From the NCBI RefSeq assembly GCF_000379025.1, contig NZ_KB900617.1, positions 648,316-712,315 on the forward strand: DNA of 64,000 bases. Direction: 5' to 3'. How positions within the stretch are numbered: position 1 is the first letter of the stretch; every line of letters starts with the position of its first letter. Origin of the DNA: Orenia marismortui DSM 5156 (GTDB lineage Bacteria > Bacillota > Halanaerobiia > Halobacteroidales > Halobacteroidaceae). This document shows, piece after piece, positions 1-64,000 of this stretch. Below the pieces are notes generated by a model, which was not told where the DNA came from, searched no databases, and saw only the letters and a list, made by a program, of their open reading frames with translations. The position numbers were made by a program, and so were the translations under genes.

Positions 1-501
1 GTACATAGCAAGACGCTCTAAACCATAGGTAATTTCTACAGATACAGGTTTGCATTCTAAACCACCTACCTGTTGAAAATATGTAAATTGGGTTATTTCC
101 ATTCCATCTAGCCATACTTCCCATCCAAGACCCCAAGCTCCTGTAGTTGGGTTCTCCCAGTTGTCCTCTACAAAACGAATATCATGCATCTTAGGATCAA
201 CACCTAAAGCCTCTAAACTTTCTAAATATATCTCTTGAATATTATCTGGAGATGGTTTCATAATAACTTGATATTGATAATAATGCTGTAATCTATTAGG
301 ATTTTCCCCATAGCGTCCATCTGCAGGCCTACGGCAAGGTTCTACATAAGCTACATTCCATGGCTCAGGACCTAAGGATCTTAAAAAAGTTGATGGATTC
401 ATAGTTCCAGCACCAACTTCTATATCATATGGTTGTCTGACAACACATTTCTGATCAGACCAAAATTGATTTAAAGTATTTATCATTTCTTGAAATTGCA
501 T
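1..501 (-). CDS. glyQ: glycyl-tRNA synthetase alpha subunit (C-terminus cut by window edge)
   Basis: Catalytic alpha chain of the bacterial alpha2/beta2 glycyl-tRNA synthetase, charging tRNA-Gly in the cytoplasm. The 167 visible residues start [14 protein letters not shown] and contain the family stretches [27 protein letters not shown] and [20 protein letters not shown], so identity is clear. The ATG at 499-501 follows an AAGGGGGAC ribosome binding site. The reading frame runs off the window at base 1; glyS would normally follow beyond it. Expression should be controlled by the glycine T-box ending about 310 bases upstream, an unusually long gap that holds a fold-back element (541-727). Confidence 0.96.
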
Positions 502-540
502 ATAAAGTCCCCCTTTTTTTAATTCAATAATATTTAAAAC

Positions 541-727
541 TCAGACCTCACCCTAGCCCCTACGAGTTCATTAGTTGAACTCTTCGTACAGAACCAGTCT
601 CTCCTCATCTGAGGAAATGTTTTTTATTGCGAAGTAGTCGATATATCCGGAGAGATGGAAGAAGTTCTAATTTTTCAGTTCCCCTTCTCCTTAGTTAAGG
701 GGAAGAGGTTAGGGAATAGGGTCTGTT
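541..727. repeat. fold-back element between glyQ T-box terminator and glyQ
   Basis: The ends form an imperfect inverted repeat: CAGACCTCACCCTAGCCCC near 542-560 against GGTTAGGGAATAGGGTCTG at 707-725. Nested hairpins lie inside: TACGAGTTCA with TGAACTCTTCGTA (570-598), CTCTCC with GGAGAG (600-655), and CCCCTT with AAGGGG (682-702). No reading frame is visible. The C-rich arm can be read as 7-bp words such as CCTCACC and CTAGCCC, like the heptad blocks elsewhere in this window. A hairpin of the same TACGAGTT...AACTCTTCGT form recurs at 2452-2478. It sits in the transcribed 5' region of glyQ; function unknown. Confidence 0.6.
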
Positions 728-780
728 CTTTAGATTTATTGTTAAAAATAAGCTCAATATAAAAATTATTTATCCTTTAA

Positions 781-808
781 GTTCTTAACTCTAAATTCTC
801 AATTTTAA
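781..808. repeat. short heptad-periodic block
   Basis: Four consecutive 7-bp units (GTTCTTA, ACTCTAA, then two ATTCTCA-like units) between the T-box terminator and the fold-back element upstream of glyQ. It resembles the AT-rich heptad blocks at 16978-17012 and 62764-62812. Alone it is weak evidence; it is listed because the same period recurs across the window. Confidence 0.4.
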
Positions 809-810
809 TG

Positions 811-1005
811 AAAAAACCCCCTCCCTAATAGTATCTCTACTATCAGGGACGAGGTTACCCGCGGTTCCACCCTGTTTAATCCTATTTACTAGGATCCACT
901 TTATTATCAGTTACTCCCAAGTGCCCTTCATTAGTTTTTATACTAGGCTTACACCATCCCTAGCTCGCTATAAAACTACTAACTAATTACTCTTCTTGTT
1001 CATCA
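811..1005 (-). promoter_or_regulatory. T-box riboswitch (glycine) with terminator, upstream of glyQ
   Basis: On the minus strand this reads as a complete T-box leader. An AAGAGTAA start and AGCGAG segment lead to the apical GATGGTGTAAGCC segment. The specifier region follows as GAAGGGCACTTGGGAG, with the GGC glycine codon at 923-925. The invariant antiterminator core AGGGTGGAACCGCG lies at 860-873. The competing terminator hairpin CCCTGATAGTAG/TACTATTAGGG (814-849) is followed by GGGGGTTTTTT. Known logic: uncharged tRNA-Gly stabilises the antiterminator and permits readthrough to glyQ(S). Confidence 0.95.
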
Positions 1006-1038
1006 TAACTATATTTCTTGAATTTTGCTTTAAATATA

Positions 1039-1458
1039 TCAGAATTCATCCTGATTGTCAATATTATTGTTTAAATTATTAGCTGATTTCTTAGCTCTTT
1101 CTACTTCAATAGTTGCCTTACTTAAAAGTGCTGTTGTAGCTCCTAACAAAGCTAAAGGAGGAGAGAGAACAGCACCAACTACACCAACATTTACTGGAAT
1201 ATCTAATAATACTTTATCATCTTTCTTTACTTTAATTCTTGTTACATTACCTTCTTTAATTAATTCCTTAAATTTATTCAAAATCTGCTCGCCTCGAACT
1301 TGAAACTCTTCCTTTCTATACTTATTTTGCTCTTCCTTTTCTAATTTAACAATGGCTTCTAAAACATCACCATCTACTGCTCTTAATGCTTCTAATGCCT
1401 GTTCATAGCTTACCCCTGTTCTTTCTCTAATAACATCTACTTTCTCTAATTCTTCCAT
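1039..1458 (-). CDS. DUF4342 family protein with UBA-like N-terminus
   Basis: 139-residue protein. Residues 1-45 (VDVIRERTGVSYEQALEAL...DGDVLEAIVKLE) have the helical pattern of a UBA/TS-N-like domain. The middle (about 65-115) is the DUF4342 segment with a charged strand (RIKVKKDDKVLLDIPVNVGV) and a Gly/Ala-rich hydrophobic stretch that may touch the membrane; the tail is Asn-rich. Function unknown. It sits between recO and the glyQ T-box on the same strand, 12 bases downstream of recO, so it is probably co-transcribed with recO. Confidence 0.75.
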   Translation of the reverse strand: MEELEKVDVIRERTGVSYEQALEALRAVDGDVLEAIVKLEKEEQNKYRKEEFQVRGEQILNKFKELIKEGNVTRIKVKKDDKVLLDIPVNVGVVGAVLSPPLALLGATTALLSKATIEVERAKKSANNLNNNIDNQDEF

Positions 1459-1470
1459 AAATATTCCTCC

Positions 1471-2214
1471 TTAGCTCATATCTTTTAAACTTTCTATAAA
1501 AGATATTGACTTTAGCTTTTTATGAATTAAATATTGGATGTAATAAGGCATAATATCAAATAATTCATCTCTTGCATACTGAGGTATTTTCATCTCTAAC
1601 AACTTCTTATAATCTAATCTTAATATTTGTTTCATATACTTAATAGTTCCCAAACTAATCTTTTTAGCCCATTTTGCTGAACAAGAACATACTGTTCCCC
1701 CAACTTCTCCATCAAATCTAATATTCTTTCCTAACTCTTTTCCACATTCTACACAACTATCTAAATAAGGTTCATAACCTAATAATTTAAGTAATTTCAA
1801 TTCAAAAACCCTTGTAATTAATTCAAGATCATCTAAGCGATCAACCAACCTTAAAGTTAATAATAATAAACTAAAGACTAGTTGATTATCTTCCTTATCA
1901 ATTGTTAATTCATCAATTAATTCTACTATGTAAGATGCATAAGCCATCTTATAAATATCTCCTCTTATTTTATTAAAAGGCTCTTTAATCTCACATTGAC
2001 TTAACTTACCTAATTCAGATTTACCTTGATAAACCAAAATATTATTATAAACAAAAGGCTGTAAACCTGCAGCTAGAGTACTTTTAGTCTTGCGAACACC
2101 TTTAGCAACTACCTTAATTTTACCTTTTTCTTTACTAAATAATGAAACAATTTTATCCGCTTCATCAAATTCATAATTTCTTATTACAATTGCATCTGTA
2201 TCAAAGAGTGGCAT
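1471..2214 (-). CDS. recO: DNA repair protein RecO
   Basis: Recombination mediator that works with RecR (and RecF) to load RecA on SSB-coated single-stranded DNA and anneal strands. The N-terminal OB fold covers about residues 1-80 (TDAIVIRNYEFDEADKIVSLFS). The helical C-terminal part carries a zinc-site-like cysteine set: C154 and C157 (CVEC), then C176 and C178 (CSC). The second pair is separated by one residue rather than the usual two. At 247 residues it has normal family length. It lies in the conserved era-recO-glyQ neighbourhood, but deoC and a long structured non-coding stretch separate it from era. Confidence 0.95.
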   Translation of the reverse strand: MPLFDTDAIVIRNYEFDEADKIVSLFSKEKGKIKVVAKGVRKTKSTLAAGLQPFVYNNILVYQGKSELGKLSQCEIKEPFNKIRGDIYKMAYASYIVELIDELTIDKEDNQLVFSLLLLTLRLVDRLDDLELITRVFELKLLKLLGYEPYLDSCVECGKELGKNIRFDGEVGGTVCSCSAKWAKKISLGTIKYMKQILRLDYKKLLEMKIPQYARDELFDIMPYYIQYLIHKKLKSISFIESLKDMS

Positions 2215-2780
2215 ATTATCATTCCTTCTATTTTCTCCTATTTTAATCTTTAATTTTCTGCATTCAAAGCTAATCTCCTCTTTGATACTATAGTATAAAT
2301 TTATTTTAGGGTCTATACATTTAATTTTGGCGCTCCACGGAGCAAGGTCACGTGGATTCCTTGTTCCTAAATACGAGCCTATTTCTGCTTAATATCAAGT
2401 ATTAAGTAAGAAATGAGGTCTTACAGTATCTCCGAAGGCTTACCTACGAGTTTTTAATAAAAACTCTTCGTGATAACTCCAATCCCGTACGCCCTACGGT
2501 AGGTTTAGCATTATGATACCTTGAATATTTTATGTGATAGAGGGGCTTGGTTTTCTCTGCTAATTCCTACCACAACCCTATATACTCAGTTATTAAATTC
2601 ACCTTAATTTATTCTTAGTATATCATATTTTGAAAATAATTATGAGAATTAAATATTTAAATTAACCCTTTAGAAATATAACTTTTAATAAATAATTCTA
2701 AATTCAATCTTAAAAATTCATAAAAATCAGATCTTTTTTACTTCCAGTCAACTTATAACTTATCAATAAATTATCTATAA
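2215..2780. other. hairpin-rich non-coding region upstream of recO
   Basis: No convincing gene. Bases 2328-2600 are much less AT-rich than the surroundings and full of short inverted repeats. Examples are GCTCC/GGAGC (2332-2343), CAAGG/CCTTG (2343-2365), a long ATTTCTGCTTAATA/TATTAAGTAAGAAAT hairpin (2379-2416), TACGAGTT/AACTCTTCGT (2452-2478) and CCGTA/TACGG (2487-2502). On the minus strand it would form the recO leader. It could be a structured RNA, a fold-back repeat, or a decayed mobile-element end. Bases 2600-2780 are plain AT-rich sequence. Confidence 0.5.
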
Positions 2781-2819
2781 CCTAAAAAAATATTCTCAAG
2801 TAATTACTTGAGAATATTT
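2781..2819 (-). terminator. Rho-independent terminator after deoC
   Basis: Perfect 32-bp palindrome AAATATTCTCAAGTAA/TTACTTGAGAATATTT at 2788-2819. On the minus strand it is followed by a run of T. It lies about 80 bases past the deoC stop. Confidence 0.8.
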
Positions 2820-2901
2820 AAAAACAAATCTTAAGATATTTTTTAAAGCTATTTACTTTAAATCAATTAAAACAAATAATAAGAAGACTAACAATAATCT
2901 T

Positions 2902-3588
2902 CTACTCTTCATCATCCCCTGTTACTATAGATACACCTTCAGTACTGCCAATTCTATTAGCACCTGCATCTAACATATCAAGAGCTTCTTCAAAAGTAGA
3001 AATACCCCCAAATGCTTTTACTCCAATAGACCTACCAACATTCTTTCTAATTAAACTAACATCTTCAGTATCTGCCCCTTCTGGACCAAAACCAGTAGAA
3101 GTTTTAATAAAATCAGCCCCTGCTTTCTTACATATCTGACATACTTTTTCAATCTCCTCATCATCTAAATAACAAGTTTCTATAATTACCTTTGTAATAA
3201 TATCTTTAGTAACTCCAGCAATTTTAGTAGCATCAACAACTGCTTTTATATCTTCTCGAACAACATCCCAGGAATGTGATTTAATTGCACTAATATTTGC
3301 TACCATATCGATTTCTTGGGCACCATTTCTAATTGCATCTTTGGTTTCATAAGCTTTAGTTTCCGAAGTAGTAGCCCCTAAAGGAAATCCTATAACTGTA
3401 CAAACTTTAACTGAACTATTTTCTAATAGTTTAGCTGCTAAAGGTACAAAACAAGGATTAACACAAACAGAAGCAAAATCATATTCTTTAGCTTCGTCAC
3501 AAGTCTTCTTCACATCTAATGCTGTAGATTTTGGGTGTAAAATTGTATGATCAACCATTTTAGCCATATCTTTTGGTTTAATTGCCAT
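2902..3588 (-). CDS. deoC: deoxyribose-phosphate aldolase
   Basis: Class I aldolase that splits 2-deoxyribose-5-phosphate into glyceraldehyde-3-phosphate and acetaldehyde in deoxynucleoside catabolism. Seen: DHTILHPKST near the N-terminus, VCTVIGFPLGAT, the KTSTGFGPEGA motif with the Schiff-base lysine, and VKAFGGIST near the C-terminus. The ATG at 3588 is chosen because GAGGAG lies about 8 bases upstream; an in-frame GTG at 3597 overlaps that ribosome binding site. 228 residues is typical. It follows mgtE by 26 bases and ends in a clear terminator. deoC is not a usual member of the era-recO cluster, so it looks like a lineage-specific insertion. Confidence 0.95.
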   Translation of the reverse strand: MAIKPKDMAKMVDHTILHPKSTALDVKKTCDEAKEYDFASVCVNPCFVPLAAKLLENSSVKVCTVIGFPLGATTSETKAYETKDAIRNGAQEIDMVANISAIKSHSWDVVREDIKAVVDATKIAGVTKDIITKVIIETCYLDDEEIEKVCQICKKAGADFIKTSTGFGPEGADTEDVSLIRKNVGRSIGVKAFGGISTFEEALDMLDAGANRIGSTEGVSIVTGDDEE

Positions 3589-3614
3589 AATTATCACTCC
3601 TCTATCTTATAATT

Positions 3615-4964
3615 TTATGTCAAATAAGGCAAAAACAATCTTGCTAAGCTAAAATAAATAAATAATCCTGATGCATCAATTACAGTTGTAATAAAAGGAC
3701 CAGCAGCTACTGCAGGATCTATTCCTAAATAATTTAAAATAAAAGGAGTCGTTGTTCCTACAAATGTTGCAGATAAAATATTACAGAACATAGCTAAGCC
3801 TACAACAACACCTAGCATGTAATTTCCTTGCCATACTAAAGCAACTAGACCTATTATTAAACCACAAATTGTAGCCACTAAACTCCCAACCTTAACTTCG
3901 TTAAATAAATGTTCCCTAAGATCTTTAGTATTTAAATCTCCAGTTGCCAATCCTCTAACAACAATTGCTAAAGATTGAGTTCCTGCATTTCCGCCAGTAC
4001 CAGCCAAAGTAGGCATAAACAAGGCTAAGGCTACCACTGTATTTAAAAGATCAGAAAAAACATCAATTACAGAACCAGACAAAATACTAGCAAATAAAAG
4101 AACTATTAGCCATGGCGAACGCTTCAAAGAAGCTTTAACTATTGTATTATTCTCATCATCAAAATCAACCTCTGTTGTTGCTGCCATCTTATAGATATCT
4201 TCTGTAGCTTCTTCTTCAATTACATCTATAATATCATCTACTGTTATTATTCCCAAAAGCTGTTTCTTATGATTAACTACAGGAACTGCCAATAAATCAT
4301 ATTTTGAAATAATCCGAGCTACCTCTTCTTGATCTAAATCTAGCCTAACATTGATTACTTTTTTCTGGATCAGATCTTTTATTCTAGCTTCAGGAGATGC
4401 AGTAATCAACTCTCTCATAGAGAGAACTCCCATTAACTCTTTAGTCTGACTAACCACATAGATATAATAAATCATCTCTGCTTCTCTAGCTATATCCCTG
4501 ATGATATTTAGTGCATCTCTAACCGTTTTACCCTCTTTAATAGCAATATATTCAGTGGTCATAATACCACCAGCACTATCTTCATCATAGCCTAAAAGGT
4601 TTTGTATCTGCTCTGCATCCTCTTTTTTCATAAGCTTTAATAGTTCTTTACTTTTTCCAATTGATAAAGGACCTAATAAATCTGCTATATCATCAGCATA
4701 CATATTATCCAAAATTATCTTTAATTCTTTTGGTGCTAACAAATTTAGAATAGTATGCTTATCATCAAAATCTAATTCAGCTAAAGAATAGGCTAATTTA
4801 TCAACTGGAATAATAGGAATCAATACTTTAATCTCATCCTTTGATAGTTCATCTATTAATTCAGCTATATCTGCTGCATATAAGTCTTTTAATAAGACCT
4901 TTAAAATTTCCATATCATTAATTGAAATCTTATCTTGAATCTCTAAAATTAGACTTTCCTTCAT
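3615..4964 (-). CDS. mgtE: magnesium transporter MgtE
   Basis: Mg2+ channel/transporter of the inner membrane, gated by cytosolic Mg2+. Domain order: an N-terminal superhelical MgtE_N domain (about 1-130, with repeated DLYAADIAELI and MYADDIADLL turns); a CBS pair (about 135-255, starting at DSAGGIMTTEYIAI); a linker helix; and the five-segment membrane domain (about 280-449, with LAGTGGNAGTQS). Length 449 is normal. No M-box riboswitch fits in the 7-base gap to era, so it probably shares the era transcript. Confidence 0.96.
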   Translation of the reverse strand: MKESLILEIQDKISINDMEILKVLLKDLYAADIAELIDELSKDEIKVLIPIIPVDKLAYSLAELDFDDKHTILNLLAPKELKIILDNMYADDIADLLGPLSIGKSKELLKLMKKEDAEQIQNLLGYDEDSAGGIMTTEYIAIKEGKTVRDALNIIRDIAREAEMIYYIYVVSQTKELMGVLSMRELITASPEARIKDLIQKKVINVRLDLDQEEVARIISKYDLLAVPVVNHKKQLLGIITVDDIIDVIEEEATEDIYKMAATTEVDFDDENNTIVKASLKRSPWLIVLLFASILSGSVIDVFSDLLNTVVALALFMPTLAGTGGNAGTQSLAIVVRGLATGDLNTKDLREHLFNEVKVGSLVATICGLIIGLVALVWQGNYMLGVVVGLAMFCNILSATFVGTTTPFILNYLGIDPAVAAGPFITTVIDASGLFIYFSLARLFLPYLT

Positions 4965-4971
4965 TTATATA

Positions 4972-5883
4972 TTACCCCCTGTAACCCAGCATATTTAAAG
5001 CATCCTCCTTATCTCTCCAGTCATCTTTAACTTTAACCCATAAATCTAAAAATATTTGTGTATCTAATAATTTTTCTATATCTTCTCTAGCACTTTTCCC
5101 AATTCTTTTAAGCATGCTTCCACCTTTACCAATTAAGATACCTTTTTGTGACTTTCGCTCTACATAAATATTAGCTCCTATTTCAACTAAATCTTTGTCT
5201 GTTCTTTCTTTAAAACTCATAATTTCTACTGCCACTGAATGAGGGACCTCTTGATGAGTAAATTTTAATATTTTTTCCCTAATTAGCTCTGAAATTATAA
5301 ATTGCTCTATTTGGTCTGTAATCATATTATCGGGATAATATTTTGGCCCTTCAGGCAAATAGCCTGTCATTATTTCTACAAGATCATCTAAATTAGTCTT
5401 GTTTATAGCAGAAATAGTAATCAGTTCATCAAAATCACCTAGTCTTTGATAGTCTTTTATTCTTTGAAATAGATCTTTCTTCTTAACTTTATCTGTTTTA
5501 TTTAGCACCAATAAAACAGGCTGTTTTAAGCTAGATAATTGTCTAGCAACTGTTTTATCTTGATTATTAGGTTTATAACTTGCATCTACCATAAATAATA
5601 CTAAATCTATCTCCTTTAACGAATTATATGCTACTTCATTTAGATATTTCCCCATTTTATCTTTAGGTCTATGAATACCTGGGGTGTCTATAAAGACCAT
5701 CTGGGCATCATCTAAAGTTAGTATACACTGAATTTTGTTTCTAGTCGTCTGGGCTTTACGTGAAGTTATATTAATCTTTTCTCCGATAAGATTATTCACT
5801 AAGGTTGATTTACCAACATTAGGCTGTCCAACTACTGTAATAAATCCTGATTTAAATCCTTTATCAACTGTTAATTTATCCAT
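4972..5883 (-). CDS. era: GTPase Era
   Basis: Essential Ras-like GTPase that binds the 3' end of 16S rRNA and helps 30S subunit maturation. G1 is GQPNVGKST (about 19-27), G3 is DTPGIH, and G4 is NKTD. The C-terminal KH domain carries ILIGKGGSMLKRIG. 303 residues is the family length. It overlaps nothing and is followed by mgtE; the upstream GNAT gene ends 13 bases before it. Confidence 0.97.
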   Translation of the reverse strand: MDKLTVDKGFKSGFITVVGQPNVGKSTLVNNLIGEKINITSRKAQTTRNKIQCILTLDDAQMVFIDTPGIHRPKDKMGKYLNEVAYNSLKEIDLVLFMVDASYKPNNQDKTVARQLSSLKQPVLLVLNKTDKVKKKDLFQRIKDYQRLGDFDELITISAINKTNLDDLVEIMTGYLPEGPKYYPDNMITDQIEQFIISELIREKILKFTHQEVPHSVAVEIMSFKERTDKDLVEIGANIYVERKSQKGILIGKGGSMLKRIGKSAREDIEKLLDTQIFLDLWVKVKDDWRDKEDALNMLGYRG

Positions 5884-5896
5884 TTTCTAACCTCCT

Positions 5897-6352
5897 CTAA
5901 AATTCCAATTCCATAATCAACCTATCTTCTCCAATACCATATTCATTTTTTCTATATTCAACTTGTTTAAACCCAAATTTATTCTGATAAAGATAAATGG
6001 CACTTTCATTATTAGGGTCAACGGTCAACACCACTTTTTGAATCCCTTGTTTACTAATTTTAGACAAAGAATACTCCAACAACTTGCTAGCTAAACCTTG
6101 CTTACGATATTCCTTTGCTATAGCTAATCCATATAAATAAGCTGTTGTTGATTGTCTAATATCTCTCATATATTCTACTAAACCAACAGGTTCTTTATCC
6201 ATAAAAATAACATAAACTGCTCCATGATAAATCATTGGTACTATACCCCAATAATTTAATCCACCTTCTCCAAAGGCTTCACTCTCAATTGCTATAAGCT
6301 TATTAATAACAGAACTATTATTAGCAGTTAATTCCTTTATACTAATTCCCAT
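5897..6352 (-). CDS. GNAT-family N-acetyltransferase
   Basis: 151-residue protein with the GNAT acetyl-CoA site: YLYGLAIAKEYRKQGLASKL (about 92-111, the R/Q-x-x-G-x-A/G loop), then a beta strand VVLTVDPNNESAIYLYQNKFGF. Substrate unknown; a RimI-like protein acetyltransferase or a small-molecule acetyltransferase are both possible. Its start overlaps the end of the DUF502 gene by 11 bases, implying translational coupling. An acetyltransferase between DUF502 and era is not part of the standard Bacillus cluster. Confidence 0.85.
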   Translation of the reverse strand: MGISIKELTANNSSVINKLIAIESEAFGEGGLNYWGIVPMIYHGAVYVIFMDKEPVGLVEYMRDIRQSTTAYLYGLAIAKEYRKQGLASKLLEYSLSKISKQGIQKVVLTVDPNNESAIYLYQNKFGFKQVEYRKNEYGIGEDRLIMELEF

Positions 6353-6956
6353 GCTTGTCCTCCTTAATACTCTCTCTTGGAGCTAATGTCCCGCCAGAGA
6401 CAATTAACTTTAACCCCTCTTCAACACTCATATCCAAATAAGTAACCTCTTCTCTTGGAACTAATATTAGCATTCCTGAAGTAGGATTAGGAGTAGTAGG
6501 AATAAAAATATTAACCACTTCTTTAGCTGTTTTCTCTTGTACCTCACCAATACCTTCACAAGTTAAGAAACCCAATTGATAAATTCCTTTTCTAGGATAT
6601 TCAATTAAGACTACTTTACGAAAAGCAGTCTTGTTTTGCAAAAATAAAGAATTGATAATCTGACGAATTGTAGTATAAATATTTCTTACTAAAGGAATTC
6701 TACCTAAAATACTTTCACCAAAATCAATTAATTTCTTACCAAGCATATTCTTGGCTACAATTCCTACACCTAGAATAATAAGAAAAGTTAAAATAAAACC
6801 TAGTCCATATACTTCTTTTCCTACCAAAACTTTTACTAACGGGCTAAAAATACTATCTACAGTATTAATAACCGTTAAAATAATATATATAGTAGCTATC
6901 AAGGGCAATAATGCAATTAGTCCAGTAATTAAATAATTTCGAAGCTGTTTTAACAT
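6342..6956 (-). CDS. DUF502 family membrane protein
   Basis: 204 residues. Two N-terminal transmembrane helices (about 6-32 and 50-70) precede a soluble domain with the family stretches GRIPLVRNIYTTIRQI, VVLIEYPRKGIYQLGF and IFIPTTPNPTSGML. The function of DUF502 proteins in bacteria is not established. The start codon immediately follows the CNNM gene stop (TAG then ATG), so the two are probably co-translated. Confidence 0.88.
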   Translation of the reverse strand: MLKQLRNYLITGLIALLPLIATIYIILTVINTVDSIFSPLVKVLVGKEVYGLGFILTFLIILGVGIVAKNMLGKKLIDFGESILGRIPLVRNIYTTIRQIINSLFLQNKTAFRKVVLIEYPRKGIYQLGFLTCEGIGEVQEKTAKEVVNIFIPTTPNPTSGMLILVPREEVTYLDMSVEEGLKLIVSGGTLAPRESIKEDKHGN

Positions 6957-8240
6957 CTAATCTTCCTCCTGATTGTTAACTACTACCTTCTCCTTTACTC
7001 TCTTAATTCTAACTTTAGATATTCTCCTCTGTATTACCTTCTCTACAACAATCTTTAAATTTTCAAATTCAATCCATTCTCCAGCCTTAGGAACATACCC
7101 TAACATACTCAAAATAAAGCCACTAATCGTTTCATAATCTTCTTCTGGGAGATCAATCTCTAAAATTTCATTGATTTCATCAATATCAACTCTACCATCT
7201 ATTAAGATCTCATCCTCATTAAATACTTTTATCCATTTTTCTTCTTCATCATATTCATCTTGAATATCTCCTACTATCTCTTCTAATAAATCTTCAATTG
7301 TTACTAAACCAGCCGTTCCTCCATATTCATCTAAAATAATAGCCATATGTATCTTTTCTTTTCTAAATTCTGTTAACAGATTATCTACTTTTTTAGTTTC
7401 AGGAATGTAATATGCTGGCCGCATAATTTTTTGTATATCTACCTCATAATTATCCTTCTTCAACAAATTTAATAGATCTTTAGCATAAACAACTCCTACT
7501 ATATTGTCAACAGTATCATTATAAACTGGAATTCTTGAATATCCTAGATTAATAATAATATCAATTAATTCATCTAAAGAATCATTTATCTCTACACAAG
7601 CCATATGTATTCTAGGTACCATAATCTCTTTTACATTTGTATCATCAAATTCAAAAATACTATTGATCATCTGCTTTTCATCAGTTTCAATAACACCTTC
7701 TTGCTCCCCAACTGCTAAAAACCTTCTAATCTCTTCTTCACTAACAAAAGGCTTTGGCATTTGATTTGCTCCACTTTTTTTCATCACAAAGCTGGTAACT
7801 ATAGTTAAAAATTTAATTAACGGCGCCAAAAGATAATAAAAAAGTTCAATATATCTAGCTACCATCATAGAAACCTTTTCGGATTCTTTATTAGCAAAGG
7901 ACTTAGGTGTTATTTCTCCAAAAATTAATACAAATAAAGTAACTACTCCAGTAGCAATTCCAACTCCTTTGGTTCCAAAGATGTCAATTGCTAAAGCAGT
8001 AGCAATAGATGAAGCTGCAATATTAACTAAATTATTTCCTACTAATATTGTAGTTAATAATTGATTTGGTTTATTTAACAACCTATCTACAACCATAGCT
8101 TTCTTATTTCCTTCTTGTTTCAAATGTCTAATCTCTATCTTATCTACAGACATCAAAGCTGTTTCCGAACTAGAAAAAAATCCAGATAAGAGTAATAGTA
8201 TTAATAAAGATATCCCTTCTATTAACACCGTCAAATCCAT
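6957..8240 (-). CDS. CNNM/TlyC-family membrane protein (hemolysin-like, CBS domains)
   Basis: 427 residues with the three-part CorC/CNNM layout. First comes a DUF21 membrane domain with about four helices (1-190, SGFFSSSETALMSV). A CBS pair follows (about 205-330, VKEIMVPRIHMACVEI and ILDEYGGTAGLVTIEDLLEE). The last part is a CorC_HlyC ligand domain (about 345-415). The family is linked to Mg2+/divalent cation export and was historically mis-named hemolysin. mgtE a few genes on suggests a divalent-cation theme, but that is inference. An AGGAGGG site precedes the ATG. Confidence 0.92.
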   Translation of the reverse strand: MDLTVLIEGISLLILLLLSGFFSSSETALMSVDKIEIRHLKQEGNKKAMVVDRLLNKPNQLLTTILVGNNLVNIAASSIATALAIDIFGTKGVGIATGVVTLFVLIFGEITPKSFANKESEKVSMMVARYIELFYYLLAPLIKFLTIVTSFVMKKSGANQMPKPFVSEEEIRRFLAVGEQEGVIETDEKQMINSIFEFDDTNVKEIMVPRIHMACVEINDSLDELIDIIINLGYSRIPVYNDTVDNIVGVVYAKDLLNLLKKDNYEVDIQKIMRPAYYIPETKKVDNLLTEFRKEKIHMAIILDEYGGTAGLVTIEDLLEEIVGDIQDEYDEEEKWIKVFNEDEILIDGRVDIDEINEILEIDLPEEDYETISGFILSMLGYVPKAGEWIEFENLKIVVEKVIQRRISKVRIKRVKEKVVVNNQEED

Positions 8241-8335
8241 AAAAACGCCCTCCTAATAAAATTCTACTTCATAAATATATAGAATTAATTGTAAGTATTT
8301 AAATATGTATGATAAAAGAAAATATAATCATTAAG

Positions 8336-9040
8336 TTACAAGCTTACTAATTGAAAAATTAATATTCCAATTAATGAACCAATTATTGCTCCAGATATTA
8401 CCTCCCAGGGAGTATGAATTTCTCCTTCAATTCTGCTTTGAGCAATTAACAATGCCATCCATAAAGATAGTGTTGTAATTAGTGCATCATTTGCTAAGTT
8501 AGAAATAATAATCATCAATCCAAAAGCAATAGCACTATGCCCACTAGGCATACCTCCTTGCAAAGGAGTTCCTTTATTAAAATAAGACTTAACTCCAATT
8601 ACCACTAATATAATAAGTATCAATGATATAAATGTAAGATGAATTGGAGTTTGCTGTATTTGATATAAAAGGTCTAAAGTTAATGGCCTGATATCTTGAA
8701 AAAAGATAATATATCCAATAACAATAGCATTTAAAGCTGTTACTAATACAGCCCCAGCAGATATATCTTTAATAATTTTAACCTTAGTATTATACTTTTG
8801 ACAGACCAAATCACTTAATTCTTCAATTGCAGTATTAATCATTTCAGCAAAAAAAACCAATGCTATCGTTATAAATAAAATCAGCAATTCAAATTTATTT
8901 AAATTAAGCAATAATCCAAATATTAAAACAATAATAGAAATAATAAAGTGTATTTTCATATTCTTTTCATGCTTCAAAACATAAATTATGCCATTAACTG
9001 CATAATTAAAACTTGAAATCAAGTGTTGGATTAGCTTCAT
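8336..9040 (-). CDS. fusion of undecaprenol/diacylglycerol kinase with PAP2 phosphatase
   Basis: 234 residues. The N-terminal half (1-115) is a prokaryotic DgkA-type kinase: three membrane helices and the signature AEMINTAIEELSDL (65-78). The C-terminal half is a PAP2 acid-phosphatase domain with MPSGHSA (164-170) and SRIEGEIH (202-209). The PAP2 catalytic His at 209 is followed by TPWE, so the usual last Asp is Glu (E213), and the first KxxxxxxRP motif is only poorly represented. A kinase joined to a lipid-phosphate phosphatase fits recycling of undecaprenyl (pyro)phosphate in the wall lipid cycle. It abuts ybeY with no gap, in the standard dgkA position. Confidence 0.88.
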   Translation of the reverse strand: MKLIQHLISSFNYAVNGIIYVLKHEKNMKIHFIISIIVLIFGLLLNLNKFELLILFITIALVFFAEMINTAIEELSDLVCQKYNTKVKIIKDISAGAVLVTALNAIVIGYIIFFQDIRPLTLDLLYQIQQTPIHLTFISLILIILVVIGVKSYFNKGTPLQGGMPSGHSAIAFGLMIIISNLANDALITTLSLWMALLIAQSRIEGEIHTPWEVISGAIIGSLIGILIFQLVSL

Positions 9041-9472
9041 TTAATCTCTAGTTAAATCTAATTCAACTAGAATCTCTTCCTCCTTTTCTCTCATAATCTT
9101 TCTACTTTCTTCCTCATAATGGTCATATCCTAAAAGATGCAACATTCCATGAACCGTTAAAAAGCCAATTTCTCTAATAAATGAATGGTTATACTCTTCA
9201 GCTTGGCGTTGGGCTGTCTCCAAAGAAATAATAATATCCCCCAATAAATAATTATCCTCTTGAGGAAAAGATAGCACATCAGTTGGTTGATCTTTCCCTC
9301 TATATCTATGATTTAATCCATGAATATATTTATCATCAACCAAAGCAATGCTAACCTCTTTTTCTTCTTGATCTTCATAGTCTAAAACTTTTTTTACTAC
9401 CTTTTCTATTACCTCTGAAACTTGATCGTTAACTTCTAGATTATCTTGTAAATTATTTATTAAGACTGTCAT
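9041..9472 (-). CDS. ybeY: endoribonuclease YbeY
   Basis: Single-strand-specific metallo-endoribonuclease needed for 16S rRNA 3' end maturation and ribosome quality control. Shows the zinc motif HGMLHLLGYDHYEE near the C-terminus and the family stretch YRGKDQPTDVLSFP. 143 residues. The start codon lies inside the end of the pgpH gene (20-base overlap), implying translational coupling. Confidence 0.96.
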   Translation of the reverse strand: MTVLINNLQDNLEVNDQVSEVIEKVVKKVLDYEDQEEKEVSIALVDDKYIHGLNHRYRGKDQPTDVLSFPQEDNYLLGDIIISLETAQRQAEEYNHSFIREIGFLTVHGMLHLLGYDHYEEESRKIMREKEEEILVELDLTRD

Positions 9473-11591
9473 TTAATTTCTTACCCTCCTTAAACTGTTG
9501 AGCAATATTATCAGGATATTCAATTCTATTATGAAAGATTCCCTTTAAGATATTAACAAAAGAATTTGCAACTTTATCTAAATCCTTTAAGGTTAAATTA
9601 CATTCATCTAATTCACCACTATCTAATTTTTTCTTAATTAGCTCTCTGACAAACTTCTCTAATTTGCCTGGATTACTTTGAGCTGCAACATTTGACCTTA
9701 CAGCAGCCTCTACCATATCAGAAAGCATAATCAAACCGGCTTCTTTAGTCTGAGGCTTAGGACCATCATATCTAAAATCACCTTCATCAACACTTTTATA
9801 TTTTTCATCATGTACTGCTTCTTGATAAAAGAAAGATACCAAACTAGTACCGTGATGTTGCTCAATAACATCTATAATAACTTGTGGCAATTTATATTCT
9901 TTAGCTAACTCCACCCCATCTTTAACATGGGAAGTGATAATTAATGTACTTAAACTAGGAGATAATTTATTGTGGGGATTTTCTGATCCAATTTGGTTTT
10001 CAGTAAAGAAATAAGAACGTTTTATTTTTCCTATATCATGATAATATGCTGAGACTCTAGCTAATAAAGAATCGGCACCAACTTGATCTGCAGCAGCTTC
10101 TGCAAGATTACCTACTATTATACTATGATGATAAGTACCTGGAGCATCTACTAATAAGCGCTTTAATAACGGATGATTTGGATTAGATAATTCCAATAAC
10201 TTAACCGGTGAGGTAATACCAAATATATTCTCTACATATGGTAATAATCCATTAGTTACAATTGCTACTAATACTCCATTTAGTATTCCCCAAAAAGCAT
10301 TTAAAAATATAATTAAATCTAAATTAACCATAGTTAACATAAAAGTAAATATAGTTAATGAGGTTGCTCCCCCAACAATAAATCCAGCCCTAACAAGATC
10401 AGACCTTTGACTCAACTTAGAAACACTATAAATACCTGTTAAACCACTTACAATAGCAACCATCACATCAATAATCCGACCACCAGTAACTATACCTACT
10501 AAAAAGGATAATGCTATAGTAAAGACCACTGCTAAATCAGTATCAACTAAAATAGCGATCATAATTGAAGCTGCCGCTACTGGAACTACAAAAGATGGGT
10601 ATTCTAATGGGAAATAAGTAGCTACCTTAGCTAATAATATTGTCATTATAGGTAATAACCCTAATAAGGCCAATATTCCTTCCCCTTCTAAAACTTCTCT
10701 ATGGTATTGAGAGATATAAATACTAGGAATTAATACAAAAATTAAAACAATTAAAATGTGACCTAAAATATTAATATAATTTATTTTGGGCTGGGTAAGA
10801 CCTAAATTTTTCAATATTTTAATATCTTCATGAGTAACAACCTTACCATGCCTAATGATTATTTCTCCCTTGGAAAAGGTTCTTTTAATAGGCTCTATAT
10901 TTTGACGAGCCTCTTCTTTTCTTTTTTCTGTTTCCTCAAAATTAAAGATAAGATTGGGTCTAATAAAATGTCTACTTATTTTACTAACTAGTTGATTATA
11001 TTGCCTATCTTCAGTTAACTCTATAGCATCCTGACTTAGCTGATCTTTAACATTATTTAAATAATTATCTTTAACACCTCTATTTAGGTATTTAACTAAA
11101 AACATTAGTGTATCTTCTTCTAAAAAATCTATATTTTCTTCTGATAAACTAAATAAATATGACAACTGCTGGGAAGATAAATCTATTTTATAATTATCTT
11201 GAACAGATTTGACCTTCTTTTCTAATTCAACATCAGAACTCTTAATATTTTTAATAGTATCAAAAAATTGACGCACATCTGCTTTTACCTTAGTCAATAT
11301 CCCTGTATCTTCTTCATAAACTTTAGATACTTTATTCTCAGCCTCTTGTCTTAATTTTTCTGTACTCTCTTCATCTATATATTCAACAGTCTTAGGTGCT
11401 ACAATATCACTCTTAGTAACTTGTCCTACTTGCAAATTAACCCTATTAGGTAAAAAATCTATACTAACGATGCCAGATAGGATAATAAAAATAACTATAA
11501 CCCAAATATATCTCTGGGATTTCTGAATTCTATAAAAATTTGCTTCAGTTATATTGAACTTTTTTAAAGCTTTCTTAAAAAAAGATAACAT
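9453..11591 (-). CDS. pgpH: 7TM-HD cyclic-di-AMP phosphodiesterase, PgpH family
   Basis: 712 residues. It has an N-terminal helix (about 28-47), a large extracytoplasmic 7TMR-HDED domain (50-270), a seven-helix membrane domain (about 275-465) and a cytoplasmic HD domain. The HD site is seen in APGTYHHSIIVGNLAE and SAYYHDIGKIKRSYFF. The family (YqfF) hydrolyses c-di-AMP, which controls potassium and osmotic balance; the TrkAH genes in this window fit that biology, though no direct link is visible. It lies between phoH and ybeY as in Bacillus. Confidence 0.94.
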   Translation of the reverse strand: MLSFFKKALKKFNITEANFYRIQKSQRYIWVIVIFIILSGIVSIDFLPNRVNLQVGQVTKSDIVAPKTVEYIDEESTEKLRQEAENKVSKVYEEDTGILTKVKADVRQFFDTIKNIKSSDVELEKKVKSVQDNYKIDLSSQQLSYLFSLSEENIDFLEEDTLMFLVKYLNRGVKDNYLNNVKDQLSQDAIELTEDRQYNQLVSKISRHFIRPNLIFNFEETEKRKEEARQNIEPIKRTFSKGEIIIRHGKVVTHEDIKILKNLGLTQPKINYINILGHILIVLIFVLIPSIYISQYHREVLEGEGILALLGLLPIMTILLAKVATYFPLEYPSFVVPVAAASIMIAILVDTDLAVVFTIALSFLVGIVTGGRIIDVMVAIVSGLTGIYSVSKLSQRSDLVRAGFIVGGATSLTIFTFMLTMVNLDLIIFLNAFWGILNGVLVAIVTNGLLPYVENIFGITSPVKLLELSNPNHPLLKRLLVDAPGTYHHSIIVGNLAEAAADQVGADSLLARVSAYYHDIGKIKRSYFFTENQIGSENPHNKLSPSLSTLIITSHVKDGVELAKEYKLPQVIIDVIEQHHGTSLVSFFYQEAVHDEKYKSVDEGDFRYDGPKPQTKEAGLIMLSDMVEAAVRSNVAAQSNPGKLEKFVRELIKKKLDSGELDECNLTLKDLDKVANSFVNILKGIFHNRIEYPDNIAQQFKEGKKLNDSLNK

Positions 11592-11609
11592 TATATTTCA
11601 CTCCTAGAA

Positions 11610-12563
11610 CTAAGAATTAGCTCCTTCATAGGCTTTTATAATAGCTCTAACTAATCTATGTCTAACTACATCTCGATTAGTCAAATAAATAAAGCTTATT
11701 CCCTCTATATTTTTTAAAATCTCTTCAGTTTGTGCTAAACCTGATTTTTTTCTACTTGGTAAATCTACCTGAGTAATATCTCCTGTAATTACCGCTTTAG
11801 AATTTGGCCCTAAACGAGTTAAAAACATCTTCATTTGTTCTTTTGTAGTATTTTGAGCCTCATCTAAAATAACGGCACAATTCTTTAAAGTCCGACCTCT
11901 CATATATGCTAATGGAGCAATTTCAATAATATTTTTTTCTAATAATTGCTCAACCTTTTCTGAACCTAATATATCGTATAGAGAATCATATAGAGGACGC
12001 AAGTAAGGATCTACCTTTTCTTGTAAATCTCCAGGCAAAAATCCTAAATTTTCTCCTGCTTCAATAGCTGGACGAGTTAAAATAATTCTTTTCACCCTAT
12101 TGTTCATCAAATCATTTACAGCCATAACTACTGCTAAATAAGTCTTTCCAGTACCAGCAGGTCCAATTCCAAACACTATATCATCTTTACGTAAAGCATC
12201 TACATATATTTTTTGTCCAATAGTTTTCGGGGTGATCTTCTTACCAGAATTGCTTACCTGAATAACATCAGAATATATATCGTTTAAAGAGAACTTTCCT
12301 TCTTTAGTTAATTCTATTGCATATTCAATTTCCTTCTTACTTAAATCCCCCTTCTTATTAGATAGATAATCTAATTCTTCAAATAGATCAATTACTCTTA
12401 ATACCTCATCTTCTTTACCTTTGACTTTGACCAGATTCCCACGAGCAATAATATTTACTTCAAAGCTTTTTTCGATCAACTTTAAATTTTCATCATAATT
12501 TCCGAATATGTTTTTGGCTGAATGATTACTACTTAATTCAACTTCTTTAATTAAGTTATCCAA
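11610..12563 (-). CDS. phoH: PhoH-like ATPase
   Basis: 317-residue P-loop ATPase. The N-terminal KH-like part (about 1-80) is followed by Walker A GPAGTGKTYLA (about 137-147) and Walker B VILDEAQNTT, plus the TGDITQVDLP segment. The family is associated with RNA metabolism and usually sits next to ybeY, as here. The start is a TTG at 12563, about 11 bases after GGAGGG; I see no better ATG. Confidence 0.95.
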   Translation of the reverse strand: MDNLIKEVELSSNHSAKNIFGNYDENLKLIEKSFEVNIIARGNLVKVKGKEDEVLRVIDLFEELDYLSNKKGDLSKKEIEYAIELTKEGKFSLNDIYSDVIQVSNSGKKITPKTIGQKIYVDALRKDDIVFGIGPAGTGKTYLAVVMAVNDLMNNRVKRIILTRPAIEAGENLGFLPGDLQEKVDPYLRPLYDSLYDILGSEKVEQLLEKNIIEIAPLAYMRGRTLKNCAVILDEAQNTTKEQMKMFLTRLGPNSKAVITGDITQVDLPSRKKSGLAQTEEILKNIEGISFIYLTNRDVVRHRLVRAIIKAYEGANS

Positions 12564-12569
12564 AATTAA

Positions 12570-13799
12570 CTATTCCCTCCTAATTCCAATCTCCTCTTCA
12601 ACTTCTAATAAAGCTTTAACTCTAATTATATTATTATCTTCAGTATCCAACTCTATTAACTTTAATTTACTATTCAATATTATAGCCTCTTTTGAAAGAC
12701 CTTGCAAGATACTTTCTACAGCTTCTTCTTTAGCCAACTTTTTAGAAATATCAATACTTCTTCTCTCTTGAATTCTTTTTATTTGAATATATCTTCTTCT
12801 AACTAATTCGATAGGTAGCCTGAATTTCCTCCATTTAGGTAAAGATTTTACCTCCTTACTTAGTTTAAAATACTTGTAGGGTGATTTTTTGGGACCTCTA
12901 ATCATTATCTCCCGATCTTTTAACTTTATAGCTATACTAATTTCAACATTCCCAGTAGGTTGAGAATACTCTCTAAAAAGCTTGGCCTCACCATATCCTT
13001 CATACCAAACTCTAGCCTTAACAATCCCTTCTGCTTTAACCTCTTTCTTTTCTAGTAAAATATTAATTTCTTCTTCATTCCCACTATCTGTACTAGCAAC
13101 TTCCTCTTCTCTTCTGATTAATAATTCTCTACTAATTAATAAATCACCGGCTTTAACTGTCATTCCCTCTTCTACTACAGGAGTTCCTTGTAAAACAATT
13201 AATTTTGAAATTACTCCTGATTTGTCTGCTATAATATCACTAGGTTCCATCTCTGATTCTATTATCTTCTTTTCCACAATATCAATAACTAATCTGGTTC
13301 CCGAAAAATAAATATTAACCCATGAAATTTTAGGAATTTTCTCTATAAGGACTTCCTCTAATTTGTCTACAGGAATACTAGATTTTAAAACTCCAGGTTT
13401 AATTGAAGCTTTAGTTAAAAGTTTCTTAATATCTTCTTTTTCTACTTCTTTAGCCCCTTTTATTTCTATAAAAAAAACAAAAGAAGATAGAGTATAAAGT
13501 GATAGTATTAAAATAATTATTCCAATAGCCAAAAATCTTCTATCAATCAACTTATTTAAATAAAAAGGAAGACCTTTTCTCTCTTTGATTCTTACTTTAC
13601 ACTCTACTTTCCTAAGATGTTTTCTTATATTCTTAAAATCCTTTAGTCTAATATTTACATATAAAGTATCATCTATACGAATAATATTCCATAGTTTAAA
13701 TCCATTTCTAATTAATATATTAACTACTTTCTCAAAGTGTCTTCCTTTTACCTCTAACTGTAAATATCCTTCTACTAAAGTATATAGTTTCTTTAGCAT
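12570..13799 (-). CDS. yqfD: sporulation protein YqfD
   Basis: 409 residues. A soluble N-terminal part (1-90) is followed by one transmembrane helix (about 92-112) and a large extracytoplasmic domain ending in basic, coiled sequence. The family is made in the mother cell under sigma E; its mechanism is not known. The region around residues 225-250 carries an insertion of Glu/Ser-rich sequence. It follows yqfC by 10 bases, the usual pair. A ribosome binding site AAGGAGGATATT precedes the ATG. Confidence 0.93.
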   Translation of the reverse strand: MLKKLYTLVEGYLQLEVKGRHFEKVVNILIRNGFKLWNIIRIDDTLYVNIRLKDFKNIRKHLRKVECKVRIKERKGLPFYLNKLIDRRFLAIGIIILILSLYTLSSFVFFIEIKGAKEVEKEDIKKLLTKASIKPGVLKSSIPVDKLEEVLIEKIPKISWVNIYFSGTRLVIDIVEKKIIESEMEPSDIIADKSGVISKLIVLQGTPVVEEGMTVKAGDLLISRELLIRREEEVASTDSGNEEEINILLEKKEVKAEGIVKARVWYEGYGEAKLFREYSQPTGNVEISIAIKLKDREIMIRGPKKSPYKYFKLSKEVKSLPKWRKFRLPIELVRRRYIQIKRIQERRSIDISKKLAKEEAVESILQGLSKEAIILNSKLKLIELDTEDNNIIRVKALLEVEEEIGIRRE

Positions 13800-13809
13800 A
13801 ATATCCTCC

Positions 13810-14088
13810 TTAAGATAACTTAAAACTTAAGTCAGTTATCTTCCCTTCTATTCTTAAGATATCTTTTTCTAAGCTTTCAATAATTAACTTTTCTCCTTTA
13901 ATTATTATCTGACCATGATAAACTCTAACCTTAATAAAATCAGAATTATATTTTATTATTCCCCGATGATTTTCTATTTCTATCTGTAAATTTCCAGTTA
14001 ATGATATCCTGGGCAAATTTAATACAACCTCTTGAGGAAGCTCAAACACTTTAGCAAAAACCTCTTTAGCTTTATCTTTCTTCCCCAT
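13810..14088 (-). CDS. yqfC: sporulation protein YqfC
   Basis: 92 residues with the short beta-rich YqfC/YabP pattern (LPRISLTGNLQIEIENHRGI). Proteins of this type are sigma-E-dependent and associated with spore coat or cortex assembly. First gene of the yqfC-yqfD-phoH-pgpH-ybeY run; preceded by TAGGAGGAG. The run is separated from the upstream yqeY gene by about 390 non-coding bases, so it probably has its own promoter there. Confidence 0.92.
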   Translation of the reverse strand: MGKKDKAKEVFAKVFELPQEVVLNLPRISLTGNLQIEIENHRGIIKYNSDFIKVRVYHGQIIIKGEKLIIESLEKDILRIEGKITDLSFKLS

Positions 14089-14162
14089 TTAAACTCCTCC
14101 TATATGATAACAGTTAATAGTTAACCTTTATTAAAAAAATCTTTAAAACAAAACTTAAGGTA

Positions 14163-14270
14163 GATAAAGTGACACTTTCGGAGTTAGGCGTTAGGAAATG
14201 GGAGGTAGGAAGACCTTACTATCCCCTATGACCTAACTCCTATCACCTAAAAATGTCTCTTTATATCCAT
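14163..14270. repeat. fold-back element of GTTAGG-type heptads (copy 1)
   Basis: The terminal inverted sequences (GATAAAGTGACACTTTCGG at 14163-14181 and AAATGTCTCTTTATATCC at 14251-14268) enclose an interior that reads in 7-bp steps. The left arm has units of the form GTTAGGC, GTTAGGA, GGTAGGA; the right arm has CCTATGA, CCTAACT, CCTATCA. A second copy with the same termini lies at 54476-54579. It occupies the spacer upstream of yqfC. Confidence 0.75.
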
Positions 14271-14426
14271 ATAACCTCATATTTGAACTCCATTCTAAAT
14301 CCGAAAAATATCACAATATATCCACAAAATTCAACTCTATCCCAAGCTATAACTCTACTTCTATCTACTAAATAATATATGTAAGAATTTTATTATTAAT
14401 TACTAGTTGAATTTAAGTACAAAAAT
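14271..14426. other. AT-rich spacer upstream of yqfC
   Basis: No gene, repeat or clear promoter recognised between the fold-back element and the yqeY terminator. It may hold the sporulation promoter of the yqfC run, but I cannot point to specific boxes. Confidence 0.5.
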
Positions 14427-14460
14427 AATAGGGGATGGCTAATTTTAGCCATCCCCTATT
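14423..14460 (-). terminator. Rho-independent terminator after yqeY
   Basis: AATAGGGGATGGCT/AGCCATCCCCTATT hairpin (14427-14460) with a 6-base loop, followed on the minus strand by TATTTTTG. It starts 18 bases after the yqeY stop. Confidence 0.92.
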
Positions 14461-14478
14461 AACTATATTGTTAATTTA

Positions 14479-14922
14479 TTATTGTAATCTCTCTCTAACT
14501 AGCTGATTTACTAGATTCCCATCAGCTCTTCCTTTAACTTTAGGCATAATTCCGCCCATAACTTTACCCATATCCCTCATACTCTCCGCATTAGTATCAG
14601 CAATTACTTCTTCTACAATCTTAACCAACTCTTCTTTGCTTAATTGCTCTGGAAGATACTCTTGCAAAATATCAATTTCTCTATTTATTTCTTCAATCTT
14701 TTCATCTTGACCAGCCTTTTTATATTCAGAAATAGAATCTCTATTTTGTTTTACCAGCTTAGATAAAACTTCAATAACCTCTTCATCAGATAAATCTTTT
14801 CTTTCATTAATTTCTTTATCTTTAATTGCTGCTCTTGCCATTCGAATAACAGATAATTTTTCTTTATTTCTTCCTTTCATAGCTTCCTTCATATCTTCTA
14901 ATAATCTTTCTTGTAACGACAT
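14479..14922 (-). CDS. yqeY: GatB/YqeY domain protein
   Basis: 147-residue protein homologous to the C-terminal tRNA-binding domain of GatB. Seen: RNKEKLSVIRMARAAIKDKEI and the C-terminal DMGKVMGGIMPKVKGRADG. Its exact role is unsettled; it is proposed to act in tRNA or amidotransferase contexts. In most Firmicutes rpsU precedes it, but here only 60 bases separate it from hinT and no rpsU is present. Confidence 0.93.
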   Translation of the reverse strand: MSLQERLLEDMKEAMKGRNKEKLSVIRMARAAIKDKEINERKDLSDEEVIEVLSKLVKQNRDSISEYKKAGQDEKIEEINREIDILQEYLPEQLSKEELVKIVEEVIADTNAESMRDMGKVMGGIMPKVKGRADGNLVNQLVRERLQ

Positions 14923-14983
14923 AATAACTCCTCCTAATTTTATAATTTAGCTATTTATCAACAATTATCAACTAGCGGCTAAA

Positions 14984-15328
14984 TTATCCTGGAGGCCACT
15001 GTAAATTACGTCCTCCTAGTAAATGATAATGAATGTGATAAACAGTTTGCCCTCCAGCTTCATTGCAATTTGATACAACTCTGAATCCATCTTCAGCAAT
15101 GCCTTCTTTTTTAGCTAACTTACTTATCACACGATAAATATGTCCAATTAATTTTTGGTCTTCTTCTTTAATTTCTAGTAAGGTAGGGATATGTTTCTTA
15201 GGTATAACTAAATAATGTACTGGTGCCTGTGGATTAATATCTTCAAAAGCAACAACCTTATCATCTTCATAAATAATATTACTTTCAATCTCTCCAGAGA
15301 CTACTTTACAAAAAATACAGTCTTCCAC
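14984..15328 (-). CDS. hinT: HIT family nucleotide hydrolase (HinT)
   Basis: 114-residue histidine-triad purine phosphoramidase. The motif HIHYHLLGGR gives H-x-H-x-H, and CIFCKVVSGEIES starts the protein. It probably hydrolyses AMP-lysine or related phosphoramidates in the cytosol. The start is GTG at 15328, placed after AGGAGGGG. It lies in the conserved mtaB-hinT-yqeY order. Confidence 0.95.
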   Translation of the reverse strand: MEDCIFCKVVSGEIESNIIYEDDKVVAFEDINPQAPVHYLVIPKKHIPTLLEIKEEDQKLIGHIYRVISKLAKKEGIAEDGFRVVSNCNEAGGQTVYHIHYHLLGGRNLQWPPG

Positions 15329-15395
15329 ATCGTCCCCTCCTTTCTTAATTTAAATTAAATAACAGTAGATTATATGTCTCTTTTATCTACTAATA

Positions 15396-16694
15396 TTATT
15401 CTAAACACCCAAACAATTTTCCTTCTTTTTCCATTATCTTTACTTCAACTAGTTTTCCTGCTAAATCATCATTAGCATCAACAAATACTCTCAAATAGTT
15501 ATCTGTTAAACCAGTTAACATTCCTGTCCTATTATCTCTGTGTTCTTCTAGCAAAACAGATAGTTTTTCACCTATAAACTTCTGTTGATATTGTTTAGAT
15601 AACCAATCAGATAATTCATTTAATTTATTACTTCTCTCTTTCTTTATTTTGGAATGAATCTGATTTGAGAACTCTGCTGCTGGAGTACCTTCACGTTTTG
15701 AATACTTAAAAATATGTAAATCGCTGAATTCAAGCTCTTCAATAACTTCATAAGTATCATTAAAATCTTCTTCACTTTCACCAGGAAAACCTACAATAAC
15801 ATCTGTTGTAATAGCTATTTCTGGAATTTTATTTTTTATCTTATTTACCATATTATTGAATTCTTGTATATTATATGGCCTATTCATAACTTCTAATATC
15901 TTATCAGAACCGCTTTGTAATGGCAAATGAAGATGTCGGCATAATTTCTTAGATTCAGCAATTAAATCTATTAATTCATCACTAACTTCTGTTCCCTCGA
16001 TAGAACTTAACCTAATTCTTTTAATTCCCTCTATTGCTAAAATAGATTTAATTAATTTGACTAAATTCAACCCTTCTTTATCTTTCCCATATTGACCTAA
16101 ATGAATACCAGTTAAAACAATCTCTTCAAATCCATGCTCTGCAACCCTGATTACTTCTTTTTTAACATCATCTAACTCTCTACTTCGCAAAGAACCTCGA
16201 GCATAAGGAATAATGCAATAAGAGCAAAATTGATCACAACCTTCTTGGATCTTAATTGATGCTCTAGTTCTCTGCTTAGACTCTTCAATAGATATATTTT
16301 CGAAATCATCATCTTCACTCATAGTTTGTACACAGTTTATTGGTGAATTAGATTTCATTGCTTGTTCAACAAAAGACACTATCTTGCTTCTTCCTTTTGT
16401 CCCTACAACTAAATCCACCTCTGTCATAGCCATTACTTCCTCTGCTTCCACTTGAGGATAACAACCTACAACAGCAACTAGAGAATCAGGAGCTCTCCTT
16501 TTGGCCCTCCTGGTTATCTTACGAGATTTACTTGCCCCTTGATGAGTAACTGTACAAGTATTTATAATATAGATATCTGCTAATTCTTCAAAATCTACTA
16601 TTTCATATCCTGACTCTTCAAACTCTTTCATCATAGCTTCTGTGTCATATTGATTAACTTTACATCCTAATGTATAAAAAGCAACCCGTTTCAT
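15396..16694 (-). CDS. mtaB: tRNA (t6A37) methylthiotransferase MtaB
   Basis: Radical-SAM enzyme that adds the methylthio group to N6-threonylcarbamoyladenosine at tRNA position 37. Layout: an N-terminal UPF0004 domain (TLGCKVNQYDTEAM; Cys residues for the auxiliary cluster); the radical-SAM core with EGCDQFCSYCIIPYARG (CxxxCxxC); and a C-terminal TRAM-like domain. 432 residues. Follows rsmE on the same strand after a 317-base gap. Confidence 0.96.
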   Translation of the reverse strand: MKRVAFYTLGCKVNQYDTEAMMKEFEESGYEIVDFEELADIYIINTCTVTHQGASKSRKITRRAKRRAPDSLVAVVGCYPQVEAEEVMAMTEVDLVVGTKGRSKIVSFVEQAMKSNSPINCVQTMSEDDDFENISIEESKQRTRASIKIQEGCDQFCSYCIIPYARGSLRSRELDDVKKEVIRVAEHGFEEIVLTGIHLGQYGKDKEGLNLVKLIKSILAIEGIKRIRLSSIEGTEVSDELIDLIAESKKLCRHLHLPLQSGSDKILEVMNRPYNIQEFNNMVNKIKNKIPEIAITTDVIVGFPGESEEDFNDTYEVIEELEFSDLHIFKYSKREGTPAAEFSNQIHSKIKKERSNKLNELSDWLSKQYQQKFIGEKLSVLLEEHRDNRTGMLTGLTDNYLRVFVDANDDLAGKLVEVKIMEKEGKLFGCLE

Positions 16695-16855
16695 AATACT
16701 AACCCCCTAATAAGGCAATTAATAATTTGAAATTTTCAATATATAATTAAAATCGAATATAATATAAATTTTACTTTAGGATTAGATATCTATATAAAAT
16801 AGTGAACTTAGATTAAAATTTAAATCTGATATCCTAAAAGGATAGTCAATAATTT
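16695..16855. other. AT-rich spacer upstream of mtaB
   Basis: First half of the 317-base gap between mtaB and rsmE. No gene or clear signal seen; the second half holds two heptad blocks. Confidence 0.5.
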
Positions 16856-16921
16856 AGTAACTAATAACAAGCAAGTAATAAATAAGTTAATCTTTTACTT
16901 GTCACTAGTCACCCATTACTG
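16856..16921. repeat. heptad block, AGTAACT/CTAGTCA type (copy 1)
   Basis: Reads in 7-bp steps beginning AGTAACT, AATAACA and ending CTTGTCA, CTAGTCA, CCCATTA. The left half is of AGTAAC type and the right half is its approximate reverse complement, so the block can fold back. More regular copies are at 44527-44592 and 59631-59694. Confidence 0.65.
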
Positions 16922-16977
16922 TTTCTTTATACTAGTTTTATTTCAATTTAAGTATAGACATCTATAAAAATTCTTGT

Positions 16978-17012
16978 TCTTAATTATCAATTATCAATCC
17001 TAAATTATTAAT
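16978..17012. repeat. heptad block, TATCAAT type
   Basis: Five consecutive 7-bp units ending in AAT (TCTTAAT, TATCAAT twice, CCTAAAT, TATTAAT), abutting the rsmE stop codon. Confidence 0.55.
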
Positions 17013-17752
17013 TAACCCAAGTCTCCTAATTCATATAATATCATAGATAAGGTAGCAATTCCAGCAGTCTCCGTCCTCAAAATTCTTGGCCCCAAAGTAA
17101 CAGGCTTTATTCCTTCTTCTTTTGCTAACTCTACTTCTTGCTTACTGAAACCACCTTCTGGACCGATTATAATCATAATCTTATTAACTTCTTGATTATC
17201 AGTTAATACCTCTTTTAATTTGGTACTCTGTTCATCCTCCCAAGGCATTAATACTAAATCATACTCTGAAGCTAATGATAATATATCTTTAAAGGTCATT
17301 AAATCTTTCATTATAGGAATTATAGCTCTACCAGATTGTTTAGCAGCCTCTCGAGCTATTTTCTGCCATCTTTGTTGACGCCTCTCAGCTTTTTTGGGCT
17401 TTAAATTAACTACAGTCCTTTTCGTATCAACTGGAATAATCTCTCTTATTCCTAATTCAGTACACTTTTGAGTAATTAGATCCATCTTCTTACTTTTTGG
17501 TAAACCTTGAACTAGAGTAACTTCTATATTTGATTCAACTCTGACTTCAAACTCATTTATTATTTTTGCTCTTACAAATTCTTCACTTATATCTATAATT
17601 TCTGTTAAATATTTATTACTCTCTCCATCTGCAACACTGATTTTATCACTTATATCTAATCTCAAAGACCTAGTGATATGTTTTACATCTTTACCTGTAA
17701 TGGTAATTATGCCATCATTTATATCTTTTGGTTTAACAAAAAAGTGATGCAT
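17012..17752 (-). CDS. rsmE: 16S rRNA m3U1498 methyltransferase RsmE
   Basis: 246-residue SPOUT-class methyltransferase that modifies U1498 of 16S rRNA. An N-terminal PUA-like domain (1-70) precedes the trefoil-knot SAM domain with IIGPEGGFSKQEVELA and LGPRILRTETAGIA. One base separates its start from the prmA stop. Its 3' flank is a heptad block rather than a clear terminator. Confidence 0.96.
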   Translation of the reverse strand: MHHFFVKPKDINDGIITITGKDVKHITRSLRLDISDKISVADGESNKYLTEIIDISEEFVRAKIINEFEVRVESNIEVTLVQGLPKSKKMDLITQKCTELGIREIIPVDTKRTVVNLKPKKAERRQQRWQKIAREAAKQSGRAIIPIMKDLMTFKDILSLASEYDLVLMPWEDEQSTKLKEVLTDNQEVNKIMIIIGPEGGFSKQEVELAKEEGIKPVTLGPRILRTETAGIATLSMILYELGDLG

Positions 17753-17753
17753 T

Positions 17754-18629
17754 CTATCCTCTCCTAGTAACTACTATTGTTATCCATTGATCTTTCTTTA
17801 CAATATCTTGAATATCAAAATTATATCTGATTAATTCTTCCTTTATTTTTTCTACTTTCTCCTCAATAATTCCTGACAAAATAATAGTACTCTTATCTTT
17901 TGAAACCTCAACTAAATCAGGTATTAATCTCATAATTACATGAGGTAATATATTAGCAAGAATTAATTCATATCTTCCTTCAACAACATCTAATAAATCC
18001 CCTTCACTAAACTCTATCTCAGTATTAACACCATTCAACTTTGCGTTTTCCTTGGCTACTTCAATCGCTACAGGATCTATATCTAAAGCAAAAAGAGAGT
18101 TAGCACCTAATTTAGCAGCTGCAATTGCTAAGATACCTGTTCCAGTACCAATATCTAAAACATTAAAATTAGGTTTTAAATACTTTTCTAACATTTCTAA
18201 ACATCCGCTTGTTGTTCCATGATCCCCTGTACCAAAGGCCATACCTGGATCTATTTCAATAATGATATCGCCATCATCAGCATGATACTCTTCCCAGGTT
18301 GGCTTAATTACAATTCTATCACTTACTTTAATTGCTTTAATATCTTCTTTCCACTTATTGGCCCAGTCTTCTTGTTTTAAAGCTTTGACTCTCATATCAA
18401 TTGGATCTATATTTAAACCATAATTGGATAAAGCAAATATTTTATCTTTTATAACTTTAATTTTTTCTTTTCCTAATTTATCATCTTCAAAATAACCTTT
18501 AATTATAAGCTGCTTATCCTTTTGAAATACCTCTTTACTAACTCCTAAAGCACCTATTTCACTGAGAATATTCTCAATTGCTGGAAAGGACTCATGTGTA
18601 GCATGAATTATAAGCTCTTTGAGCTCCAT
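17754..18629 (-). CDS. prmA: ribosomal protein L11 methyltransferase
   Basis: SAM-dependent methyltransferase for ribosomal protein L11. An N-terminal substrate domain (1-100) leads to the Rossmann core with DPGMAFGTGDHGTT, VLDIGTGTGILAIAA and ANILPHVI. 291 residues. It starts 15 bases after the dnaJ stop, the usual Firmicutes placement. Confidence 0.96.
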   Translation of the reverse strand: MELKELIIHATHESFPAIENILSEIGALGVSKEVFQKDKQLIIKGYFEDDKLGKEKIKVIKDKIFALSNYGLNIDPIDMRVKALKQEDWANKWKEDIKAIKVSDRIVIKPTWEEYHADDGDIIIEIDPGMAFGTGDHGTTSGCLEMLEKYLKPNFNVLDIGTGTGILAIAAAKLGANSLFALDIDPVAIEVAKENAKLNGVNTEIEFSEGDLLDVVEGRYELILANILPHVIMRLIPDLVEVSKDKSTIILSGIIEEKVEKIKEELIRYNFDIQDIVKKDQWITIVVTRRG

Positions 18630-18644
18630 ATTATTTTCCCACCT

Positions 18645-19781
18645 TTACATACCAAAAGCATCTTTAATTTTTTGTAAGAAACCTTTATGCTCTGGATTTA
18701 TCTCTTCTCCACTAATTTCTGCAAAATCTTTTAATATATCTTTCTGTTCATCACTTAATTTTTTAGGAATAACAACTTTTACCTTAATATGCTGATCACC
18801 ACGTCCACTACCTCTCAAATAAGGTATTCCTTTATCCTTCAATCTAAAAGAAGTTCCTGGTTGAGTTCCTTCAGGTATACTAAATTTAACCTTCCCATCT
18901 AAAGTAGGTACTTGAATTTCATCACCTAAGGTTGCTTGAACAAAGCTAATTGGGACTTCACATAAGACATCATTTCCTCTACGTTTAAATATCTTGTGAG
19001 CTTTAACATTAACTACAACTTGTAAATCACCGGCTGGCCCACCATTTACTCCTGCTTCCCCTTCACCTCTAACTCTTAATGTCATTCCATCATCAACACC
19101 TGCTGGAATATTTACACTGACCTTTCTTCTCTTCTTAACTTTGCCCTTCCCATCACATTTTGAGCATGGGTTCTTAACAAATTTACCACTTCCATGGCAT
19201 CTATCACAAGTCTGAGTTTGCATCACTTGACCAAATGGAGTATTCTGTCTAAACCTAATCTCTCCACTTCCATTACATTTAGCACAAGTTTCTACATCAC
19301 TACTTGATTTTGCTCCAGTACCATTACATTTATCACAATCTTCTGTACGAGGTATAGTAAGCTCTTTTTCAACTCCAAAAGCAGCTTCTTCAAAGCTGAT
19401 ACTTATATTTATTCTTAAATCTGATCCTTTGCGTGGGCCATTTCTTCGTCTAGAAGAACCTCCCCCACCAAAGAACATATCAAATATATCATCAAAGCCT
19501 CCAAATCCGCCTTGACCAAAACCTCCGAATCCACCTTGACCACCAAATCCTCCATCTTGATCTACACCTGCATGGCCAAATTGATCATATCTAGCTCTTT
19601 TATCATCATCACTTAACACTTCATAAGCTTCTGTAATCTCTTTAAACTTATCTTCTGCATTTTCTTCTTTACTTACATCAGGGTGATACTTTCTAGACAA
19701 TTTACGATAAGCTCTCTTTATCTCTTTTTTATCAGCATTTTTATCTACACCTAATATTTCATAATAATCTCTTTTAGCCAT
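18645..19781 (-). CDS. dnaJ: chaperone DnaJ
   Basis: Hsp40 co-chaperone that delivers substrates to DnaK and stimulates its ATPase. J domain 1-70 with the HPD motif (RKYHPDVSKE), then a Gly/Phe-rich linker (75-115). The zinc domain has four CxxCxGxG-type repeats (CDKCNGTG, CAKCNGSG, CDRCHGSG, CSKCDGKG), followed by the C-terminal substrate domains. 378 residues. Separated from dnaK by a heptad block and a terminator, so it may be partly uncoupled from the dnaK transcript. Confidence 0.97.
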   Translation of the reverse strand: MAKRDYYEILGVDKNADKKEIKRAYRKLSRKYHPDVSKEENAEDKFKEITEAYEVLSDDDKRARYDQFGHAGVDQDGGFGGQGGFGGFGQGGFGGFDDIFDMFFGGGGSSRRRNGPRKGSDLRINISISFEEAAFGVEKELTIPRTEDCDKCNGTGAKSSSDVETCAKCNGSGEIRFRQNTPFGQVMQTQTCDRCHGSGKFVKNPCSKCDGKGKVKKRRKVSVNIPAGVDDGMTLRVRGEGEAGVNGGPAGDLQVVVNVKAHKIFKRRGNDVLCEVPISFVQATLGDEIQVPTLDGKVKFSIPEGTQPGTSFRLKDKGIPYLRGSGRGDQHIKVKVVIPKKLSDEQKDILKDFAEISGEEINPEHKGFLQKIKDAFGM

Positions 19782-19810
19782 TTTAAATCACTGCCTTTCT
19801 AACTTATTAT

Positions 19811-19845
19811 TAGCTAATAGCTACTAGCTAGTGGCTAATAGCTAA
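19811..19845. repeat. heptad block, TAGCTAN type (dnaK-dnaJ gap)
   Basis: Exactly five 7-bp units (35 bases): TAGCTAA, TAGCTAC, TAGCTAG, TGGCTAA, TAGCTAA. AGCT is self-complementary, so the block can also fold back. It lies between the dnaK terminator and dnaJ. Related blocks are at 29863, 39103 and 57771. Confidence 0.8.
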
Positions 19846-19852
19846 AATCTAT

Positions 19853-19897
19853 TCATAAAAACAGAGTCAAAACCAAATATAGTTTGGCTTTGACTCT
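19853..19897 (-). terminator. terminator after dnaK
   Basis: Hairpin AGAGTCAAAnCCAAA/TTTGGnTTTGACTCT (19863-19897), followed on the minus strand by GTTTTTATG. It lies 39 bases past the dnaK stop and would reduce dnaJ expression relative to dnaK. Confidence 0.85.
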
Positions 19898-19935
19898 ATT
19901 AAATATATGTTAATTTAAAACTAAGTAGCTATTAA

Positions 19936-21795
19936 TTACTCTTCCTCTACATCTTCAAAGTCAACATCTACTACATCATCATCCTCACTAGCTCCTTGAG
20001 CACCAGCATTTGCACCAGCTGCTTGTTGAGCTTGTTCAGCTTGTTGATACATTTGAGTAGTTAATTCATGTAATTTTTGAGTTAATGCTTCTTGTTTCTC
20101 TTTAATACCATCAATATCTAAGGTATCAGGATCAATATTATGCATATCAATATCCTCTAAAGCATCTTTTAACTCACCTTTAGCTGTTTCGATCTCACTT
20201 ACCACTGAATCATCTACTTTATCTCCCGCTTCTTCTAAAGTTTTTTCAACTTGATGTACTAAGCTATCTGCACCAGTTACTGTTTCTACAGCTTCTTTAC
20301 GTTTCTTATCTTCTTCAGCATGAGCTTCAGCTTCATTTACCATTCTATCAATTTCTTCATCTGATAATCCTGTATCAGATTTAATTGTAATTTGTTGTTC
20401 ATTACCTGTGCCCTTATCTTTGGCAGATACATGAACAATACCATCAGTATCTATTTTAAATGATACTTCAATTTGAGGTACACCTCTTGGTGCTGGTGGA
20501 ATATCAGTTAATTGGAAACGCCCTAAGGTCTTATTATCCTTAGCCATCTGTCTTTCACCTTGTAAAACATGGATATCCACAGCTGTTTGATTATCTGCAG
20601 CAGTAGAGAATACTTTACTCTTCTCAGTTGGAATAGTAGTATTTCTATCAATTAATTTAGTAAATACACCACCCATAGTTTCAATACCTAAAGATAATGG
20701 AGTAACATCTAATAATACAATATCATCTACCTCATCATTTAATACTCCACCTTGAATAGCAGCTCCCATAGCTACACATTCATCTGGATTAATACCTTTA
20801 TTTGCTTCTTTGATCTCTTTACTAATCGCTTCTTGTACAGCTGGGATTCTAGTAGAACCTCCAACTAATAATACTTGATCAATATCTGTTTTTGATAGAC
20901 CTGCATCAGATAAAGCTTGACGAACAGCTTTTAAAGTTCTATCAACTAAATCAGAACTCATCTTTTCAAATTGAGATCTTGTAATATCTACATCTAAATG
21001 TTTAGGACCTTCTGCAGTTTGAGTTATAAATGGAAGGTTAACATTAGTAGTTGCTAATCCTGAAAGCTCAATTTTAGCCTTTTCAGCAGCATCTTTTAAT
21101 CTTTGTAGAGACATCTTATCTTTACGAAGATCAATTCCATTTTCTTTTTCAAATTCTTCAGCTAAATAGTTGATAATCTTCTCATCAAAGTCATCTCCAC
21201 CTAATTGGTTATCACCACTAGTTGCTATAACTTCAAATACACCATCACCAAGTTCTAGGATGGAAACATCAAAAGTACCTCCACCTAAATCATAAACTAA
21301 AATAGTTTGTTCTTGATCATCATCTAAACCATATGCTAAAGCTGCTGCTGTTGGCTCATTAATAATTCTCTTAACATCTAAGCCTGCAATCTTACCAGCA
21401 TCTTTTGTAGCTTGACGCTGTGCATCACTAAAGTAAGCTGGAACTGTAATAACAGCACTTTCAACATTTTGACCTAAGTAATCTTCTGCATGGGACTTTA
21501 GTTCTTGTAAAATCATAGCAGAAATCTCTTGTGGAGTTCTTTCTTCACCATGTAACTCTACTTTATAATTCTCTCCCATATGTCTTTTGATAGAACTTAC
21601 TGTTTGATCTGGATTTGTAATTGCCTGTCGTTTAGCAGGCTCACCTACTAATCTCTCTCCTTTTTTAGAATAACCAACTACTGAAGGTGTTGTTCTACCA
21701 CCTTGTTTATTAGGGATAACAGTAGGCTCTCCACCTTCTATAACTGCTACACATGAATTTGTTGTACCTAAATCAATACCAATTATTTTACCCAT
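19936..21795 (-). CDS. dnaK: chaperone DnaK (Hsp70)
   Basis: ATP-dependent Hsp70 chaperone. The nucleotide-binding domain (1-360) has [30 protein letters not shown] and [12 protein letters not shown]. The substrate-binding domain and helical lid (360-590) follow, and the acidic tail ends [16 protein letters not shown]. 619 residues. Third gene of the CIRCE-controlled hrcA-grpE-dnaK-dnaJ operon. Confidence 0.98.
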
Positions 21796-21905
21796 ATATA
21801 TTCATCCTCCTTTTAAATTTTAAAGTTTAGAACTTATATTATCTAGCTAAACTTTTCAAACAATTATTACATTATAGGTTGTAAATTCTTCAAAATATAA
21901 TGTAT

Positions 21906-22496
21906 CTATTCTGCCACTTTAACCATTGCTGGCCTAATAGCTATATTATTAAAGCTGTAACCTTTTTGTAATTCTTCTATAATTATTCCTGATTCATACT
22001 CCTCACTTGCCTCTTTCATTACTGCATTATGGAAATTAGGATCAAATTCTTCACCAACAGTTACTATCTCTTCAACACCATTTTTAGTCAATAGATTTTT
22101 TATCTGTCGATAAATCATTTCAACTCCCTCAAGTAAACTAGCAGTATCTTCACTTGTTTCAGAACTTTCTAATGCCCTTTCAAAATTATCTATAACAGGC
22201 AACAACTCTAGAATAAAATCTTTTTTTGCTTGAGTAGCCAACATCTCTTTCTCCTTAGTAACTCTTTTTCTATAATTGGAAAACTCAGCTTGCAACCTCT
22301 GTAAACGATCTATGTATTTTTCTTTTTCTTCTTTCTCTTTTGCTAGTTCTGCCTCCAACTCAGAAAATTGTTCGTTAGTCTCAGAAAGATCTTCATTAGT
22401 CAATTCAGAAGAGTCAGAATCTTGCTGCTCTAACTCTTCATTTTCTTCCTTAACTTCAAGCTCTTGTTCATTCAACTCTTTTTCCTCATCGACCAT
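21906..22496 (-). CDS. grpE: nucleotide exchange factor GrpE
   Basis: 196-residue homodimeric exchange factor for DnaK. A very acidic Glu-rich N-terminus (1-65) leads into a long coiled coil. The C-terminal beta domain carries VLPVIDNFERAL-like sequence (LELLPVIDNFERALE) and PNFHNAVM. It follows hrcA by 22 bases. Confidence 0.96.
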   Translation of the reverse strand: MVDEEKELNEQELEVKEENEELEQQDSDSSELTNEDLSETNEQFSELEAELAKEKEEKEKYIDRLQRLQAEFSNYRKRVTKEKEMLATQAKKDFILELLPVIDNFERALESSETSEDTASLLEGVEMIYRQIKNLLTKNGVEEIVTVGEEFDPNFHNAVMKEASEEYESGIIIEELQKGYSFNNIAIRPAMVKVAE

Positions 22497-22518
22497 TTCT
22501 ACCCCACCTACTCTTATC

Positions 22519-23553
22519 TTATTTATTTGTTAAAAGTTCACTTAATAGATCAGCCATAAATTTAACTGATCCCACTACATTAGCATACTCCATTCTAGTT
22601 GGACCTATTACTCCAATTTTACCAATTGGACGACCATTTAAATGATAAGTAGCTGCTACAAAACTACATTCTTTGATCTCATCAAAAGTATTTTCACTAC
22701 CTATGATAATTTCAACACCTTCTTTATCACCGATATTATCCATAATACCATATAGTAGCTTATCTTGTTCTAGCAACCTTAATACCGTTTTTATTTTACT
22801 TATATCATTAAATTCAGGTTGGTCCAATATATGGGCAGTTCCTCCTAAATATATTTTACCATATTTAGGTAAATTATTCTTGTTGATTTCTTTATTTATA
22901 AAGTCTAGATTTCTTAATGTAACTGAAATCCTATTAATCAATTCAGTACTAAGCTCAAGTAAAACTTCTTTGCTTATTTGATTTAAAGATAAACCAACTA
23001 ACCTCTCATTTAAAAAACGTGATAATTGATCAAGTTCTTGATGAGATATTCTTTCAGGTAAATCTATAATCTTATTTTTTACTAATCCTGTATCAGTAAT
23101 TAGCACCAATAGTACTCTCTTACTACTCATTGGAACAAGCTGCAAATGTTGAAATACACTTTCTTCTATCTGTGGACTTGAAACTACAGAAGTATAATTA
23201 GTCAAATCAGATAACATTTGTGATGTTTGTTGTACAAATTCTTGAATCCCATTCTCTTTATATAGAGACTTGCCCTTTTTAATAAATTCTGATTTTTGTC
23301 TTGATAACTTCTTTAATTCCATTAAAGCATCCACATAAAATCTATATCCTTTATCAGTTGGAACTCTTCCGGCTGACCTATGTGGTTGCTCCAAATAACT
23401 TTCTTCCTCTAAATCGGCCATATCGTTTCTAATTGTAGCAGGGCTAACCCCAAAATCATACCGCCTAGCCAATGTACGAGAACCAACTGGCTCTGCAGTC
23501 ATAACATATTCATTTACGATGGCCTTTAAAATCCTCTTTTTACGTTCTGTCAT
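22519..23553 (-). CDS. hrcA: heat-inducible transcription repressor HrcA
   Basis: Repressor that binds the CIRCE operator and needs GroEL for activity. The winged-helix domain (about 1-75) has EPVGSRTLARRYDFGVSPATIRND; the GAF-like dimer domain follows. I place the start at ATG 23553 (MTERKKRILKAIVNEY), the usual family N-terminus. A TTG at 23559 fits the AAAGGCGGTG site better. Longer in-frame starts (ATG 23580, GTG 23589) lack a ribosome site, and the GTG would lie inside the operator. Confidence 0.94.
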   Translation of the reverse strand: MTERKKRILKAIVNEYVMTAEPVGSRTLARRYDFGVSPATIRNDMADLEEESYLEQPHRSAGRVPTDKGYRFYVDALMELKKLSRQKSEFIKKGKSLYKENGIQEFVQQTSQMLSDLTNYTSVVSSPQIEESVFQHLQLVPMSSKRVLLVLITDTGLVKNKIIDLPERISHQELDQLSRFLNERLVGLSLNQISKEVLLELSTELINRISVTLRNLDFINKEINKNNLPKYGKIYLGGTAHILDQPEFNDISKIKTVLRLLEQDKLLYGIMDNIGDKEGVEIIIGSENTFDEIKECSFVAATYHLNGRPIGKIGVIGPTRMEYANVVGSVKFMADLLSELLTNK

Positions 23554-23582
23554 CTTCAACAGCAACCACCGCCTTTCCATAA

Positions 23583-23609
23583 TTAGCACTCGATCTTATT
23601 GAGTGCTAA
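23583..23609. promoter_or_regulatory. CIRCE operator
   Basis: Perfect inverted repeat TTAGCACTC-N9-GAGTGCTAA, the binding site of HrcA. It lies between the hrcA promoter and the gene, so it autoregulates the hrcA-grpE-dnaK-dnaJ operon. Confidence 0.98.
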
Positions 23610-23624
23610 TAATATGCTATAAAT

Positions 23625-23653
23625 AAAATATCATTTATAATCTACTTTGTCAA
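23625..23653 (-). promoter_or_regulatory. sigma-A-type promoter of the hrcA-dnaK operon
   Basis: On the minus strand TTGACA (23648-23653), a 17-base spacer, and TATTTT (23625-23630). The expected start falls just upstream of CIRCE, so HrcA bound there would block early elongation. Confidence 0.8.
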
Positions 23654-23762
23654 ATATTCTTGATTTTGATTAATCTATATTAGAGCTAATATACTCCTTT
23701 ATCCAGTTAATTACTTCACTATCTAAAGCTAAAAAACTAATTAATAATTTAAATTCAATCAT

Positions 23763-24899
23763 TTAAGTTAGAATAAATTCGGCTAAAACTCTATTGGCAA
23801 ATATAATACCTTTCCAAGTCAATGAAATTTTCTCATCATTAAAAACTATTAACTTTTCTTCTATTAATTTATTAATCTGACTTTCATAGATATCACTAAT
23901 ATCACTATCGTACCTTCTCTTGAATCCAGATAGAGAAACCCCTTCAATTAATCTCAATCCAAGCATCATAGTTTCTTCAATCTGCTCTTCTTTAGTTAAG
24001 CTTTGATAATCTGCTATAGGTAGTCTTCCTTCTTCTAAACTCTGGAAATAATCTTCTAAGGAAGAAAAATTATATCCCCGACCAATCCCATCATAAAAGT
24101 GAGCACCAGGGCCAAGACTTAAATAAGCTTCATTTTTCCAATAAATCTGATTATGTTCACTTTCATAACCTCTTTTGGCAAAATTAGAAATCTCATACTG
24201 CTGAAAACCTCTACTTTCTAATACATCTTTAGTTAAATTATACATAGCTAAATCCAACTCTTCACTTATTGGTATCAAAGTTCCTTTTGTTAACATTTCA
24301 TAAAAAGGAGTTCCTTGTTCAATCTTAAGATTATAAGTTGATAAATGCTCAGGATCAAGTTCACAAGCTTGTAATAAGGTCTCCTTCCATTCATCTAAAC
24401 TCTGTCCTGGCAGAGCAAAGATTAGATCAAGGCTGATATTGTTAAAACCTAATTCTCTAGCTAAATAGTAATTATCAATCGTATCTTGGACTTTATGAAT
24501 TCTTCCAATCTTTTTTAACATCTTATCACTGAAATTTTGCACCCCAAAACTTAATCTATTGACTCCAGCTTCTTTGATCAAATTCAGCTTCTTTCTATCT
24601 ACTGTACCTGGGTTAGCTTCTATTGTAATCTCTATATCTTCTTTTATATTGAATTTCTGATAGCACTGATTCAAAATATTAGCTAACTCTTCCCCATCTA
24701 AAATAGTGGGTGTTCCACCACCAATAAATATACTTTTAATTTGAGGTTTATACTTATCTGCTATAAGTCCTATTTCCCTATTTAGATTAGTTAAGAATCT
24801 TTGCTTTAAAATAGGATCAAAACTAAAAGAATTAAAATCACAATAATAACACTTACGAACACAAAATGGAATATGAATATATAATCCGAATTCTTCCAT
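23763..24899 (-). CDS. hemW: heme chaperone HemW (HemN-like radical SAM protein)
   Basis: Radical-SAM family protein related to coproporphyrinogen dehydrogenase, now viewed as a heme chaperone. Near the start, FCVRKCYYCDFNSF gives CxxxCxxC for the 4Fe-4S cluster. IFIGGGTPTIL and the HemN C-terminal domain follow. The ATG at 24899 is preceded by AAAGGTGAT; in-frame ATG 24905 and GTG 24908 overlap that site. 378 residues. It lies between lepA and hrcA as in Bacillus. Confidence 0.93.
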   Translation of the reverse strand: MEEFGLYIHIPFCVRKCYYCDFNSFSFDPILKQRFLTNLNREIGLIADKYKPQIKSIFIGGGTPTILDGEELANILNQCYQKFNIKEDIEITIEANPGTVDRKKLNLIKEAGVNRLSFGVQNFSDKMLKKIGRIHKVQDTIDNYYLARELGFNNISLDLIFALPGQSLDEWKETLLQACELDPEHLSTYNLKIEQGTPFYEMLTKGTLIPISEELDLAMYNLTKDVLESRGFQQYEISNFAKRGYESEHNQIYWKNEAYLSLGPGAHFYDGIGRGYNFSSLEDYFQSLEEGRLPIADYQSLTKEEQIEETMMLGLRLIEGVSLSGFKRRYDSDISDIYESQINKLIEEKLIVFNDEKISLTWKGIIFANRVLAEFILT

Positions 24900-24932
24900 G
24901 ATCATCACCTTTATCTTCTCTAGAATAGATTT

Positions 24933-24958
24933 AGGGACGAACTTAAAAGTTCGTCCCT
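24933..24958. terminator. inverted repeat after lepA, possible terminator
   Basis: AGGGACGAAC/GTTCGTCCCT with a 6-base loop, 33 bases past the lepA stop. The T-tract is weak on the minus strand (AAATCTATTCT), while the plus side has ATTTTAT, so the terminator role is uncertain. Confidence 0.5.
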
Positions 24959-24990
24959 ATTTTATAAGTCAAACTAGAATCTCATTTCTT

Positions 24991-26796
24991 CTAATCATCA
25001 ATCTCTAAAACAGCCATAAATGCTTCCTGTGGAATTTCTACACTTCCAACCTGTTTCATTCTTTTTTTACCTTCTTTTTGTTTCTTCAATAATTTCTTCT
25101 TACGTGATACATCTCCACCATAGCATTTTTGTAATACATCTTTACGCCTTGCTCTAATTGTCTGGCGAGCAATTATCTTATTACCAATTGCAGCCTGTAC
25201 TGGTACATTAAACATCTGTTCAGGAATAAATTCTTTTAATTTTTTAGTTAATTCTCTTCCAACATCATATGCAAAGTCTCTATGAACAATACAAGATAAG
25301 GCATCTACCGATTCTTCATTTACCAAAATATTAAGCTTAATCAAATCCGATTCTTGATAACCAGCAAATTCATAATCAAAGGTAGCATAACCTCTAGTTC
25401 TAGATTTTAACTTATCAAAGAAATCTAATACAATCTCACTTAGTGGAATATCATAAGTTAACCTTACCCTTACTTGATCTAAATATTCCATATTCTTAAA
25501 TTGTCCCCGCTTATCCTGACATAATTCCATAGCAGCACCTACATGCTCATCTGGTAATAAAAGTTTAGCCTGTACAACTGGTTCTTCAATTTTCTCAATA
25601 TATTGAGCTTCAGGCATATTAGCAGGATTTTCAATCTCCAACACCTCTTCATCAGTCTTGTATATCTTATAAATTACACTTGGAGCAGTAGTAATTAAAT
25701 CTAAATTATATTCCCGCTCTAATCTTTCCTGCATAATCTCCATATGTAAAAGACCCAAAAAACCACAGCGATATCCAAAACCTAAAGCCTCTGAGGTTTC
25801 TGGTTCAAAAGTCAAAGAAGCATCATTTAATTGTAATTTTTCTAAAGCATCTCTTAATACATCATAATCTTTACCATCTACAGGATACATTCCACAAAAG
25901 ACCATCGGCTTAGCCGGTTGATAACCTGCTAATGGTTTATTAGTAGGATTATTAGCATCAGTGATTGTATCCCCAACCTGAGCGTTCTTTACATCCTTAA
26001 TACTTGCTGCTACATAACCAACTTCACCACTGGATATCTGTTTAGTTTTCTTCATTTTGGGACTAAAAGTTCCTACTTCATCTGCCTCAAAAACTTTATC
26101 TGTAGCCATCATTTTTATCTTCATGCCAGGCTTTATAAATCCATCTATCACTCTATAATAACAAATAACTCCTCGATAAGGATCATATAAAGAATCAAAA
26201 ATTAAAGCCTTTAAAGGCTTGTCCTTGTCACCACCTGGTGCAGGCACATACTTTACAACAGTTTCTAATACCTCTTCTATACCAATACCTTCTTTTGCAC
26301 TAGTTAAAATCGCCTCATCAGGATCTAATCCAATATCAATCAATTCTTCTTTTACTTTTTCAGGATTAGCACTTGGCAGGTCTATCTTATTAATTACAGG
26401 AATTATTTCTAAATCATTCTCTAAAGCAATATAAATATTAGCCAAAGTCTGTGCTTCTATCCCCTGAGCAGCATCAATTACTAACAAAGCCCCTTCACAA
26501 GCAGCTAAACTTCTAGATACTTCATAAGAAAAGTCAACATGGCCTGGGGTATCTATTAAATTTAATATATAGTCATTACCATCCTTTGCCTTATAATCCA
26601 TTCTAACAGCTTGAGCTTTAATAGTAATACCACGTTCTTTTTCTAAATCCATAGTATCCAATAATTGTTCTTCCATTTCTCTTTCAGAAATTGTACCGGT
26701 GAATTCTAATAATCTATCAGCCAAAGTAGATTTACCATGATCAATATGGGCAATAATACAAAAATTACGAATTTTATTCTGATTAATCTTAGCCAT
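24991..26796 (-). CDS. lepA: elongation factor 4 (LepA)
   Basis: Translational GTPase that acts on stalled or initiating ribosomes. G1 [16 protein letters not shown] near the N-terminus, G3 DTPGHVDF, G4 NKID. EF-G-like domains II, III and V follow, with the LepA-specific C-terminal domain ([18 protein letters not shown]). 601 residues, the normal length. Sits between spoIIP and hemW. Confidence 0.98.
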
Positions 26797-26876
26797 TAAG
26801 AACCTCCTCTTTCGTCTACATTATCTTTCCTAATTATAACACCCATTATTCTATTAATCAAGATAACAAAAAATTG

Positions 26877-28067
26877 CTAAACCCCTTCTCTAATCAAGGA
26901 TGCTAAGACATCAGCTAATAGATCAGCAGAACGTTTTGCTTCTTCAATAGTATTCTTAGCCCCACCAACCTCCAATAATAAAGCATGATTGTGTACATGT
27001 TGGTTATATCTTCGATTACTTAATAATTTAACATCTCTTAATAATCCCGGATACATAGCATTCATCTTCTGAGCCAATCTTTTTGCAAATTTAAAGTTTT
27101 CCTTCCAATTAGGATGTGGAAGACCATATTGATTATTAGTAACAATGATCATGATTCTAGCAACCTTTTGACCATTAATAGTTGTAGTAATTAAATCTTT
27201 ACTACCATGCCCTATAGCATCACGATGAATATCAAATACCATCTGCAATTCAGAATTGTTCTTAACTATAGATTCAACTGTTTTTAAAGAATTAATATAT
27301 GATTTACCATATGTCTTGTCATTAACTCTCTTAGAATGAACTGACAATATATTATACTTCTCCTTTAATACTTTACTTAGCTCATTACCAACTAATACTA
27401 CATCTCCTCTATTTCCTGAACCTGCTCTAGAGTTATATCCTCTATTCTCATAGTTTTCAGCTGTATGAGTATGATAGATACCTACCAATGCTTTCTTTAA
27501 ATTCGCTTTATTCCTTTTAGGAAATATATCTTGGGGATTACTCTTGTTATAAATATCATTCTTAATCTGTCCTTGTGGATCTTCAATCTCATTAGATGGC
27601 TCTGTCTGCCAAAAATTTAGTTCTATCTTCACCCTTTCTTCGTTTTCATGAGTTCCTTCTGCTCTTAACTTGTCCTCAACAGTCTGATTATATCTCTTGG
27701 TAACCTGATTTATAACCATCTTTACCCTATTATCTTCTTTAGCTTTAAAAAAAGATAGAGGTAGATCAGTTATAAAGCTACAAGTTAAATTTAAAAAATC
27801 ACTTTTATTATTACTTTTATTCGATAATTGACTATTATTAACTCTAACAATTGGCAAACCCTGTTTTAATAACATTTTAGAATCAATCTCATCCAAATAA
27901 ATAAAGTTAATTATATAATGAACTAACTTATTATTAAAGAAAATATCACCAACTAACAAATTAGAAGAGAAATTATATTTTTGAAAAATCAAGCTACCTA
28001 AAAACAATAGTAAGATAATATACAATATAATAATTACATTCATAAACCTATGTTGATCTCTAAACAT
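26877..28067 (-). CDS. spoIIP: stage II sporulation protein P
   Basis: Cell-wall hydrolase (amidase/endopeptidase) of the SpoIID-SpoIIM-SpoIIP engulfment machine. One N-terminal transmembrane helix (about 10-30). A variable linker follows, then the catalytic domain with GIYHTHTAENY, VFDIHRDAIGH and HALLLEVGGAKNTIEEA. The ATG at 28067 is chosen (396 residues) because AGGAAGTGAT precedes it; an in-frame GTG at 28076 lies in that site. Next to gpr, the usual pair. Confidence 0.95.
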   Translation of the reverse strand: MFRDQHRFMNVIIILYIILLLFLGSLIFQKYNFSSNLLVGDIFFNNKLVHYIINFIYLDEIDSKMLLKQGLPIVRVNNSQLSNKSNNKSDFLNLTCSFITDLPLSFFKAKEDNRVKMVINQVTKRYNQTVEDKLRAEGTHENEERVKIELNFWQTEPSNEIEDPQGQIKNDIYNKSNPQDIFPKRNKANLKKALVGIYHTHTAENYENRGYNSRAGSGNRGDVVLVGNELSKVLKEKYNILSVHSKRVNDKTYGKSYINSLKTVESIVKNNSELQMVFDIHRDAIGHGSKDLITTTINGQKVARIMIIVTNNQYGLPHPNWKENFKFAKRLAQKMNAMYPGLLRDVKLLSNRRYNQHVHNHALLLEVGGAKNTIEEAKRSADLLADVLASLIREGV

Positions 28068-28179
28068 AGATATCACTTCCTATTCTAGTTCATATAAAAA
28101 CTTATGTGCATCATATAAAATTTATTACTTACCTTGATTAAGTAGTTCTTGATTTGTTAAATTAAATTTAAAATTAAAA

Positions 28180-28231
28180 CAAAAAAAGACAGCAATAATA
28201 ATGCTCCAACCTTAAATTAAGGCTAGAGCAT
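28180..28231 (-). terminator. terminator after gpr
   Basis: Hairpin ATGCTCCAACCTTAA/TTAAGGCTAGAGCAT (28201-28231). On the minus strand ATTATTGCTGTCTTTTTTT follows, 25 bases after the gpr stop. Confidence 0.7.
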
Positions 28232-28256
28232 CTTTTACTAATTTCAACTAACAATA

Positions 28257-29249
28257 TTATTGTAAATATAATGATACATCTTCTGCTTTTATATCTGGAT
28301 GTAATGCTACATTAATTCCACCAGCTATAATCTTGCTAGTGTCACGAATTAATTGGTCTATTCCTTTAGGCGAGACAATTAAATCTCCCATAAAAGGCTG
28401 TAATATATTTTGGATTATCTGTTGATGATTATTATTTTGCTCTAAACTACCCCTTAAACTCGGCTGAACATTTGGATTGTTCATTAATTGTTTAATCGTA
28501 TCATTTACAATATTAACTGAGTTTATTACTGTAGGCATCCCAATTGCAAGTACTGGAACTCCCATATCTTGTTGTGTAATACCTACCCTATTCTTACCTA
28601 AGCCAGAACCAGGATAGATTCCTGTATCACTAATCTGAATAGTAGAAGCTAACCTGCTACTTTCTTTAGCAGCTAAGGCATCAATAGCAATAATTAGATT
28701 AGGATGTACTCGATCTACCACTCCCCGAATAATTTCTGCAGTTTCAATTCCAGTCAAACCTAAAACCCCTGGTGCTAAAGCACATACTGGTCTCATACCT
28801 TGTTTAGCATCTGCTGGTGATGAATCATATAGATGTCTAGTTACTAATAAATGATGAATAACCTCTGGTCCTAAAGCATCTGGAGTAGCATTCCAATTGC
28901 CCAAACCAACCACTAAAATAGTTGGTTCTCCTTGCATCCCTGGTTGCAAAGCATTATAATTTATTAATTTATTTATTTCTTCAGATAATACTCCACTTAT
29001 ATATTCCTGGGTTAATTTATCTGCTACCCTCAATGATTCAGACTCTATAGTAATATAGTTCCCTGGAGCTTTTCCAATTCTTTGAGCTGCTTGTTGATTC
29101 ATAACCTGAATTCTTGTGACCTTTACATTTTCTTTCTCTTCTTCTTCTACCGCAACTCCTTGTATTTCACCACCAGTTCTTTCAACTGCTAGATTTCTAG
29201 CTTCAACTGCCAAATCAGTTAAAGTTGATAATTGCTCTAATTCTTGCAT
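28257..29249 (-). CDS. gpr: germination protease GPR
   Basis: Aspartic-type protease that degrades alpha/beta SASPs during spore germination; made as a zymogen with an N-terminal propeptide. Seen: LTDLAVEARNLAVERTGGE near the start, VVGLGNWNATPDALGPEV, and ALAPGVLGLTGIETAEI. 330 residues. Its SASP substrates are encoded about 3 kb away at 31832-32480. Confidence 0.96.
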   Translation of the reverse strand: MQELEQLSTLTDLAVEARNLAVERTGGEIQGVAVEEEEKENVKVTRIQVMNQQAAQRIGKAPGNYITIESESLRVADKLTQEYISGVLSEEINKLINYNALQPGMQGEPTILVVGLGNWNATPDALGPEVIHHLLVTRHLYDSSPADAKQGMRPVCALAPGVLGLTGIETAEIIRGVVDRVHPNLIIAIDALAAKESSRLASTIQISDTGIYPGSGLGKNRVGITQQDMGVPVLAIGMPTVINSVNIVNDTIKQLMNNPNVQPSLRGSLEQNNNHQQIIQNILQPFMGDLIVSPKGIDQLIRDTSKIIAGGINVALHPDIKAEDVSLYLQ

Positions 29250-29269
29250 TATATATTCCCCCTCTCTTA

Positions 29270-29605
29270 TTATCTTAACTCTGTAGGAACAAAAGAATCA
29301 ACAATTCCAATAACTAAAGCTGCCAATAAGGATCCTATAAAAGAAACTTGCATTCCTGCTAATAATTTAGCGGTAAAATAAATAACAATAGCTGAAGTAA
29401 CAAAACCAGTTAAACCTCTTGCTTGAGGAGATATATTTTCACCAAAAAAGTTTTCAACAATATAACCTAAAAAAGCTATAACAATCGATGCAATTAAAGC
29501 ACTAGTAAAACTAGCGACTGATACTCCTGGTACTAAATAACCTACTGCTAATAAAACAAAAGCAGAAACAATAAATCTGACAATTGCTCCTAACCAACCG
29601 ACCAT
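29270..29605 (-). CDS. phage-holin-like four-helix membrane protein
   Basis: 111 residues with four predicted transmembrane segments (about 5-25, 30-50, 60-80, 88-106). It resembles the phage holin family IV / YvlD-type membrane proteins (IVRFIVSAFVLLAVGYLVPG). No surrounding phage genes; in sporulating Firmicutes similar proteins are often chromosomal. Located 20 bases upstream of gpr on the same strand, so probably co-transcribed; a spore-envelope role is possible but unproven. Confidence 0.7.
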   Translation of the reverse strand: MVGWLGAIVRFIVSAFVLLAVGYLVPGVSVASFTSALIASIVIAFLGYIVENFFGENISPQARGLTGFVTSAIVIYFTAKLLAGMQVSFIGSLLAALVIGIVDSFVPTELR

Positions 29606-29862
29606 TCTATAAAACCTCCCTTCTAAGAGTTTGTATTTTATATTTTTTATTTATAAAAATCTTCTGGATCATCAACAAACTTTGTGATTAATATTAATTT
29701 TAGATTTAAACTAAAGTTCAAAAATCAAATCTTAAAAAATAAAAACAATTATTTAACCACGCGCCCGGAGGGAACCATAAAAATTAAAATCTCACGAAGG
29801 GTTATTACTTCAAACCCGGAGGTGTTTTTCTCAAGGAAGTACTTCTGGGGTGAATCAATAAC
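29606..29862. other. non-coding spacer upstream of the holin-like gene
   Basis: No real gene. Bases 29757-29850 are less AT-rich and hold CGCCCGGAGGG and AAACCCGGAGGTG boxes that could pair in a small structure, but I do not recognise the element. Left part of the 612-base gap to rpsT. Confidence 0.45.
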
Positions 29863-29904
29863 TGGCTAATAGCTAGTAGCCAATAGCCGCTAGCTAATTA
29901 CTAT
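29863..29904. repeat. heptad block, TAGCTAN type (gpr-rpsT gap)
   Basis: Six 7-bp units: TGGCTAA, TAGCTAG, TAGCCAA, TAGCCGC, TAGCTAA, TTACTAT. A conserved box beginning ACTTTCACAAAA follows at 29943, as it does after the block at 57771. Confidence 0.8.
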
Positions 29905-29940
29905 TCGTGTTAATTCGTGGTAAAAATAAGGTTTTAAAAA

Positions 29941-29970
29941 TTACTTTCACAAAAGTCGCGGAAGAACCAA
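29941..29970. repeat. ACTTTCACAAAA box (copy 1)
   Basis: ACTTTCACAAAAGTCGCGGAAGAACCAAT closely matches 57859-57887 (ACTTTCACAAAAATTGTGGAAAACCCAT). Both copies lie just downstream of a TAGCTAN heptad block, which suggests a composite dispersed element. The rest of the gap to rpsT (29971-30217) is AT-rich with no clear promoter found. Confidence 0.6.
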
Positions 29971-30217
29971 TCTTCTTTTTTATGAAAGTCAATAGTTATA
30001 ATAACCTATTTATTTTTCTATATTCATTTATAGAAATTAATTTATGCCTTTTAATCTAAAAATTATAAAAACTCTTTATTTTTAGTAAGTAGACAGAAAG
30101 TATATTTAATCTTTTCTTGCGTTTTAAATAATAATATGATAGAATTCTTTTGTTAAAGCTAAGTAAACTCTATTTTATATTTTATATAGAAAATAGTGGC
30201 TAAAGGAGGTGACCGTA

Positions 30218-30484
30218 GTGGCAAATTCTAAATCTGCTCAAAAGAGAATTAGAGTTATTGAAAAGAAAACAGCTATTAATAGCAATAGAAAATCTCAATT
30301 AAAAACTGCTGTTAAGCGATTTGAAGAAGCAGTAGAAGCTGGCAATGTAGAAGCAGCTAGAGAAAAGTTAAATACAGCTAAAAAGATTATTGATAAAACT
30401 GCTGCTAAAGGTACTATTCATAAGAATAATGCTGCTCGTAAAAAATCTAAATTGGATAAATTATTCAATGATTTAACTGCTTAA
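30218..30484 (+). CDS. rpsT: 30S ribosomal protein S20
   Basis: 88-residue primary 16S rRNA-binding protein (ANSKSAQKRIRVIEKK..., NAARKKSKLDKLF). GTG at 30218 is the start: AAAGGAGGTGA ends 6 bases before it, and the protein then begins MANSKSAQKR as the family does. An upstream in-frame GTG at 30209 lies inside the ribosome binding site. Divergently placed next to gpr and convergent with holA. Confidence 0.97.
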   Translation: MANSKSAQKRIRVIEKKTAINSNRKSQLKTAVKRFEEAVEAGNVEAAREKLNTAKKIIDKTAAKGTIHKNNAARKKSKLDKLFNDLTA

Positions 30485-30513
30485 TTAAGGTTTCTATTAC
30501 TTAATTAGAAAAT

Positions 30514-30548
30514 AAAAAGGACTGCTCTTTTAAGAGCAGTCTTTTTTA
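30514..30548. terminator. bidirectional terminator between rpsT and holA
   Basis: GACTGCTC/GAGCAGTC hairpin (30520-30541) flanked by A-run and T-run, so it can stop transcription from both sides. holA ends at 30554. Confidence 0.92.
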
Positions 30549-30553
30549 TTTTA

Positions 30554-31561
30554 TTAAATAGCCTCTTTTAAATTTATTACTAATAATTCCATCTCTAATT
30601 TCTGGTCACTCCCTGTTACTAATCTACAATCACTTTCAAATAATTTCTCCAAAGCCATCTCTAAAGACTCAATAGAAAAATTATGACTCTGTTTTAAACA
30701 TTTTTTTATCGGATAAGGGTGCTGATTTAGTTTCTTAGCAATTTGATCTACTGTATAACCATCTCTAGCTAACAATTTACTTCGTAACATTAACCTAATT
30801 TGTCTTGCTATCATTCCTAATATCTGCTTGCCTTCTGCACCTTCCTGTAAAATATCAGCTAATAATTTCAAAGCCAAAGATGTATTCTTCTGTCCAATTG
30901 CATCGACAAAATCAAAGATAATATTCTCTTTTACTAGCCAGTCCTTGCTAATAACAGCTTGAACATCATCTTTAGTAATTAACCTATCTTCTCCGGTAAA
31001 TGTAATTACTTTATTTATTTCACTATCAAGCCGTTGTAAATCATTATTAAAGGCTTCTTCTAATAGCATTATTGCTTTTTTTTCTATTTTATACCCATAA
31101 CTCTCTATCTTCTTTTCTACCCAATTATCTAATTTTTTATATTTTAATGACTCAAACTTTAAGATTTCACCCTTCTTTTTTATCCTTTTATAAACTTTTA
31201 AACTTCTTTTAGGTTTATTATAGCTTACAAATAATAAAATAGTACTTTCAGGAAAATCATCAATTAAATTATATATTAAATCAATATCTTTGACCTTCTT
31301 TACAAATAAGTCATAAGTATAAACAACTACAATCCTTTTCTCAGACATAAAAGGTAAGGTCTTAACTGAATTAATTAATTTAGATGCTAAATCACCATCT
31401 TCTTCCATAATGTTTAGATTAAAATCTCTAAGATCTTTAGAAGCAAATGTATCTATGAATTTAGTAATAAATTCATCTATTAAATATCTATCATCTCCAT
31501 GAATTAAATAAATTGAATCTAACTGATTAATTTTCTTTTTTAAAATATCAATATGTTGCAT
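30554..31561 (-). CDS. holA: DNA polymerase III delta subunit
   Basis: 335-residue clamp-loader subunit that opens the beta clamp. IYLIHGDDRYLIDEFI near the N-terminus and VFDFVDAIGQKNTSLALKLL in the middle match the family (AAA-like fold without a working P-loop). Located between comEC and rpsT as in Bacillus (comEC-holA-rpsT). Confidence 0.94.
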   Translation of the reverse strand: MQHIDILKKKINQLDSIYLIHGDDRYLIDEFITKFIDTFASKDLRDFNLNIMEEDGDLASKLINSVKTLPFMSEKRIVVVYTYDLFVKKVKDIDLIYNLIDDFPESTILLFVSYNKPKRSLKVYKRIKKKGEILKFESLKYKKLDNWVEKKIESYGYKIEKKAIMLLEEAFNNDLQRLDSEINKVITFTGEDRLITKDDVQAVISKDWLVKENIIFDFVDAIGQKNTSLALKLLADILQEGAEGKQILGMIARQIRLMLRSKLLARDGYTVDQIAKKLNQHPYPIKKCLKQSHNFSIESLEMALEKLFESDCRLVTGSDQKLEMELLVINLKEAI

Positions 31562-31770
31562 ATATATTATACCACCTTTTCAAAAACTTATTATTTTATA
31601 TTAAAATATTAGCTTAATTACTCTCTATAATTATTTTAACATAAACCTGGATCTATGTTCAAAAGCTTATCCATATTTCTTAGTTATAAAATTATTAAAT
31701 TCAAAACTAATTTTAATTATCATATTTTTGCAGCATTTATTATTTTTTTGTTTTTATATAAAATTTACTA

Positions 31771-31798
31771 GTATAGCTTCAAATTTATCAGCATACAA
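31771..31798 (+). promoter_or_regulatory. putative forespore (sigma-G-type) promoter of first SASP gene
   Basis: GTATAG (31771-31776), a 15-base gap and CATACAA (31792-31798). The same layout is repeated before the second SASP gene at 32204-32231. The resemblance to sigma-G boxes is approximate; the conservation between the two copies is what supports it. Confidence 0.45.
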
Positions 31799-31831
31799 TA
31801 AGAATACAAAATAAAAAAGGAGGTGACAGAA

Positions 31832-32137
31832 ATGAGCATTAGAACTGGTAGTAATCGAACTTTAAATCCTATGGCTATGCAAGCTTTAGATAAATTTAAA
31901 TTAGAAGCTGCTACTGAATTAAATATCAACAATGAGTATAAATCTGGTTACTGGGGTAATATCACTTCTCGTGAATGTGGATCTGTTGGTGGACAGATGG
32001 TTAAGAAAATGATCGAATCTTATGAAAATCAATTGGCTAATGGAACACCTACTAACACTAGCATGAAAGCTATCAAAAATGAGAATAAAAACTATAATTT
32101 AGCTAATAAAGCCGGTAATTTTGTTCCTCAAGGTTAA
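31832..32137 (+). CDS. alpha/beta-type small acid-soluble spore protein (long form)
   Basis: 101 residues. Core matches alpha/beta SASPs: ALDKFKLEAATELN, then YWGNITSRECGSVGGQMVKKM. These bind and protect spore DNA and are digested by GPR at germination. The ATG at 31832 follows AAAGGAGGTGA; an upstream in-frame codon at 31823 is in that site. Compared with its neighbour it carries an extra Asn-rich 30-residue C-terminal tail. Tandem paralogue of 32265-32480. Confidence 0.94.
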   Translation: MSIRTGSNRTLNPMAMQALDKFKLEAATELNINNEYKSGYWGNITSRECGSVGGQMVKKMIESYENQLANGTPTNTSMKAIKNENKNYNLANKAGNFVPQG

Positions 32138-32203
32138 TCAAGATTAATTTATAATATTTTTATAATTTTTAAGATAATTTTATAAAAAACACAATATTTA
32201 CTA

Positions 32204-32231
32204 GTATAGCTTCAAGTTAATTAACACACAA
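32204..32231 (+). promoter_or_regulatory. putative forespore promoter of second SASP gene
   Basis: GTATAG (32204-32209), 15-base gap, CACACAA (32225-32231). Flanking bases are near-identical to the copy at 31771, so the duplication included the promoter region. Confidence 0.4.
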
Positions 32232-32264
32232 TAAGAATACAAAATAAAAAAGGAGGTGATAGAA

Positions 32265-32480
32265 ATGAGCATTAGAACTGGAAGTAATCGAGTTTTAAAT
32301 CCTATGGCTGTACAAGCTTTAGATAAATTTAAATTAGAGGCTGCTACTGAATTAAATATCAACAATGAGTATAAATCTGGTTACTGGGGTAATATCACTT
32401 CTCGTGAATGTGGATCTGTTGGTGGACAAATGGTTAAAAAAATGATCGAATCTTATGAAAATCAATTGGCTGGTCAATAA
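32265..32480 (+). CDS. alpha/beta-type small acid-soluble spore protein (short form)
   Basis: 71 residues, of usual SASP length, almost identical to residues 1-70 of the preceding gene (one Thr-Val and one Met-Val change in the first 20 residues). DNA is also near identical through the coding region, indicating a recent tandem duplication. ATG at 32265 follows AAAGGAGGTGA. Ends in its own terminator. Confidence 0.95.
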   Translation: MSIRTGSNRVLNPMAVQALDKFKLEAATELNINNEYKSGYWGNITSRECGSVGGQMVKKMIESYENQLAGQ

Positions 32481-32513
32481 TTAGTATCTAAATGGCTTAC
32501 AACTAAATATTGA

Positions 32514-32542
32514 AAATGAGCGGTGGCTATCATCGCTCATTT
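32514..32542 (+). terminator. terminator after the SASP pair
   Basis: AAATGAGCG/CGCTCATTT hairpin with an 11-base loop, starting 34 bases past the stop. Followed by AAATTTAT. Confidence 0.65.
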
Positions 32543-32580
32543 AAATTTATATGATAAAATAATAAAAAAGGAGCTTAGCT

Positions 32581-33318
32581 GTGAAAAAAATAAATCGATA
32601 TTTTACTATTATACTTGTGCTAATAATGGGATTATTTCTCACAACTAGTCATGCTAATGCCAAAAGAAGAGTCTACACTGTAAAAAAAGGTGACTCAATC
32701 TGGAATATATGTAAGGGCTGTAATGCTAACTTCTTAAATACTTTAAGAATGAATGGACACTTTAAAGATCCTAATTTAATCTATCCTGGAGATAAGGTTT
32801 ATGTACCTGAGCCTGATAGAAATAATCAAACTCCAGAACCACAGCCAACTGAGCCAACTCAACCGACTCAACCTCAAAATGGTGAAGATATGCAACAGCC
32901 ACCTCAAGAAGATATGGGAGAAAGCACCAACTTACAAGCTATGGAAGCTGAAGTAGTCAAATTAGTCAATCAAGAACGTCAAAAACGAGGCTTAAAGCCT
33001 TATAAGCATAATTCAAAACTGTCTAGTGTAGCAAGAACTAAATCTAAAGATATGCGAGATAAAAATTATTTTAGTCATCAATCTCCAACATATGGATCTC
33101 CATTTGAAATGATGACTAAATTTGGAATTGACTATAGTACAGCAGGAGAAAATATTGCTAAAGGACAACCTACAGCTAAAGCAGTTATGAATGGTTGGAT
33201 GAATTCTCCTGGCCACAGAAGAAATATTTTAAGTGAGAAGTTCACTGAGATTGGTGTAGGACTTGCTAAAGATTCCAAGGGAATGACTTATTGGACACAA
33301 ATGTTCATTAGACCATAG
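32581..33318 (+). CDS. secreted LysM and CAP/SCP domain protein (YkwD-like)
   Basis: 245 residues with GTG start at 32581 after AAAGGAG. Signal peptide at 1-27 (cleavage near HANA). LysM domain about 31-76 (YTVKKGDSIWNICKGC...IYPGDKVYVP) binds peptidoglycan. A Pro/Gln/Thr linker covers 77-115. The CAP domain (118-245) has HNSKLSSVARTKSKDM, YFSHQSP, GENIAKG and NSPGHRRNIL. In spore formers such proteins are wall- or spore-coat-associated (YkwD/SafA type). Its position beside SASP genes fits that, but the target is unknown. Confidence 0.93.
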   Translation: MKKINRYFTIILVLIMGLFLTTSHANAKRRVYTVKKGDSIWNICKGCNANFLNTLRMNGHFKDPNLIYPGDKVYVPEPDRNNQTPEPQPTEPTQPTQPQNGEDMQQPPQEDMGESTNLQAMEAEVVKLVNQERQKRGLKPYKHNSKLSSVARTKSKDMRDKNYFSHQSPTYGSPFEMMTKFGIDYSTAGENIAKGQPTAKAVMNGWMNSPGHRRNILSEKFTEIGVGLAKDSKGMTYWTQMFIRP

Positions 33319-33348
33319 ATAAAAGCAGGGATATCCCTGCTTTTATCT
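33317..33348. terminator. bidirectional terminator between CAP gene and comEC
   Basis: Perfect 32-bp palindrome AGATAAAAGCAGGGAT/ATCCCTGCTTTTATCT between convergent genes; it overlaps the last bases of comEC. Confidence 0.9.
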
Positions 33349-35652
33349 TATAAACCTACTTACTCTGTAACTTTGACCATTTGTCATAAGAGTAATTGCT
33401 CCATCTTTATCTGTTCGTAATATCTCAATTTTATTCTTCTTTAACCTCTTTATAACATTTAAGTCTGGATGACCATAATTATTATCTCCCACTGAAATAA
33501 TTGCAAGCCTAGGAGTAACTTTTGTTATAAAATCTATAGAAGTTGAAGTAGCACTACCATGATGACCTACTTTTAAAACTGTACTATTTAAATTAATTGA
33601 TTTTTTTAATAGTCTCTTCTCCCCCTCTACTTCTAAATCTCCAGTTAATAATACTTTAAATTTATTATAGCTAAGTCTCAGGACTAAGGAATTGTTATTT
33701 TCAGGGCTATTCTCTAATAAAGGTAATCTAGGAGATAATACTTCAAAGTCCAAATCTGAAATTTCTATTTGATCTCCATCAACTAACCTTTGCATCTCTA
33801 CCTTTCTTATCTTATTAATTTCTGAAAGCAACTTTCGATCTTCTCTTCTTATAGTAACAGGATAACAAATTCTATCAACTTCAAACTCTTTGACTATATC
33901 CATAATTCCACCAACATGATCAGAATGAAAGTGAGAAAGAAAGATTAAATCTATTGCTTTAATTCCTTGTGACTTTAAAAAATCTCTTACTACTATAGCC
34001 TCCTCACCTACATCTACTAAAATATTTTTATCTGTTGGAGTATGTAAATAGATCGCATCACCATTACCTACATCTAAAAATACTAATTTAAGTTCTTTAA
34101 AATCAGTGAAGCCAAATTGAAATATTAGAAATAAAACTATAATTAAAGATATAATTTTAGCTTTGCTTTTATAATTTTCATTATATGGAATTATATTTTC
34201 TTTCAAAAATTCTAATACATAATAAAGAAGCAAATAATAAAGAAGTATTATTAATACCTTAGGTCTACCAATTAAAAAGCTTGTATTAAAATTAAGTGCT
34301 ATAAAATTAACTATTTTTAAAACTACAGCTAATATTAACTTAATGCCAATTGAAGTAATATAAGTTAACATATTAAATTTTACCAAACCCATAAGAATAA
34401 AAAATATACCTATCCATAAAACTAAACTTATTAAAGGCATAATAAAGAGATTAGCTATGATACTCACCAATGAAATTTCATAAAAATAATAAGCTAATAT
34501 GGGAATTAATCCTATCTGGGCAGCCATAGAACCTGCAATTAAAGTCTTGATCTTCTCATACTTTATAGGCAATCTATTAGAGATAAATGGAGTCAAATAA
34601 GTAATTGCCAATACTGCCCCAAAAGAAAGTTGAAAGCTAACTGTGAATAAACTCCAAGGATTAATTATTAAAATTATGATTCCTACCCCTGCTAATAAAT
34701 TATAAATATCTATCCTTCTTTCTAAATAACCACCTAATAATACTAAAAATATCAAAATTACAGCTCTTAAGCTAGGTAGCTGACATCCAGTTATAACTAT
34801 GTAAGTTCCTAAGATTAATAAATTTAAAATTAATCTTTTTCCTTTCGATAATTTTAATTTTTCAGCTAATAAATATATCAAATAACTTATTAACCCAATA
34901 TGAAACCCTGATATAACTAATAAATGACTCAAACCCAAGTCTCTAAAATCATCTTTGATTTGCCCAGGTAATAATGATTTATCACCTAACAATAAAGCTT
35001 CTAAGATATAATTATTAGGATTGTCAAAATACTTATCAATTACTCCTTTCATCCTATTTTGCAATCTAAATAAAGCTCTTAAAATAAAGTTTCCGTTATT
35101 GCTAAGCTTTTTAATCTGATTTTGACTATTAACATCACAAAGGGCATAAATCCTATTATATTTAAGATATTTTTGATAGGAAAAACCTCCTGGATTTCTT
35201 TGAACTTCAGGCAAATGAATTTTAGTCTTAATAGAAACTATATCCCCATATTCTAGTTTAGGATTAAAATCCCATGCTGATAATAATATTTTCTGATCAC
35301 TATTAATATTTCTGCCTATAACATCTATATTTTTTAATAAATATTCTCGTTTATATCCTTTGTTTGTTGCTTTTATTACTGTAGCCCTTATCTCAACCTT
35401 ATGCTTCATTATCTTCCCTAAAGCTTCATTTTTCCAGGATAAATTTAAACTTTGAATATAACAAAGTCCAAGTGAAAAAATTAATATTAAAACTATAATT
35501 TTGCTTTCTTTTATCCTTTTATTTAAGAGATAAACTGCAAAAACTATCAATAAAACAACTACAAATACCATTATACTAATTGAATATCTAGTAGCTACAA
35601 TATAATTCCCTACTATTATCCCTAATACTAAAGCAATAAATACTGCCACCAA
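33343..35652 (-). CDS. comEC: DNA uptake channel ComEC/Rec2
   Basis: 769 residues. Layout: an N-terminal membrane part and DUF4131 OB-like domain (1-190); the Competence domain with about 7-8 membrane helices (215-480, LLLGDKSLLPGQI, FRDLGLSHLLVISGFHIGL); and a C-terminal metallo-beta-lactamase domain with LSHFHSDHVGG and VGHHGSATST. It moves single-stranded DNA into the cytoplasm during transformation. Start TTG at 35652 or GTG at 35649; neither has a strong ribosome site. Directly after comEA. Confidence 0.94.
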   Translation of the reverse strand: MVAVFIALVLGIIVGNYIVATRYSISIMVFVVVLLIVFAVYLLNKRIKESKIIVLILIFSLGLCYIQSLNLSWKNEALGKIMKHKVEIRATVIKATNKGYKREYLLKNIDVIGRNINSDQKILLSAWDFNPKLEYGDIVSIKTKIHLPEVQRNPGGFSYQKYLKYNRIYALCDVNSQNQIKKLSNNGNFILRALFRLQNRMKGVIDKYFDNPNNYILEALLLGDKSLLPGQIKDDFRDLGLSHLLVISGFHIGLISYLIYLLAEKLKLSKGKRLILNLLILGTYIVITGCQLPSLRAVILIFLVLLGGYLERRIDIYNLLAGVGIIILIINPWSLFTVSFQLSFGAVLAITYLTPFISNRLPIKYEKIKTLIAGSMAAQIGLIPILAYYFYEISLVSIIANLFIMPLISLVLWIGIFFILMGLVKFNMLTYITSIGIKLILAVVLKIVNFIALNFNTSFLIGRPKVLIILLYYLLLYYVLEFLKENIIPYNENYKSKAKIISLIIVLFLIFQFGFTDFKELKLVFLDVGNGDAIYLHTPTDKNILVDVGEEAIVVRDFLKSQGIKAIDLIFLSHFHSDHVGGIMDIVKEFEVDRICYPVTIRREDRKLLSEINKIRKVEMQRLVDGDQIEISDLDFEVLSPRLPLLENSPENNNSLVLRLSYNKFKVLLTGDLEVEGEKRLLKKSINLNSTVLKVGHHGSATSTSIDFITKVTPRLAIISVGDNNYGHPDLNVIKRLKKNKIEILRTDKDGAITLMTNGQSYRVSRFIR

Positions 35653-35665
35653 AGGACGTTTTACC

Positions 35666-36292
35666 CTAATAACTAATCTGACTCTTTAATTTAGCAAAAG
35701 TCTTCTCCCCTATTCCAGGTACCTTGGTTAACTCTTTTAAAGTTTTAAAAGAACCCTTTTCTTGTCGATACTTTATAATTTTCTCAGCTGTAGAGGGGCC
35801 TACCCCCTTTAAATTCTGTAACTCTTCAACACTAGCATTATTAATATTAACTTTGTTAGGATAATCCTTAGCTACTATTGCTGGATTAGTATTTGAAGTT
35901 TTACTTTTAGATGGAATAATAATTTTACTTCCATCTTTAATCTCATCTACTAAATTAATTATATCTAAATTTGCATCTTTACTTGCACCACCTGCTTTTT
36001 CTATAACTTGATAAATCCTATCTCCCAGCTCACATTTATATACTCCAGGCTTTAACACTGCTCCTCCGACTTGAACTAATATATATTCTTTAGAAGTTTT
36101 ATTTTTATCTGAAATATCAACTTGCTCTAAACTATTAGGTTGACTAATATTAGTCTGTTCATAATTTTTAATTTCAATTGTATCTTCTGAGTTAAAATTA
36201 ATATTCTTAAAAATTAATAACGAGGTTGCTATAATAACTGCTACTATTAAAAAGAACAAGATATAGTCTTCTTTTTTATTTATTGGAAACAT
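35666..36292 (-). CDS. comEA: competence DNA receptor ComEA
   Basis: 208 residues. One membrane helix (about 10-28), an SLBB domain (about 68-128, VGGAVLKPGVYKCELGDRI) and a helix-hairpin-helix DNA-binding domain at the C-terminus (VNINNASVEELQNLKGVGPS, VPGIGEKTFAKL). Binds incoming double-stranded DNA for ComEC. ATG 36292 is preferred: a G-run (36301-36307) lies about 8 bases upstream. A longer start at 36331 has no ribosome site. Confidence 0.94.
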   Translation of the reverse strand: MFPINKKEDYILFFLIVAVIIATSLLIFKNINFNSEDTIEIKNYEQTNISQPNSLEQVDISDKNKTSKEYILVQVGGAVLKPGVYKCELGDRIYQVIEKAGGASKDANLDIINLVDEIKDGSKIIIPSKSKTSNTNPAIVAKDYPNKVNINNASVEELQNLKGVGPSTAEKIIKYRQEKGSFKTLKELTKVPGIGEKTFAKLKSQISY

Positions 36293-36385
36293 CCTATCAT
36301 CCCCCCCTTGCTTATTTTTAACTTTTAACATTCTTTTATACTCTTTATGTTAAAAATAGTTATTTAATTTTTCAATCCAAAAACA

Positions 36386-36421
36386 AAAAAGGTTTGCATC
36401 TAATTAGATGCAAACCTTTTT
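36386..36421. terminator. terminator after leuS
   Basis: Perfect 36-bp palindrome AAAAAGGTTTGCATCTAA and its complement, 10 bases past the leuS stop, with T-runs on both sides. Confidence 0.93.
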
Positions 36422-36430
36422 AAATCCAAT

Positions 36431-38908
36431 TTATTTAACAACAATATTAACTAATCGCTTAGGAACAACAATTTCTTTGATTATCTCTTTTCCTTCAAGA
36501 TACTCTTGTACCTTCTCTTGCTCTTTAACAACTGCTTTTAATGATTCTTTATCAATATCAGCAGAAACCTCTACCTTATCTCTTACCTTACCATTGATTT
36601 GAACAACAATTGTGATCTCATCTTTTTTAGTTGCCTCTTCATCATAGCTTGGCCAACTTTGAAGGTGAATACTCTCTTCATATCCTAAGTTAGACCATAA
36701 CTCCTCAGTCATATGTGGAGCAAAAGGAGCTAATAGTAAAATAATGCTTTCAACTACCTTTTTATATAATGGATAATTAATATTTTCATCCACTTTGCTT
36801 AGATATTTATAAGTTGCATTAACTAATTCCATAATTGAACTAATTGCAGTATTAAATTGTTCTCTTTTAGAAATATCTACCGTTACACTCTTAATTGCAA
36901 TGTGTAATTGTCTGTGTAACTCCTGTTCTAGCTTAGTATTTAGTTCAAAATCAGAATTAGCTTCCTTAAGTCCATTAATATGTTCAGATACTAATCTCCA
37001 AACACGATTCAAGAATCTTTCAGCACCTTCTACTCCTTCATCACTCCAATCTAAGTCTCTTTCTGGAGGAGCAGCAAATAGAATAAATAGACGAGCTACA
37101 TCAGCACCATAATTATCTAGAATCTCCATAGGATCAACAATATTACCCTTAGACTTAGACATCTTAGCTCCATCTAATAATACCATTCCTTGAGTTAATA
37201 ACTTATCAAAAGGTTCTTTATAATCTACTAAACCTTGATCACTAATGAATTTCATAAAGAATCTTGCATAAAGTAAATGTAGGATTGCATGCTCAATTCC
37301 ACCAATATATTGATCAACATTCATCCAATAATTAGCTCTATCTTTATCAAGAATCTTATCAGCTAAATCTGCACTAGTATATCTTAAATAATACCAAGAT
37401 GAATCAACAAAAGTATCCATAGTATCTACTTCACGCTTGGCATCTTTTCCACACTTTGGACAAGTAGTATTTACAAAGCCCTCTACATTAGCTAAAGGTG
37501 ATTGACCTTGCCCAGTAAATTCTACATTAGTAGGTAACTCTACTGGCAAATCCTCTTCTGGCACTGCTACAACTCCACAATCATCACAATAGATCATTGG
37601 AATTGGAGTTCCCCAGTATCTTTGGCGAGAAATCAACCAATCTCTCAAACGATAATTTACCTCTTTATTACCAATGTTATTACTTTCTAAATGATCAATA
37701 ATTTTATCAAAAGCTTCTGAGAAAGTTAATCCGTTTAAGATGTCAGAATTAACGATCTTACCTTTCTCTGTATAGGCTTCAGTTAATTCTTCTCCAATCA
37801 ACTCTTCTCTTTCACCTTGAACAACAACTCTAATTGGCAAGTCATATTTTTTAGCAAATTCAAAGTCACGTTGGTCATGAGCAGGTACTGCCATAATAGC
37901 TCCTGTTCCATACCCCATCAATACATAGTTAGCAATCATAACTGGGATTTCTTCATTAGTTAAAGGATTGATTGCTTTAATTCCAGTATCCATACCTAGC
38001 TTTGGAGCATCAGAACCCGTTCTTTCTTCTTCATCCTGTTCTTGCATCTTAGCTATAAAATCCATTACCTCTTGCTCTTTATTACTTCCACTAACTAACT
38101 TCTCTACTAATGGATGTTCAGGAGCTAAAACCATATATGTTGCCCCATAAATTGTATCAGGACGAGTTGTAAATACTTCTATCTCTTCATTACTACCTTC
38201 AATCTCAAACTTAATCTGAGCACCTTCACTACGACCAATCCAATTCTTTTGCATTGTCTTAACTCGTTCTGGCCAATTTTCCAATAGTTTATGATCAGAT
38301 AATAACTCTTCAGTATAATCTGTAATCTTAAAGAACCATTGTTCTAAATCCTTATCTATAACTTTACTGTCACATCGTTCACATTCTCCATCTATCACCT
38401 GCTCATTAGCAAGTACTGTTTGGCAGCTTGGACACCAATTTACATTTGCTTTCTGTTTATATGCTAATCCTTCTTTGTACAATTGTAAGAATAACCATTG
38501 AGTCCATTTATAATAATCAGGATTACAAGTAGCTACTTCACGGTCCCAATCATAACTTAAACCCATCATCTTAAATTGTTTTCTCATATTATCAATATTA
38601 TCTTGAGTCCAACTATTAGGGTGAATATTACGCTTAATCGCTGCATTCTCCGCTGGAAGTCCAAAAGCATCCCACCCCATTGGATGTAAAACATTAAAAC
38701 CTTCCATTCTCTTATAACGAGCAAATACATCTCCTAATGAATAATTCCTCACATGACCCATATGTAAATTTCCTGATGGGTAAGGAAACATCTCTAATAC
38801 ATAATACTTAGATTGATCTTCTTTTACTTCACTCTTATATAGCTGACTATCTTCCCAGTTTTTTTGCCATTTTGGCTCTACATTCTTAAAATCATATCTT
38901 CCTTTCAT
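36431..38908 (-). CDS. leuS: leucyl-tRNA synthetase
   Basis: Class Ia synthetase charging tRNA-Leu. HIGH-like motif in [24 protein letters not shown], and the CP1 editing domain with [12 protein letters not shown]. Zn motifs CPSCQ and CERC, then [24 protein letters not shown]. The ATG at 38908 follows AGGTGA; an in-frame TTG sits one codon upstream. 825 residues. Preceded by a T-box leader. Confidence 0.98.
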
Positions 38909-39102
38909 CAAATCACCTCATCTTATTTTTAATTAATTCTAAAATATAGTATAAAATTTTGAACAATAATTATAGATTGTTTTTAGTATCCCCTTGTAAA
39001 CTAACTATGTATTAATATAGAAAAACCCTCACCCCTAATAAAGATAATCTCTTTAGCAGGGACGAGAGTTTCTCGCGGTACCACCCTAATTGATATATAC
39101 CA

Positions 39103-39137
39103 TTGGCTACTAGTCTTCAGCTATTAGCTACTAACTA
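39103..39137. repeat. heptad block inside the leuS leader, TAGCTAN type
   Basis: Five 7-bp units in the plus direction: TTGGCTA, CTAGTCT, TCAGCTA, TTAGCTA, CTAACTA (exactly 35 bases). It lies 15 bases from the T-box antiterminator core, within the transcribed leader. Confidence 0.75.
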
Positions 39138-39285
39138 ATGCTTTAACTGCACAACACTTGTTGCTGCCATGGCCTTAATGGCCTCATAACCAAAACCTAC
39201 TCTAAACTTTAGATTAGATGATTGGTACGCCGCCCTCAATGGGCAAATACCAAAATCATCCTTCCAGTATTTCAATCAAAGATTT

Positions 39286-39361
39286 TGGTGGAGATAACCG
39301 GGTTCGAACCGGTGACCTCTTGTCTGCCAGACAAGCGCTCTCCCAGCTGAGCTATATCCCC
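39286..39361 (-). tRNA. tRNA-Ala (anticodon GGC), CCA encoded
   Basis: Complete cloverleaf on the minus strand. The acceptor stem GGGGATA pairs with TATCTCC and has the G3:U70 alanine identity pair. The D arm is GCTCAGCTGGGAGAGC, and the anticodon stem-loop CTTGTCTGGCAGACAAG gives anticodon GGC. The T arm is CCGGTTCGAACCCGG, followed by discriminator A and encoded CCA. It lies in the same direction as leuS, between the leuS promoter and the T-box antiterminator. Confidence 0.97.
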
Positions 39362-39499
39362 ATAATATATCCACTCTTCAACAATTTAACGCTTGTTAAT
39401 CGTATAGACTACTACTACTTCATCTATATAGCTCCAAGGCGAGTTCAGTTTACACTTACTACTCCTCTTCTACACCATGCTAATATTCAACTACAAATT

Positions 39500-39528
39500 A
39501 TTATAAGTTACAGTTTTTCCTTTGTCAA
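39500..39528 (-). promoter_or_regulatory. consensus sigma-A promoter for tRNA-Ala / leuS leader
   Basis: TTGACA (39523-39528), 17-base spacer, TATAAT (39500-39505): a full consensus match on the minus strand. Transcription should start near 39493 and read through the T-box-like segment and tRNA-Ala toward leuS. Confidence 0.88.
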
Positions 39529-39559
39529 GGGAAATCAAAATCATCAGCTTAATATTTTT

Positions 39560-39589
39560 TATAGAGACATGTGATCACATGTCTCTATA
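39560..39589. repeat. 30-bp perfect palindrome between rsfS and leuS promoter
   Basis: TATAGAGACATGTGA and its exact complement. It lacks a T-run on its downstream side in either direction (minus side AAAAAATATT, plus side AAATTATTCC), so it is not a standard terminator. It begins 31 bases upstream of the -35 box and just after the rsfS stop. It could be a protein-binding operator or a weak rsfS terminator. Confidence 0.6.
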
Positions 39590-39591
39590 AA

Positions 39592-39945
39592 TTATTCCTG
39601 CCAATCTAACTTCTTAGCATCGCCCCATAATTTCTCTAATTGATAATGTTCTCTCTCATTTTGATGGAATACATGGACAATTACATCAGCATAATCTAAT
39701 ACTGCCCATCGACCTTCATCGATACCTTCTTTATTTTTAACCCGAATATTATCTTCTTCTAGGGTGTGTTCAATTGAATTAATAATTGCTCTAACCTGTG
39801 TATCAGCTGTACCACTACAAATTATAAAATAATCTGCTAAAATAGATATTCCTCTCATATCTAATACAGTAATATCCTCTGCTTTTTTATCATCAGCAGC
39901 TTTTGCAATTTTTTTAGCTAATTCTTCTGTGTTAATCTCTATCAC
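39592..39945 (-). CDS. rsfS: ribosomal silencing factor RsfS
   Basis: 117 residues. Binds uL14 on the 50S subunit and blocks subunit joining under starvation. ITVLDMRGISILADYFIICSG and EGIDEGRWAVLDYADVIVHVF are family segments. The start is GTG at 39945 after AGGAGG. Follows the LCP gene on the same strand, in the nadD-yqeK-LCP-rsfS order. Confidence 0.95.
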   Translation of the reverse strand: MIEINTEELAKKIAKAADDKKAEDITVLDMRGISILADYFIICSGTADTQVRAIINSIEHTLEEDNIRVKNKEGIDEGRWAVLDYADVIVHVFHQNEREHYQLEKLWGDAKKLDWQE

Positions 39946-39994
39946 TACAAAACCTCCTATTAAAAATATTATTTCCTATTATCAATTTCTAGAC

Positions 39995-41212
39995 TTAACT
40001 AATAAATCCTTGTTTCTGTCTAATATGATCTACCTCTTTACCAATAATTACTTTAATTTCAGTACTTTCATCTATAACAGTTTCTGCCTTTAAATATTCA
40101 GCTAAATCTTCTAAATTAGATAAGTGTTCTTGAGGAGTAATAATTATAGAATTTCTATAATTAAAGTTATCAGCATTGCCAATCTCTTTTATTGAGTAAC
40201 CTTGCTTTTTCAATAACTCAGCAAATTCCCTAGCTACTCCACTTTCTCCACTTCCATTTAAAAGAACTAATTCTAAACCTTTATGATTAAGATATGATTT
40301 ATCTCTTATTAAAGAGTTAACTAATACCCTAGTCTCTTCTTTTAAAGGTAGCCAATAACTAATCCCATCAATATATTTAGGTTCTCCAGGTAGCATTTCC
40401 ATTTCAACTTGATCCATACTAAAATCAGCTAACATAGAGGCCAATTTTAGAAGTTTAGTTGCTTCTAAATCAGTCTTTACATTTCTATTAAAATCATTAA
40501 CCAATTCGGGAACCTTTAGTATTGTCTTAAAATTTAAAATTTGATCAAGAGCAGCTTTTAAAAACTTCTGTTGCCGCTGAATTCTCCCGATATCTCCTAA
40601 GGCATCATGTCTAAAACGAACATAATCCAAAGCCTCTGCTCCAGATAATTTATTTGGTCCTGCTTTCAAATCAATATAAAGATTATCTGCTTGATCTACA
40701 TAATGTAAATCCTTAGCTATATTTACCTCTACTCCACCCAAAGTATTTACTATATCAATAAAACCTTTATAATCTAATTCAAAGTGGTAATCAATATCTA
40801 TATCTAACAATTCTTCTAAAGTCCTTTTAGTTAAATCTATCCCTCCATAAGAGTAAGCTGCATTTATCTTATTATAACTATTTCTATCAACTAGCTTTAC
40901 TCTTGTATCTCGGGGAATGGAAATAACTCCTACCTTCTTACTTTTTAAATCTATACTAGCTACCATTATTGTATCAGCACGATTATGCTCTTCATATTTC
41001 GAATCTGAACCCAATAACAAGATATTAAGCCTATTATCAATCTCTTCTTTTGGCATAGATGATGGATCTTCTTGATCTTGAGATTGGTCTATATCTATAC
41101 CTGTTGACTTTTTGACCATAAAATTAAAAGTTAATAGACCTGCCCCTACAACCATTATAACAATGACTAAAAACAACAGAACAAATTTTACTATTCTAGC
41201 TTTCAGGGACAT
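39995..41212 (-). CDS. LytR-CpsA-Psr (LCP) family wall-polymer ligase
   Basis: 405 residues. Short cytoplasmic start, one membrane helix (about 9-30), then an extracytoplasmic LCP domain (about 60-220: LLLGSDSKYEEHNRADTIM, VISIPRDTRVKL, INAAYSYGGIDLTKRTLEEL, DYVRFRHDALGDIGRIQRQQ). A C-terminal LytR_C domain (about 305-385) ends the protein. LCP enzymes attach anionic polymers to peptidoglycan. Located between yqeK and rsfS, a common order in clostridia. Confidence 0.93.
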   Translation of the reverse strand: MSLKARIVKFVLLFLVIVIMVVGAGLLTFNFMVKKSTGIDIDQSQDQEDPSSMPKEEIDNRLNILLLGSDSKYEEHNRADTIMVASIDLKSKKVGVISIPRDTRVKLVDRNSYNKINAAYSYGGIDLTKRTLEELLDIDIDYHFELDYKGFIDIVNTLGGVEVNIAKDLHYVDQADNLYIDLKAGPNKLSGAEALDYVRFRHDALGDIGRIQRQQKFLKAALDQILNFKTILKVPELVNDFNRNVKTDLEATKLLKLASMLADFSMDQVEMEMLPGEPKYIDGISYWLPLKEETRVLVNSLIRDKSYLNHKGLELVLLNGSGESGVAREFAELLKKQGYSIKEIGNADNFNYRNSIIITPQEHLSNLEDLAEYLKAETVIDESTEIKVIIGKEVDHIRQKQGFIS

Positions 41213-41281
41213 AATCTCACTTCCTTTCTAAGATCACCAGGTATTAAAATCTAAGCATTAATTATTTAATATTTTTCTTGT

Positions 41282-41848
41282 TTATTCCCAAATTAAAGCA
41301 TTTCTAGTTTCAATACTCTGGGGATGAATAATTCTCCCTTGCTCTAGATTATATTTAATTGTATTCTCACAAGCTAATCTTACGGCTTCATCCAATGTTT
41401 TACCCTTTACTCTATCTCTCAATTCATCAATTGCTTTACATCTTCTATTCGGCTCTATATAATCAGCTAAAAATATAACCTTATCTAACTTTGTCATATT
41501 CTTATTACCTAAGGTATGAAATCTAATTCCATTTAAAATATCTTCATCATCAATTCCAAACTCTCGTTTAGCAAGCTCTGCACCAACAGGAGCATGTAAT
41601 AAAGCAGGAACTCTTTGACAAATATCATCTATCACTATACCAAACTCATCTGCTCTTTGCAATAGGAGATTATTGGATAATTTTTTAGCACAATCATGTA
41701 ATAAAGCTGCCCATTTAGCTTTATCTATATCTGCACCATACTTTTGAGCTAGATCAACTGCAGTATCTCTTACTCCAAAAGTATGTTTTAGTCTATCTTC
41801 ATCAATCATTGTTGATAACTTTTCAATTGCTTCTTCTTCATTCAACAT
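41282..41848 (-). CDS. yqeK: HD-domain protein YqeK (Ap4A hydrolase family)
   Basis: 188-residue HD phosphohydrolase; YqeK members hydrolyse diadenosine tetraphosphate symmetrically. HD residues are visible in LKHTFGVRDTAVDLA, WAALLHDCAKKL, IRFHTLGNKNM and VIFLADYIEPNR. Lies next to rsfS/LCP in the nadD-yqeK cluster, although the DEAD-box helicase separates it from nadD. Confidence 0.93.
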   Translation of the reverse strand: MLNEEEAIEKLSTMIDEDRLKHTFGVRDTAVDLAQKYGADIDKAKWAALLHDCAKKLSNNLLLQRADEFGIVIDDICQRVPALLHAPVGAELAKREFGIDDEDILNGIRFHTLGNKNMTKLDKVIFLADYIEPNRRCKAIDELRDRVKGKTLDEAVRLACENTIKYNLEQGRIIHPQSIETRNALIWE

Positions 41849-41900
41849 TATAAGACCCCCTAACTAACTTTATAAACATTAAATATTATTTTACTATGAT

Positions 41901-41928
41901 AAAAAGTTGCCTTTAAAGGCAACTTTTT
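41901..41928 (-). terminator. terminator after the DEAD-box helicase gene
   Basis: Perfect palindrome AAAAAGTTGCCTTT and its complement, 9 bases past the stop, with T-run. Confidence 0.92.
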
Positions 41929-41936
41929 ATTAATCT

Positions 41937-43523
41937 TTATCTTGGATTAGCAGGCTCTATATTTATACTTTTTCCTTTAATAGTATTATTCTTCATAATC
42001 ATTAATACTTCTTTAGCATATTCTCTAGGAACCTCTACAAAAGTATATCTATCATAAACATCAATTAAACCGATTAAATCACCAGAAATACTTGTCTCAC
42101 CAGCAATAGCACCTACAACATCTCCTGGAGATACCTTCTGTTTTCTTCCTACATTTACAAATAATCTAACCATTCCAGGTTCTGCTCCAGTATTCCCAAA
42201 ATCTTCTCCGTTATCTACTGCTTCTTCTTTCTTTTCTTCTTCCATCATTACTTTTAATAAAGCTGCAGCTACATCAATTGATGTATGATCTTCTTCAACT
42301 AATTTTTCAATCGCACTAATTTCTCTTGATAAATTACCTGCTTGTAAGATTTCAGATATATCTTCTAAAATTAATGACATCTTAATCTCTTCTACATCTT
42401 TAGCTGAAGGAACCTTTTTTCTTTTTATCTTTGTCTTAGTATACTTCTGTATTCCTCTTAACTTATAAATTTCTTTACCTGATACAAAGGTAAATGCTCG
42501 ACCTGTTCTCCCAGCACGTCCCGTTCTTCCGATTCTGTGTACATAATACTCCTCATCTTGAGGAACATCATAATTAAATACTGCCTCTACATCATCAATA
42601 TCAATACCTCTTGCAGCTACATCAGTTGCCACTAATACTTCTATTGTAGCTGTCTTGAACTTATTCATAACTCTATCTCTCTGAGGTTGATTCATTCCAC
42701 CATGTAATCCATCTACAAAATATCCTCTTGCCTGCAATTGCATTACAAGTTCATCAACCTGTCTTCTAGTATTACAAAATACTATAGATAATTTAGGATT
42801 ATAAATATCAATTAATCTTGATAAGGTTTCTAATTTATTTCTTCTTTTCACCTCAAAATAACCTTGTTCAATGTTTGGTACTGTCAATTTTCTGTGAACA
42901 ACTTTAATAAGTTGAGGATTTTTTTGATACTTCTTTCTTAACTTTAAAATAGGTTTTGGCATAGTAGCTGAAAAGAAGATTGTCTGCCTTTCACCTTTTA
43001 TTCCATCTAAGATTGTTTCTATATCATCCCTGAATCCCATATTTAACATTTCATCTGCTTCATCTAAAATCATCATCTTTAAATTATTTAGCTTTAAAGT
43101 ATTTCTTCTCATGTGATCCATTACTCTACCTGGTGTACCAATTACAATCTGTACACCTTTTTTTAGAGCTTTAATTTGACGATTTATAGACTGCCCACCA
43201 TAGACAGGTAAAGTTTTAATGTTATTTTTATATTTTGAAATTCTTTTTAACTCTTCCGATACCTGTATAGCTAGTTCTCTTGTAGGGCATAAAATTAATG
43301 CTTGCGTATTTCTATTATTCTCATCAATCTTTTCTATAGTTGGAATTCCAAATGCTGCTGTCTTACCTGTTCCAGTCTGTGCTTGTCCTATTACATCTCT
43401 ACCTTCTAAAATATAAGGTATTGACTGTGTCTGTATTGGAGTAGCTTCTTCAAAACCCATATCCTCAATCGCTTTATTTACCTCTGGAGATAAATTTAAT
43501 TCTTCGAATCTTTTCTTTTCCAT
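41937..43523 (-). CDS. deaD: DEAD-box ATP-dependent RNA helicase
   Basis: 528 residues. Q motif and AQTGTGKTAA (Walker A), DEAD box in LDEADEML, SAT (SATMPKP), and HRIGRTGRAGRTG in the second RecA domain. A C-terminal DbpA-type RNA-binding domain (about 445-525, VGAIAGETSISGDLIG) follows. This DeaD/CshA/DbpA-like helicase acts in ribosome biogenesis, RNA decay or cold growth; the exact paralogue cannot be set from sequence alone. Confidence 0.92.
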   Translation of the reverse strand: MEKKRFEELNLSPEVNKAIEDMGFEEATPIQTQSIPYILEGRDVIGQAQTGTGKTAAFGIPTIEKIDENNRNTQALILCPTRELAIQVSEELKRISKYKNNIKTLPVYGGQSINRQIKALKKGVQIVIGTPGRVMDHMRRNTLKLNNLKMMILDEADEMLNMGFRDDIETILDGIKGERQTIFFSATMPKPILKLRKKYQKNPQLIKVVHRKLTVPNIEQGYFEVKRRNKLETLSRLIDIYNPKLSIVFCNTRRQVDELVMQLQARGYFVDGLHGGMNQPQRDRVMNKFKTATIEVLVATDVAARGIDIDDVEAVFNYDVPQDEEYYVHRIGRTGRAGRTGRAFTFVSGKEIYKLRGIQKYTKTKIKRKKVPSAKDVEEIKMSLILEDISEILQAGNLSREISAIEKLVEEDHTSIDVAAALLKVMMEEEKKEEAVDNGEDFGNTGAEPGMVRLFVNVGRKQKVSPGDVVGAIAGETSISGDLIGLIDVYDRYTFVEVPREYAKEVLMIMKNNTIKGKSINIEPANPR

Positions 43524-43741
43524 ATTAAATTACACTTCCCTTTCATTGAGTCAGTCTCTTTTTTTATATAGTATGTACATCTGATAACAAATAATTGCAT
43601 TTTAAATAGGGGATTTGAACAACTATCCAATTACCAAAAATCGGACTATATATTAACTAACTTTCTAAATATATTTTTTAAATTTAAGGACTTCTCTATT
43701 ATAATAACATAAATATTAAATTTTTCAATCTTCTTTAGCAG

Positions 43742-43781
43742 ATAACTTATATAGATGATATATATCATCTATATAAGTTAT
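43742..43781. repeat. 40-bp perfect palindrome across the nadD stop
   Basis: ATAACTTATATAGATGATAT and its exact complement; it contains the last codons of nadD. The T-run (GTTTTTTT) lies on the plus side, so as an intrinsic terminator it would stop plus-strand transcription rather than nadD. Confidence 0.7.
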
Positions 43782-44370
43782 GTTTTTTTATATACATCTC
43801 TACAGTTTCTGGCAATTGATATTTAATAGGGCGCCCCTCTATAATTCTCTGTCTAATATCTGTTGATGATATTGCTAAACCAGGAATCTCTAAGGGATGA
43901 ATTGCATCCCGATAATCATCATAAAGCTTCTGACCAAGCTGTGATAAACAATAACCTGGTCTAGTTGCAGCAATAAATTCTGCCTGTTTCAATAATTCTT
44001 CTGGTTCTTTCCAAGTAAATATCTCTAAAATGGCATCAGACCCTGTAATAAAATATATCTTAGCAGTTGAATAAAGTTTTTTAAACTCTCTAACTGTATC
44101 TATTGTATAAGAAAGTCCTTTTCGCTCCATCTCCATTCTAGAAACCCTAAATTTAGGATTGCTCATAGTAGCCAATAAGGCCATTACATATCTATCTTCT
44201 GCATCAGTAATGTTTTTTTCTACCTTATGAGGGGGATTAGCAGAAGGAACAAAAATAACTTCATCTAAATCATACTGATAAGCTGCACATTCAGCTGTTA
44301 ATAAATGTCCATTATGTATTGGGTCAAAAGTTCCCCCCATAATCCCAATTACTTTTTCTTTCTTCTCCAT
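43765..44370 (-). CDS. nadD: nicotinate-nucleotide adenylyltransferase
   Basis: 201 residues. Adenylyl transfer from ATP to nicotinate mononucleotide in NAD synthesis. IMGGTFDPIHNGHLLTAE (nucleotide-binding G-x-F-x-P and H-x-G-H) and SSTDIRQRI near the end (ISSTDIR). ATG 44370 follows GGAGTGG; an in-frame TTG lies one codon upstream. In many Firmicutes it is next to yqeK; here a helicase gene lies between. Confidence 0.96.
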   Translation of the reverse strand: MEKKEKVIGIMGGTFDPIHNGHLLTAECAAYQYDLDEVIFVPSANPPHKVEKNITDAEDRYVMALLATMSNPKFRVSRMEMERKGLSYTIDTVREFKKLYSTAKIYFITGSDAILEIFTWKEPEELLKQAEFIAATRPGYCLSQLGQKLYDDYRDAIHPLEIPGLAISSTDIRQRIIEGRPIKYQLPETVEMYIKKHNLYR

Positions 44371-44526
44371 CAAAGTCCACTCCTAATCTATCCTAAATAA
44401 TTAATATACAGTTATAAACGATTAATCTAAATACTATCTTATAACAAGATTCAACTAGTCTCAAGGAAATAAAGTAAATATTTCGTTATAATATAAGATT
44501 AATAAGTTTAAATGGGTATAAAGGAT
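44371..44526. other. AT-rich intergenic spacer upstream of nadD
   Basis: No gene or clear promoter recognised. It is the left part of the 341-base divergent gap between nadD and the plus-strand gene at 44712; a heptad block follows at 44527. Confidence 0.45.
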
Positions 44527-44592
44527 AGTAACAAGTGACGAGTAACAGGTGACAAATTAAGTTATTTACTGGTCACTAGTTACTAGTTACTA
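44527..44592. repeat. heptad block, AGTAACN/CTAGTTA type (copy 2)
   Basis: 7-bp units of form AGTAACA, AGTGACG, AGTAACA, GGTGACA. A spacer follows, then CTGGTCA, CTAGTTA, CTAGTTA. The right half is the inverted complement of the left, so the whole block can form a hairpin of about 26 bp per arm. Confidence 0.85.
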
Positions 44593-44711
44593 AAGTATCG
44601 TAATCTCTATTAATTAAGATGAAATCACTTAATATCAACCTAAAACTACATCCCAACTCAAATATTTTCACTCACTTTGGGGTAAAATTTTAATTAAAGG
44701 GGGCAGTAAAG

Positions 44712-45230
44712 ATGTTAAAAACAATGAAAAAACCTCTTTCAAAATTAGAACAAGAAGCCAAGTTATTAGAATGTGAAAGCTTATATTATCAAGTTCCCAA
44801 ACCTGAATTTATTCCTAACCGCCTCTATCACTTTATTAGAGAAAATAATCCTAAACTAATAGAAGAAGCTATAAAAACTATAAAAAAAGAAGGATTAAAA
44901 AATGCTAAAAACCCTAGAAACACAACCAGCTTTATAGATAGAAAGGTTCAAAGACCCTTAGGAATTTATTTTTGGGGCCAAGAAATAAAAGAAGAAGCTC
45001 ATATAGAAGTGGATATAAATAAATTAAATCTAAAAAAATTATATGCCTTTCCCCACTTTATTGCTGACACTATATTGAATATTGATCAAAACTACCAAGT
45101 TCCAGATGAATTTTGGCATAAAATCAAAAAAATAGCTGTTGCTATACCCTTCACTGAGTACCTAGGTCAGTTCCAAGCTGAATATATTTATACTGCCAAT
45201 ATCCCAACTAAATTATTAGAAATCAAATAA
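44712..45230 (+). CDS. unknown protein with ART-like H-Y-E motifs
   Basis: 172 residues; I do not recognise the family with certainty. No signal peptide or membrane helix. Three segments resemble the core of ADP-ribosyltransferase-type folds: RLYHFI with H40, LGIYFWGQ with Y86, and QAEYIYTANIP with E157, followed by a hydrophobic tail. The strand EAHIEVDINKL...LYAF in the middle also fits. The similarity is by eye and low; it could be an unrelated small enzyme. ATG at 44712 follows AAAGGGGG. It is a single-gene unit with its own terminator, surrounded by repeats, so it looks like an accessory gene. Confidence 0.6.
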   Translation: MLKTMKKPLSKLEQEAKLLECESLYYQVPKPEFIPNRLYHFIRENNPKLIEEAIKTIKKEGLKNAKNPRNTTSFIDRKVQRPLGIYFWGQEIKEEAHIEVDINKLNLKKLYAFPHFIADTILNIDQNYQVPDEFWHKIKKIAVAIPFTEYLGQFQAEYIYTANIPTKLLEIK

Positions 45231-45260
45231 AACAGCTGGAATTAGACAGCTGTTTTATTT
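45225..45260 (+). terminator. terminator after the ART-like gene
   Basis: AAATAAAACAGCTG/CAGCTGTTTTATTT hairpin with an 8-base loop, overlapping the stop codon of the plus-strand gene. Confidence 0.9.
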
Positions 45261-45311
45261 GATCGTTATAGATTCGTGCGTAAAACCACATGGGCTTGCC
45301 CCTGTGGAGCA

Positions 45312-47042
45312 TCAATTTAAAATTTCTTCTATATAAATCCCACCAATTTTTATTTTTGAATCCTTAACTCCCATTAAAGATATATATTTACTATTATCTG
45401 TAGCAAAATCAATCTTACCTATCTCTTGTTCATTAATAAAAAGATTCAACTTATTACCCTTAGCAAATAATCTAAGGCTATCGATTTGAGAAATATTATT
45501 AATCTTATTCTGATAAATTTTTTGCTCTTCATTTTCAAAGATACTTAAATCTTTCTTAGCAGGATTAATTACTACAGTATAATTTTCTCTTCCTGTTAAA
45601 AATAAAGCAATAGGCTTAGAGTTAATTAATTTTAAATCTAATTGCAAATCAAATTCTCTAAACTTATAATAACTTAATTTAAGAAAAGTTGTTTCCCTAA
45701 AATTAAGCTCATATTCTCCTGATAATTTTTTTATTCTTAAGTTTTCATTATTTATTTCTGTAAATAAATTTGAATACTGACCATCAAACTCTTCTTTGAT
45801 AATCATCTTCTTAAGATTATTAAAATTTCCCTTATCTAATAGAATATATTCTAAGCCATCTATAATATTTTCTCTCCAACTAGACCAATTATTGGCTTCA
45901 AGATTGATTTGTGCTTTATATTCATAGCCCTTTTCTTCTAGCCTTCTTAGAAATTCAAGATTATTATTAATTCCCTGTTTTTTATTAAATTCTCCCCAAT
46001 CTAAATATACCTTAATATCCTTAGAGTTCTTAATATCCTTAGAGTTATTATTTTCTAATAACAATAGTATCTCATCAGATAATACAGGAGATTGAAGAAT
46101 TAAATTAGATATTAGATTAGGTTTTTTTAACACAATAGAGGCAGCTAGATTAGCATATTCATTGAAAGCAACTAAAGTTCTACCTTTAGCATCAGCTATA
46201 GTATTATAGTTATTATCGATATAAGGAATTATTTGATGAGATAAGAAATACTCAAGATCAATACCTTCTTTTGATAAACTAGCTAACTCCTTAGAGTCAA
46301 TAAATACACCAATAGTGTTTAAACTGTTTTGATCATTTAGCTTGTCCAAAGTATTATTAATTTTAGCATATTCCAAATATTGATTCCCTCCTATAAAATA
46401 AAGTACAGAATTTCTACTGTCTTGACTATATTTAGGAGGCAAATAAATAGATAAGTTAATTTCATCTATTTTTTTATTAATAATTTTTCCCTTAGCAAAT
46501 CTAGTATCTTCGATCCAATACTTCCTAGATTTATACTCTGGCATTATAACCTGGCTATTAAATTCAAATACCTTACTTTTTACTTTATTATTATTCAAAG
46601 GATCATTTATAAATTTGCCATCCACAATAAATTTGTACTCAAAGCGTGCTTTTTTAGGTACTTGAAGTAATAAATAATATAATGATGTATCTGCTAGTCT
46701 ATTCATCTTCTGCTCTTTCCAATTGCTCAAATCACTTATAAAAGTGATATTTTCTCCTTCTTCTAATCTATATATAATGATAACATTATTATTTTGAATC
46801 AAGGGAAAATTTCCTCTTCCAATCTTTGCAATCATCTTATCTATCTCTTCTTCCTTACTTTCAATACTACTACTTTGCTTAAGTTTAGACTTGAAATTAT
46901 TAAACTCCTTAAGAAGATTAATATTCTCAGAAATAGCGCTATTATTTCCTTTATTCAAAGCAGGATTAACATTAGTATCTTTACAACCTAATACTAATAT
47001 AAACAATAATATACAAGCAGATAATATCAATTTTTTCTTCAT
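45312..47042 (-). CDS. lipoprotein with CBM48-like and degenerate esterase domains
   Basis: 576 residues. Lipoprotein signal peptide with lipobox LVLGC (Cys20). After a charged linker, residues 88-165 look like a CBM48/E-set domain (ITFISDLSNWKEQKM, FEYKFIVDGKFI). Residues about 175-400 match the Fes/IroE/EstA putative-esterase fold (INLSIYLPPKYS, RTLVAFNEYANLAASIVLKKP). The nucleophile elbow normally reads GxSxGG; here it is AFNEYA (N294 in place of Ser), and the usual catalytic His motif GGHDW reads EANNW (N384). It should therefore be catalytically dead. Residues 410-576 look like a beta-sandwich, possibly laminin-G-like. ATG 47042 follows GGGGGTA. Surface binding is the most likely role. 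Confidence 0.75.
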   Translation of the reverse strand: MKKKLILSACILLFILVLGCKDTNVNPALNKGNNSAISENINLLKEFNNFKSKLKQSSSIESKEEEIDKMIAKIGRGNFPLIQNNNVIIIYRLEEGENITFISDLSNWKEQKMNRLADTSLYYLLLQVPKKARFEYKFIVDGKFINDPLNNNKVKSKVFEFNSQVIMPEYKSRKYWIEDTRFAKGKIINKKIDEINLSIYLPPKYSQDSRNSVLYFIGGNQYLEYAKINNTLDKLNDQNSLNTIGVFIDSKELASLSKEGIDLEYFLSHQIIPYIDNNYNTIADAKGRTLVAFNEYANLAASIVLKKPNLISNLILQSPVLSDEILLLLENNNSKDIKNSKDIKVYLDWGEFNKKQGINNNLEFLRRLEEKGYEYKAQINLEANNWSSWRENIIDGLEYILLDKGNFNNLKKMIIKEEFDGQYSNLFTEINNENLRIKKLSGEYELNFRETTFLKLSYYKFREFDLQLDLKLINSKPIALFLTGRENYTVVINPAKKDLSIFENEEQKIYQNKINNISQIDSLRLFAKGNKLNLFINEQEIGKIDFATDNSKYISLMGVKDSKIKIGGIYIEEILN

Positions 47043-47254
47043 CAAATACCCCCTACCAGAATTTTTTAATATATACTTATAAGTTTCTATATTAAGCTTG
47101 AAATATCCTACTTAAAAATAATTGATAATTTTAGCAAACAAGCACATCTTAAATTACCTATCTTCTATAAATGAAAAACAATCGCTTAGAATTTATAGTT
47201 TCTTTAAAAATTAATCTACTTATATAATTCTAAATAAGATTTTTCTATCCTTTA
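47043..47254. other. AT-rich spacer upstream of the lipoprotein gene
   Basis: Part of the 300-base gap between the flavodoxin and lipoprotein genes. No gene or confident promoter seen; the rest of the gap is the terminator palindrome at 47255. Confidence 0.45.
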
Positions 47255-47300
47255 AAATAATAAATCACAAGCATAAATTTATGCTTGTGATTTATTATTT
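47255..47300 (-). terminator. terminator after the flavodoxin gene
   Basis: 46-bp perfect palindrome (AAATAATAAATCACAAGCAT arm) 43 bases past the flavodoxin stop; T-rich on the exit side. Confidence 0.85.
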
Positions 47301-47342
47301 GTATATTTTAGTTACTAACTAACCTATCTTTAAAAACTATTT

Positions 47343-47801
47343 CTACATTTGATTACAGAATTGCTCTAAAACATTATCACAACTTTTAACCTGCTTTGCC
47401 TTAATAGCAGTCTTTCCTATAATCTCTGTATTAGATTTTTCAAGCACTTCTTCTATGCTTGCAAAGATATTTCCTTCACTACCATTCATTGTTGCCAATA
47501 AGTATATCTGTTTACCATTAAAATTAAAACTATTAATAAACTTTCTAATAGCTGGTGGGATTTTACCTGCCCACACTGGAGTAATTAAACAGATAATATC
47601 ACTAGAACCTTGATAATAATTAACTTCAACTTCTTTATTAAACAAAGCATAATATCCACCTTTAATCCATCCTAATACACCTTTGAAATTTTTATTTTTT
47701 CCTACAATCCGGTATAAGTTAGAATCAACCCTTTTTGACAACCTTTCTGCTACCTCTTTACAATTACCAGTTCTTGAGTAATAATATATATCTACCTTCA
47801 T
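47343..47801 (-). CDS. flavodoxin family protein
   Basis: 152 residues. The N-terminal strand-loop YYSRTGNCKEVAERL is the FMN phosphate loop of flavodoxins (T/S-x-T-G-x-T variant); TPVWAGKIPPAIRKF and LATMNGSEGN supply the other FMN-binding loops. Probably an electron carrier or a flavodoxin/NADPH-quinone reductase relative. Not in an operon: own terminator, and 181 bases from trkA. Confidence 0.85.
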   Translation of the reverse strand: MKVDIYYYSRTGNCKEVAERLSKRVDSNLYRIVGKNKNFKGVLGWIKGGYYALFNKEVEVNYYQGSSDIICLITPVWAGKIPPAIRKFINSFNFNGKQIYLLATMNGSEGNIFASIEEVLEKSNTEIIGKTAIKAKQVKSCDNVLEQFCNQM

Positions 47802-47982
47802 CTTTGCCCTCCTTGTTAATAGAGATAAAATTTAAAAGAAGCTATCTTAATATTATGGTAGATGGATATAATTTATTCACTATAAAGATTAAATCTATGT
47901 TAAATCTGCATCTTTATCTTTAATAATCAAATATATAAATTAAAATAATATATTTTTTAAATTCAAAACAATTTAATGAAAA

Positions 47983-48651
47983 TTATTTAATTAATACTTT
48001 AGCAGCCTGAGTTATATTCTCTGATCTTCCTACTAAAAATAGTTGATTTAACTCTTTAACCTTTGTATCTCCATGAGGAATGATTAACCTATCCTCCTGT
48101 TGATCAAAAACTCCAGAAATCAAAATATTATCAGGAAAGCTATCTACCTTGACAATCTCAGAAATACTTTTACCATCACACCAAGAATCTTTTGGAACAG
48201 TTAAAACTGATATTTCTGCTTTCCCTTCACTTAAAGAATATACCTTCCTAATCTCTGGCTGTTCAATATCAAGAACAAATTCTTCCACTAACAGATCTAT
48301 TACTCCAGCTATTGTAGTAGCACCAGCTAATTTATAAGCACTTTTATATTCAGGGTCCCTCATTCTAACCATAATCTGATCTATATTATAATTCTTAGAT
48401 AATAGAGCAAAAGCTAAGTTATCTGCATCATTTCTCATTACTCCAATAGCAACATCAGCCTTCTCTATCCCAGCATCTTTTAATACATTAATATTAGTTG
48501 CACTCCCACAGATAGCGACCGCTCCATATTGAGAATAAACCCTTTCGCAGACTTCTCTATCTATATCAATTACAACTACATCATGATTTTCTACTAAACG
48601 TTTTGCCAAATTTCTCCCAACTACACCTGCACCTGCAATTACAATATACAA
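47983..48651 (-). CDS. trkA: potassium uptake regulatory protein TrkA/KtrA-type
   Basis: 222 residues: one RCK_N NAD-binding domain (YIVIAGAGVVGRNLAKRL, VVVIDIDREVCERV) and one RCK_C domain (about 135-220). It gates the TrkH membrane subunit encoded immediately upstream. I choose TTG at 48651: GGAGGGG lies 7 bases upstream, and the protein then begins MYIVIAGAG like other TrkA proteins. An ATG at 48666 would add MEGIR and overlap trkH, with its start ahead of the ribosome site. Confidence 0.9.
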   Translation of the reverse strand: MYIVIAGAGVVGRNLAKRLVENHDVVVIDIDREVCERVYSQYGAVAICGSATNINVLKDAGIEKADVAIGVMRNDADNLAFALLSKNYNIDQIMVRMRDPEYKSAYKLAGATTIAGVIDLLVEEFVLDIEQPEIRKVYSLSEGKAEISVLTVPKDSWCDGKSISEIVKVDSFPDNILISGVFDQQEDRLIIPHGDTKVKELNQLFLVGRSENITQAAKVLIK

Positions 48652-48653
48652 TC

Positions 48654-50129
48654 TTATCCCCTCCATGTTCTTCTATTAAATATAATAAATATCGGTAATA
48701 TTTCTAATCTTCCAGCCAACATAGCAATAATATAAGTAATCTTGATAGTATTAGATAAGCTTTGCATCTTTTCTACACTAAAATAAAAAGGACCTATATT
48801 ACCTAATGCTGAGAAGATCCCTGAAAAAGAATTCCAAGCTGCTAAATCTGAAGTTAAAGCAGTAATTCCTCCACCAATAACTATTAATAACAACCATCCA
48901 AATAATAATGCTATAACTCTAAAAATTTCAGAATCAGAAATTATATTTCCATCTACTACTACAGGCAAGACTGCTCTTTTAGGATAAGATATCTTCTTTA
49001 GCTCCCTTTTAAATAATTTATTAAGTATTACTACTCTAATTAATTTAATACCTCCTGAAGTAGATCCTACACAGCCACCAATTAACATAAGTAATAATAA
49101 TAATTGCTTGGCTAAAGCTGGAAAAAAAGCAGCATTAATATCTCTAGTACCATAACCAGTTGTTGTTAAAACTGATATCACTTGAAATAATGTATGTCTA
49201 ATAGTTTCCTCAAGCTTATTCAAGATTAAAGGAAAGTGTAGATAATGATCTAAAAGAATTAAAGAAGTTATAGTAACAATAATCCCCCAAAAATACTTCA
49301 TCTCTATACCTTGCCATAACTCTTTTACCTTCCCTGTTAATACTTTATAATGGACTAGAAAATTAATTCCTCCTAAAGCCATAAAAAATATAATTACATA
49401 TTCAATTTTTTTATAATTAGTATATCCTGCTTGTTGGAAATAGGCAATACTTTGATCATAATTAGAAAAACCACCTGTTGATAAAGTTGTAAAAGCATGA
49501 GTAATAGAATCAAAAAAAGATAAACCTAAGAACTTCAAAATTATTAACTCCAAAACTGTAAATCCCAAATAAATGCCCCACAATATTTTTACTGTTTTAA
49601 AGATGTTAGGTACAGGACGAGACATATTAATTTTATGACTTTCAGCAGTAAATAATTGAAAAAGTCCAGATTGTCCTCTAAAAGTAACTATCAAAAAGAA
49701 GGTTAGAAAACCTAATCCCCCTAACCATTGAATCAAAGATCGCCAAAATAAAATTGACTTTGGCATACTACTTAAATTAGAAAAAACAGTAATACCTGTA
49801 GTAGTAAAACCACTCACAGTTTCAAATAAAGTATCTATATATGTATAATCTAAAGCCAAATAAAAAGGGATAGCCCCAACTATAGAAATAATAATCCATC
49901 CTAGGGCACAAACCAACATCCCTGTTGATAGCGAGATCTCATCTTCCCTAAATTTAAATCTTGTGATCACACCTAAAAATAATGAAATAATAGCAGGGAT
50001 TAGATATATTCTTGCTAAGCTTTCTCCATATATTAAACTAACTATCAGTGGAATCAATAATACAAAGCCCAAAAGAAAGAGCAAAGAACCTAGTAAACTT
50101 ATTACTGTATTTATTTTTTTATTTTTCAT
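48654..50129 (-). CDS. trkH: potassium uptake protein TrkH/KtrB-type
   Basis: 491-residue channel subunit with four M1-P-M2 repeats. Filter-like loops are visible in SGFTTTGITVFSN, TLSTGGFSNYD, TTTGYGTRDINA and ALGNIGPFYFS. It forms a potassium uptake system with TrkA (TrkA follows 2 bases downstream). Relevant to osmotic balance in a halophile and to the c-di-AMP hydrolase PgpH in this window, by family knowledge. Confidence 0.95.
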   Translation of the reverse strand: MKNKKINTVISLLGSLLFLLGFVLLIPLIVSLIYGESLARIYLIPAIISLFLGVITRFKFREDEISLSTGMLVCALGWIIISIVGAIPFYLALDYTYIDTLFETVSGFTTTGITVFSNLSSMPKSILFWRSLIQWLGGLGFLTFFLIVTFRGQSGLFQLFTAESHKINMSRPVPNIFKTVKILWGIYLGFTVLELIILKFLGLSFFDSITHAFTTLSTGGFSNYDQSIAYFQQAGYTNYKKIEYVIIFFMALGGINFLVHYKVLTGKVKELWQGIEMKYFWGIIVTITSLILLDHYLHFPLILNKLEETIRHTLFQVISVLTTTGYGTRDINAAFFPALAKQLLLLLMLIGGCVGSTSGGIKLIRVVILNKLFKRELKKISYPKRAVLPVVVDGNIISDSEIFRVIALLFGWLLLIVIGGGITALTSDLAAWNSFSGIFSALGNIGPFYFSVEKMQSLSNTIKITYIIAMLAGRLEILPIFIIFNRRTWRG

Positions 50130-50270
50130 TTTTACATTTAAACCTCCTTCTTAATCATAAATAATATAGCTTAAATATTAAAGTAGGATTATAACTAAAA
50201 AATATTAATTCCTTTAATATTAATTCACCACTAATATTCAAATAATCACTGACATAATTTAGTAATCATC

Positions 50271-50314
50271 TATATTAAAATAGAGAGGTAATATTACCTC
50301 TCTATTTTAATATA
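50271..50314 (-). terminator. terminator after hslO
   Basis: 44-bp perfect palindrome with arm TATATTAAAATAGAGAGGTAAT, 45 bases past the hslO stop. Confidence 0.85.
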
Positions 50315-50358
50315 ATCTTATAAAAATCTTTATTTATTAATTAACTTAGATATAACTA

Positions 50359-51246
50359 TTAATTTTCCTCTTGCGCCCTCTTTAAAATTTCTGCTATATC
50401 ACCCTCATTAAATTTGTAGGTTTCTCCACAAAAATGGCATCTAATCTCAACTTTCCCCTGTTCTTCTAAGATATCTTTTAAATCTTCTTCTCCTAAGCTA
50501 AGTGCTAGAGCAGCAATTCTATCACGATTACACTTACACTTAAACTTTACATCTGCCTTTTCTAATACTCTAAATTCAAATCCATCAAGTAGCTTTTCTA
50601 AAATTTCCTCTGGAGTTAGTCCTGATTCTATTAAAGCACTGACAGAATTTATTTTAGATAAATTAGATTCTAACTGAGTAATTGTTTCCTCAGTAGCATC
50701 TGGTAATAATTGAATTAAGAAGCCACCGGCAGCTTTTACTGATAAATCTGTATCTACTAAAACCCCTAGACCTACTGCAGACGGTGTTTGCTCTGATTTT
50801 GTAAAATAATAAGTTAAATCATCTCCTATTTCTCCTGAAACCAAAGGTACACTACCTTGATAAGGCTCTTTAACCTTCAAATCCTTCTTTATAGTTAATT
50901 GACCATTTCCTACTGCTCTAGCAACATCTAACTTTCCTTGTTGATTTGTCATTAATTCAATATTAGGATTCCCTACATAGCCCCTTACTTCACCTCGATA
51001 ATTAGCATTAACCATAATTCTCCCTAATGGCCCATCTCCAACTATATCTAATCCTATTTCCATCCCCGACTTTACTAAACTTCCAACTAATAAACCACCA
51101 GTTAAAGCTCTACCTAAAGCAGCTGTTGCTACTGGAGTAGTTTGATGAGACTTCTGAGCATCATTTACTGCAGTAGTAGATTTTACAGCTAAAGCTCTAA
51201 TCTCTTTATTTGTTGTCATCGCTCTAATAATATAATCTTGTACCAT
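50359..51246 (-). CDS. hslO: redox-regulated chaperone Hsp33
   Basis: 295 residues. Holdase activated by oxidative unfolding. Zinc-binding cysteines FKCKCN (CxC, about 238-240) and IRCHFCGETY (CxxC, about 271-274) near the C-terminus. ATG at 51246 overlaps by one base the stop of the PHP gene, implying co-translation. Confidence 0.96.
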   Translation of the reverse strand: MVQDYIIRAMTTNKEIRALAVKSTTAVNDAQKSHQTTPVATAALGRALTGGLLVGSLVKSGMEIGLDIVGDGPLGRIMVNANYRGEVRGYVGNPNIELMTNQQGKLDVARAVGNGQLTIKKDLKVKEPYQGSVPLVSGEIGDDLTYYFTKSEQTPSAVGLGVLVDTDLSVKAAGGFLIQLLPDATEETITQLESNLSKINSVSALIESGLTPEEILEKLLDGFEFRVLEKADVKFKCKCNRDRIAALALSLGEEDLKDILEEQGKVEIRCHFCGETYKFNEGDIAEILKRAQEEN

Positions 51247-52130
51247 TATTTATTCCTCCTTAAATTCTTCAACTCTTCTACTATACTATAATCATTTCCT
51301 GCTACTCCACCTAACTCTATCTTAGGCTTCAAATGACCATGAAAATCACTTCCAGCAGTTGCTAATAAATTTTTATTTTTAGCTACTTCCAACCATTGTT
51401 CCATCTCTTGCTTATTATGATAAGTACTATATGCTTCAATCCCTTGCAATCCTGAAGCTATTAAATCATCTATTACATCCTCATCTTTAGGGTTTAATGT
51501 TGAACCAGGATGAGCCAAAACCGCTACTCCACCCAATTCTTTAATTAACTCTATAGTATCTTTGGCATTAGGTTTCCAACAAGGAATATCTGCTGGCATT
51601 CCTGACCTAAAAAAGTCCAAATAAAAATTGAAATAAGGTTGATCACTTCGTTCTCCATTATAATATTTCTTTAATCTTGGATCTTCTTTACTTTCAGATT
51701 TAGCTAATAATACTTCAGCAATAAATCCTCCTAAGGGTCTATCATTATCTGCTTTATCCAAAACCTCTTTAGCAGTAATACTATAACCTAACTCTTGTAA
51801 ACGATCTATACGCTTATAAAATTGTTCCTTTTTCGCTTCTTCCATGCCTGATAATAATTCTGATATTTTTGATGAATTATAATCTATATAATAGCCTAAA
51901 ATATGTAAAATATTAGATTCATAATTAGTATCAAACTCGATTCCTGGGATAATCTCTAAATCATCATTTTTTGTTATTTCTAAAGCCTCTGAAATTGCTG
52001 TAGTTAAATTATGATCTGTTATTGAAATAGCTGACAAATTCTTTTTTTTGGCCATCTTAATAATCTCTTGAGGTGTATAATCTGCATCATCACTATAACT
52101 ACTATGCATATGCAAGTCTATTTTTTTCAT
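51246..52130 (-). CDS. PHP-domain phosphoesterase (TrpH/YciV-like)
   Basis: 294 residues. PHP metal motif DLHMHSSYSDDADYTPQEII (about 4-23), ISITDHN, PGIEFDTNY, AVLAHPGSTLNP and TAGSDFHG. Relatives include nucleoside 3',5'-bisphosphate phosphatase and 5'-3' exoribonuclease RNase AM; exact substrate not determined here. ATG after AGGAGG. First gene of a short PHP-hslO unit. Confidence 0.88.
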   Translation of the reverse strand: MKKIDLHMHSSYSDDADYTPQEIIKMAKKKNLSAISITDHNLTTAISEALEITKNDDLEIIPGIEFDTNYESNILHILGYYIDYNSSKISELLSGMEEAKKEQFYKRIDRLQELGYSITAKEVLDKADNDRPLGGFIAEVLLAKSESKEDPRLKKYYNGERSDQPYFNFYLDFFRSGMPADIPCWKPNAKDTIELIKELGGVAVLAHPGSTLNPKDEDVIDDLIASGLQGIEAYSTYHNKQEMEQWLEVAKNKNLLATAGSDFHGHLKPKIELGGVAGNDYSIVEELKNLRRNK

Positions 52131-52266
52131 TTTTTGCCTCCTTATTAGCTTAGCGACTATCCTACTTTTATATTATATATAAAATTTTAAGTATATCAAA
52201 TTATAAATAGAATAAATTTAAAATTATCTTAGGTGATTATTTACAATAAGCTATATTATTATTACT

Positions 52267-52295
52267 TTGACATAATTTTATCCTTTTGTTATAAT
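52267..52295 (+). promoter_or_regulatory. consensus sigma-A promoter of the HD-GYP gene
   Basis: TTGACA (52267-52272), 17-base spacer, TATAAT (52290-52295). Leaves an untranslated leader of about 95 bases before the start at 52400. Confidence 0.85.
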
Positions 52296-52399
52296 TATTC
52301 CGTTAGTTTTATTTTTATCAAATCATTATAATTTTACTATTTTTTTAGATATAATACAGAAAAAACAAATAATTTATATATTAATCGAGGAGTTTTAAG

Positions 52400-53473
52400 A
52401 TGAGAATAATTCATGTTGAAAATTTAAATCAAAAGATGAAGTTAGCAAAACCAGTTTATCACCAAGATAGATTATTGCTCAATACAGGATGTGACAATCT
52501 ACAAAACTATAAAAGTAGACTTTTAGAACTGGGCATAAACTATATCTATATAAATGATAAAATGTCTCAGGATATAGAGATACCAGAGATAATAAACTCT
52601 GAAACTAGAAAAAAAGGGATAATAACAATTAAAAAGACTTTAAAAAATATATCCAATAATAAAAAAATCAATATTAAAGAAGTTAAACTTGTTGTAAAAG
52701 ATATTATTGATGATATCTTAAACAATCAAAATATATTAGTAAATCTATCTTATATTAATGATTATGACTCTTATACTTTTTCACATTCAGTTAATGTTGC
52801 AGTTCTATCTTTAATTCTAGGTAAAAATTTAGGTTATAATAGTAAAAAATTATTACAATTAGGTGTAGGAGCTTTATTACATGATATAGGTAAAGTATCA
52901 ATTCCAGAAGAAATACTCAAAAAGAAAGGAAAATTAACTGATAAAGAGTTTAAAATAATACAAAAACACCCTGCTTTAGGTTATAAAAATTTAAAAATAT
53001 ATAATCAGATCAGTCCACTTTCTAGAACAATAATATTACATCATCATGAAAAAGTTAATGGTAGTGGATATCCTAAAGGATTAAAACAGAATCAACTTCA
53101 TGAGTTTATTAGAATAGTAACTATTGCAGACGTATTTGATGCTTTAACTAGTGATCGATGCTATAGAAATAAATGGCCTATTGCTAAAGCTGTAGAACTT
53201 CTAATATCTAATAGCAATACTGAATTTGATGCTGATTTAGTTAATAAATTCATCCAAAATATTGCTATTTATCCTAATGGAACACTAGTCAAATTAAGTA
53301 ATGGGCAAACTGCAATTGTTAAAGAGCAGAATAATGACTTTCCAACTCGACCAGTCATTAAAATAGTCAAAGATAAACTAGGTAATGAATTAAAAGAATA
53401 TCAAGAAATAAACTTAATTACTCAACATAACATAACTATAGTAAGTGATGAAGGTGCTAAAAAGTTAGGCTGA
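52400..53473 (+). CDS. HD-GYP domain phosphodiesterase
   Basis: 357 residues. N-terminal region (about 1-110) has a DUF3391-like beta part (MRIIHVENLNQKMKLAKPVY). The HD-GYP domain spans about 120-290 and has ligands H129, H161/D162 (LLHDIGKVSIPEEIL), H190, H214-H216 (LHHHEKVNGSGYPKGL) and D244 (TIADVFDALTSDRCYR). The family cleaves c-di-GMP. No receiver or membrane segment is seen. ATG 52400 follows GAGGAG. A strong promoter and its lone position suggest constitutive transcription. Confidence 0.92.
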   Translation: MRIIHVENLNQKMKLAKPVYHQDRLLLNTGCDNLQNYKSRLLELGINYIYINDKMSQDIEIPEIINSETRKKGIITIKKTLKNISNNKKINIKEVKLVVKDIIDDILNNQNILVNLSYINDYDSYTFSHSVNVAVLSLILGKNLGYNSKKLLQLGVGALLHDIGKVSIPEEILKKKGKLTDKEFKIIQKHPALGYKNLKIYNQISPLSRTIILHHHEKVNGSGYPKGLKQNQLHEFIRIVTIADVFDALTSDRCYRNKWPIAKAVELLISNSNTEFDADLVNKFIQNIAIYPNGTLVKLSNGQTAIVKEQNNDFPTRPVIKIVKDKLGNELKEYQEINLITQHNITIVSDEGAKKLG

Positions 53474-53508
53474 GTTAAAATCTTTTATCCAAACTCTATA
53501 ACTATAGA

Positions 53509-54096
53509 TTATTTAGATACATAAAGATTATCTTTAATATAAAACCTCCATAGCTTATCCTTATACTCCTCAGCATAATCTATATTAATTCGTTTATCTG
53601 CTATTATCTTAGGACTAAGCTTTGAATCTTTGATATAAAGTCTATCTCCTGTAACTAGATCATATCCGTTTAATTCTCTATCCACCTCTAAACCTTGGCA
53701 TAATTTTCCTGGGCCATTGCTTAAGTCCTCTATTTTATTACTCTTAATCTGTCTATTCTTTTTAATACTTTCTACTCCTACCACCGGCTCTACCGCTCTA
53801 ATCAATACAGCCTCTGGCTTATCTTTTTTAGCTGTTACTATATTTAAACAATTATACATCCCATAAATTAAATAAACATAGGTGTATCCTGCTCTCCAAA
53901 ACATAACCTCTGTTCTCTTAGTTCTTTTATTTTGATATGCATGACAGGCCTTATCTTCTGGACCAATATAAGCCTCTGTCTCAACTATCTTAGAAACCAC
54001 CTTATTATTACCTATTCTTCTGACTAATAATTTTCCTAATAAATCCTGAGCTACAGTTACAGCATCTCTACTATAAAATTCTAAATCTAATTTCAA
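53509..54096 (-). CDS. 3-methyladenine DNA glycosylase (AAG/MPG family)
   Basis: 195 residues of the AlkAdenine/hypoxanthine glycosylase family. VVSKIVETEAYIGPEDKACHAYQNKRT, AGYTYVYLIYGMYNCLN, AVLIRAVEP and LSNGPGKLCQGL are family segments, and the Glu in VETEAY is the catalytic base. Removes alkylated and deaminated purines in base excision repair. Start TTG at 54096 after a G-run. Confidence 0.93.
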   Translation of the reverse strand: MKLDLEFYSRDAVTVAQDLLGKLLVRRIGNNKVVSKIVETEAYIGPEDKACHAYQNKRTKRTEVMFWRAGYTYVYLIYGMYNCLNIVTAKKDKPEAVLIRAVEPVVGVESIKKNRQIKSNKIEDLSNGPGKLCQGLEVDRELNGYDLVTGDRLYIKDSKLSPKIIADKRINIDYAEEYKDKLWRFYIKDNLYVSK

Positions 54097-54124
54097 TGTT
54101 TAACCCCCTAACTAACAAAAATTA

Positions 54125-54400
54125 TTACTTGTGATTTATATGTTCTTGAAACTCTGTAATTAAAATTGCTATACTTACTACTATACTAACAATTATAATC
54201 CATCTTAATTCATAATTGATTAGTATGCTATTACTAAAAAAACTTACAATAATCTCTTTACTTAAAATTTTAATAACTGCTCCGACCATACCACAAATAA
54301 CAGCTATAATTACTTTAGTCAAATAGCTTTCTGTTTTTATAGTAATAAGAATAGCTAGAATTCCAACTGAAGTAAATATAATAGCATCTAATAAACTCAT
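54125..54400 (-). CDS. small unknown membrane protein (91 aa)
   Basis: Three likely transmembrane helices (about 5-20, 27-45, 62-82) separated by short loops; no recognisable domain. ATG at 54400 follows GAGGAGGGG, which supports translation. Lies on the same strand upstream of the glycosylase, 28 bases away, so likely co-transcribed. Function unknown. Confidence 0.65.
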   Translation of the reverse strand: MSLLDAIIFTSVGILAILITIKTESYLTKVIIAVICGMVGAVIKILSKEIIVSFFSNSILINYELRWIIIVSIVVSIAILITEFQEHINHK

Positions 54401-54475
54401 CTACTCCCCTCCTCTAATAATACTAGATATAGATCTCCAACTATAGAATGGAATTTAAATATAGAACTATAGATA

Positions 54476-54579
54476 GATAAAGCGACAGTTTCGGCGATAG
54501 GAGATAGGTGATAGGTATTAGGAAAAACTAACTCCCAACTCCTAGCACCTAAAGCCAAAAAGTGTCGCATTATATCCAT
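54476..54579. repeat. fold-back element of GATAGG-type heptads (copy 2)
   Basis: Terminal sequences GATAAAGCGACAG and AGTGTCGCATTATATCC match those of the copy at 14163-14270. Interior 7-bp units are GATAGGA, GATAGGT, GATAGGT, ATTAGGA on the left, then ACTAACT, CCCAACT, CCTAGCA on the right. It contains the start of a minus-strand frame that I regard as chance. Confidence 0.78.
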
Positions 54580-54673
54580 TAAGTTTAACTTGAGAGTCGT
54601 TTACCTACACTAGACTCAAATACCCCTTTACTTAAATACTACTATATTTACCCTTTTATGTAAAATTAAAAAT
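54580..54673. other. spacer between the 91-aa membrane protein and the 59-aa gene
   Basis: Holds no recognised gene; together with the fold-back element it forms a 366-base gap. The right side is the terminator of the 59-residue protein gene. Confidence 0.45.
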
Positions 54674-54709
54674 TCACACCTTGACTATTGGAAAATAATC
54701 TTGGTGTGA
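54674..54709 (-). terminator. terminator after the 59-residue protein gene
   Basis: Hairpin with arms TCACACCAAGATTATT and AATAGTCAAGGTGTGA (minus strand) and a 4-base loop, then ATTTTTAATTTT. Lies 57 bases past the stop. Confidence 0.8.
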
Positions 54710-54766
54710 TCAAAAATATACTCTAATTTAAATTTAGTAAGTTAAAAGCTCAAATAATTATTTCAG

Positions 54767-54946
54767 CTACTTACTGAATTTATTATAAAGACTATCCACT
54801 CCTCTTAAAGTAGCAAGTACTGCTATAAACTCTAAGATAAAAAACAGTATTGAACTATTGCCAGAAGTGAATCTATGTTCTATTACTGTAAAAATCACTA
54901 AAACAATCCCCACAAAAAAAGACTGAAGAAAATATTTTTTTAACAT
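54767..54946 (-). CDS. small membrane protein (59 aa)
   Basis: 59 residues beginning MLKKYFLQSFF with two hydrophobic segments (about 8-22, 33-46) and a polar tail. ATG at 54946 follows AGAGAGGGG, and a strong terminator lies downstream, which supports a real gene although it is short. No family recognised. Together with the 91-residue neighbour it makes two small membrane proteins around a repeat. Confidence 0.6.
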   Translation of the reverse strand: MLKKYFLQSFFVGIVLVIFTVIEHRFTSGNSSILFFILEFIAVLATLRGVDSLYNKFSK

Positions 54947-55089
54947 AATTTCCCCTCTCTAGTTAAGATTTAAGCCAAATTATAATTGAGAATGTTTGTT
55001 TAATACTAGCAAAAAAATAATAGCTCATTATTACACTTTTAATATTTTCTAATGGGCTATAATACAATTATAGTCTAATCTTAATGTTT

Positions 55090-55126
55090 TTTCAAAAAAA
55101 TAAAAGAGAAGCTAATTGAGCTTCCC
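55090..55126 (-). terminator. terminator after proA
   Basis: GAAGCT/AGCTTC hairpin (55108-55124) with exit CTTTTATTTTTTT on the minus strand. Confidence 0.75.
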
Positions 55127-55165
55127 TAAATATTATATTTACTTATCATTCATTACTGTCCTACT

Positions 55166-56422
55166 TTATTCTCTTATCTGTCCATTACCATAAATAATAT
55201 ATTTATTAGTAGTCAATTGATTAATACCCATTGGTCCACGAGCATGAAGTTTTTGAGTACTAATTCCAATTTCTGCTCCTAATCCAAACTGTCCACCATC
55301 GGTAAATCTAGTAGATGCATTAACATAAACAGCAGCAGCATCAACTAAATCTAAGAATTTTTGTGCCTTAGTATAATTTTCAGTAATAATTGCTTCTGAG
55401 TGCTTAGTACTGTATTTATCAATATGAGATAAAGCCTCATCTAAATCATTAACAACTCTTACAGCTAAGATATAATCAAGATATTCTGTTTCCCAATCCT
55501 CTTCAGTAGCAGGCTCAATATTATCTACAATCTTTTGAACCCTAGAACATCCTTTTACTAAAGTATCTTTATTCTTTAGCTCTTCAATAATGATAGGTAA
55601 GAATTCTTCTGCTATATCTTCATGTACGAGAAGTGTTTCCATAGAATTACATACACCAGTACGTTGAGTTTTAGCATTAATAGTAATATCTTTTGCCATA
55701 TCTATATCTGCTTCACTATCAATATAAGTATGACAATTACCTACACCAGTTTCAATTACTGGAACTGTAGAGTTGTTAACTACAGCTTGGATCAATCCTG
55801 CTCCACCACGCGGAATTAAAACATCCAAGTATTTATTTAATTTAAACATTACTTGTACAGCTTCTCTATCTGTGCTCTCTACTAATTGAACTACACCTTC
55901 TGGCAAACCAGCTTCATAAGCAGCTTTAGCTAAAACATTAGTAATTGCTTTATTAGAATTAATAGCATTAGATCCCCCACGTAACAATACAGCATTACCA
56001 GACTTTAAACAAAGGCCAGCAGCATCAGCAGTTACATTAGGACGAGCCTCATAGATTATACCGATTACACCTAAAGGAACTCTTACTTGACCAATCTTCA
56101 AGCCATTAGGTCTTTTCTTCATTTCCAATACTTCACCAATTGGATCATCAAGCTGCGCTACTTCTCTTAATCCTTGCGCCATACCTTCTATTCTTTCTTC
56201 GGTTAATAATAATCGATCTAATAATGGTTCAGGGAGACCATTATCCCTCCCAAAATCCATATCTTCTTTATTAGCAGCTAAGATCTCCTCTGTGCTTCTT
56301 TCTAACTCATCAGCCATAGCTAAAAGAGCTTTATTTTTAAGCACAGAACTAATATTAGCTAAATCTTTAGCTGCCTTTTTAGCTTCTTTTGCCTTAGTAA
56401 TAACCTCTTCTTTAATATTCAT
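55166..56422 (-). CDS. proA: gamma-glutamyl phosphate reductase
   Basis: 418 residues. NADPH-dependent reduction of gamma-glutamyl phosphate to glutamate semialdehyde, second step of proline synthesis. Aldehyde-dehydrogenase fold; catalytic-Cys segment NAKTQRTGVCNSMETLLVH and ASTRFTDGGQFGLGAEIGIS. 44 bases after proB, one operon. Proline is also a compatible solute, which suits a halophile, but this is inference. Confidence 0.97.
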   Translation of the reverse strand: MNIKEEVITKAKEAKKAAKDLANISSVLKNKALLAMADELERSTEEILAANKEDMDFGRDNGLPEPLLDRLLLTEERIEGMAQGLREVAQLDDPIGEVLEMKKRPNGLKIGQVRVPLGVIGIIYEARPNVTADAAGLCLKSGNAVLLRGGSNAINSNKAITNVLAKAAYEAGLPEGVVQLVESTDREAVQVMFKLNKYLDVLIPRGGAGLIQAVVNNSTVPVIETGVGNCHTYIDSEADIDMAKDITINAKTQRTGVCNSMETLLVHEDIAEEFLPIIIEELKNKDTLVKGCSRVQKIVDNIEPATEEDWETEYLDYILAVRVVNDLDEALSHIDKYSTKHSEAIITENYTKAQKFLDLVDAAAVYVNASTRFTDGGQFGLGAEIGISTQKLHARGPMGINQLTTNKYIIYGNGQIRE

Positions 56423-56466
56423 CTACTCCATTCTCCCTTCTTTAAATAACTTATAATTAAAATTAA

Positions 56467-57582
56467 TTATAGACAGACCAAATTATCCCGATGAATAACT
56501 TCATCATAATCTTCATAACCAAGTTTAGATTTTATTTTACTTGTATGCAAGCCCTTAATAACTTCTATTTCTTCTTTAGAATAATTGACTAGTCCTCTAG
56601 CTAATTTATTACCTCTTTGATCAATTATATCAACTACAGCACCTGCTGTGAAATCTCCTTGAATATCTATTATACCACAAGGCAATAAACTACTTCCATC
56701 TTTCGTTAAAGCAGCAACTGCTCCCTGATCCACAATTATCTTACCTTCTATATCTAAATTAAAGGCAATCCATTTTTCTCTACTGGCTAATTTGGACTGT
56801 GGCAAAAATAAAGTTCCCAAATCTTTTCCTTGACTTATCTGAGATAATATATTGTCAAAACTACCATTAGCAATGACTAAAGGAATTCCTGATCTAGTAG
56901 ATATTTGCGCTGCTCTAATTTTGGTAATCATGCCACCTGTCCCTCTTTTACTTCCTGCATCTCCTGCTAAAGCTGTTATTTTATCTGTAATAGAATCAAC
57001 CTGCTTAATTAATGTAGCAGATTTATCTTTCCGAGGATCTGCAGTATACAAGCCATCGATATCAGATAATATTATTAATAAATCAGCATCAATCAAGCTC
57101 CCTACTAAAGCAGATAGAGTATCATTATCACCAAACTTAATCTCTTGAACAGCTACCGTATCATTTTCATTAATTATAGGTATAACATTATAGTCTAGAA
57201 GTTGGCTCAAAGTATTTCTAGAGTTAAGATATCTTTTGCGATCAGTCAAATCTTTCTGAGTCAATAGAACTTGAGCAACCTTCTGTCCATATTCATTAAA
57301 TATTTTCTCATAAGTCTTCATTAATATTCCCTGTCCTATAGCAGCTAAAGCCTGCTTTTGTGGAATAGTATTAGGCGGTTGGGAGAAATCTAACTCTCCT
57401 TGACCAGCAGCAACAGCTCCTGAACTAACTAATATAACTTCTTTACCTTGATTTCTTAAATCTGCTATCTGTCTAATTAACCTTTCAATTCTTCCGAAAT
57501 TTAGCTTTGCATTTTGATAGGTTAAGGTACTACTTCCAACCTTAACTACTATCCGTTTAGCCTGATTTACGATTTCACGCAT
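56467..57582 (-). CDS. proB: glutamate 5-kinase
   Basis: 371 residues. Phosphorylates glutamate in the first step of proline synthesis. Amino-acid kinase domain about 1-255 (RIVVKVGSSTLT, VILVSSGAVAAGQGEL, AGDAGSKRGTGGM) and C-terminal PUA domain (about 280-360). ATG 57582 gives the family N-terminus after AGGTGA; an upstream in-frame start at 57639 would add 19 residues without a ribosome site. Confidence 0.96.
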   Translation of the reverse strand: MREIVNQAKRIVVKVGSSTLTYQNAKLNFGRIERLIRQIADLRNQGKEVILVSSGAVAAGQGELDFSQPPNTIPQKQALAAIGQGILMKTYEKIFNEYGQKVAQVLLTQKDLTDRKRYLNSRNTLSQLLDYNVIPIINENDTVAVQEIKFGDNDTLSALVGSLIDADLLIILSDIDGLYTADPRKDKSATLIKQVDSITDKITALAGDAGSKRGTGGMITKIRAAQISTRSGIPLVIANGSFDNILSQISQGKDLGTLFLPQSKLASREKWIAFNLDIEGKIIVDQGAVAALTKDGSSLLPCGIIDIQGDFTAGAVVDIIDQRGNKLARGLVNYSKEEIEVIKGLHTSKIKSKLGYEDYDEVIHRDNLVCL

Positions 57583-57770
57583 AAATTCACCTACTTTACA
57601 ATACAAAATGTAGAATTTGTAATAAATAATTAAGTTCATTTAATCTGCCAACAATAAACTTTATACTTTAAATTAATTTCAAAATTCTAATTAAGATCTA
57701 AAATTCAAATCATAAAAACATGAAAAGCAATTAAACTTAATTATTCAAGCAATGAGTATATTGTGATGTT
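57583..57770. other. spacer upstream of proB
   Basis: No gene. Part of the 335-base gap between proB and yhbY; AT-rich with runs of A. The remainder is taken by the heptad block and the ACTTTCACAAAA box. Confidence 0.45.
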
Positions 57771-57852
57771 TTAGCCACTGGCTGTTGGCTATCAGTTGCT
57801 AGCTGTTATTTCTATAATCTTTTTTAGCTAGTGGCTAGAAGCTAATAGTTAA
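57771..57852. repeat. heptad block, TAGCTAN type, two arms
   Basis: Five units (TTAGCCA, CTGGCTG, TTGGCTA, TCAGTTG, CTAGCTG), a 19-base T-rich spacer, then four units (TAGCTAG, TGGCTAG, AAGCTAA, TAGTTAA). The left and right halves are imperfect inverted repeats of each other. Confidence 0.78.
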
Positions 57853-57858
57853 TAAACA

Positions 57859-57887
57859 TACTTTCACAAAAATTGTGGAAAACCCAT
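57859..57887. repeat. ACTTTCACAAAA box (copy 2)
   Basis: ACTTTCACAAAAATTGTGGAAAACCCAT, matching the box at 29941-29970. Again 6-40 bases downstream of a TAGCTAN block. Confidence 0.6.
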
Positions 57888-57917
57888 TTAATTTAAAAAA
57901 CTTAGTAATAATGAGTT

Positions 57918-58211
57918 CTACTTAGGTAAATTATATCTTTTTATATCCTTATTCTCTCTATAAAGAACAAAAACATTACCAATTGCTTGAACAAATTCAG
58001 CATTACAAGCTTCAGCTAGTTCATTAGCTGCTTCTTTAGCAGTGTATAATGAATTATTTAGAGCTTTTAACTTAATTAATTCCCTTGCTTCCAAAGCTTC
58101 ATCAACCTGAGCAATAACATTTTCACTAATACCATCCTTACCTATCTGAAATAATGGACTCATATTATGTGCTTTACTCTTTAAATAACTACGTTGTTTT
58201 CCTTTTAACAT
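57918..58211 (-). CDS. yhbY: YhbY-type RNA-binding protein (CRM domain)
   Basis: 97 residues, CRS1/YhbY domain with LKSKAHNMSPLFQIGKDGIS and LIKLKALNNS. Associates with pre-50S particles in E. coli. Downstream of obg on the same strand, 16 bases away. Confidence 0.93.
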   Translation of the reverse strand: MLKGKQRSYLKSKAHNMSPLFQIGKDGISENVIAQVDEALEARELIKLKALNNSLYTAKEAANELAEACNAEFVQAIGNVFVLYRENKDIKRYNLPK

Positions 58212-58227
58212 TTACATCACACTCCTA

Positions 58228-59514
58228 TTATTCACTATATTCAAATTCCAATCCTTCAATATTAACAGTATCTCCTTCTTTAATACCAGATTCCCTTAAA
58301 GCATCATTAACTCCTAGTTTCTTGAGCATTCGAAGGAAATGATATAATCCATCATCAGTACTTAAATCTGCCATAGCTACTTTTCTCTTGATTTCATCTC
58401 CAACAACTCTATAAATGCCACCTTCTTCTACAATATCAAATAAATCATCTTCTTCTCCAGGTTGAGGACCACGGATAATAACTTCCTCTTCTTCTTCATC
58501 CTCTTCAAAGAAGTCAGGAGTCTCTTTAACTAGTACATCTGTTCTTTGGATTAATTCATCTATACCTTGACCTGTAACTGCAGAAATTGGGTATACTTCA
58601 TAACCTTCTTTCTCTAATACTTCTTTTAAATTCTCTAAATTTTCTTCTGCTTGGGGCAAATCCATTTTATTGGCAGCAATTATTTGAGGTCTTTCCATTA
58701 ATTTTTCATTAAACTTTCTTAATTCATCATTAATCCTTCTGAAATCATCTAAAGGATCTCTTCCCTCCATTCCTGAAATATCTAAAACATGAATAATCAC
58801 TCTTGTTCTCTCAATATGGCGCAAGAAATCATCACCTAATCCAACTCCACTGTGAGCTCCTTCAATTAATCCAGGAATATCTGCCATTACAAAAGAACTA
58901 TAATTTCCTACCTTAACCACCCCTAGATTCGGCTTTAAAGTGGTAAAATGATAAGCACCAATCTTAGGTTTTGCTGCTGATACCTTAGAAATTATAGTTG
59001 ATTTTCCAACACTGGGATATCCCACTAAACCTACATCAGCTAATAACTTTAATTCTAGTTTAACCTTTCTTTCTTGTCCAGGCTCACCATTTTCTGAAAA
59101 TTTTGGGGCCTGTCTAGTAGAGCTTTTAAATCTAGTATTTCCACGTCCACCACGGCCACCTTCTGCAATCACTACACGTTGACCATCTTCAACTAAATCT
59201 GCGATAACCTTGCCAGTTTTAGTATCTGTTACTGTAGTTCCAGGTGGAACAGTAATAAGCAAATCTTCACCATCTTTACCATGCATATTCTTACTTCCGC
59301 CATTTTCTCCTGCTTCTGCTTGATAGAATTTTCTCTCTCTAAAATCTAATAAGGTATTTATTCCCTCATCTACAGTGAAGACAATATTTCCACCATGTCC
59401 TCCATCACCACCACTAGGTCCACCAGCAGCTACAAATTTCTCACGACGAAAACTGGTCATACCGTTTCCACCATCGCCACCTTTAACCTCAATTACTACT
59501 TCATCTACAAACAT
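58228..59514 (-). CDS. obg: GTPase Obg
   Basis: 428 residues. Layout: Obg fold (1-158, glycine-rich GGDGGNGMTSFRREKFV); G domain (159-330: GYPSVGKSTIISK, DIPGLIEGAHSG, NKMDLP); C-terminal OCT domain. Acts in 50S assembly and stress/sporulation signalling. In Bacillus spo0B lies between obg and rpmA; here no spo0B is seen. Confidence 0.96.
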   Translation of the reverse strand: MFVDEVVIEVKGGDGGNGMTSFRREKFVAAGGPSGGDGGHGGNIVFTVDEGINTLLDFRERKFYQAEAGENGGSKNMHGKDGEDLLITVPPGTTVTDTKTGKVIADLVEDGQRVVIAEGGRGGRGNTRFKSSTRQAPKFSENGEPGQERKVKLELKLLADVGLVGYPSVGKSTIISKVSAAKPKIGAYHFTTLKPNLGVVKVGNYSSFVMADIPGLIEGAHSGVGLGDDFLRHIERTRVIIHVLDISGMEGRDPLDDFRRINDELRKFNEKLMERPQIIAANKMDLPQAEENLENLKEVLEKEGYEVYPISAVTGQGIDELIQRTDVLVKETPDFFEEDEEEEEVIIRGPQPGEEDDLFDIVEEGGIYRVVGDEIKRKVAMADLSTDDGLYHFLRMLKKLGVNDALRESGIKEGDTVNIEGLEFEYSE

Positions 59515-59630
59515 ATTATTATCAACTCCTACAGATAATTCAGAACTTTATTTTATAAAATAAGATTATATTTACATACTGTGCTAGTTAGTCTTTAATC
59601 TATAATAACTATTAATGAGTATAAAATTAT
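59515..59630. other. spacer upstream of obg
   Basis: AT-rich, no gene seen; the 432-base gap to rpmA also holds a heptad block (59631-59694) and further AT-rich sequence up to the rpmA terminator. Confidence 0.45.
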
Positions 59631-59694
59631 AGTAACTAGTGACTAGTAACAAGTGACCAGTTAATTTATTTACTTATCACTTATAATTAATTAC
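59631..59694. repeat. heptad block, AGTAACT/CTTATCA type (copy 3)
   Basis: Units AGTAACT, AGTGACT, AGTAACA, AGTGACC, AGTTAAT, TTATTTA, CTTATCA, CTTATAA. Nearly the same words and the same central TTATTTA as copy 2 at 44527-44592. Bases 59695-59909 are AT-rich with no feature seen. Confidence 0.8.
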
Positions 59695-59909
59695 CCAAAT
59701 ATCGCTTTAACTACTCAACAAATCAATTTTTCCATTAGCACAAGTCATTATATCTTTTATTTATCTTATCATATTATGTATTATAATTATTTTGGCTAAA
59801 CTATATGTAAATAACCTTTTATAATTTCATACAATTCTATTAGAACATTATAACATAAATACTAACAAAAATTAAGCATAAAGAAAAATCATGTAGATAT
59901 TCTAAAAGC

Positions 59910-59944
59910 AAAAAACTCCTAGCTTAAATAGCTAGGAGTTTTTT
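59910..59944 (-). terminator. terminator after rpmA
   Basis: AAAAAACTCCTAGC/GCTAGGAGTTTTTT hairpin with 7-base loop, directly after the rpmA stop. Confidence 0.95.
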
Positions 59945-59946
59945 AT

Positions 59947-60246
59947 TTATGCCATAACTTGTACTTGATCTTCTGTATAAACACTAATTTGTTTTTTATT
60001 TCTACCTTTTCTTTCAAATGCTACATATCCATCAACTGTAGCAAATAGAGTGTCATCTCCTCCACGACCTACGTTTAGGCCAGGGTGGAATTTAGTTCCA
60101 CGTTGACGAACAATGATACTACCAGCACTAACATATTGTCCATCGTGTCTCTTAACTCCTAGTCGTTTAGCAATACTATCACGACCGTTTTTAGAACTTC
60201 CAACTCCTTTTTTCTTAGCGAAAAGTTGTAAATTCATTTTAATCAT
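59947..60246 (-). CDS. rpmA: 50S ribosomal protein L27 with cleavable N-terminus
   Basis: 99 residues with ATG at 60246 (preceded by GGGGGTGG). The start is [20 protein letters not shown]: the mature L27 begins KKKGVGS, and the preceding NLQLFA matches the Firmicutes-type N-terminal extension cut by the protease Prp, encoded next door. ATG 60237 is an alternative start but has poorer ribosome-site spacing. The ATG overlaps the prp stop (ATGATTAA), so translation is coupled. Confidence 0.95.
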
Positions 60247-60574
60247 TCTTTCCACCCCCTTCAACTATTTTAAGATATTGTGAATAGGACTTTTCCGTTT
60301 CCTTTAGACCAATGACCATTGTCTCCAAAATAGATTTAACTTGTAAATCTTTTGCTATATTAGAATCAATTTTACACTTTAGCCATCCATCTTTAACATC
60401 TATATTTATATCAAAATCCAAATAATTTGTCAAACCAAAGACCGCCGTTTGCATAATCGCGGAAACTGCTGCACAAACTATATCTTGACCATATTCTGCA
60501 TATTCAGCATGTCCATCGCCAAAAAAACTAACAACATTTCCCTCTTGATTGCGGTTAATATTAATAGTAATCAT
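60239..60574 (-). CDS. prp: ribosomal-processing cysteine protease Prp
   Basis: 111 residues. Catalytic residues are in the stretch [20 protein letters not shown]: His near residue 22 and Cys near 34. It removes the N-terminal extension of L27, which is required for peptidyl transfer. Between rplU and rpmA as in Staphylococcus and Bacillus. Confidence 0.95.
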
Positions 60575-60583
60575 TAGGCATCA

Positions 60584-60895
60584 TTACGCTTCAATGCTCT
60601 TAATTCTTACTCTAGTATATGGTTGTCTATGTCCATTCTTATTACGGTAATTATTTTTAGGCTTATACTTAAAAACAATTACTTTTTTACCTTTTACTTG
60701 GTCAAGTGCTTCAGCAGTTACTTTAGCACCATCTACTGTTGGTTGACCAACCTTTAAACCATTATCGTTAGATACCAATTTAACTTGATCAAATTCAACT
60801 GTATCTCCAGCCTCAACGTCTAATTTTTCTACATCAAGGATTTGACCTTCTTCTACTTTATATTGTTTTCCACCAGTTTGGATAATTGCGTACAT
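60584..60895 (-). CDS. rplU: 50S ribosomal protein L21
   Basis: 103 residues beginning [17 protein letters not shown] and ending [29 protein letters not shown]-type tail. ATG 60895 follows GAGGAGGTGC; an in-frame GTG at 60904 lies in that site. First gene of the rplU-prp-rpmA operon. Confidence 0.97.
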
Positions 60896-60904
60896 TCTCT
60901 GCAC

Positions 60905-61020
60905 CTCCTCTACCTCAGACTCGCCGATAACTAGGTACTCATAAAGAGTTTTTCAAACCCGCATCGTGCGGTTTTGGTAGTGGCTTATATAAACCACCTA
61001 CGAATATGAATTTTAACACA
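60905..61020 (-). promoter_or_regulatory. candidate L21 (rplU) leader RNA
   Basis: On the minus strand the leader has GTAGGTGG and CCACTACC paired elements, a CCGCAC(GA)TGCGG hairpin (60960-60974), and an AAACTCTTTATGAGT hairpin just before the ribosome binding site. This arrangement fits the L21 autoregulatory leader found upstream of rplU in Firmicutes. Identification by eye only. Confidence 0.6.
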
Positions 61021-61074
61021 AAATTTGAAATCTGTCAAGAAAAATAGACCTTAAAGTATAAAACATAGATTAGA

Positions 61075-62745
61075 TCAAATTACTTCTATCACCTTTCCTT
61101 GAGCATATGTCTTATTAACCTCTATAATCTCTACTTTAACCTTTTTTCCTACTAGAGATCCAGCATCTAATAAATCGATAATATAACCATCTAATCTGGC
61201 AATACCATCTGCAGAATTATTAATATGCCTTTCTTCTACTTCTAATACTAATTTCTCACCTTCGACTAAAGGAATTGCCATCTTCTTTATCTTTTCCTTA
61301 CTTCCCATCTTTAGAAAATTAACTTCTTCTAAATGCAAGCTTTTATTTCCTTTGATATATATTGATTTATTCAATTCTTCTTCTAAATTTTTTAAGCTCT
61401 TTCCACTACTTCCAATCAATCTAGCAGCAATACTAGGATGTGCTTCTAATAGTAAAGCCTCTACATTCTTTTTCCATAAAACCTCTTTAATCTTACGCAC
61501 AGTATCTAAAAAAATACTTTCTTCTGACAAAACATTTCCTCTTCCTTGACAATAAGGGCATTCTTGTTGTAGAAAATCACCAACTCGTTCCCGTTCATTC
61601 TTTCTTGTAATCTCAACTAATCCCAATTTTGTTAAACCTAAAATATTAGTCTTAGTCTTATCTTTAGATAACTCTTTTCTTAAGACTTCTAAAACCAATT
61701 CTTGATCCTTATTAAGATTCATATCTATAAAGTCAACAATAATAATACCACCAATATCTCTTAACCTTAACTGTTTAGCAATTTCTCTAGCAGCTTCAAG
61801 ATTTGTCTTTACAACTGTAGATTCTAAATCACTTCTTCCTACATAGCTACCTGTATTAACATCAATAGCGGTCAAGGCTTCTGTATTATCAATTATGATA
61901 TATCCTCCACAATTCAACGCTACCTTTCTCTCTAATAGCCCTTTAATCTCTTCTTCTATGTTATAGTAATCAAAAATCGGCTTCGGGTGACTATAATAAT
62001 AAACTCTAGTATTTAGTTTAGGAGAAATATTTTCAATTAACTTTACAGCTTGATGATACTTATCTTTAGTATCAATGATTAACTTATCAATTTTGGGAGT
62101 AAATTTGTCTCTAATCACCTGTTTTAAAGAATCTAAATCTTTATAAACTAAACAAGGAGCATTATGTAATTTAGATTCTTCTTCTATCTGTTTCCACAAA
62201 TTAAGTAAAAAAGATAAATCTCTTTCCAAATCATCTTCTGATTTATAAGCTGCAACTGTTCTCACAATTACTCCTTTATCCTCTGGCAAAATGCTTTTGG
62301 CTATTTTGCGTAACCTACCTCTCTCTTCTCCATCATCAATTCTTCTAGAGACGCCTATATGCCCCTTACTATTTAATAAAACAAGGTATCTGCCAGCTAA
62401 ATTTAATTTACAGGTACCTCTTGGGCCTTTGGTCCCTAAGGCTTCTTTAGTTATTTGAACCATAAGCTCCTGACCTGGATTTAAAACCTCTTCTATTCTA
62501 AAATTATCCTTTTCTACTATAGAAACTAGATCTTTTGCATGAATAAAAACATTTTTTTCTAGCCCTACATCAACAAAGGCAGCCTGCATTCCTGGTAATA
62601 CATTCTCTACTCTACCCTTATATATATTTCCAACTAAATGTTGATTAAAATCTCTCTCATAGATAATCTCTACTAAGCTTCTATTTTCTAAAATAGCTAT
62701 TCGACTCTCTAATCCTCTAGAATTAACTACTATCTCCTTATTCAC
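61075..62745 (-). CDS. rng: ribonuclease G (RNase E/G family)
   Basis: 556 residues. S1 RNA-binding domain (about 35-125, YKGRVENVLPGMQAAFVDVG), 5' sensor region and catalytic DNase-I-like domain with the metal-binding Asp stretch TAIDVNTGSYVG and IIIVDFIDM. The zinc link is CPYCQGRG. 5'-end-dependent endoribonuclease for rRNA and mRNA processing. GTG at 62745 follows GAGGAGGTGAG. Located between the radical-SAM pair and rplU. Confidence 0.95.
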   Translation of the reverse strand: MNKEIVVNSRGLESRIAILENRSLVEIIYERDFNQHLVGNIYKGRVENVLPGMQAAFVDVGLEKNVFIHAKDLVSIVEKDNFRIEEVLNPGQELMVQITKEALGTKGPRGTCKLNLAGRYLVLLNSKGHIGVSRRIDDGEERGRLRKIAKSILPEDKGVIVRTVAAYKSEDDLERDLSFLLNLWKQIEEESKLHNAPCLVYKDLDSLKQVIRDKFTPKIDKLIIDTKDKYHQAVKLIENISPKLNTRVYYYSHPKPIFDYYNIEEEIKGLLERKVALNCGGYIIIDNTEALTAIDVNTGSYVGRSDLESTVVKTNLEAAREIAKQLRLRDIGGIIIVDFIDMNLNKDQELVLEVLRKELSKDKTKTNILGLTKLGLVEITRKNERERVGDFLQQECPYCQGRGNVLSEESIFLDTVRKIKEVLWKKNVEALLLEAHPSIAARLIGSSGKSLKNLEEELNKSIYIKGNKSLHLEEVNFLKMGSKEKIKKMAIPLVEGEKLVLEVEERHINNSADGIARLDGYIIDLLDAGSLVGKKVKVEIIEVNKTYAQGKVIEVI

Positions 62746-62763
62746 CTTCTCACCTCCTCAACA

Positions 62764-62812
62764 TAGCAATTAACAATATAGAATTGATAATTGCTAATTT
62801 ACAATTAAAAAG
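62764..62812. repeat. heptad block, nnnnAAT type, upstream of rng
   Basis: Seven units in register: TAGCAAT, TAACAAT, ATAGAAT, TGATAAT, TGCTAAT, TTACAAT, TAAAAAG. The TAGCAATT and AATTGCTA parts are inverted to each other. A further short run (CATTATT, AATTATT, AAGTGTT) overlaps the stop of the next gene at 62919-62939. Confidence 0.65.
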
Positions 62813-62937
62813 ATTTAGATTAACAATACTTACTACCAGCTGTTAAAACTAACAAAAATAATTTTTACGTTTTTAATTTTAAATTGATCATTTTTTAAGA
62901 TATTTATGTTTAATTATACATTATTAATTATTAAGTG

Positions 62938-63657
62938 TTAATTGCCCTTAACAACTGCTTCAATAGGAGTTAATATCTCTTCACCAACTTTAATATATAA
63001 TCCAGATCTATGAATATTAATTAGTTTTGCTGGAGCTATAAAATTAAAATAATCTGCTAAAGCATTTATGACCTCTTCTGGACGTAAATTACCACTACTT
63101 CCTGTTTGAACTAGCATATTTATAGTTGCTAAATCATACTGTACTCCTACTACTTCTAGATTATAAATTAATGGCTTAATATCAAAAACTCTATCTTTTT
63201 TCCTTCTTCGCTTTCTTCTGATCATGATCTTATCTTGAGATAGAAATTCAATTATTTTCCCCCTCAAATCATCAATACTCAGCACTTTATTCAATTCTAA
63301 TCTAGCCAAATAATTAGCCCGATTAATTTGAGAGGTTAATGATTTTTCTCTACTATCTATCTTAGCTACTCTAATGATCTTAATTCCTTCTGGTAATGCA
63401 TTATTTAAAGTTTCTTGAAATTCTCTTATATCTATATCCTTCTCTAATTCAAAGTCAATATACTCACTATCACTAGTTAACCCTACCGCTAAAGCTGAAG
63501 CAAAGGATACATTGGGCTTAGGATTATAGCCTTGAGAGAAAGCAATTGCTATCTTAGCTCTACGTACTGCCCGATTAATAGTAGTCATAAAATCCAAATG
63601 AGATATAAACCTCACTTGATCACCTTTTAATACTTTAGCCCTTATCTTATTACTCAC
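62938..63657 (-). CDS. radical-SAM-linked DUF2344 protein (TIGR03936 type)
   Basis: 239 residues. N-terminal RAKVLKGDQVRFISHLDFM with SHLD, and AIAFSQGYNPKPNVSFA, are the typical DUF2344 signatures. The family is always encoded beside the TIGR03960 radical-SAM protein, and its job is unknown. GTG at 63657 overlaps the upstream stop codon by a few bases, so the two are translationally coupled. Confidence 0.9.
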   Translation of the reverse strand: MSNKIRAKVLKGDQVRFISHLDFMTTINRAVRRAKIAIAFSQGYNPKPNVSFASALAVGLTSDSEYIDFELEKDIDIREFQETLNNALPEGIKIIRVAKIDSREKSLTSQINRANYLARLELNKVLSIDDLRGKIIEFLSQDKIMIRRKRRRKKDRVFDIKPLIYNLEVVGVQYDLATINMLVQTGSSGNLRPEEVINALADYFNFIAPAKLINIHRSGLYIKVGEEILTPIEAVVKGN

Positions 63658-64000
63658 TTTCTACTTCACCACCTAATAGATCCATTCTTGCATCTAAATT
63701 ATTCATAACTCCACATCCACTACACTTGTCAAACCTACAATCTGGAGTAAGCTCTTCGTTAAGAGCTTTTTGATATTCTAATCTTAAATATTCTTTATTT
63801 ACACCTACTTGTAAGTGCTCCCAGGGCAGTCTAGTATCTAAATCAAAATCTCGATAAGCATATTCTTCTATATCATAACCTAAATCTTCAAAAGCTTGTT
63901 TCCAAAGGTCATATCTAAAGTGTTCATTCCATCCATCAAATTTTGCACCTAACTGCCAAGCTTTTTCTATAATATCAGCAACTCTTCTATCACCTCGAGC
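63650..64000 (-). CDS. TIGR03960 radical-SAM protein (C-terminal part, cut by window end)
   Basis: The last 116 residues. The C-terminal cysteine motif DCRFDKCSGCGV is diagnostic of this B12-binding-domain radical-SAM family that pairs with DUF2344. The frame runs off the window at 64000, and the start lies outside. It overlaps the next gene (stop at 63650-63652, GTG at 63657). Confidence 0.9.
   Translation of the reverse strand, partial: ARGDRRVADIIEKAWQLGAKFDGWNEHFRYDLWKQAFEDLGYDIEEYAYRDFDLDTRLPWEHLQVGVNKEYLRLEYQKALNEELTPDCRFDKCSGCGVMNNLDARMDLLGGEVESE

Follow-up and report, generated by a model that had tools for sequence, protein, structure and literature searches.

A tRNA-Ala(GGC) gene nested in the Stem III loop of a leuS T-box leader

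Results

Organisation of the leuS leader

The window, a 64,000-nucleotide stretch of Orenia marismortui DSM 5156 (contig NZ_KB900617.1), encodes leucyl-tRNA synthetase on its minus strand; leuS homologues were found in 99 of the 101 genomes searched. In the direction of transcription, the leader upstream of leuS consists of a promoter, Stem I, Stem II, Stem IIA/B, the start of Stem III and a tRNA-Ala(GGC) gene. About 190 nt of other structure then precede the end of Stem III, an antiterminator, a terminator and leuS. All features lie on the minus strand:

39500..39528, minus: promoter TTGACA-17-TATAAT, 12/12 consensus match, at the same position in relatives L014-L018 and L020
39431..39481, minus: truncated Stem I with S-turn AGTAGTA and a co-varying cap AGU-GUAA-ACU at 39456-39447 (Rfam T-box alignment)
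39441..39443, minus: specifier codon CTC (Leu), in the context GAACTCGCC
39403..39430, minus: Stem II, TATAGA..TCTATA (CTATATAGA..TCTATA; Rfam T-box alignment)
39386..39402, minus: Stem IIA/B pseudoknot region, CG...CGTTA (Rfam T-box alignment)
39372..39376, minus: RRRNG purine string GAGTG before Stem III (direct reading; motif defined in PMC7583486)
39365..39371, minus: Stem III 5' arm GATATAT, pairing 7/7 with 39092-39098; the stem co-varies in relatives
39286..39361, minus: tRNA-Ala(GGC) with encoded CCA, G3-U70 and A73 (ARAGORN; Rfam, 67 bits)
39245..39289, minus: hairpin of the tRNA 3' ACCA and trailer (ACCAAAATC) with GATTTTGGT, 9 bp in the window
39224..39251, minus: family-specific mini-hairpin GGTA..GCCC-ATTGA-GGGC..TACC, with relatives in L016, L018 and L020
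39092..39098, minus: Stem III 3' arm ATATATC, then AA at 39091-39090 (direct reading; co-variation in relatives)
39058..39087, minus: antiterminator with T-box AGGGTGGTACCGCG (Rfam T-box alignment)
39021..39068, minus: intrinsic terminator CTCTCGTCCCTGCTAAAGA...TCTTTATTAGGGGTGAGGGTTTTT, overlapping the 3' half of the antiterminator (direct reading)
36431..38908, minus: leuS, leucyl-tRNA synthetase (ORF)

Apart from this promoter, a scan of the minus strand gave a single promoter-like site, which is weak (9/12) and lies beyond the terminator at 38963; there is none between Stem I and the tRNA. We infer that the promoter at 39528-39500 serves as the single start for T-box, tRNA and leuS. The UGGN-bulge antiterminator (AGGGTGGTACCGCG...CGTCCC) and the terminator that overlaps it, which a simple terminator scan missed, together span 39087-39021.

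The Rfam T-box model (RF00230) recognises the leader in two pieces. The 5' piece (39481-39325, 42.1 bits) covers Stem I, Stem II and Stem IIA/B before the tRNA, and the 3' piece (39283-39055, 37.9 bits) contains the antiterminator after it. With the element split by the tRNA and the additional ~190 nt, neither half reaches the gathering score of 93. Elsewhere in the window, the glyQ T-box pointed out in the original prediction (842-1012, minus strand) is an ordinary one that scores 105.8 bits and has no tRNA inside, and a ribosomal protein L21 leader lies at 60907-60983 (minus strand, 38.1 bits). No tRNA was found near nine other T-box loci of the window genome.

Stem I of the window leader is capped solely by AGU-GUAA-ACU, three pairs and a tetraloop. 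The apical double T-loop, an optional part of RF00230 that binds the tRNA elbow, is absent, and in the genus only 17 nt lie between AGTA and GAACTC. This truncation is common to the family, and the cap pairs found across it are AGU-ACU, GGU-ACU, AGC-GCU and GGC-GCU, with compensatory changes in relatives such as AGC-GUUA-GCU, GGC-UUAA-GCU and AGC-AGCA-GCU. Reading by eye, we also found a truncated Stem I together with a nested tRNA in Coprothermobacterota (L066, L085) and Caldisericota (L088), and a full Stem I with the apical motif AGAGA...GGTG in most other members. Among the matches listed, the specifier is CTC in 100 of the 104 relatives in which it could be parsed, in agreement with the leuS gene downstream.

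The original prediction had described a leuS T-box containing a mature-type tRNA-Ala, and sequence and comparative evidence support it. Its coordinates and its reading of the leader were right with respect to the full consensus promoter, the CTC leucine specifier, the Stem I without its elbow-binding part, the complete tRNA gene, the long hairpin behind it, and the standard antiterminator and terminator before leuS. It had also named a lack of T-box homology in 39431-39467 as a finding that would speak against it. This stretch is T-box-like, being aligned by Rfam as Stem I with specifier and conserved in genus and family, and the minus strand holds no second promoter that would separate the tRNA from the T-box.

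The nested tRNA

The tRNA folds into a cloverleaf and possesses a GGC anticodon, G3-U70, A73 and a CCA end. Among the matches listed in other genomes (see below), G3-U70, the alanine identity pair, and A73 occur together in 112 of 113 nested tRNA-Ala(GGC) genes, and CCA is encoded in most of the nested tRNAs. In the window genome the nested gene is the only tRNA-Ala(GGC) detected, and this was also the case in seven relatives whose leuS leader contains the gene. Two further genomes (G003, G005) have no tRNA in this leader and a single GGC gene elsewhere, which in G003 lies beside other tRNAs. Most of the named genomes tested have one GGC copy and two Ktedonobacteria have two; these counts are lower bounds, as the pattern used did not match every tRNA-Ala.

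The tRNA occupies the loop of Stem III

Following Stem IIA/B, the leader reads GAGTG-GATATAT-TAT-[tRNA]...GGT-ATATATC-AATTA-GGGTGGTACCGCG. The RRRNG...AA signature flanks Stem III in T-boxes and forms part of the discriminator that senses aminoacylation (PMC7583486). In the window it encloses the two arms around the tRNA. As the arms pair 7/7, with RRRNG before and AA after them, the tRNA is located in the loop of Stem III. The original prediction was therefore correct that the tRNA is nested in the T-box, but had placed it in the linker.

Comparison of relatives substantiates this helix. In an anchored test, the Stem III arms were perfectly paired over 5 bp in 63 of 104 distinct loci among the matches listed, as opposed to a mean of 17.5 and a maximum of 28 perfect pairings in 2000 arm swaps. 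The swap control ignores relatedness and is conservative, since relatedness makes swapped arms pair more often. Exchanges among relatives include G-C/A-U and U-A/C-G. With a looser test spanning 40 nt, the contrast was weak (mean helix 6.6 vs 5.1). In free folding, Stem III is not part of the minimum-energy structure of the window leader; the arm pairing does appear in compact relatives such as L014, L065 and L103.

In compact relatives the tRNA usually begins ~9-15 nt from the start of the 5' arm. The Rfam model can span the nested gene. In 14 of 17 loci checked it gave a single above-threshold, full-length match (93.7-133.2 bits), with the tRNA match wholly inside, as in L047 (T-box 3859-4142, tRNA 4016-4088). 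L015 likewise scores 94.1 bits. Six further loci from other lineages gave single matches below threshold (55-86.7 bits, E 2e-9 or better).

Two additional hairpins follow the tRNA in the window's family. The hairpin between ACCA/trailer and the GATTTTGGT-type arm measures 9-14 bp in L016, L018 and L020 and is absent from the compact relatives L014 and L015. We speculate that it may keep the nested ACCA off the UGGU bulge of the T-box, or delay 3' maturation. The mini-hairpin at 39224-39251 occurs as a single copy in the window and in the genome; in L018 and L020, mini-hairpins with an ATYGA pentaloop are apparently present in tandem copies.

Nested tRNAs are widespread in leuS leaders

About 85,000 species genomes were searched for any tRNA beside a T-box antiterminator, with a pattern that requires a T-arm 20-50 nt ahead of GGGTGGNACCRCG. 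It found at least 120 loci; among the matches listed, 115 have a called tRNA. The counts from this pattern are lower bounds, as it misses the long insert of the window and variants such as L222 (GACCGAT[..tRNA..]ATCGGTC-AAGTCAGCGTGG). Among the matches listed, 113 of the 115 called tRNAs are Ala(GGC), one is Ala(CGC) and one Thr, and leuS lies downstream in 108 of 115, within 700 nt in 96 and at 0.9-2 kb in 12. The seven loci for which leuS was not found comprise six Ala(GGC) loci with less than 1.7 kb of downstream sequence to look in, and the Thr locus. The latter, a Frankia tRNA-Thr without leuS in 4.2 kb (L129), was treated as a chance match, as were three matches in which no tRNA was called (L049, L052, L067). 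The Ala(CGC) locus, which lacks Stem I (L126), was treated as a degenerate relative, and L059 and L068, at the edge of the available sequence, were left out.

Going by record names, the 113 listed Ala(GGC) loci belong to Bacillota (57), Chloroflexota (33), Thermomicrobiota (8), and for the remainder to Armatimonadota, Atribacterota, Coprothermobacterota, Actinomycetota and singles elsewhere, some of which are possibly misnamed bins. The leuS T-box with a nested tRNA-Ala occurs in at least eight to ten phyla. In an even sample of the window's phylum, the pattern matched 83 of 398 genomes and 53 of 267 genera (about a fifth), and a reversed control pattern matched none. leuS was placed in 23 of these 83 genomes, with 22 matches upstream of the gene, 20 of these no more than about 200 nt away. 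When the phylum of L058 (Chloroflexota/Thermomicrobiota type) was sampled, the pattern was present in 19 of 201 genomes. The original prediction had proposed comparing related leuS leaders for a tRNA-Ala insertion; the tRNA is indeed present in relatives, but its distribution points to an old, widespread architecture instead of a local insertion.

Some loci show further peculiarities. In L073, a branched-chain aminotransferase-like ORF lies between the nested T-box and leuS, and L117 has a similar 1 kb gap; in L095 the intervening ORF is acyl-CoA synthetase-like. At G000:C4:331233-331718 (L007, L011), two T-box matches on the same strand lie ~90 nt apart, a possible tandem T-box.

Intermediate states

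Of the window's genus, L014 and L015 are compact (GGTATGT[..tRNA..]ATATACC). L016, L018 and L020 contain the tRNA and extra hairpins. In the same family, L017 has an intact T-box (95.6 bits) with an ordinary Stem III without tRNA and its GGC gene elsewhere, and so defines the empty site. Many other relatives likewise have a leuS T-box without a tRNA. In a sister family (L021, L023, L027, L029), a promoter, tRNA-Ala(GGC) and a T-box-like terminator stand directly before leuS, and no Stem I, specifier or antiterminator was found upstream of the gene. leuS thus seems to lie behind an unconditional terminator in these loci, so that the linkage can persist without sensing. In L218, L220 and L221, the leucine T-box is complete and has no tRNA in its Stem III; tRNA-Ala(CGC) and tRNA-Ala(GGC) immediately precede it.

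A LeuS tree of 131 sequences (FastTree, a quick method) broadly separates Chloroflexota-type from Bacillota-type sequences. The nested state is scattered through both parts, and at least 16 changes are needed to account for the presence of the tRNA. Because tRNA, site, specifier and gene are the same throughout, we infer an ancient shared origin followed by many losses. The unit as a whole may also have been transferred horizontally.

Discussion

We propose, with a probability of about 0.75, that the locus is a transcription-attenuating leuS T-box in which a functional tRNA-Ala(GGC) gene has replaced the loop of Stem III, and that both are made as one transcript which still switches. In this model, one promoter would give rise to one nascent RNA. 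The tRNA, transcribed before the terminator decision, would be made constitutively, whatever the leucine status. With charged tRNA-Leu(GAG), the conditional T-box terminator would end a short transcript and at the same time serve as the terminator of the tRNA unit. Uncharged tRNA-Leu would pair with CUC and the UGGU bulge, letting the polymerase read into leuS.

The tRNA-Ala would be released by RNase P and 3' processing, with cuts in the loop of Stem III. Since the predicted cuts spare the Stem III helix and the purine strings outside it, the leader could finish sensing before excision or in spite of it. As Stem III closes around the tRNA, excision would leave a helix that joins both halves, and sensing would not necessarily be lost as soon as the tRNA is cut out. 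In read-through transcripts, excision would in addition separate the leader from the leuS mRNA. In Bacillus subtilis, RNase J cleaves the T-box leaders of thrS and thrZ, and RNase Y affects many T-box leaders (PMC3542257); by analogy, excision of the tRNA could play a similar role in turnover.

Could the T-box have decayed, leaving only promoter, tRNA-Ala and terminator at work, with no sensing of tRNA-Leu and leuS expressed by leaky termination? The truncated Stem I would fit, and the sister family illustrates such an end state, having neither Stem I nor antiterminator. Against this, the window leader retains the CUC specifier, S-turn, Stem II, RRRNG...AA, UGGU bulge and overlapping terminator, as do its relatives throughout the family, with compensatory changes, and natural T-boxes whose Stem I is truncated depend on Stem II (PMC7583486). 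We therefore consider decay unlikely. Less credible still is a coincidental overlap of two independent units, in which the tRNA has a promoter of its own or is a mere neighbour of the leuS leader: the stretch between Stem I and the tRNA lacks a promoter-like site, the spacing from the Stem III 5' arm is short in compact relatives, and the same tRNA, site and gene recur across phyla.

The nested tRNA might instead be an active part of the switch, such that its folding, 3' end, binding by AlaRS or cleavage by RNase P feeds into the leuS decision. Its position in Stem III, within the discriminator (PMC7583486), and its nearly constant Ala(GGC) identity would suit such a role, as would its own ACCA, which could compete for the UGGU bulge and which the family hairpin pairs with UGGU. 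Common descent alone explains the constant identity, however, and the many leuS T-boxes of relatives that lack a tRNA also speak against it, which makes an active role doubtful. The same degree of doubt attaches to a more specific version, a second sensor that tunes leuS to tRNA-processing capacity or alanine tRNA supply in addition to leucine. The period in which the T-box can respond would then be set by the cut in the Stem III loop or by base pairs between the nested ACCA and the UGGU bulge, and the dedicated anti-CCA hairpin of the window's family would counter the latter.

Under the proposed model of a nested tRNA in a switching T-box, one leader RNA appears to be both regulator and tRNA precursor, tying the supply of an often sole tRNA-Ala(GGC) to the control element of leuS. 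In the open-access publications searched, we found no tRNA described within a T-box, and to that extent a riboswitch that senses tRNA and also serves as a tRNA precursor is undescribed. The arrangement raises the question of how the discriminator works once RNase P cuts its Stem III loop, and it suggests that T-box databases annotating Stem III may hold many unnoticed nested tRNAs. With the tRNA found inside the T-box, just upstream of it, or kept after T-box loss, and with T-boxes that lack it, the evolution of the arrangement is directly testable.

The leader shares with class I transcriptional T-boxes (RF00230; e.g. leuS and glyQ leaders) Stem I with specifier, Stem II, Stem IIA/B, Stem III with RRRNG...AA, the UGGU antiterminator bulge, the overlapping terminator and the aminoacyl-tRNA synthetase gene. 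It differs in that its Stem III loop holds a whole tRNA-Ala(GGC), in the window's family together with ~190 bases, and in that Stem I of the window lacks the apical module. In polycistronic tRNA-mRNA transcripts, a tRNA is excised from an RNA that includes an mRNA as well. The same is proposed here, except that this tRNA lies within a riboswitch helix and precedes a conditional terminator. The actinobacterial class II T-boxes with truncated Stem I, described as mostly translational (PMC7583486, PMC7778990), resemble the window leader in that Stem I ends just above the specifier loop and Stem II is kept; the leader studied here is distinguished from them by its leuS gene, its Leu specifier, its transcription terminator and its nested tRNA.
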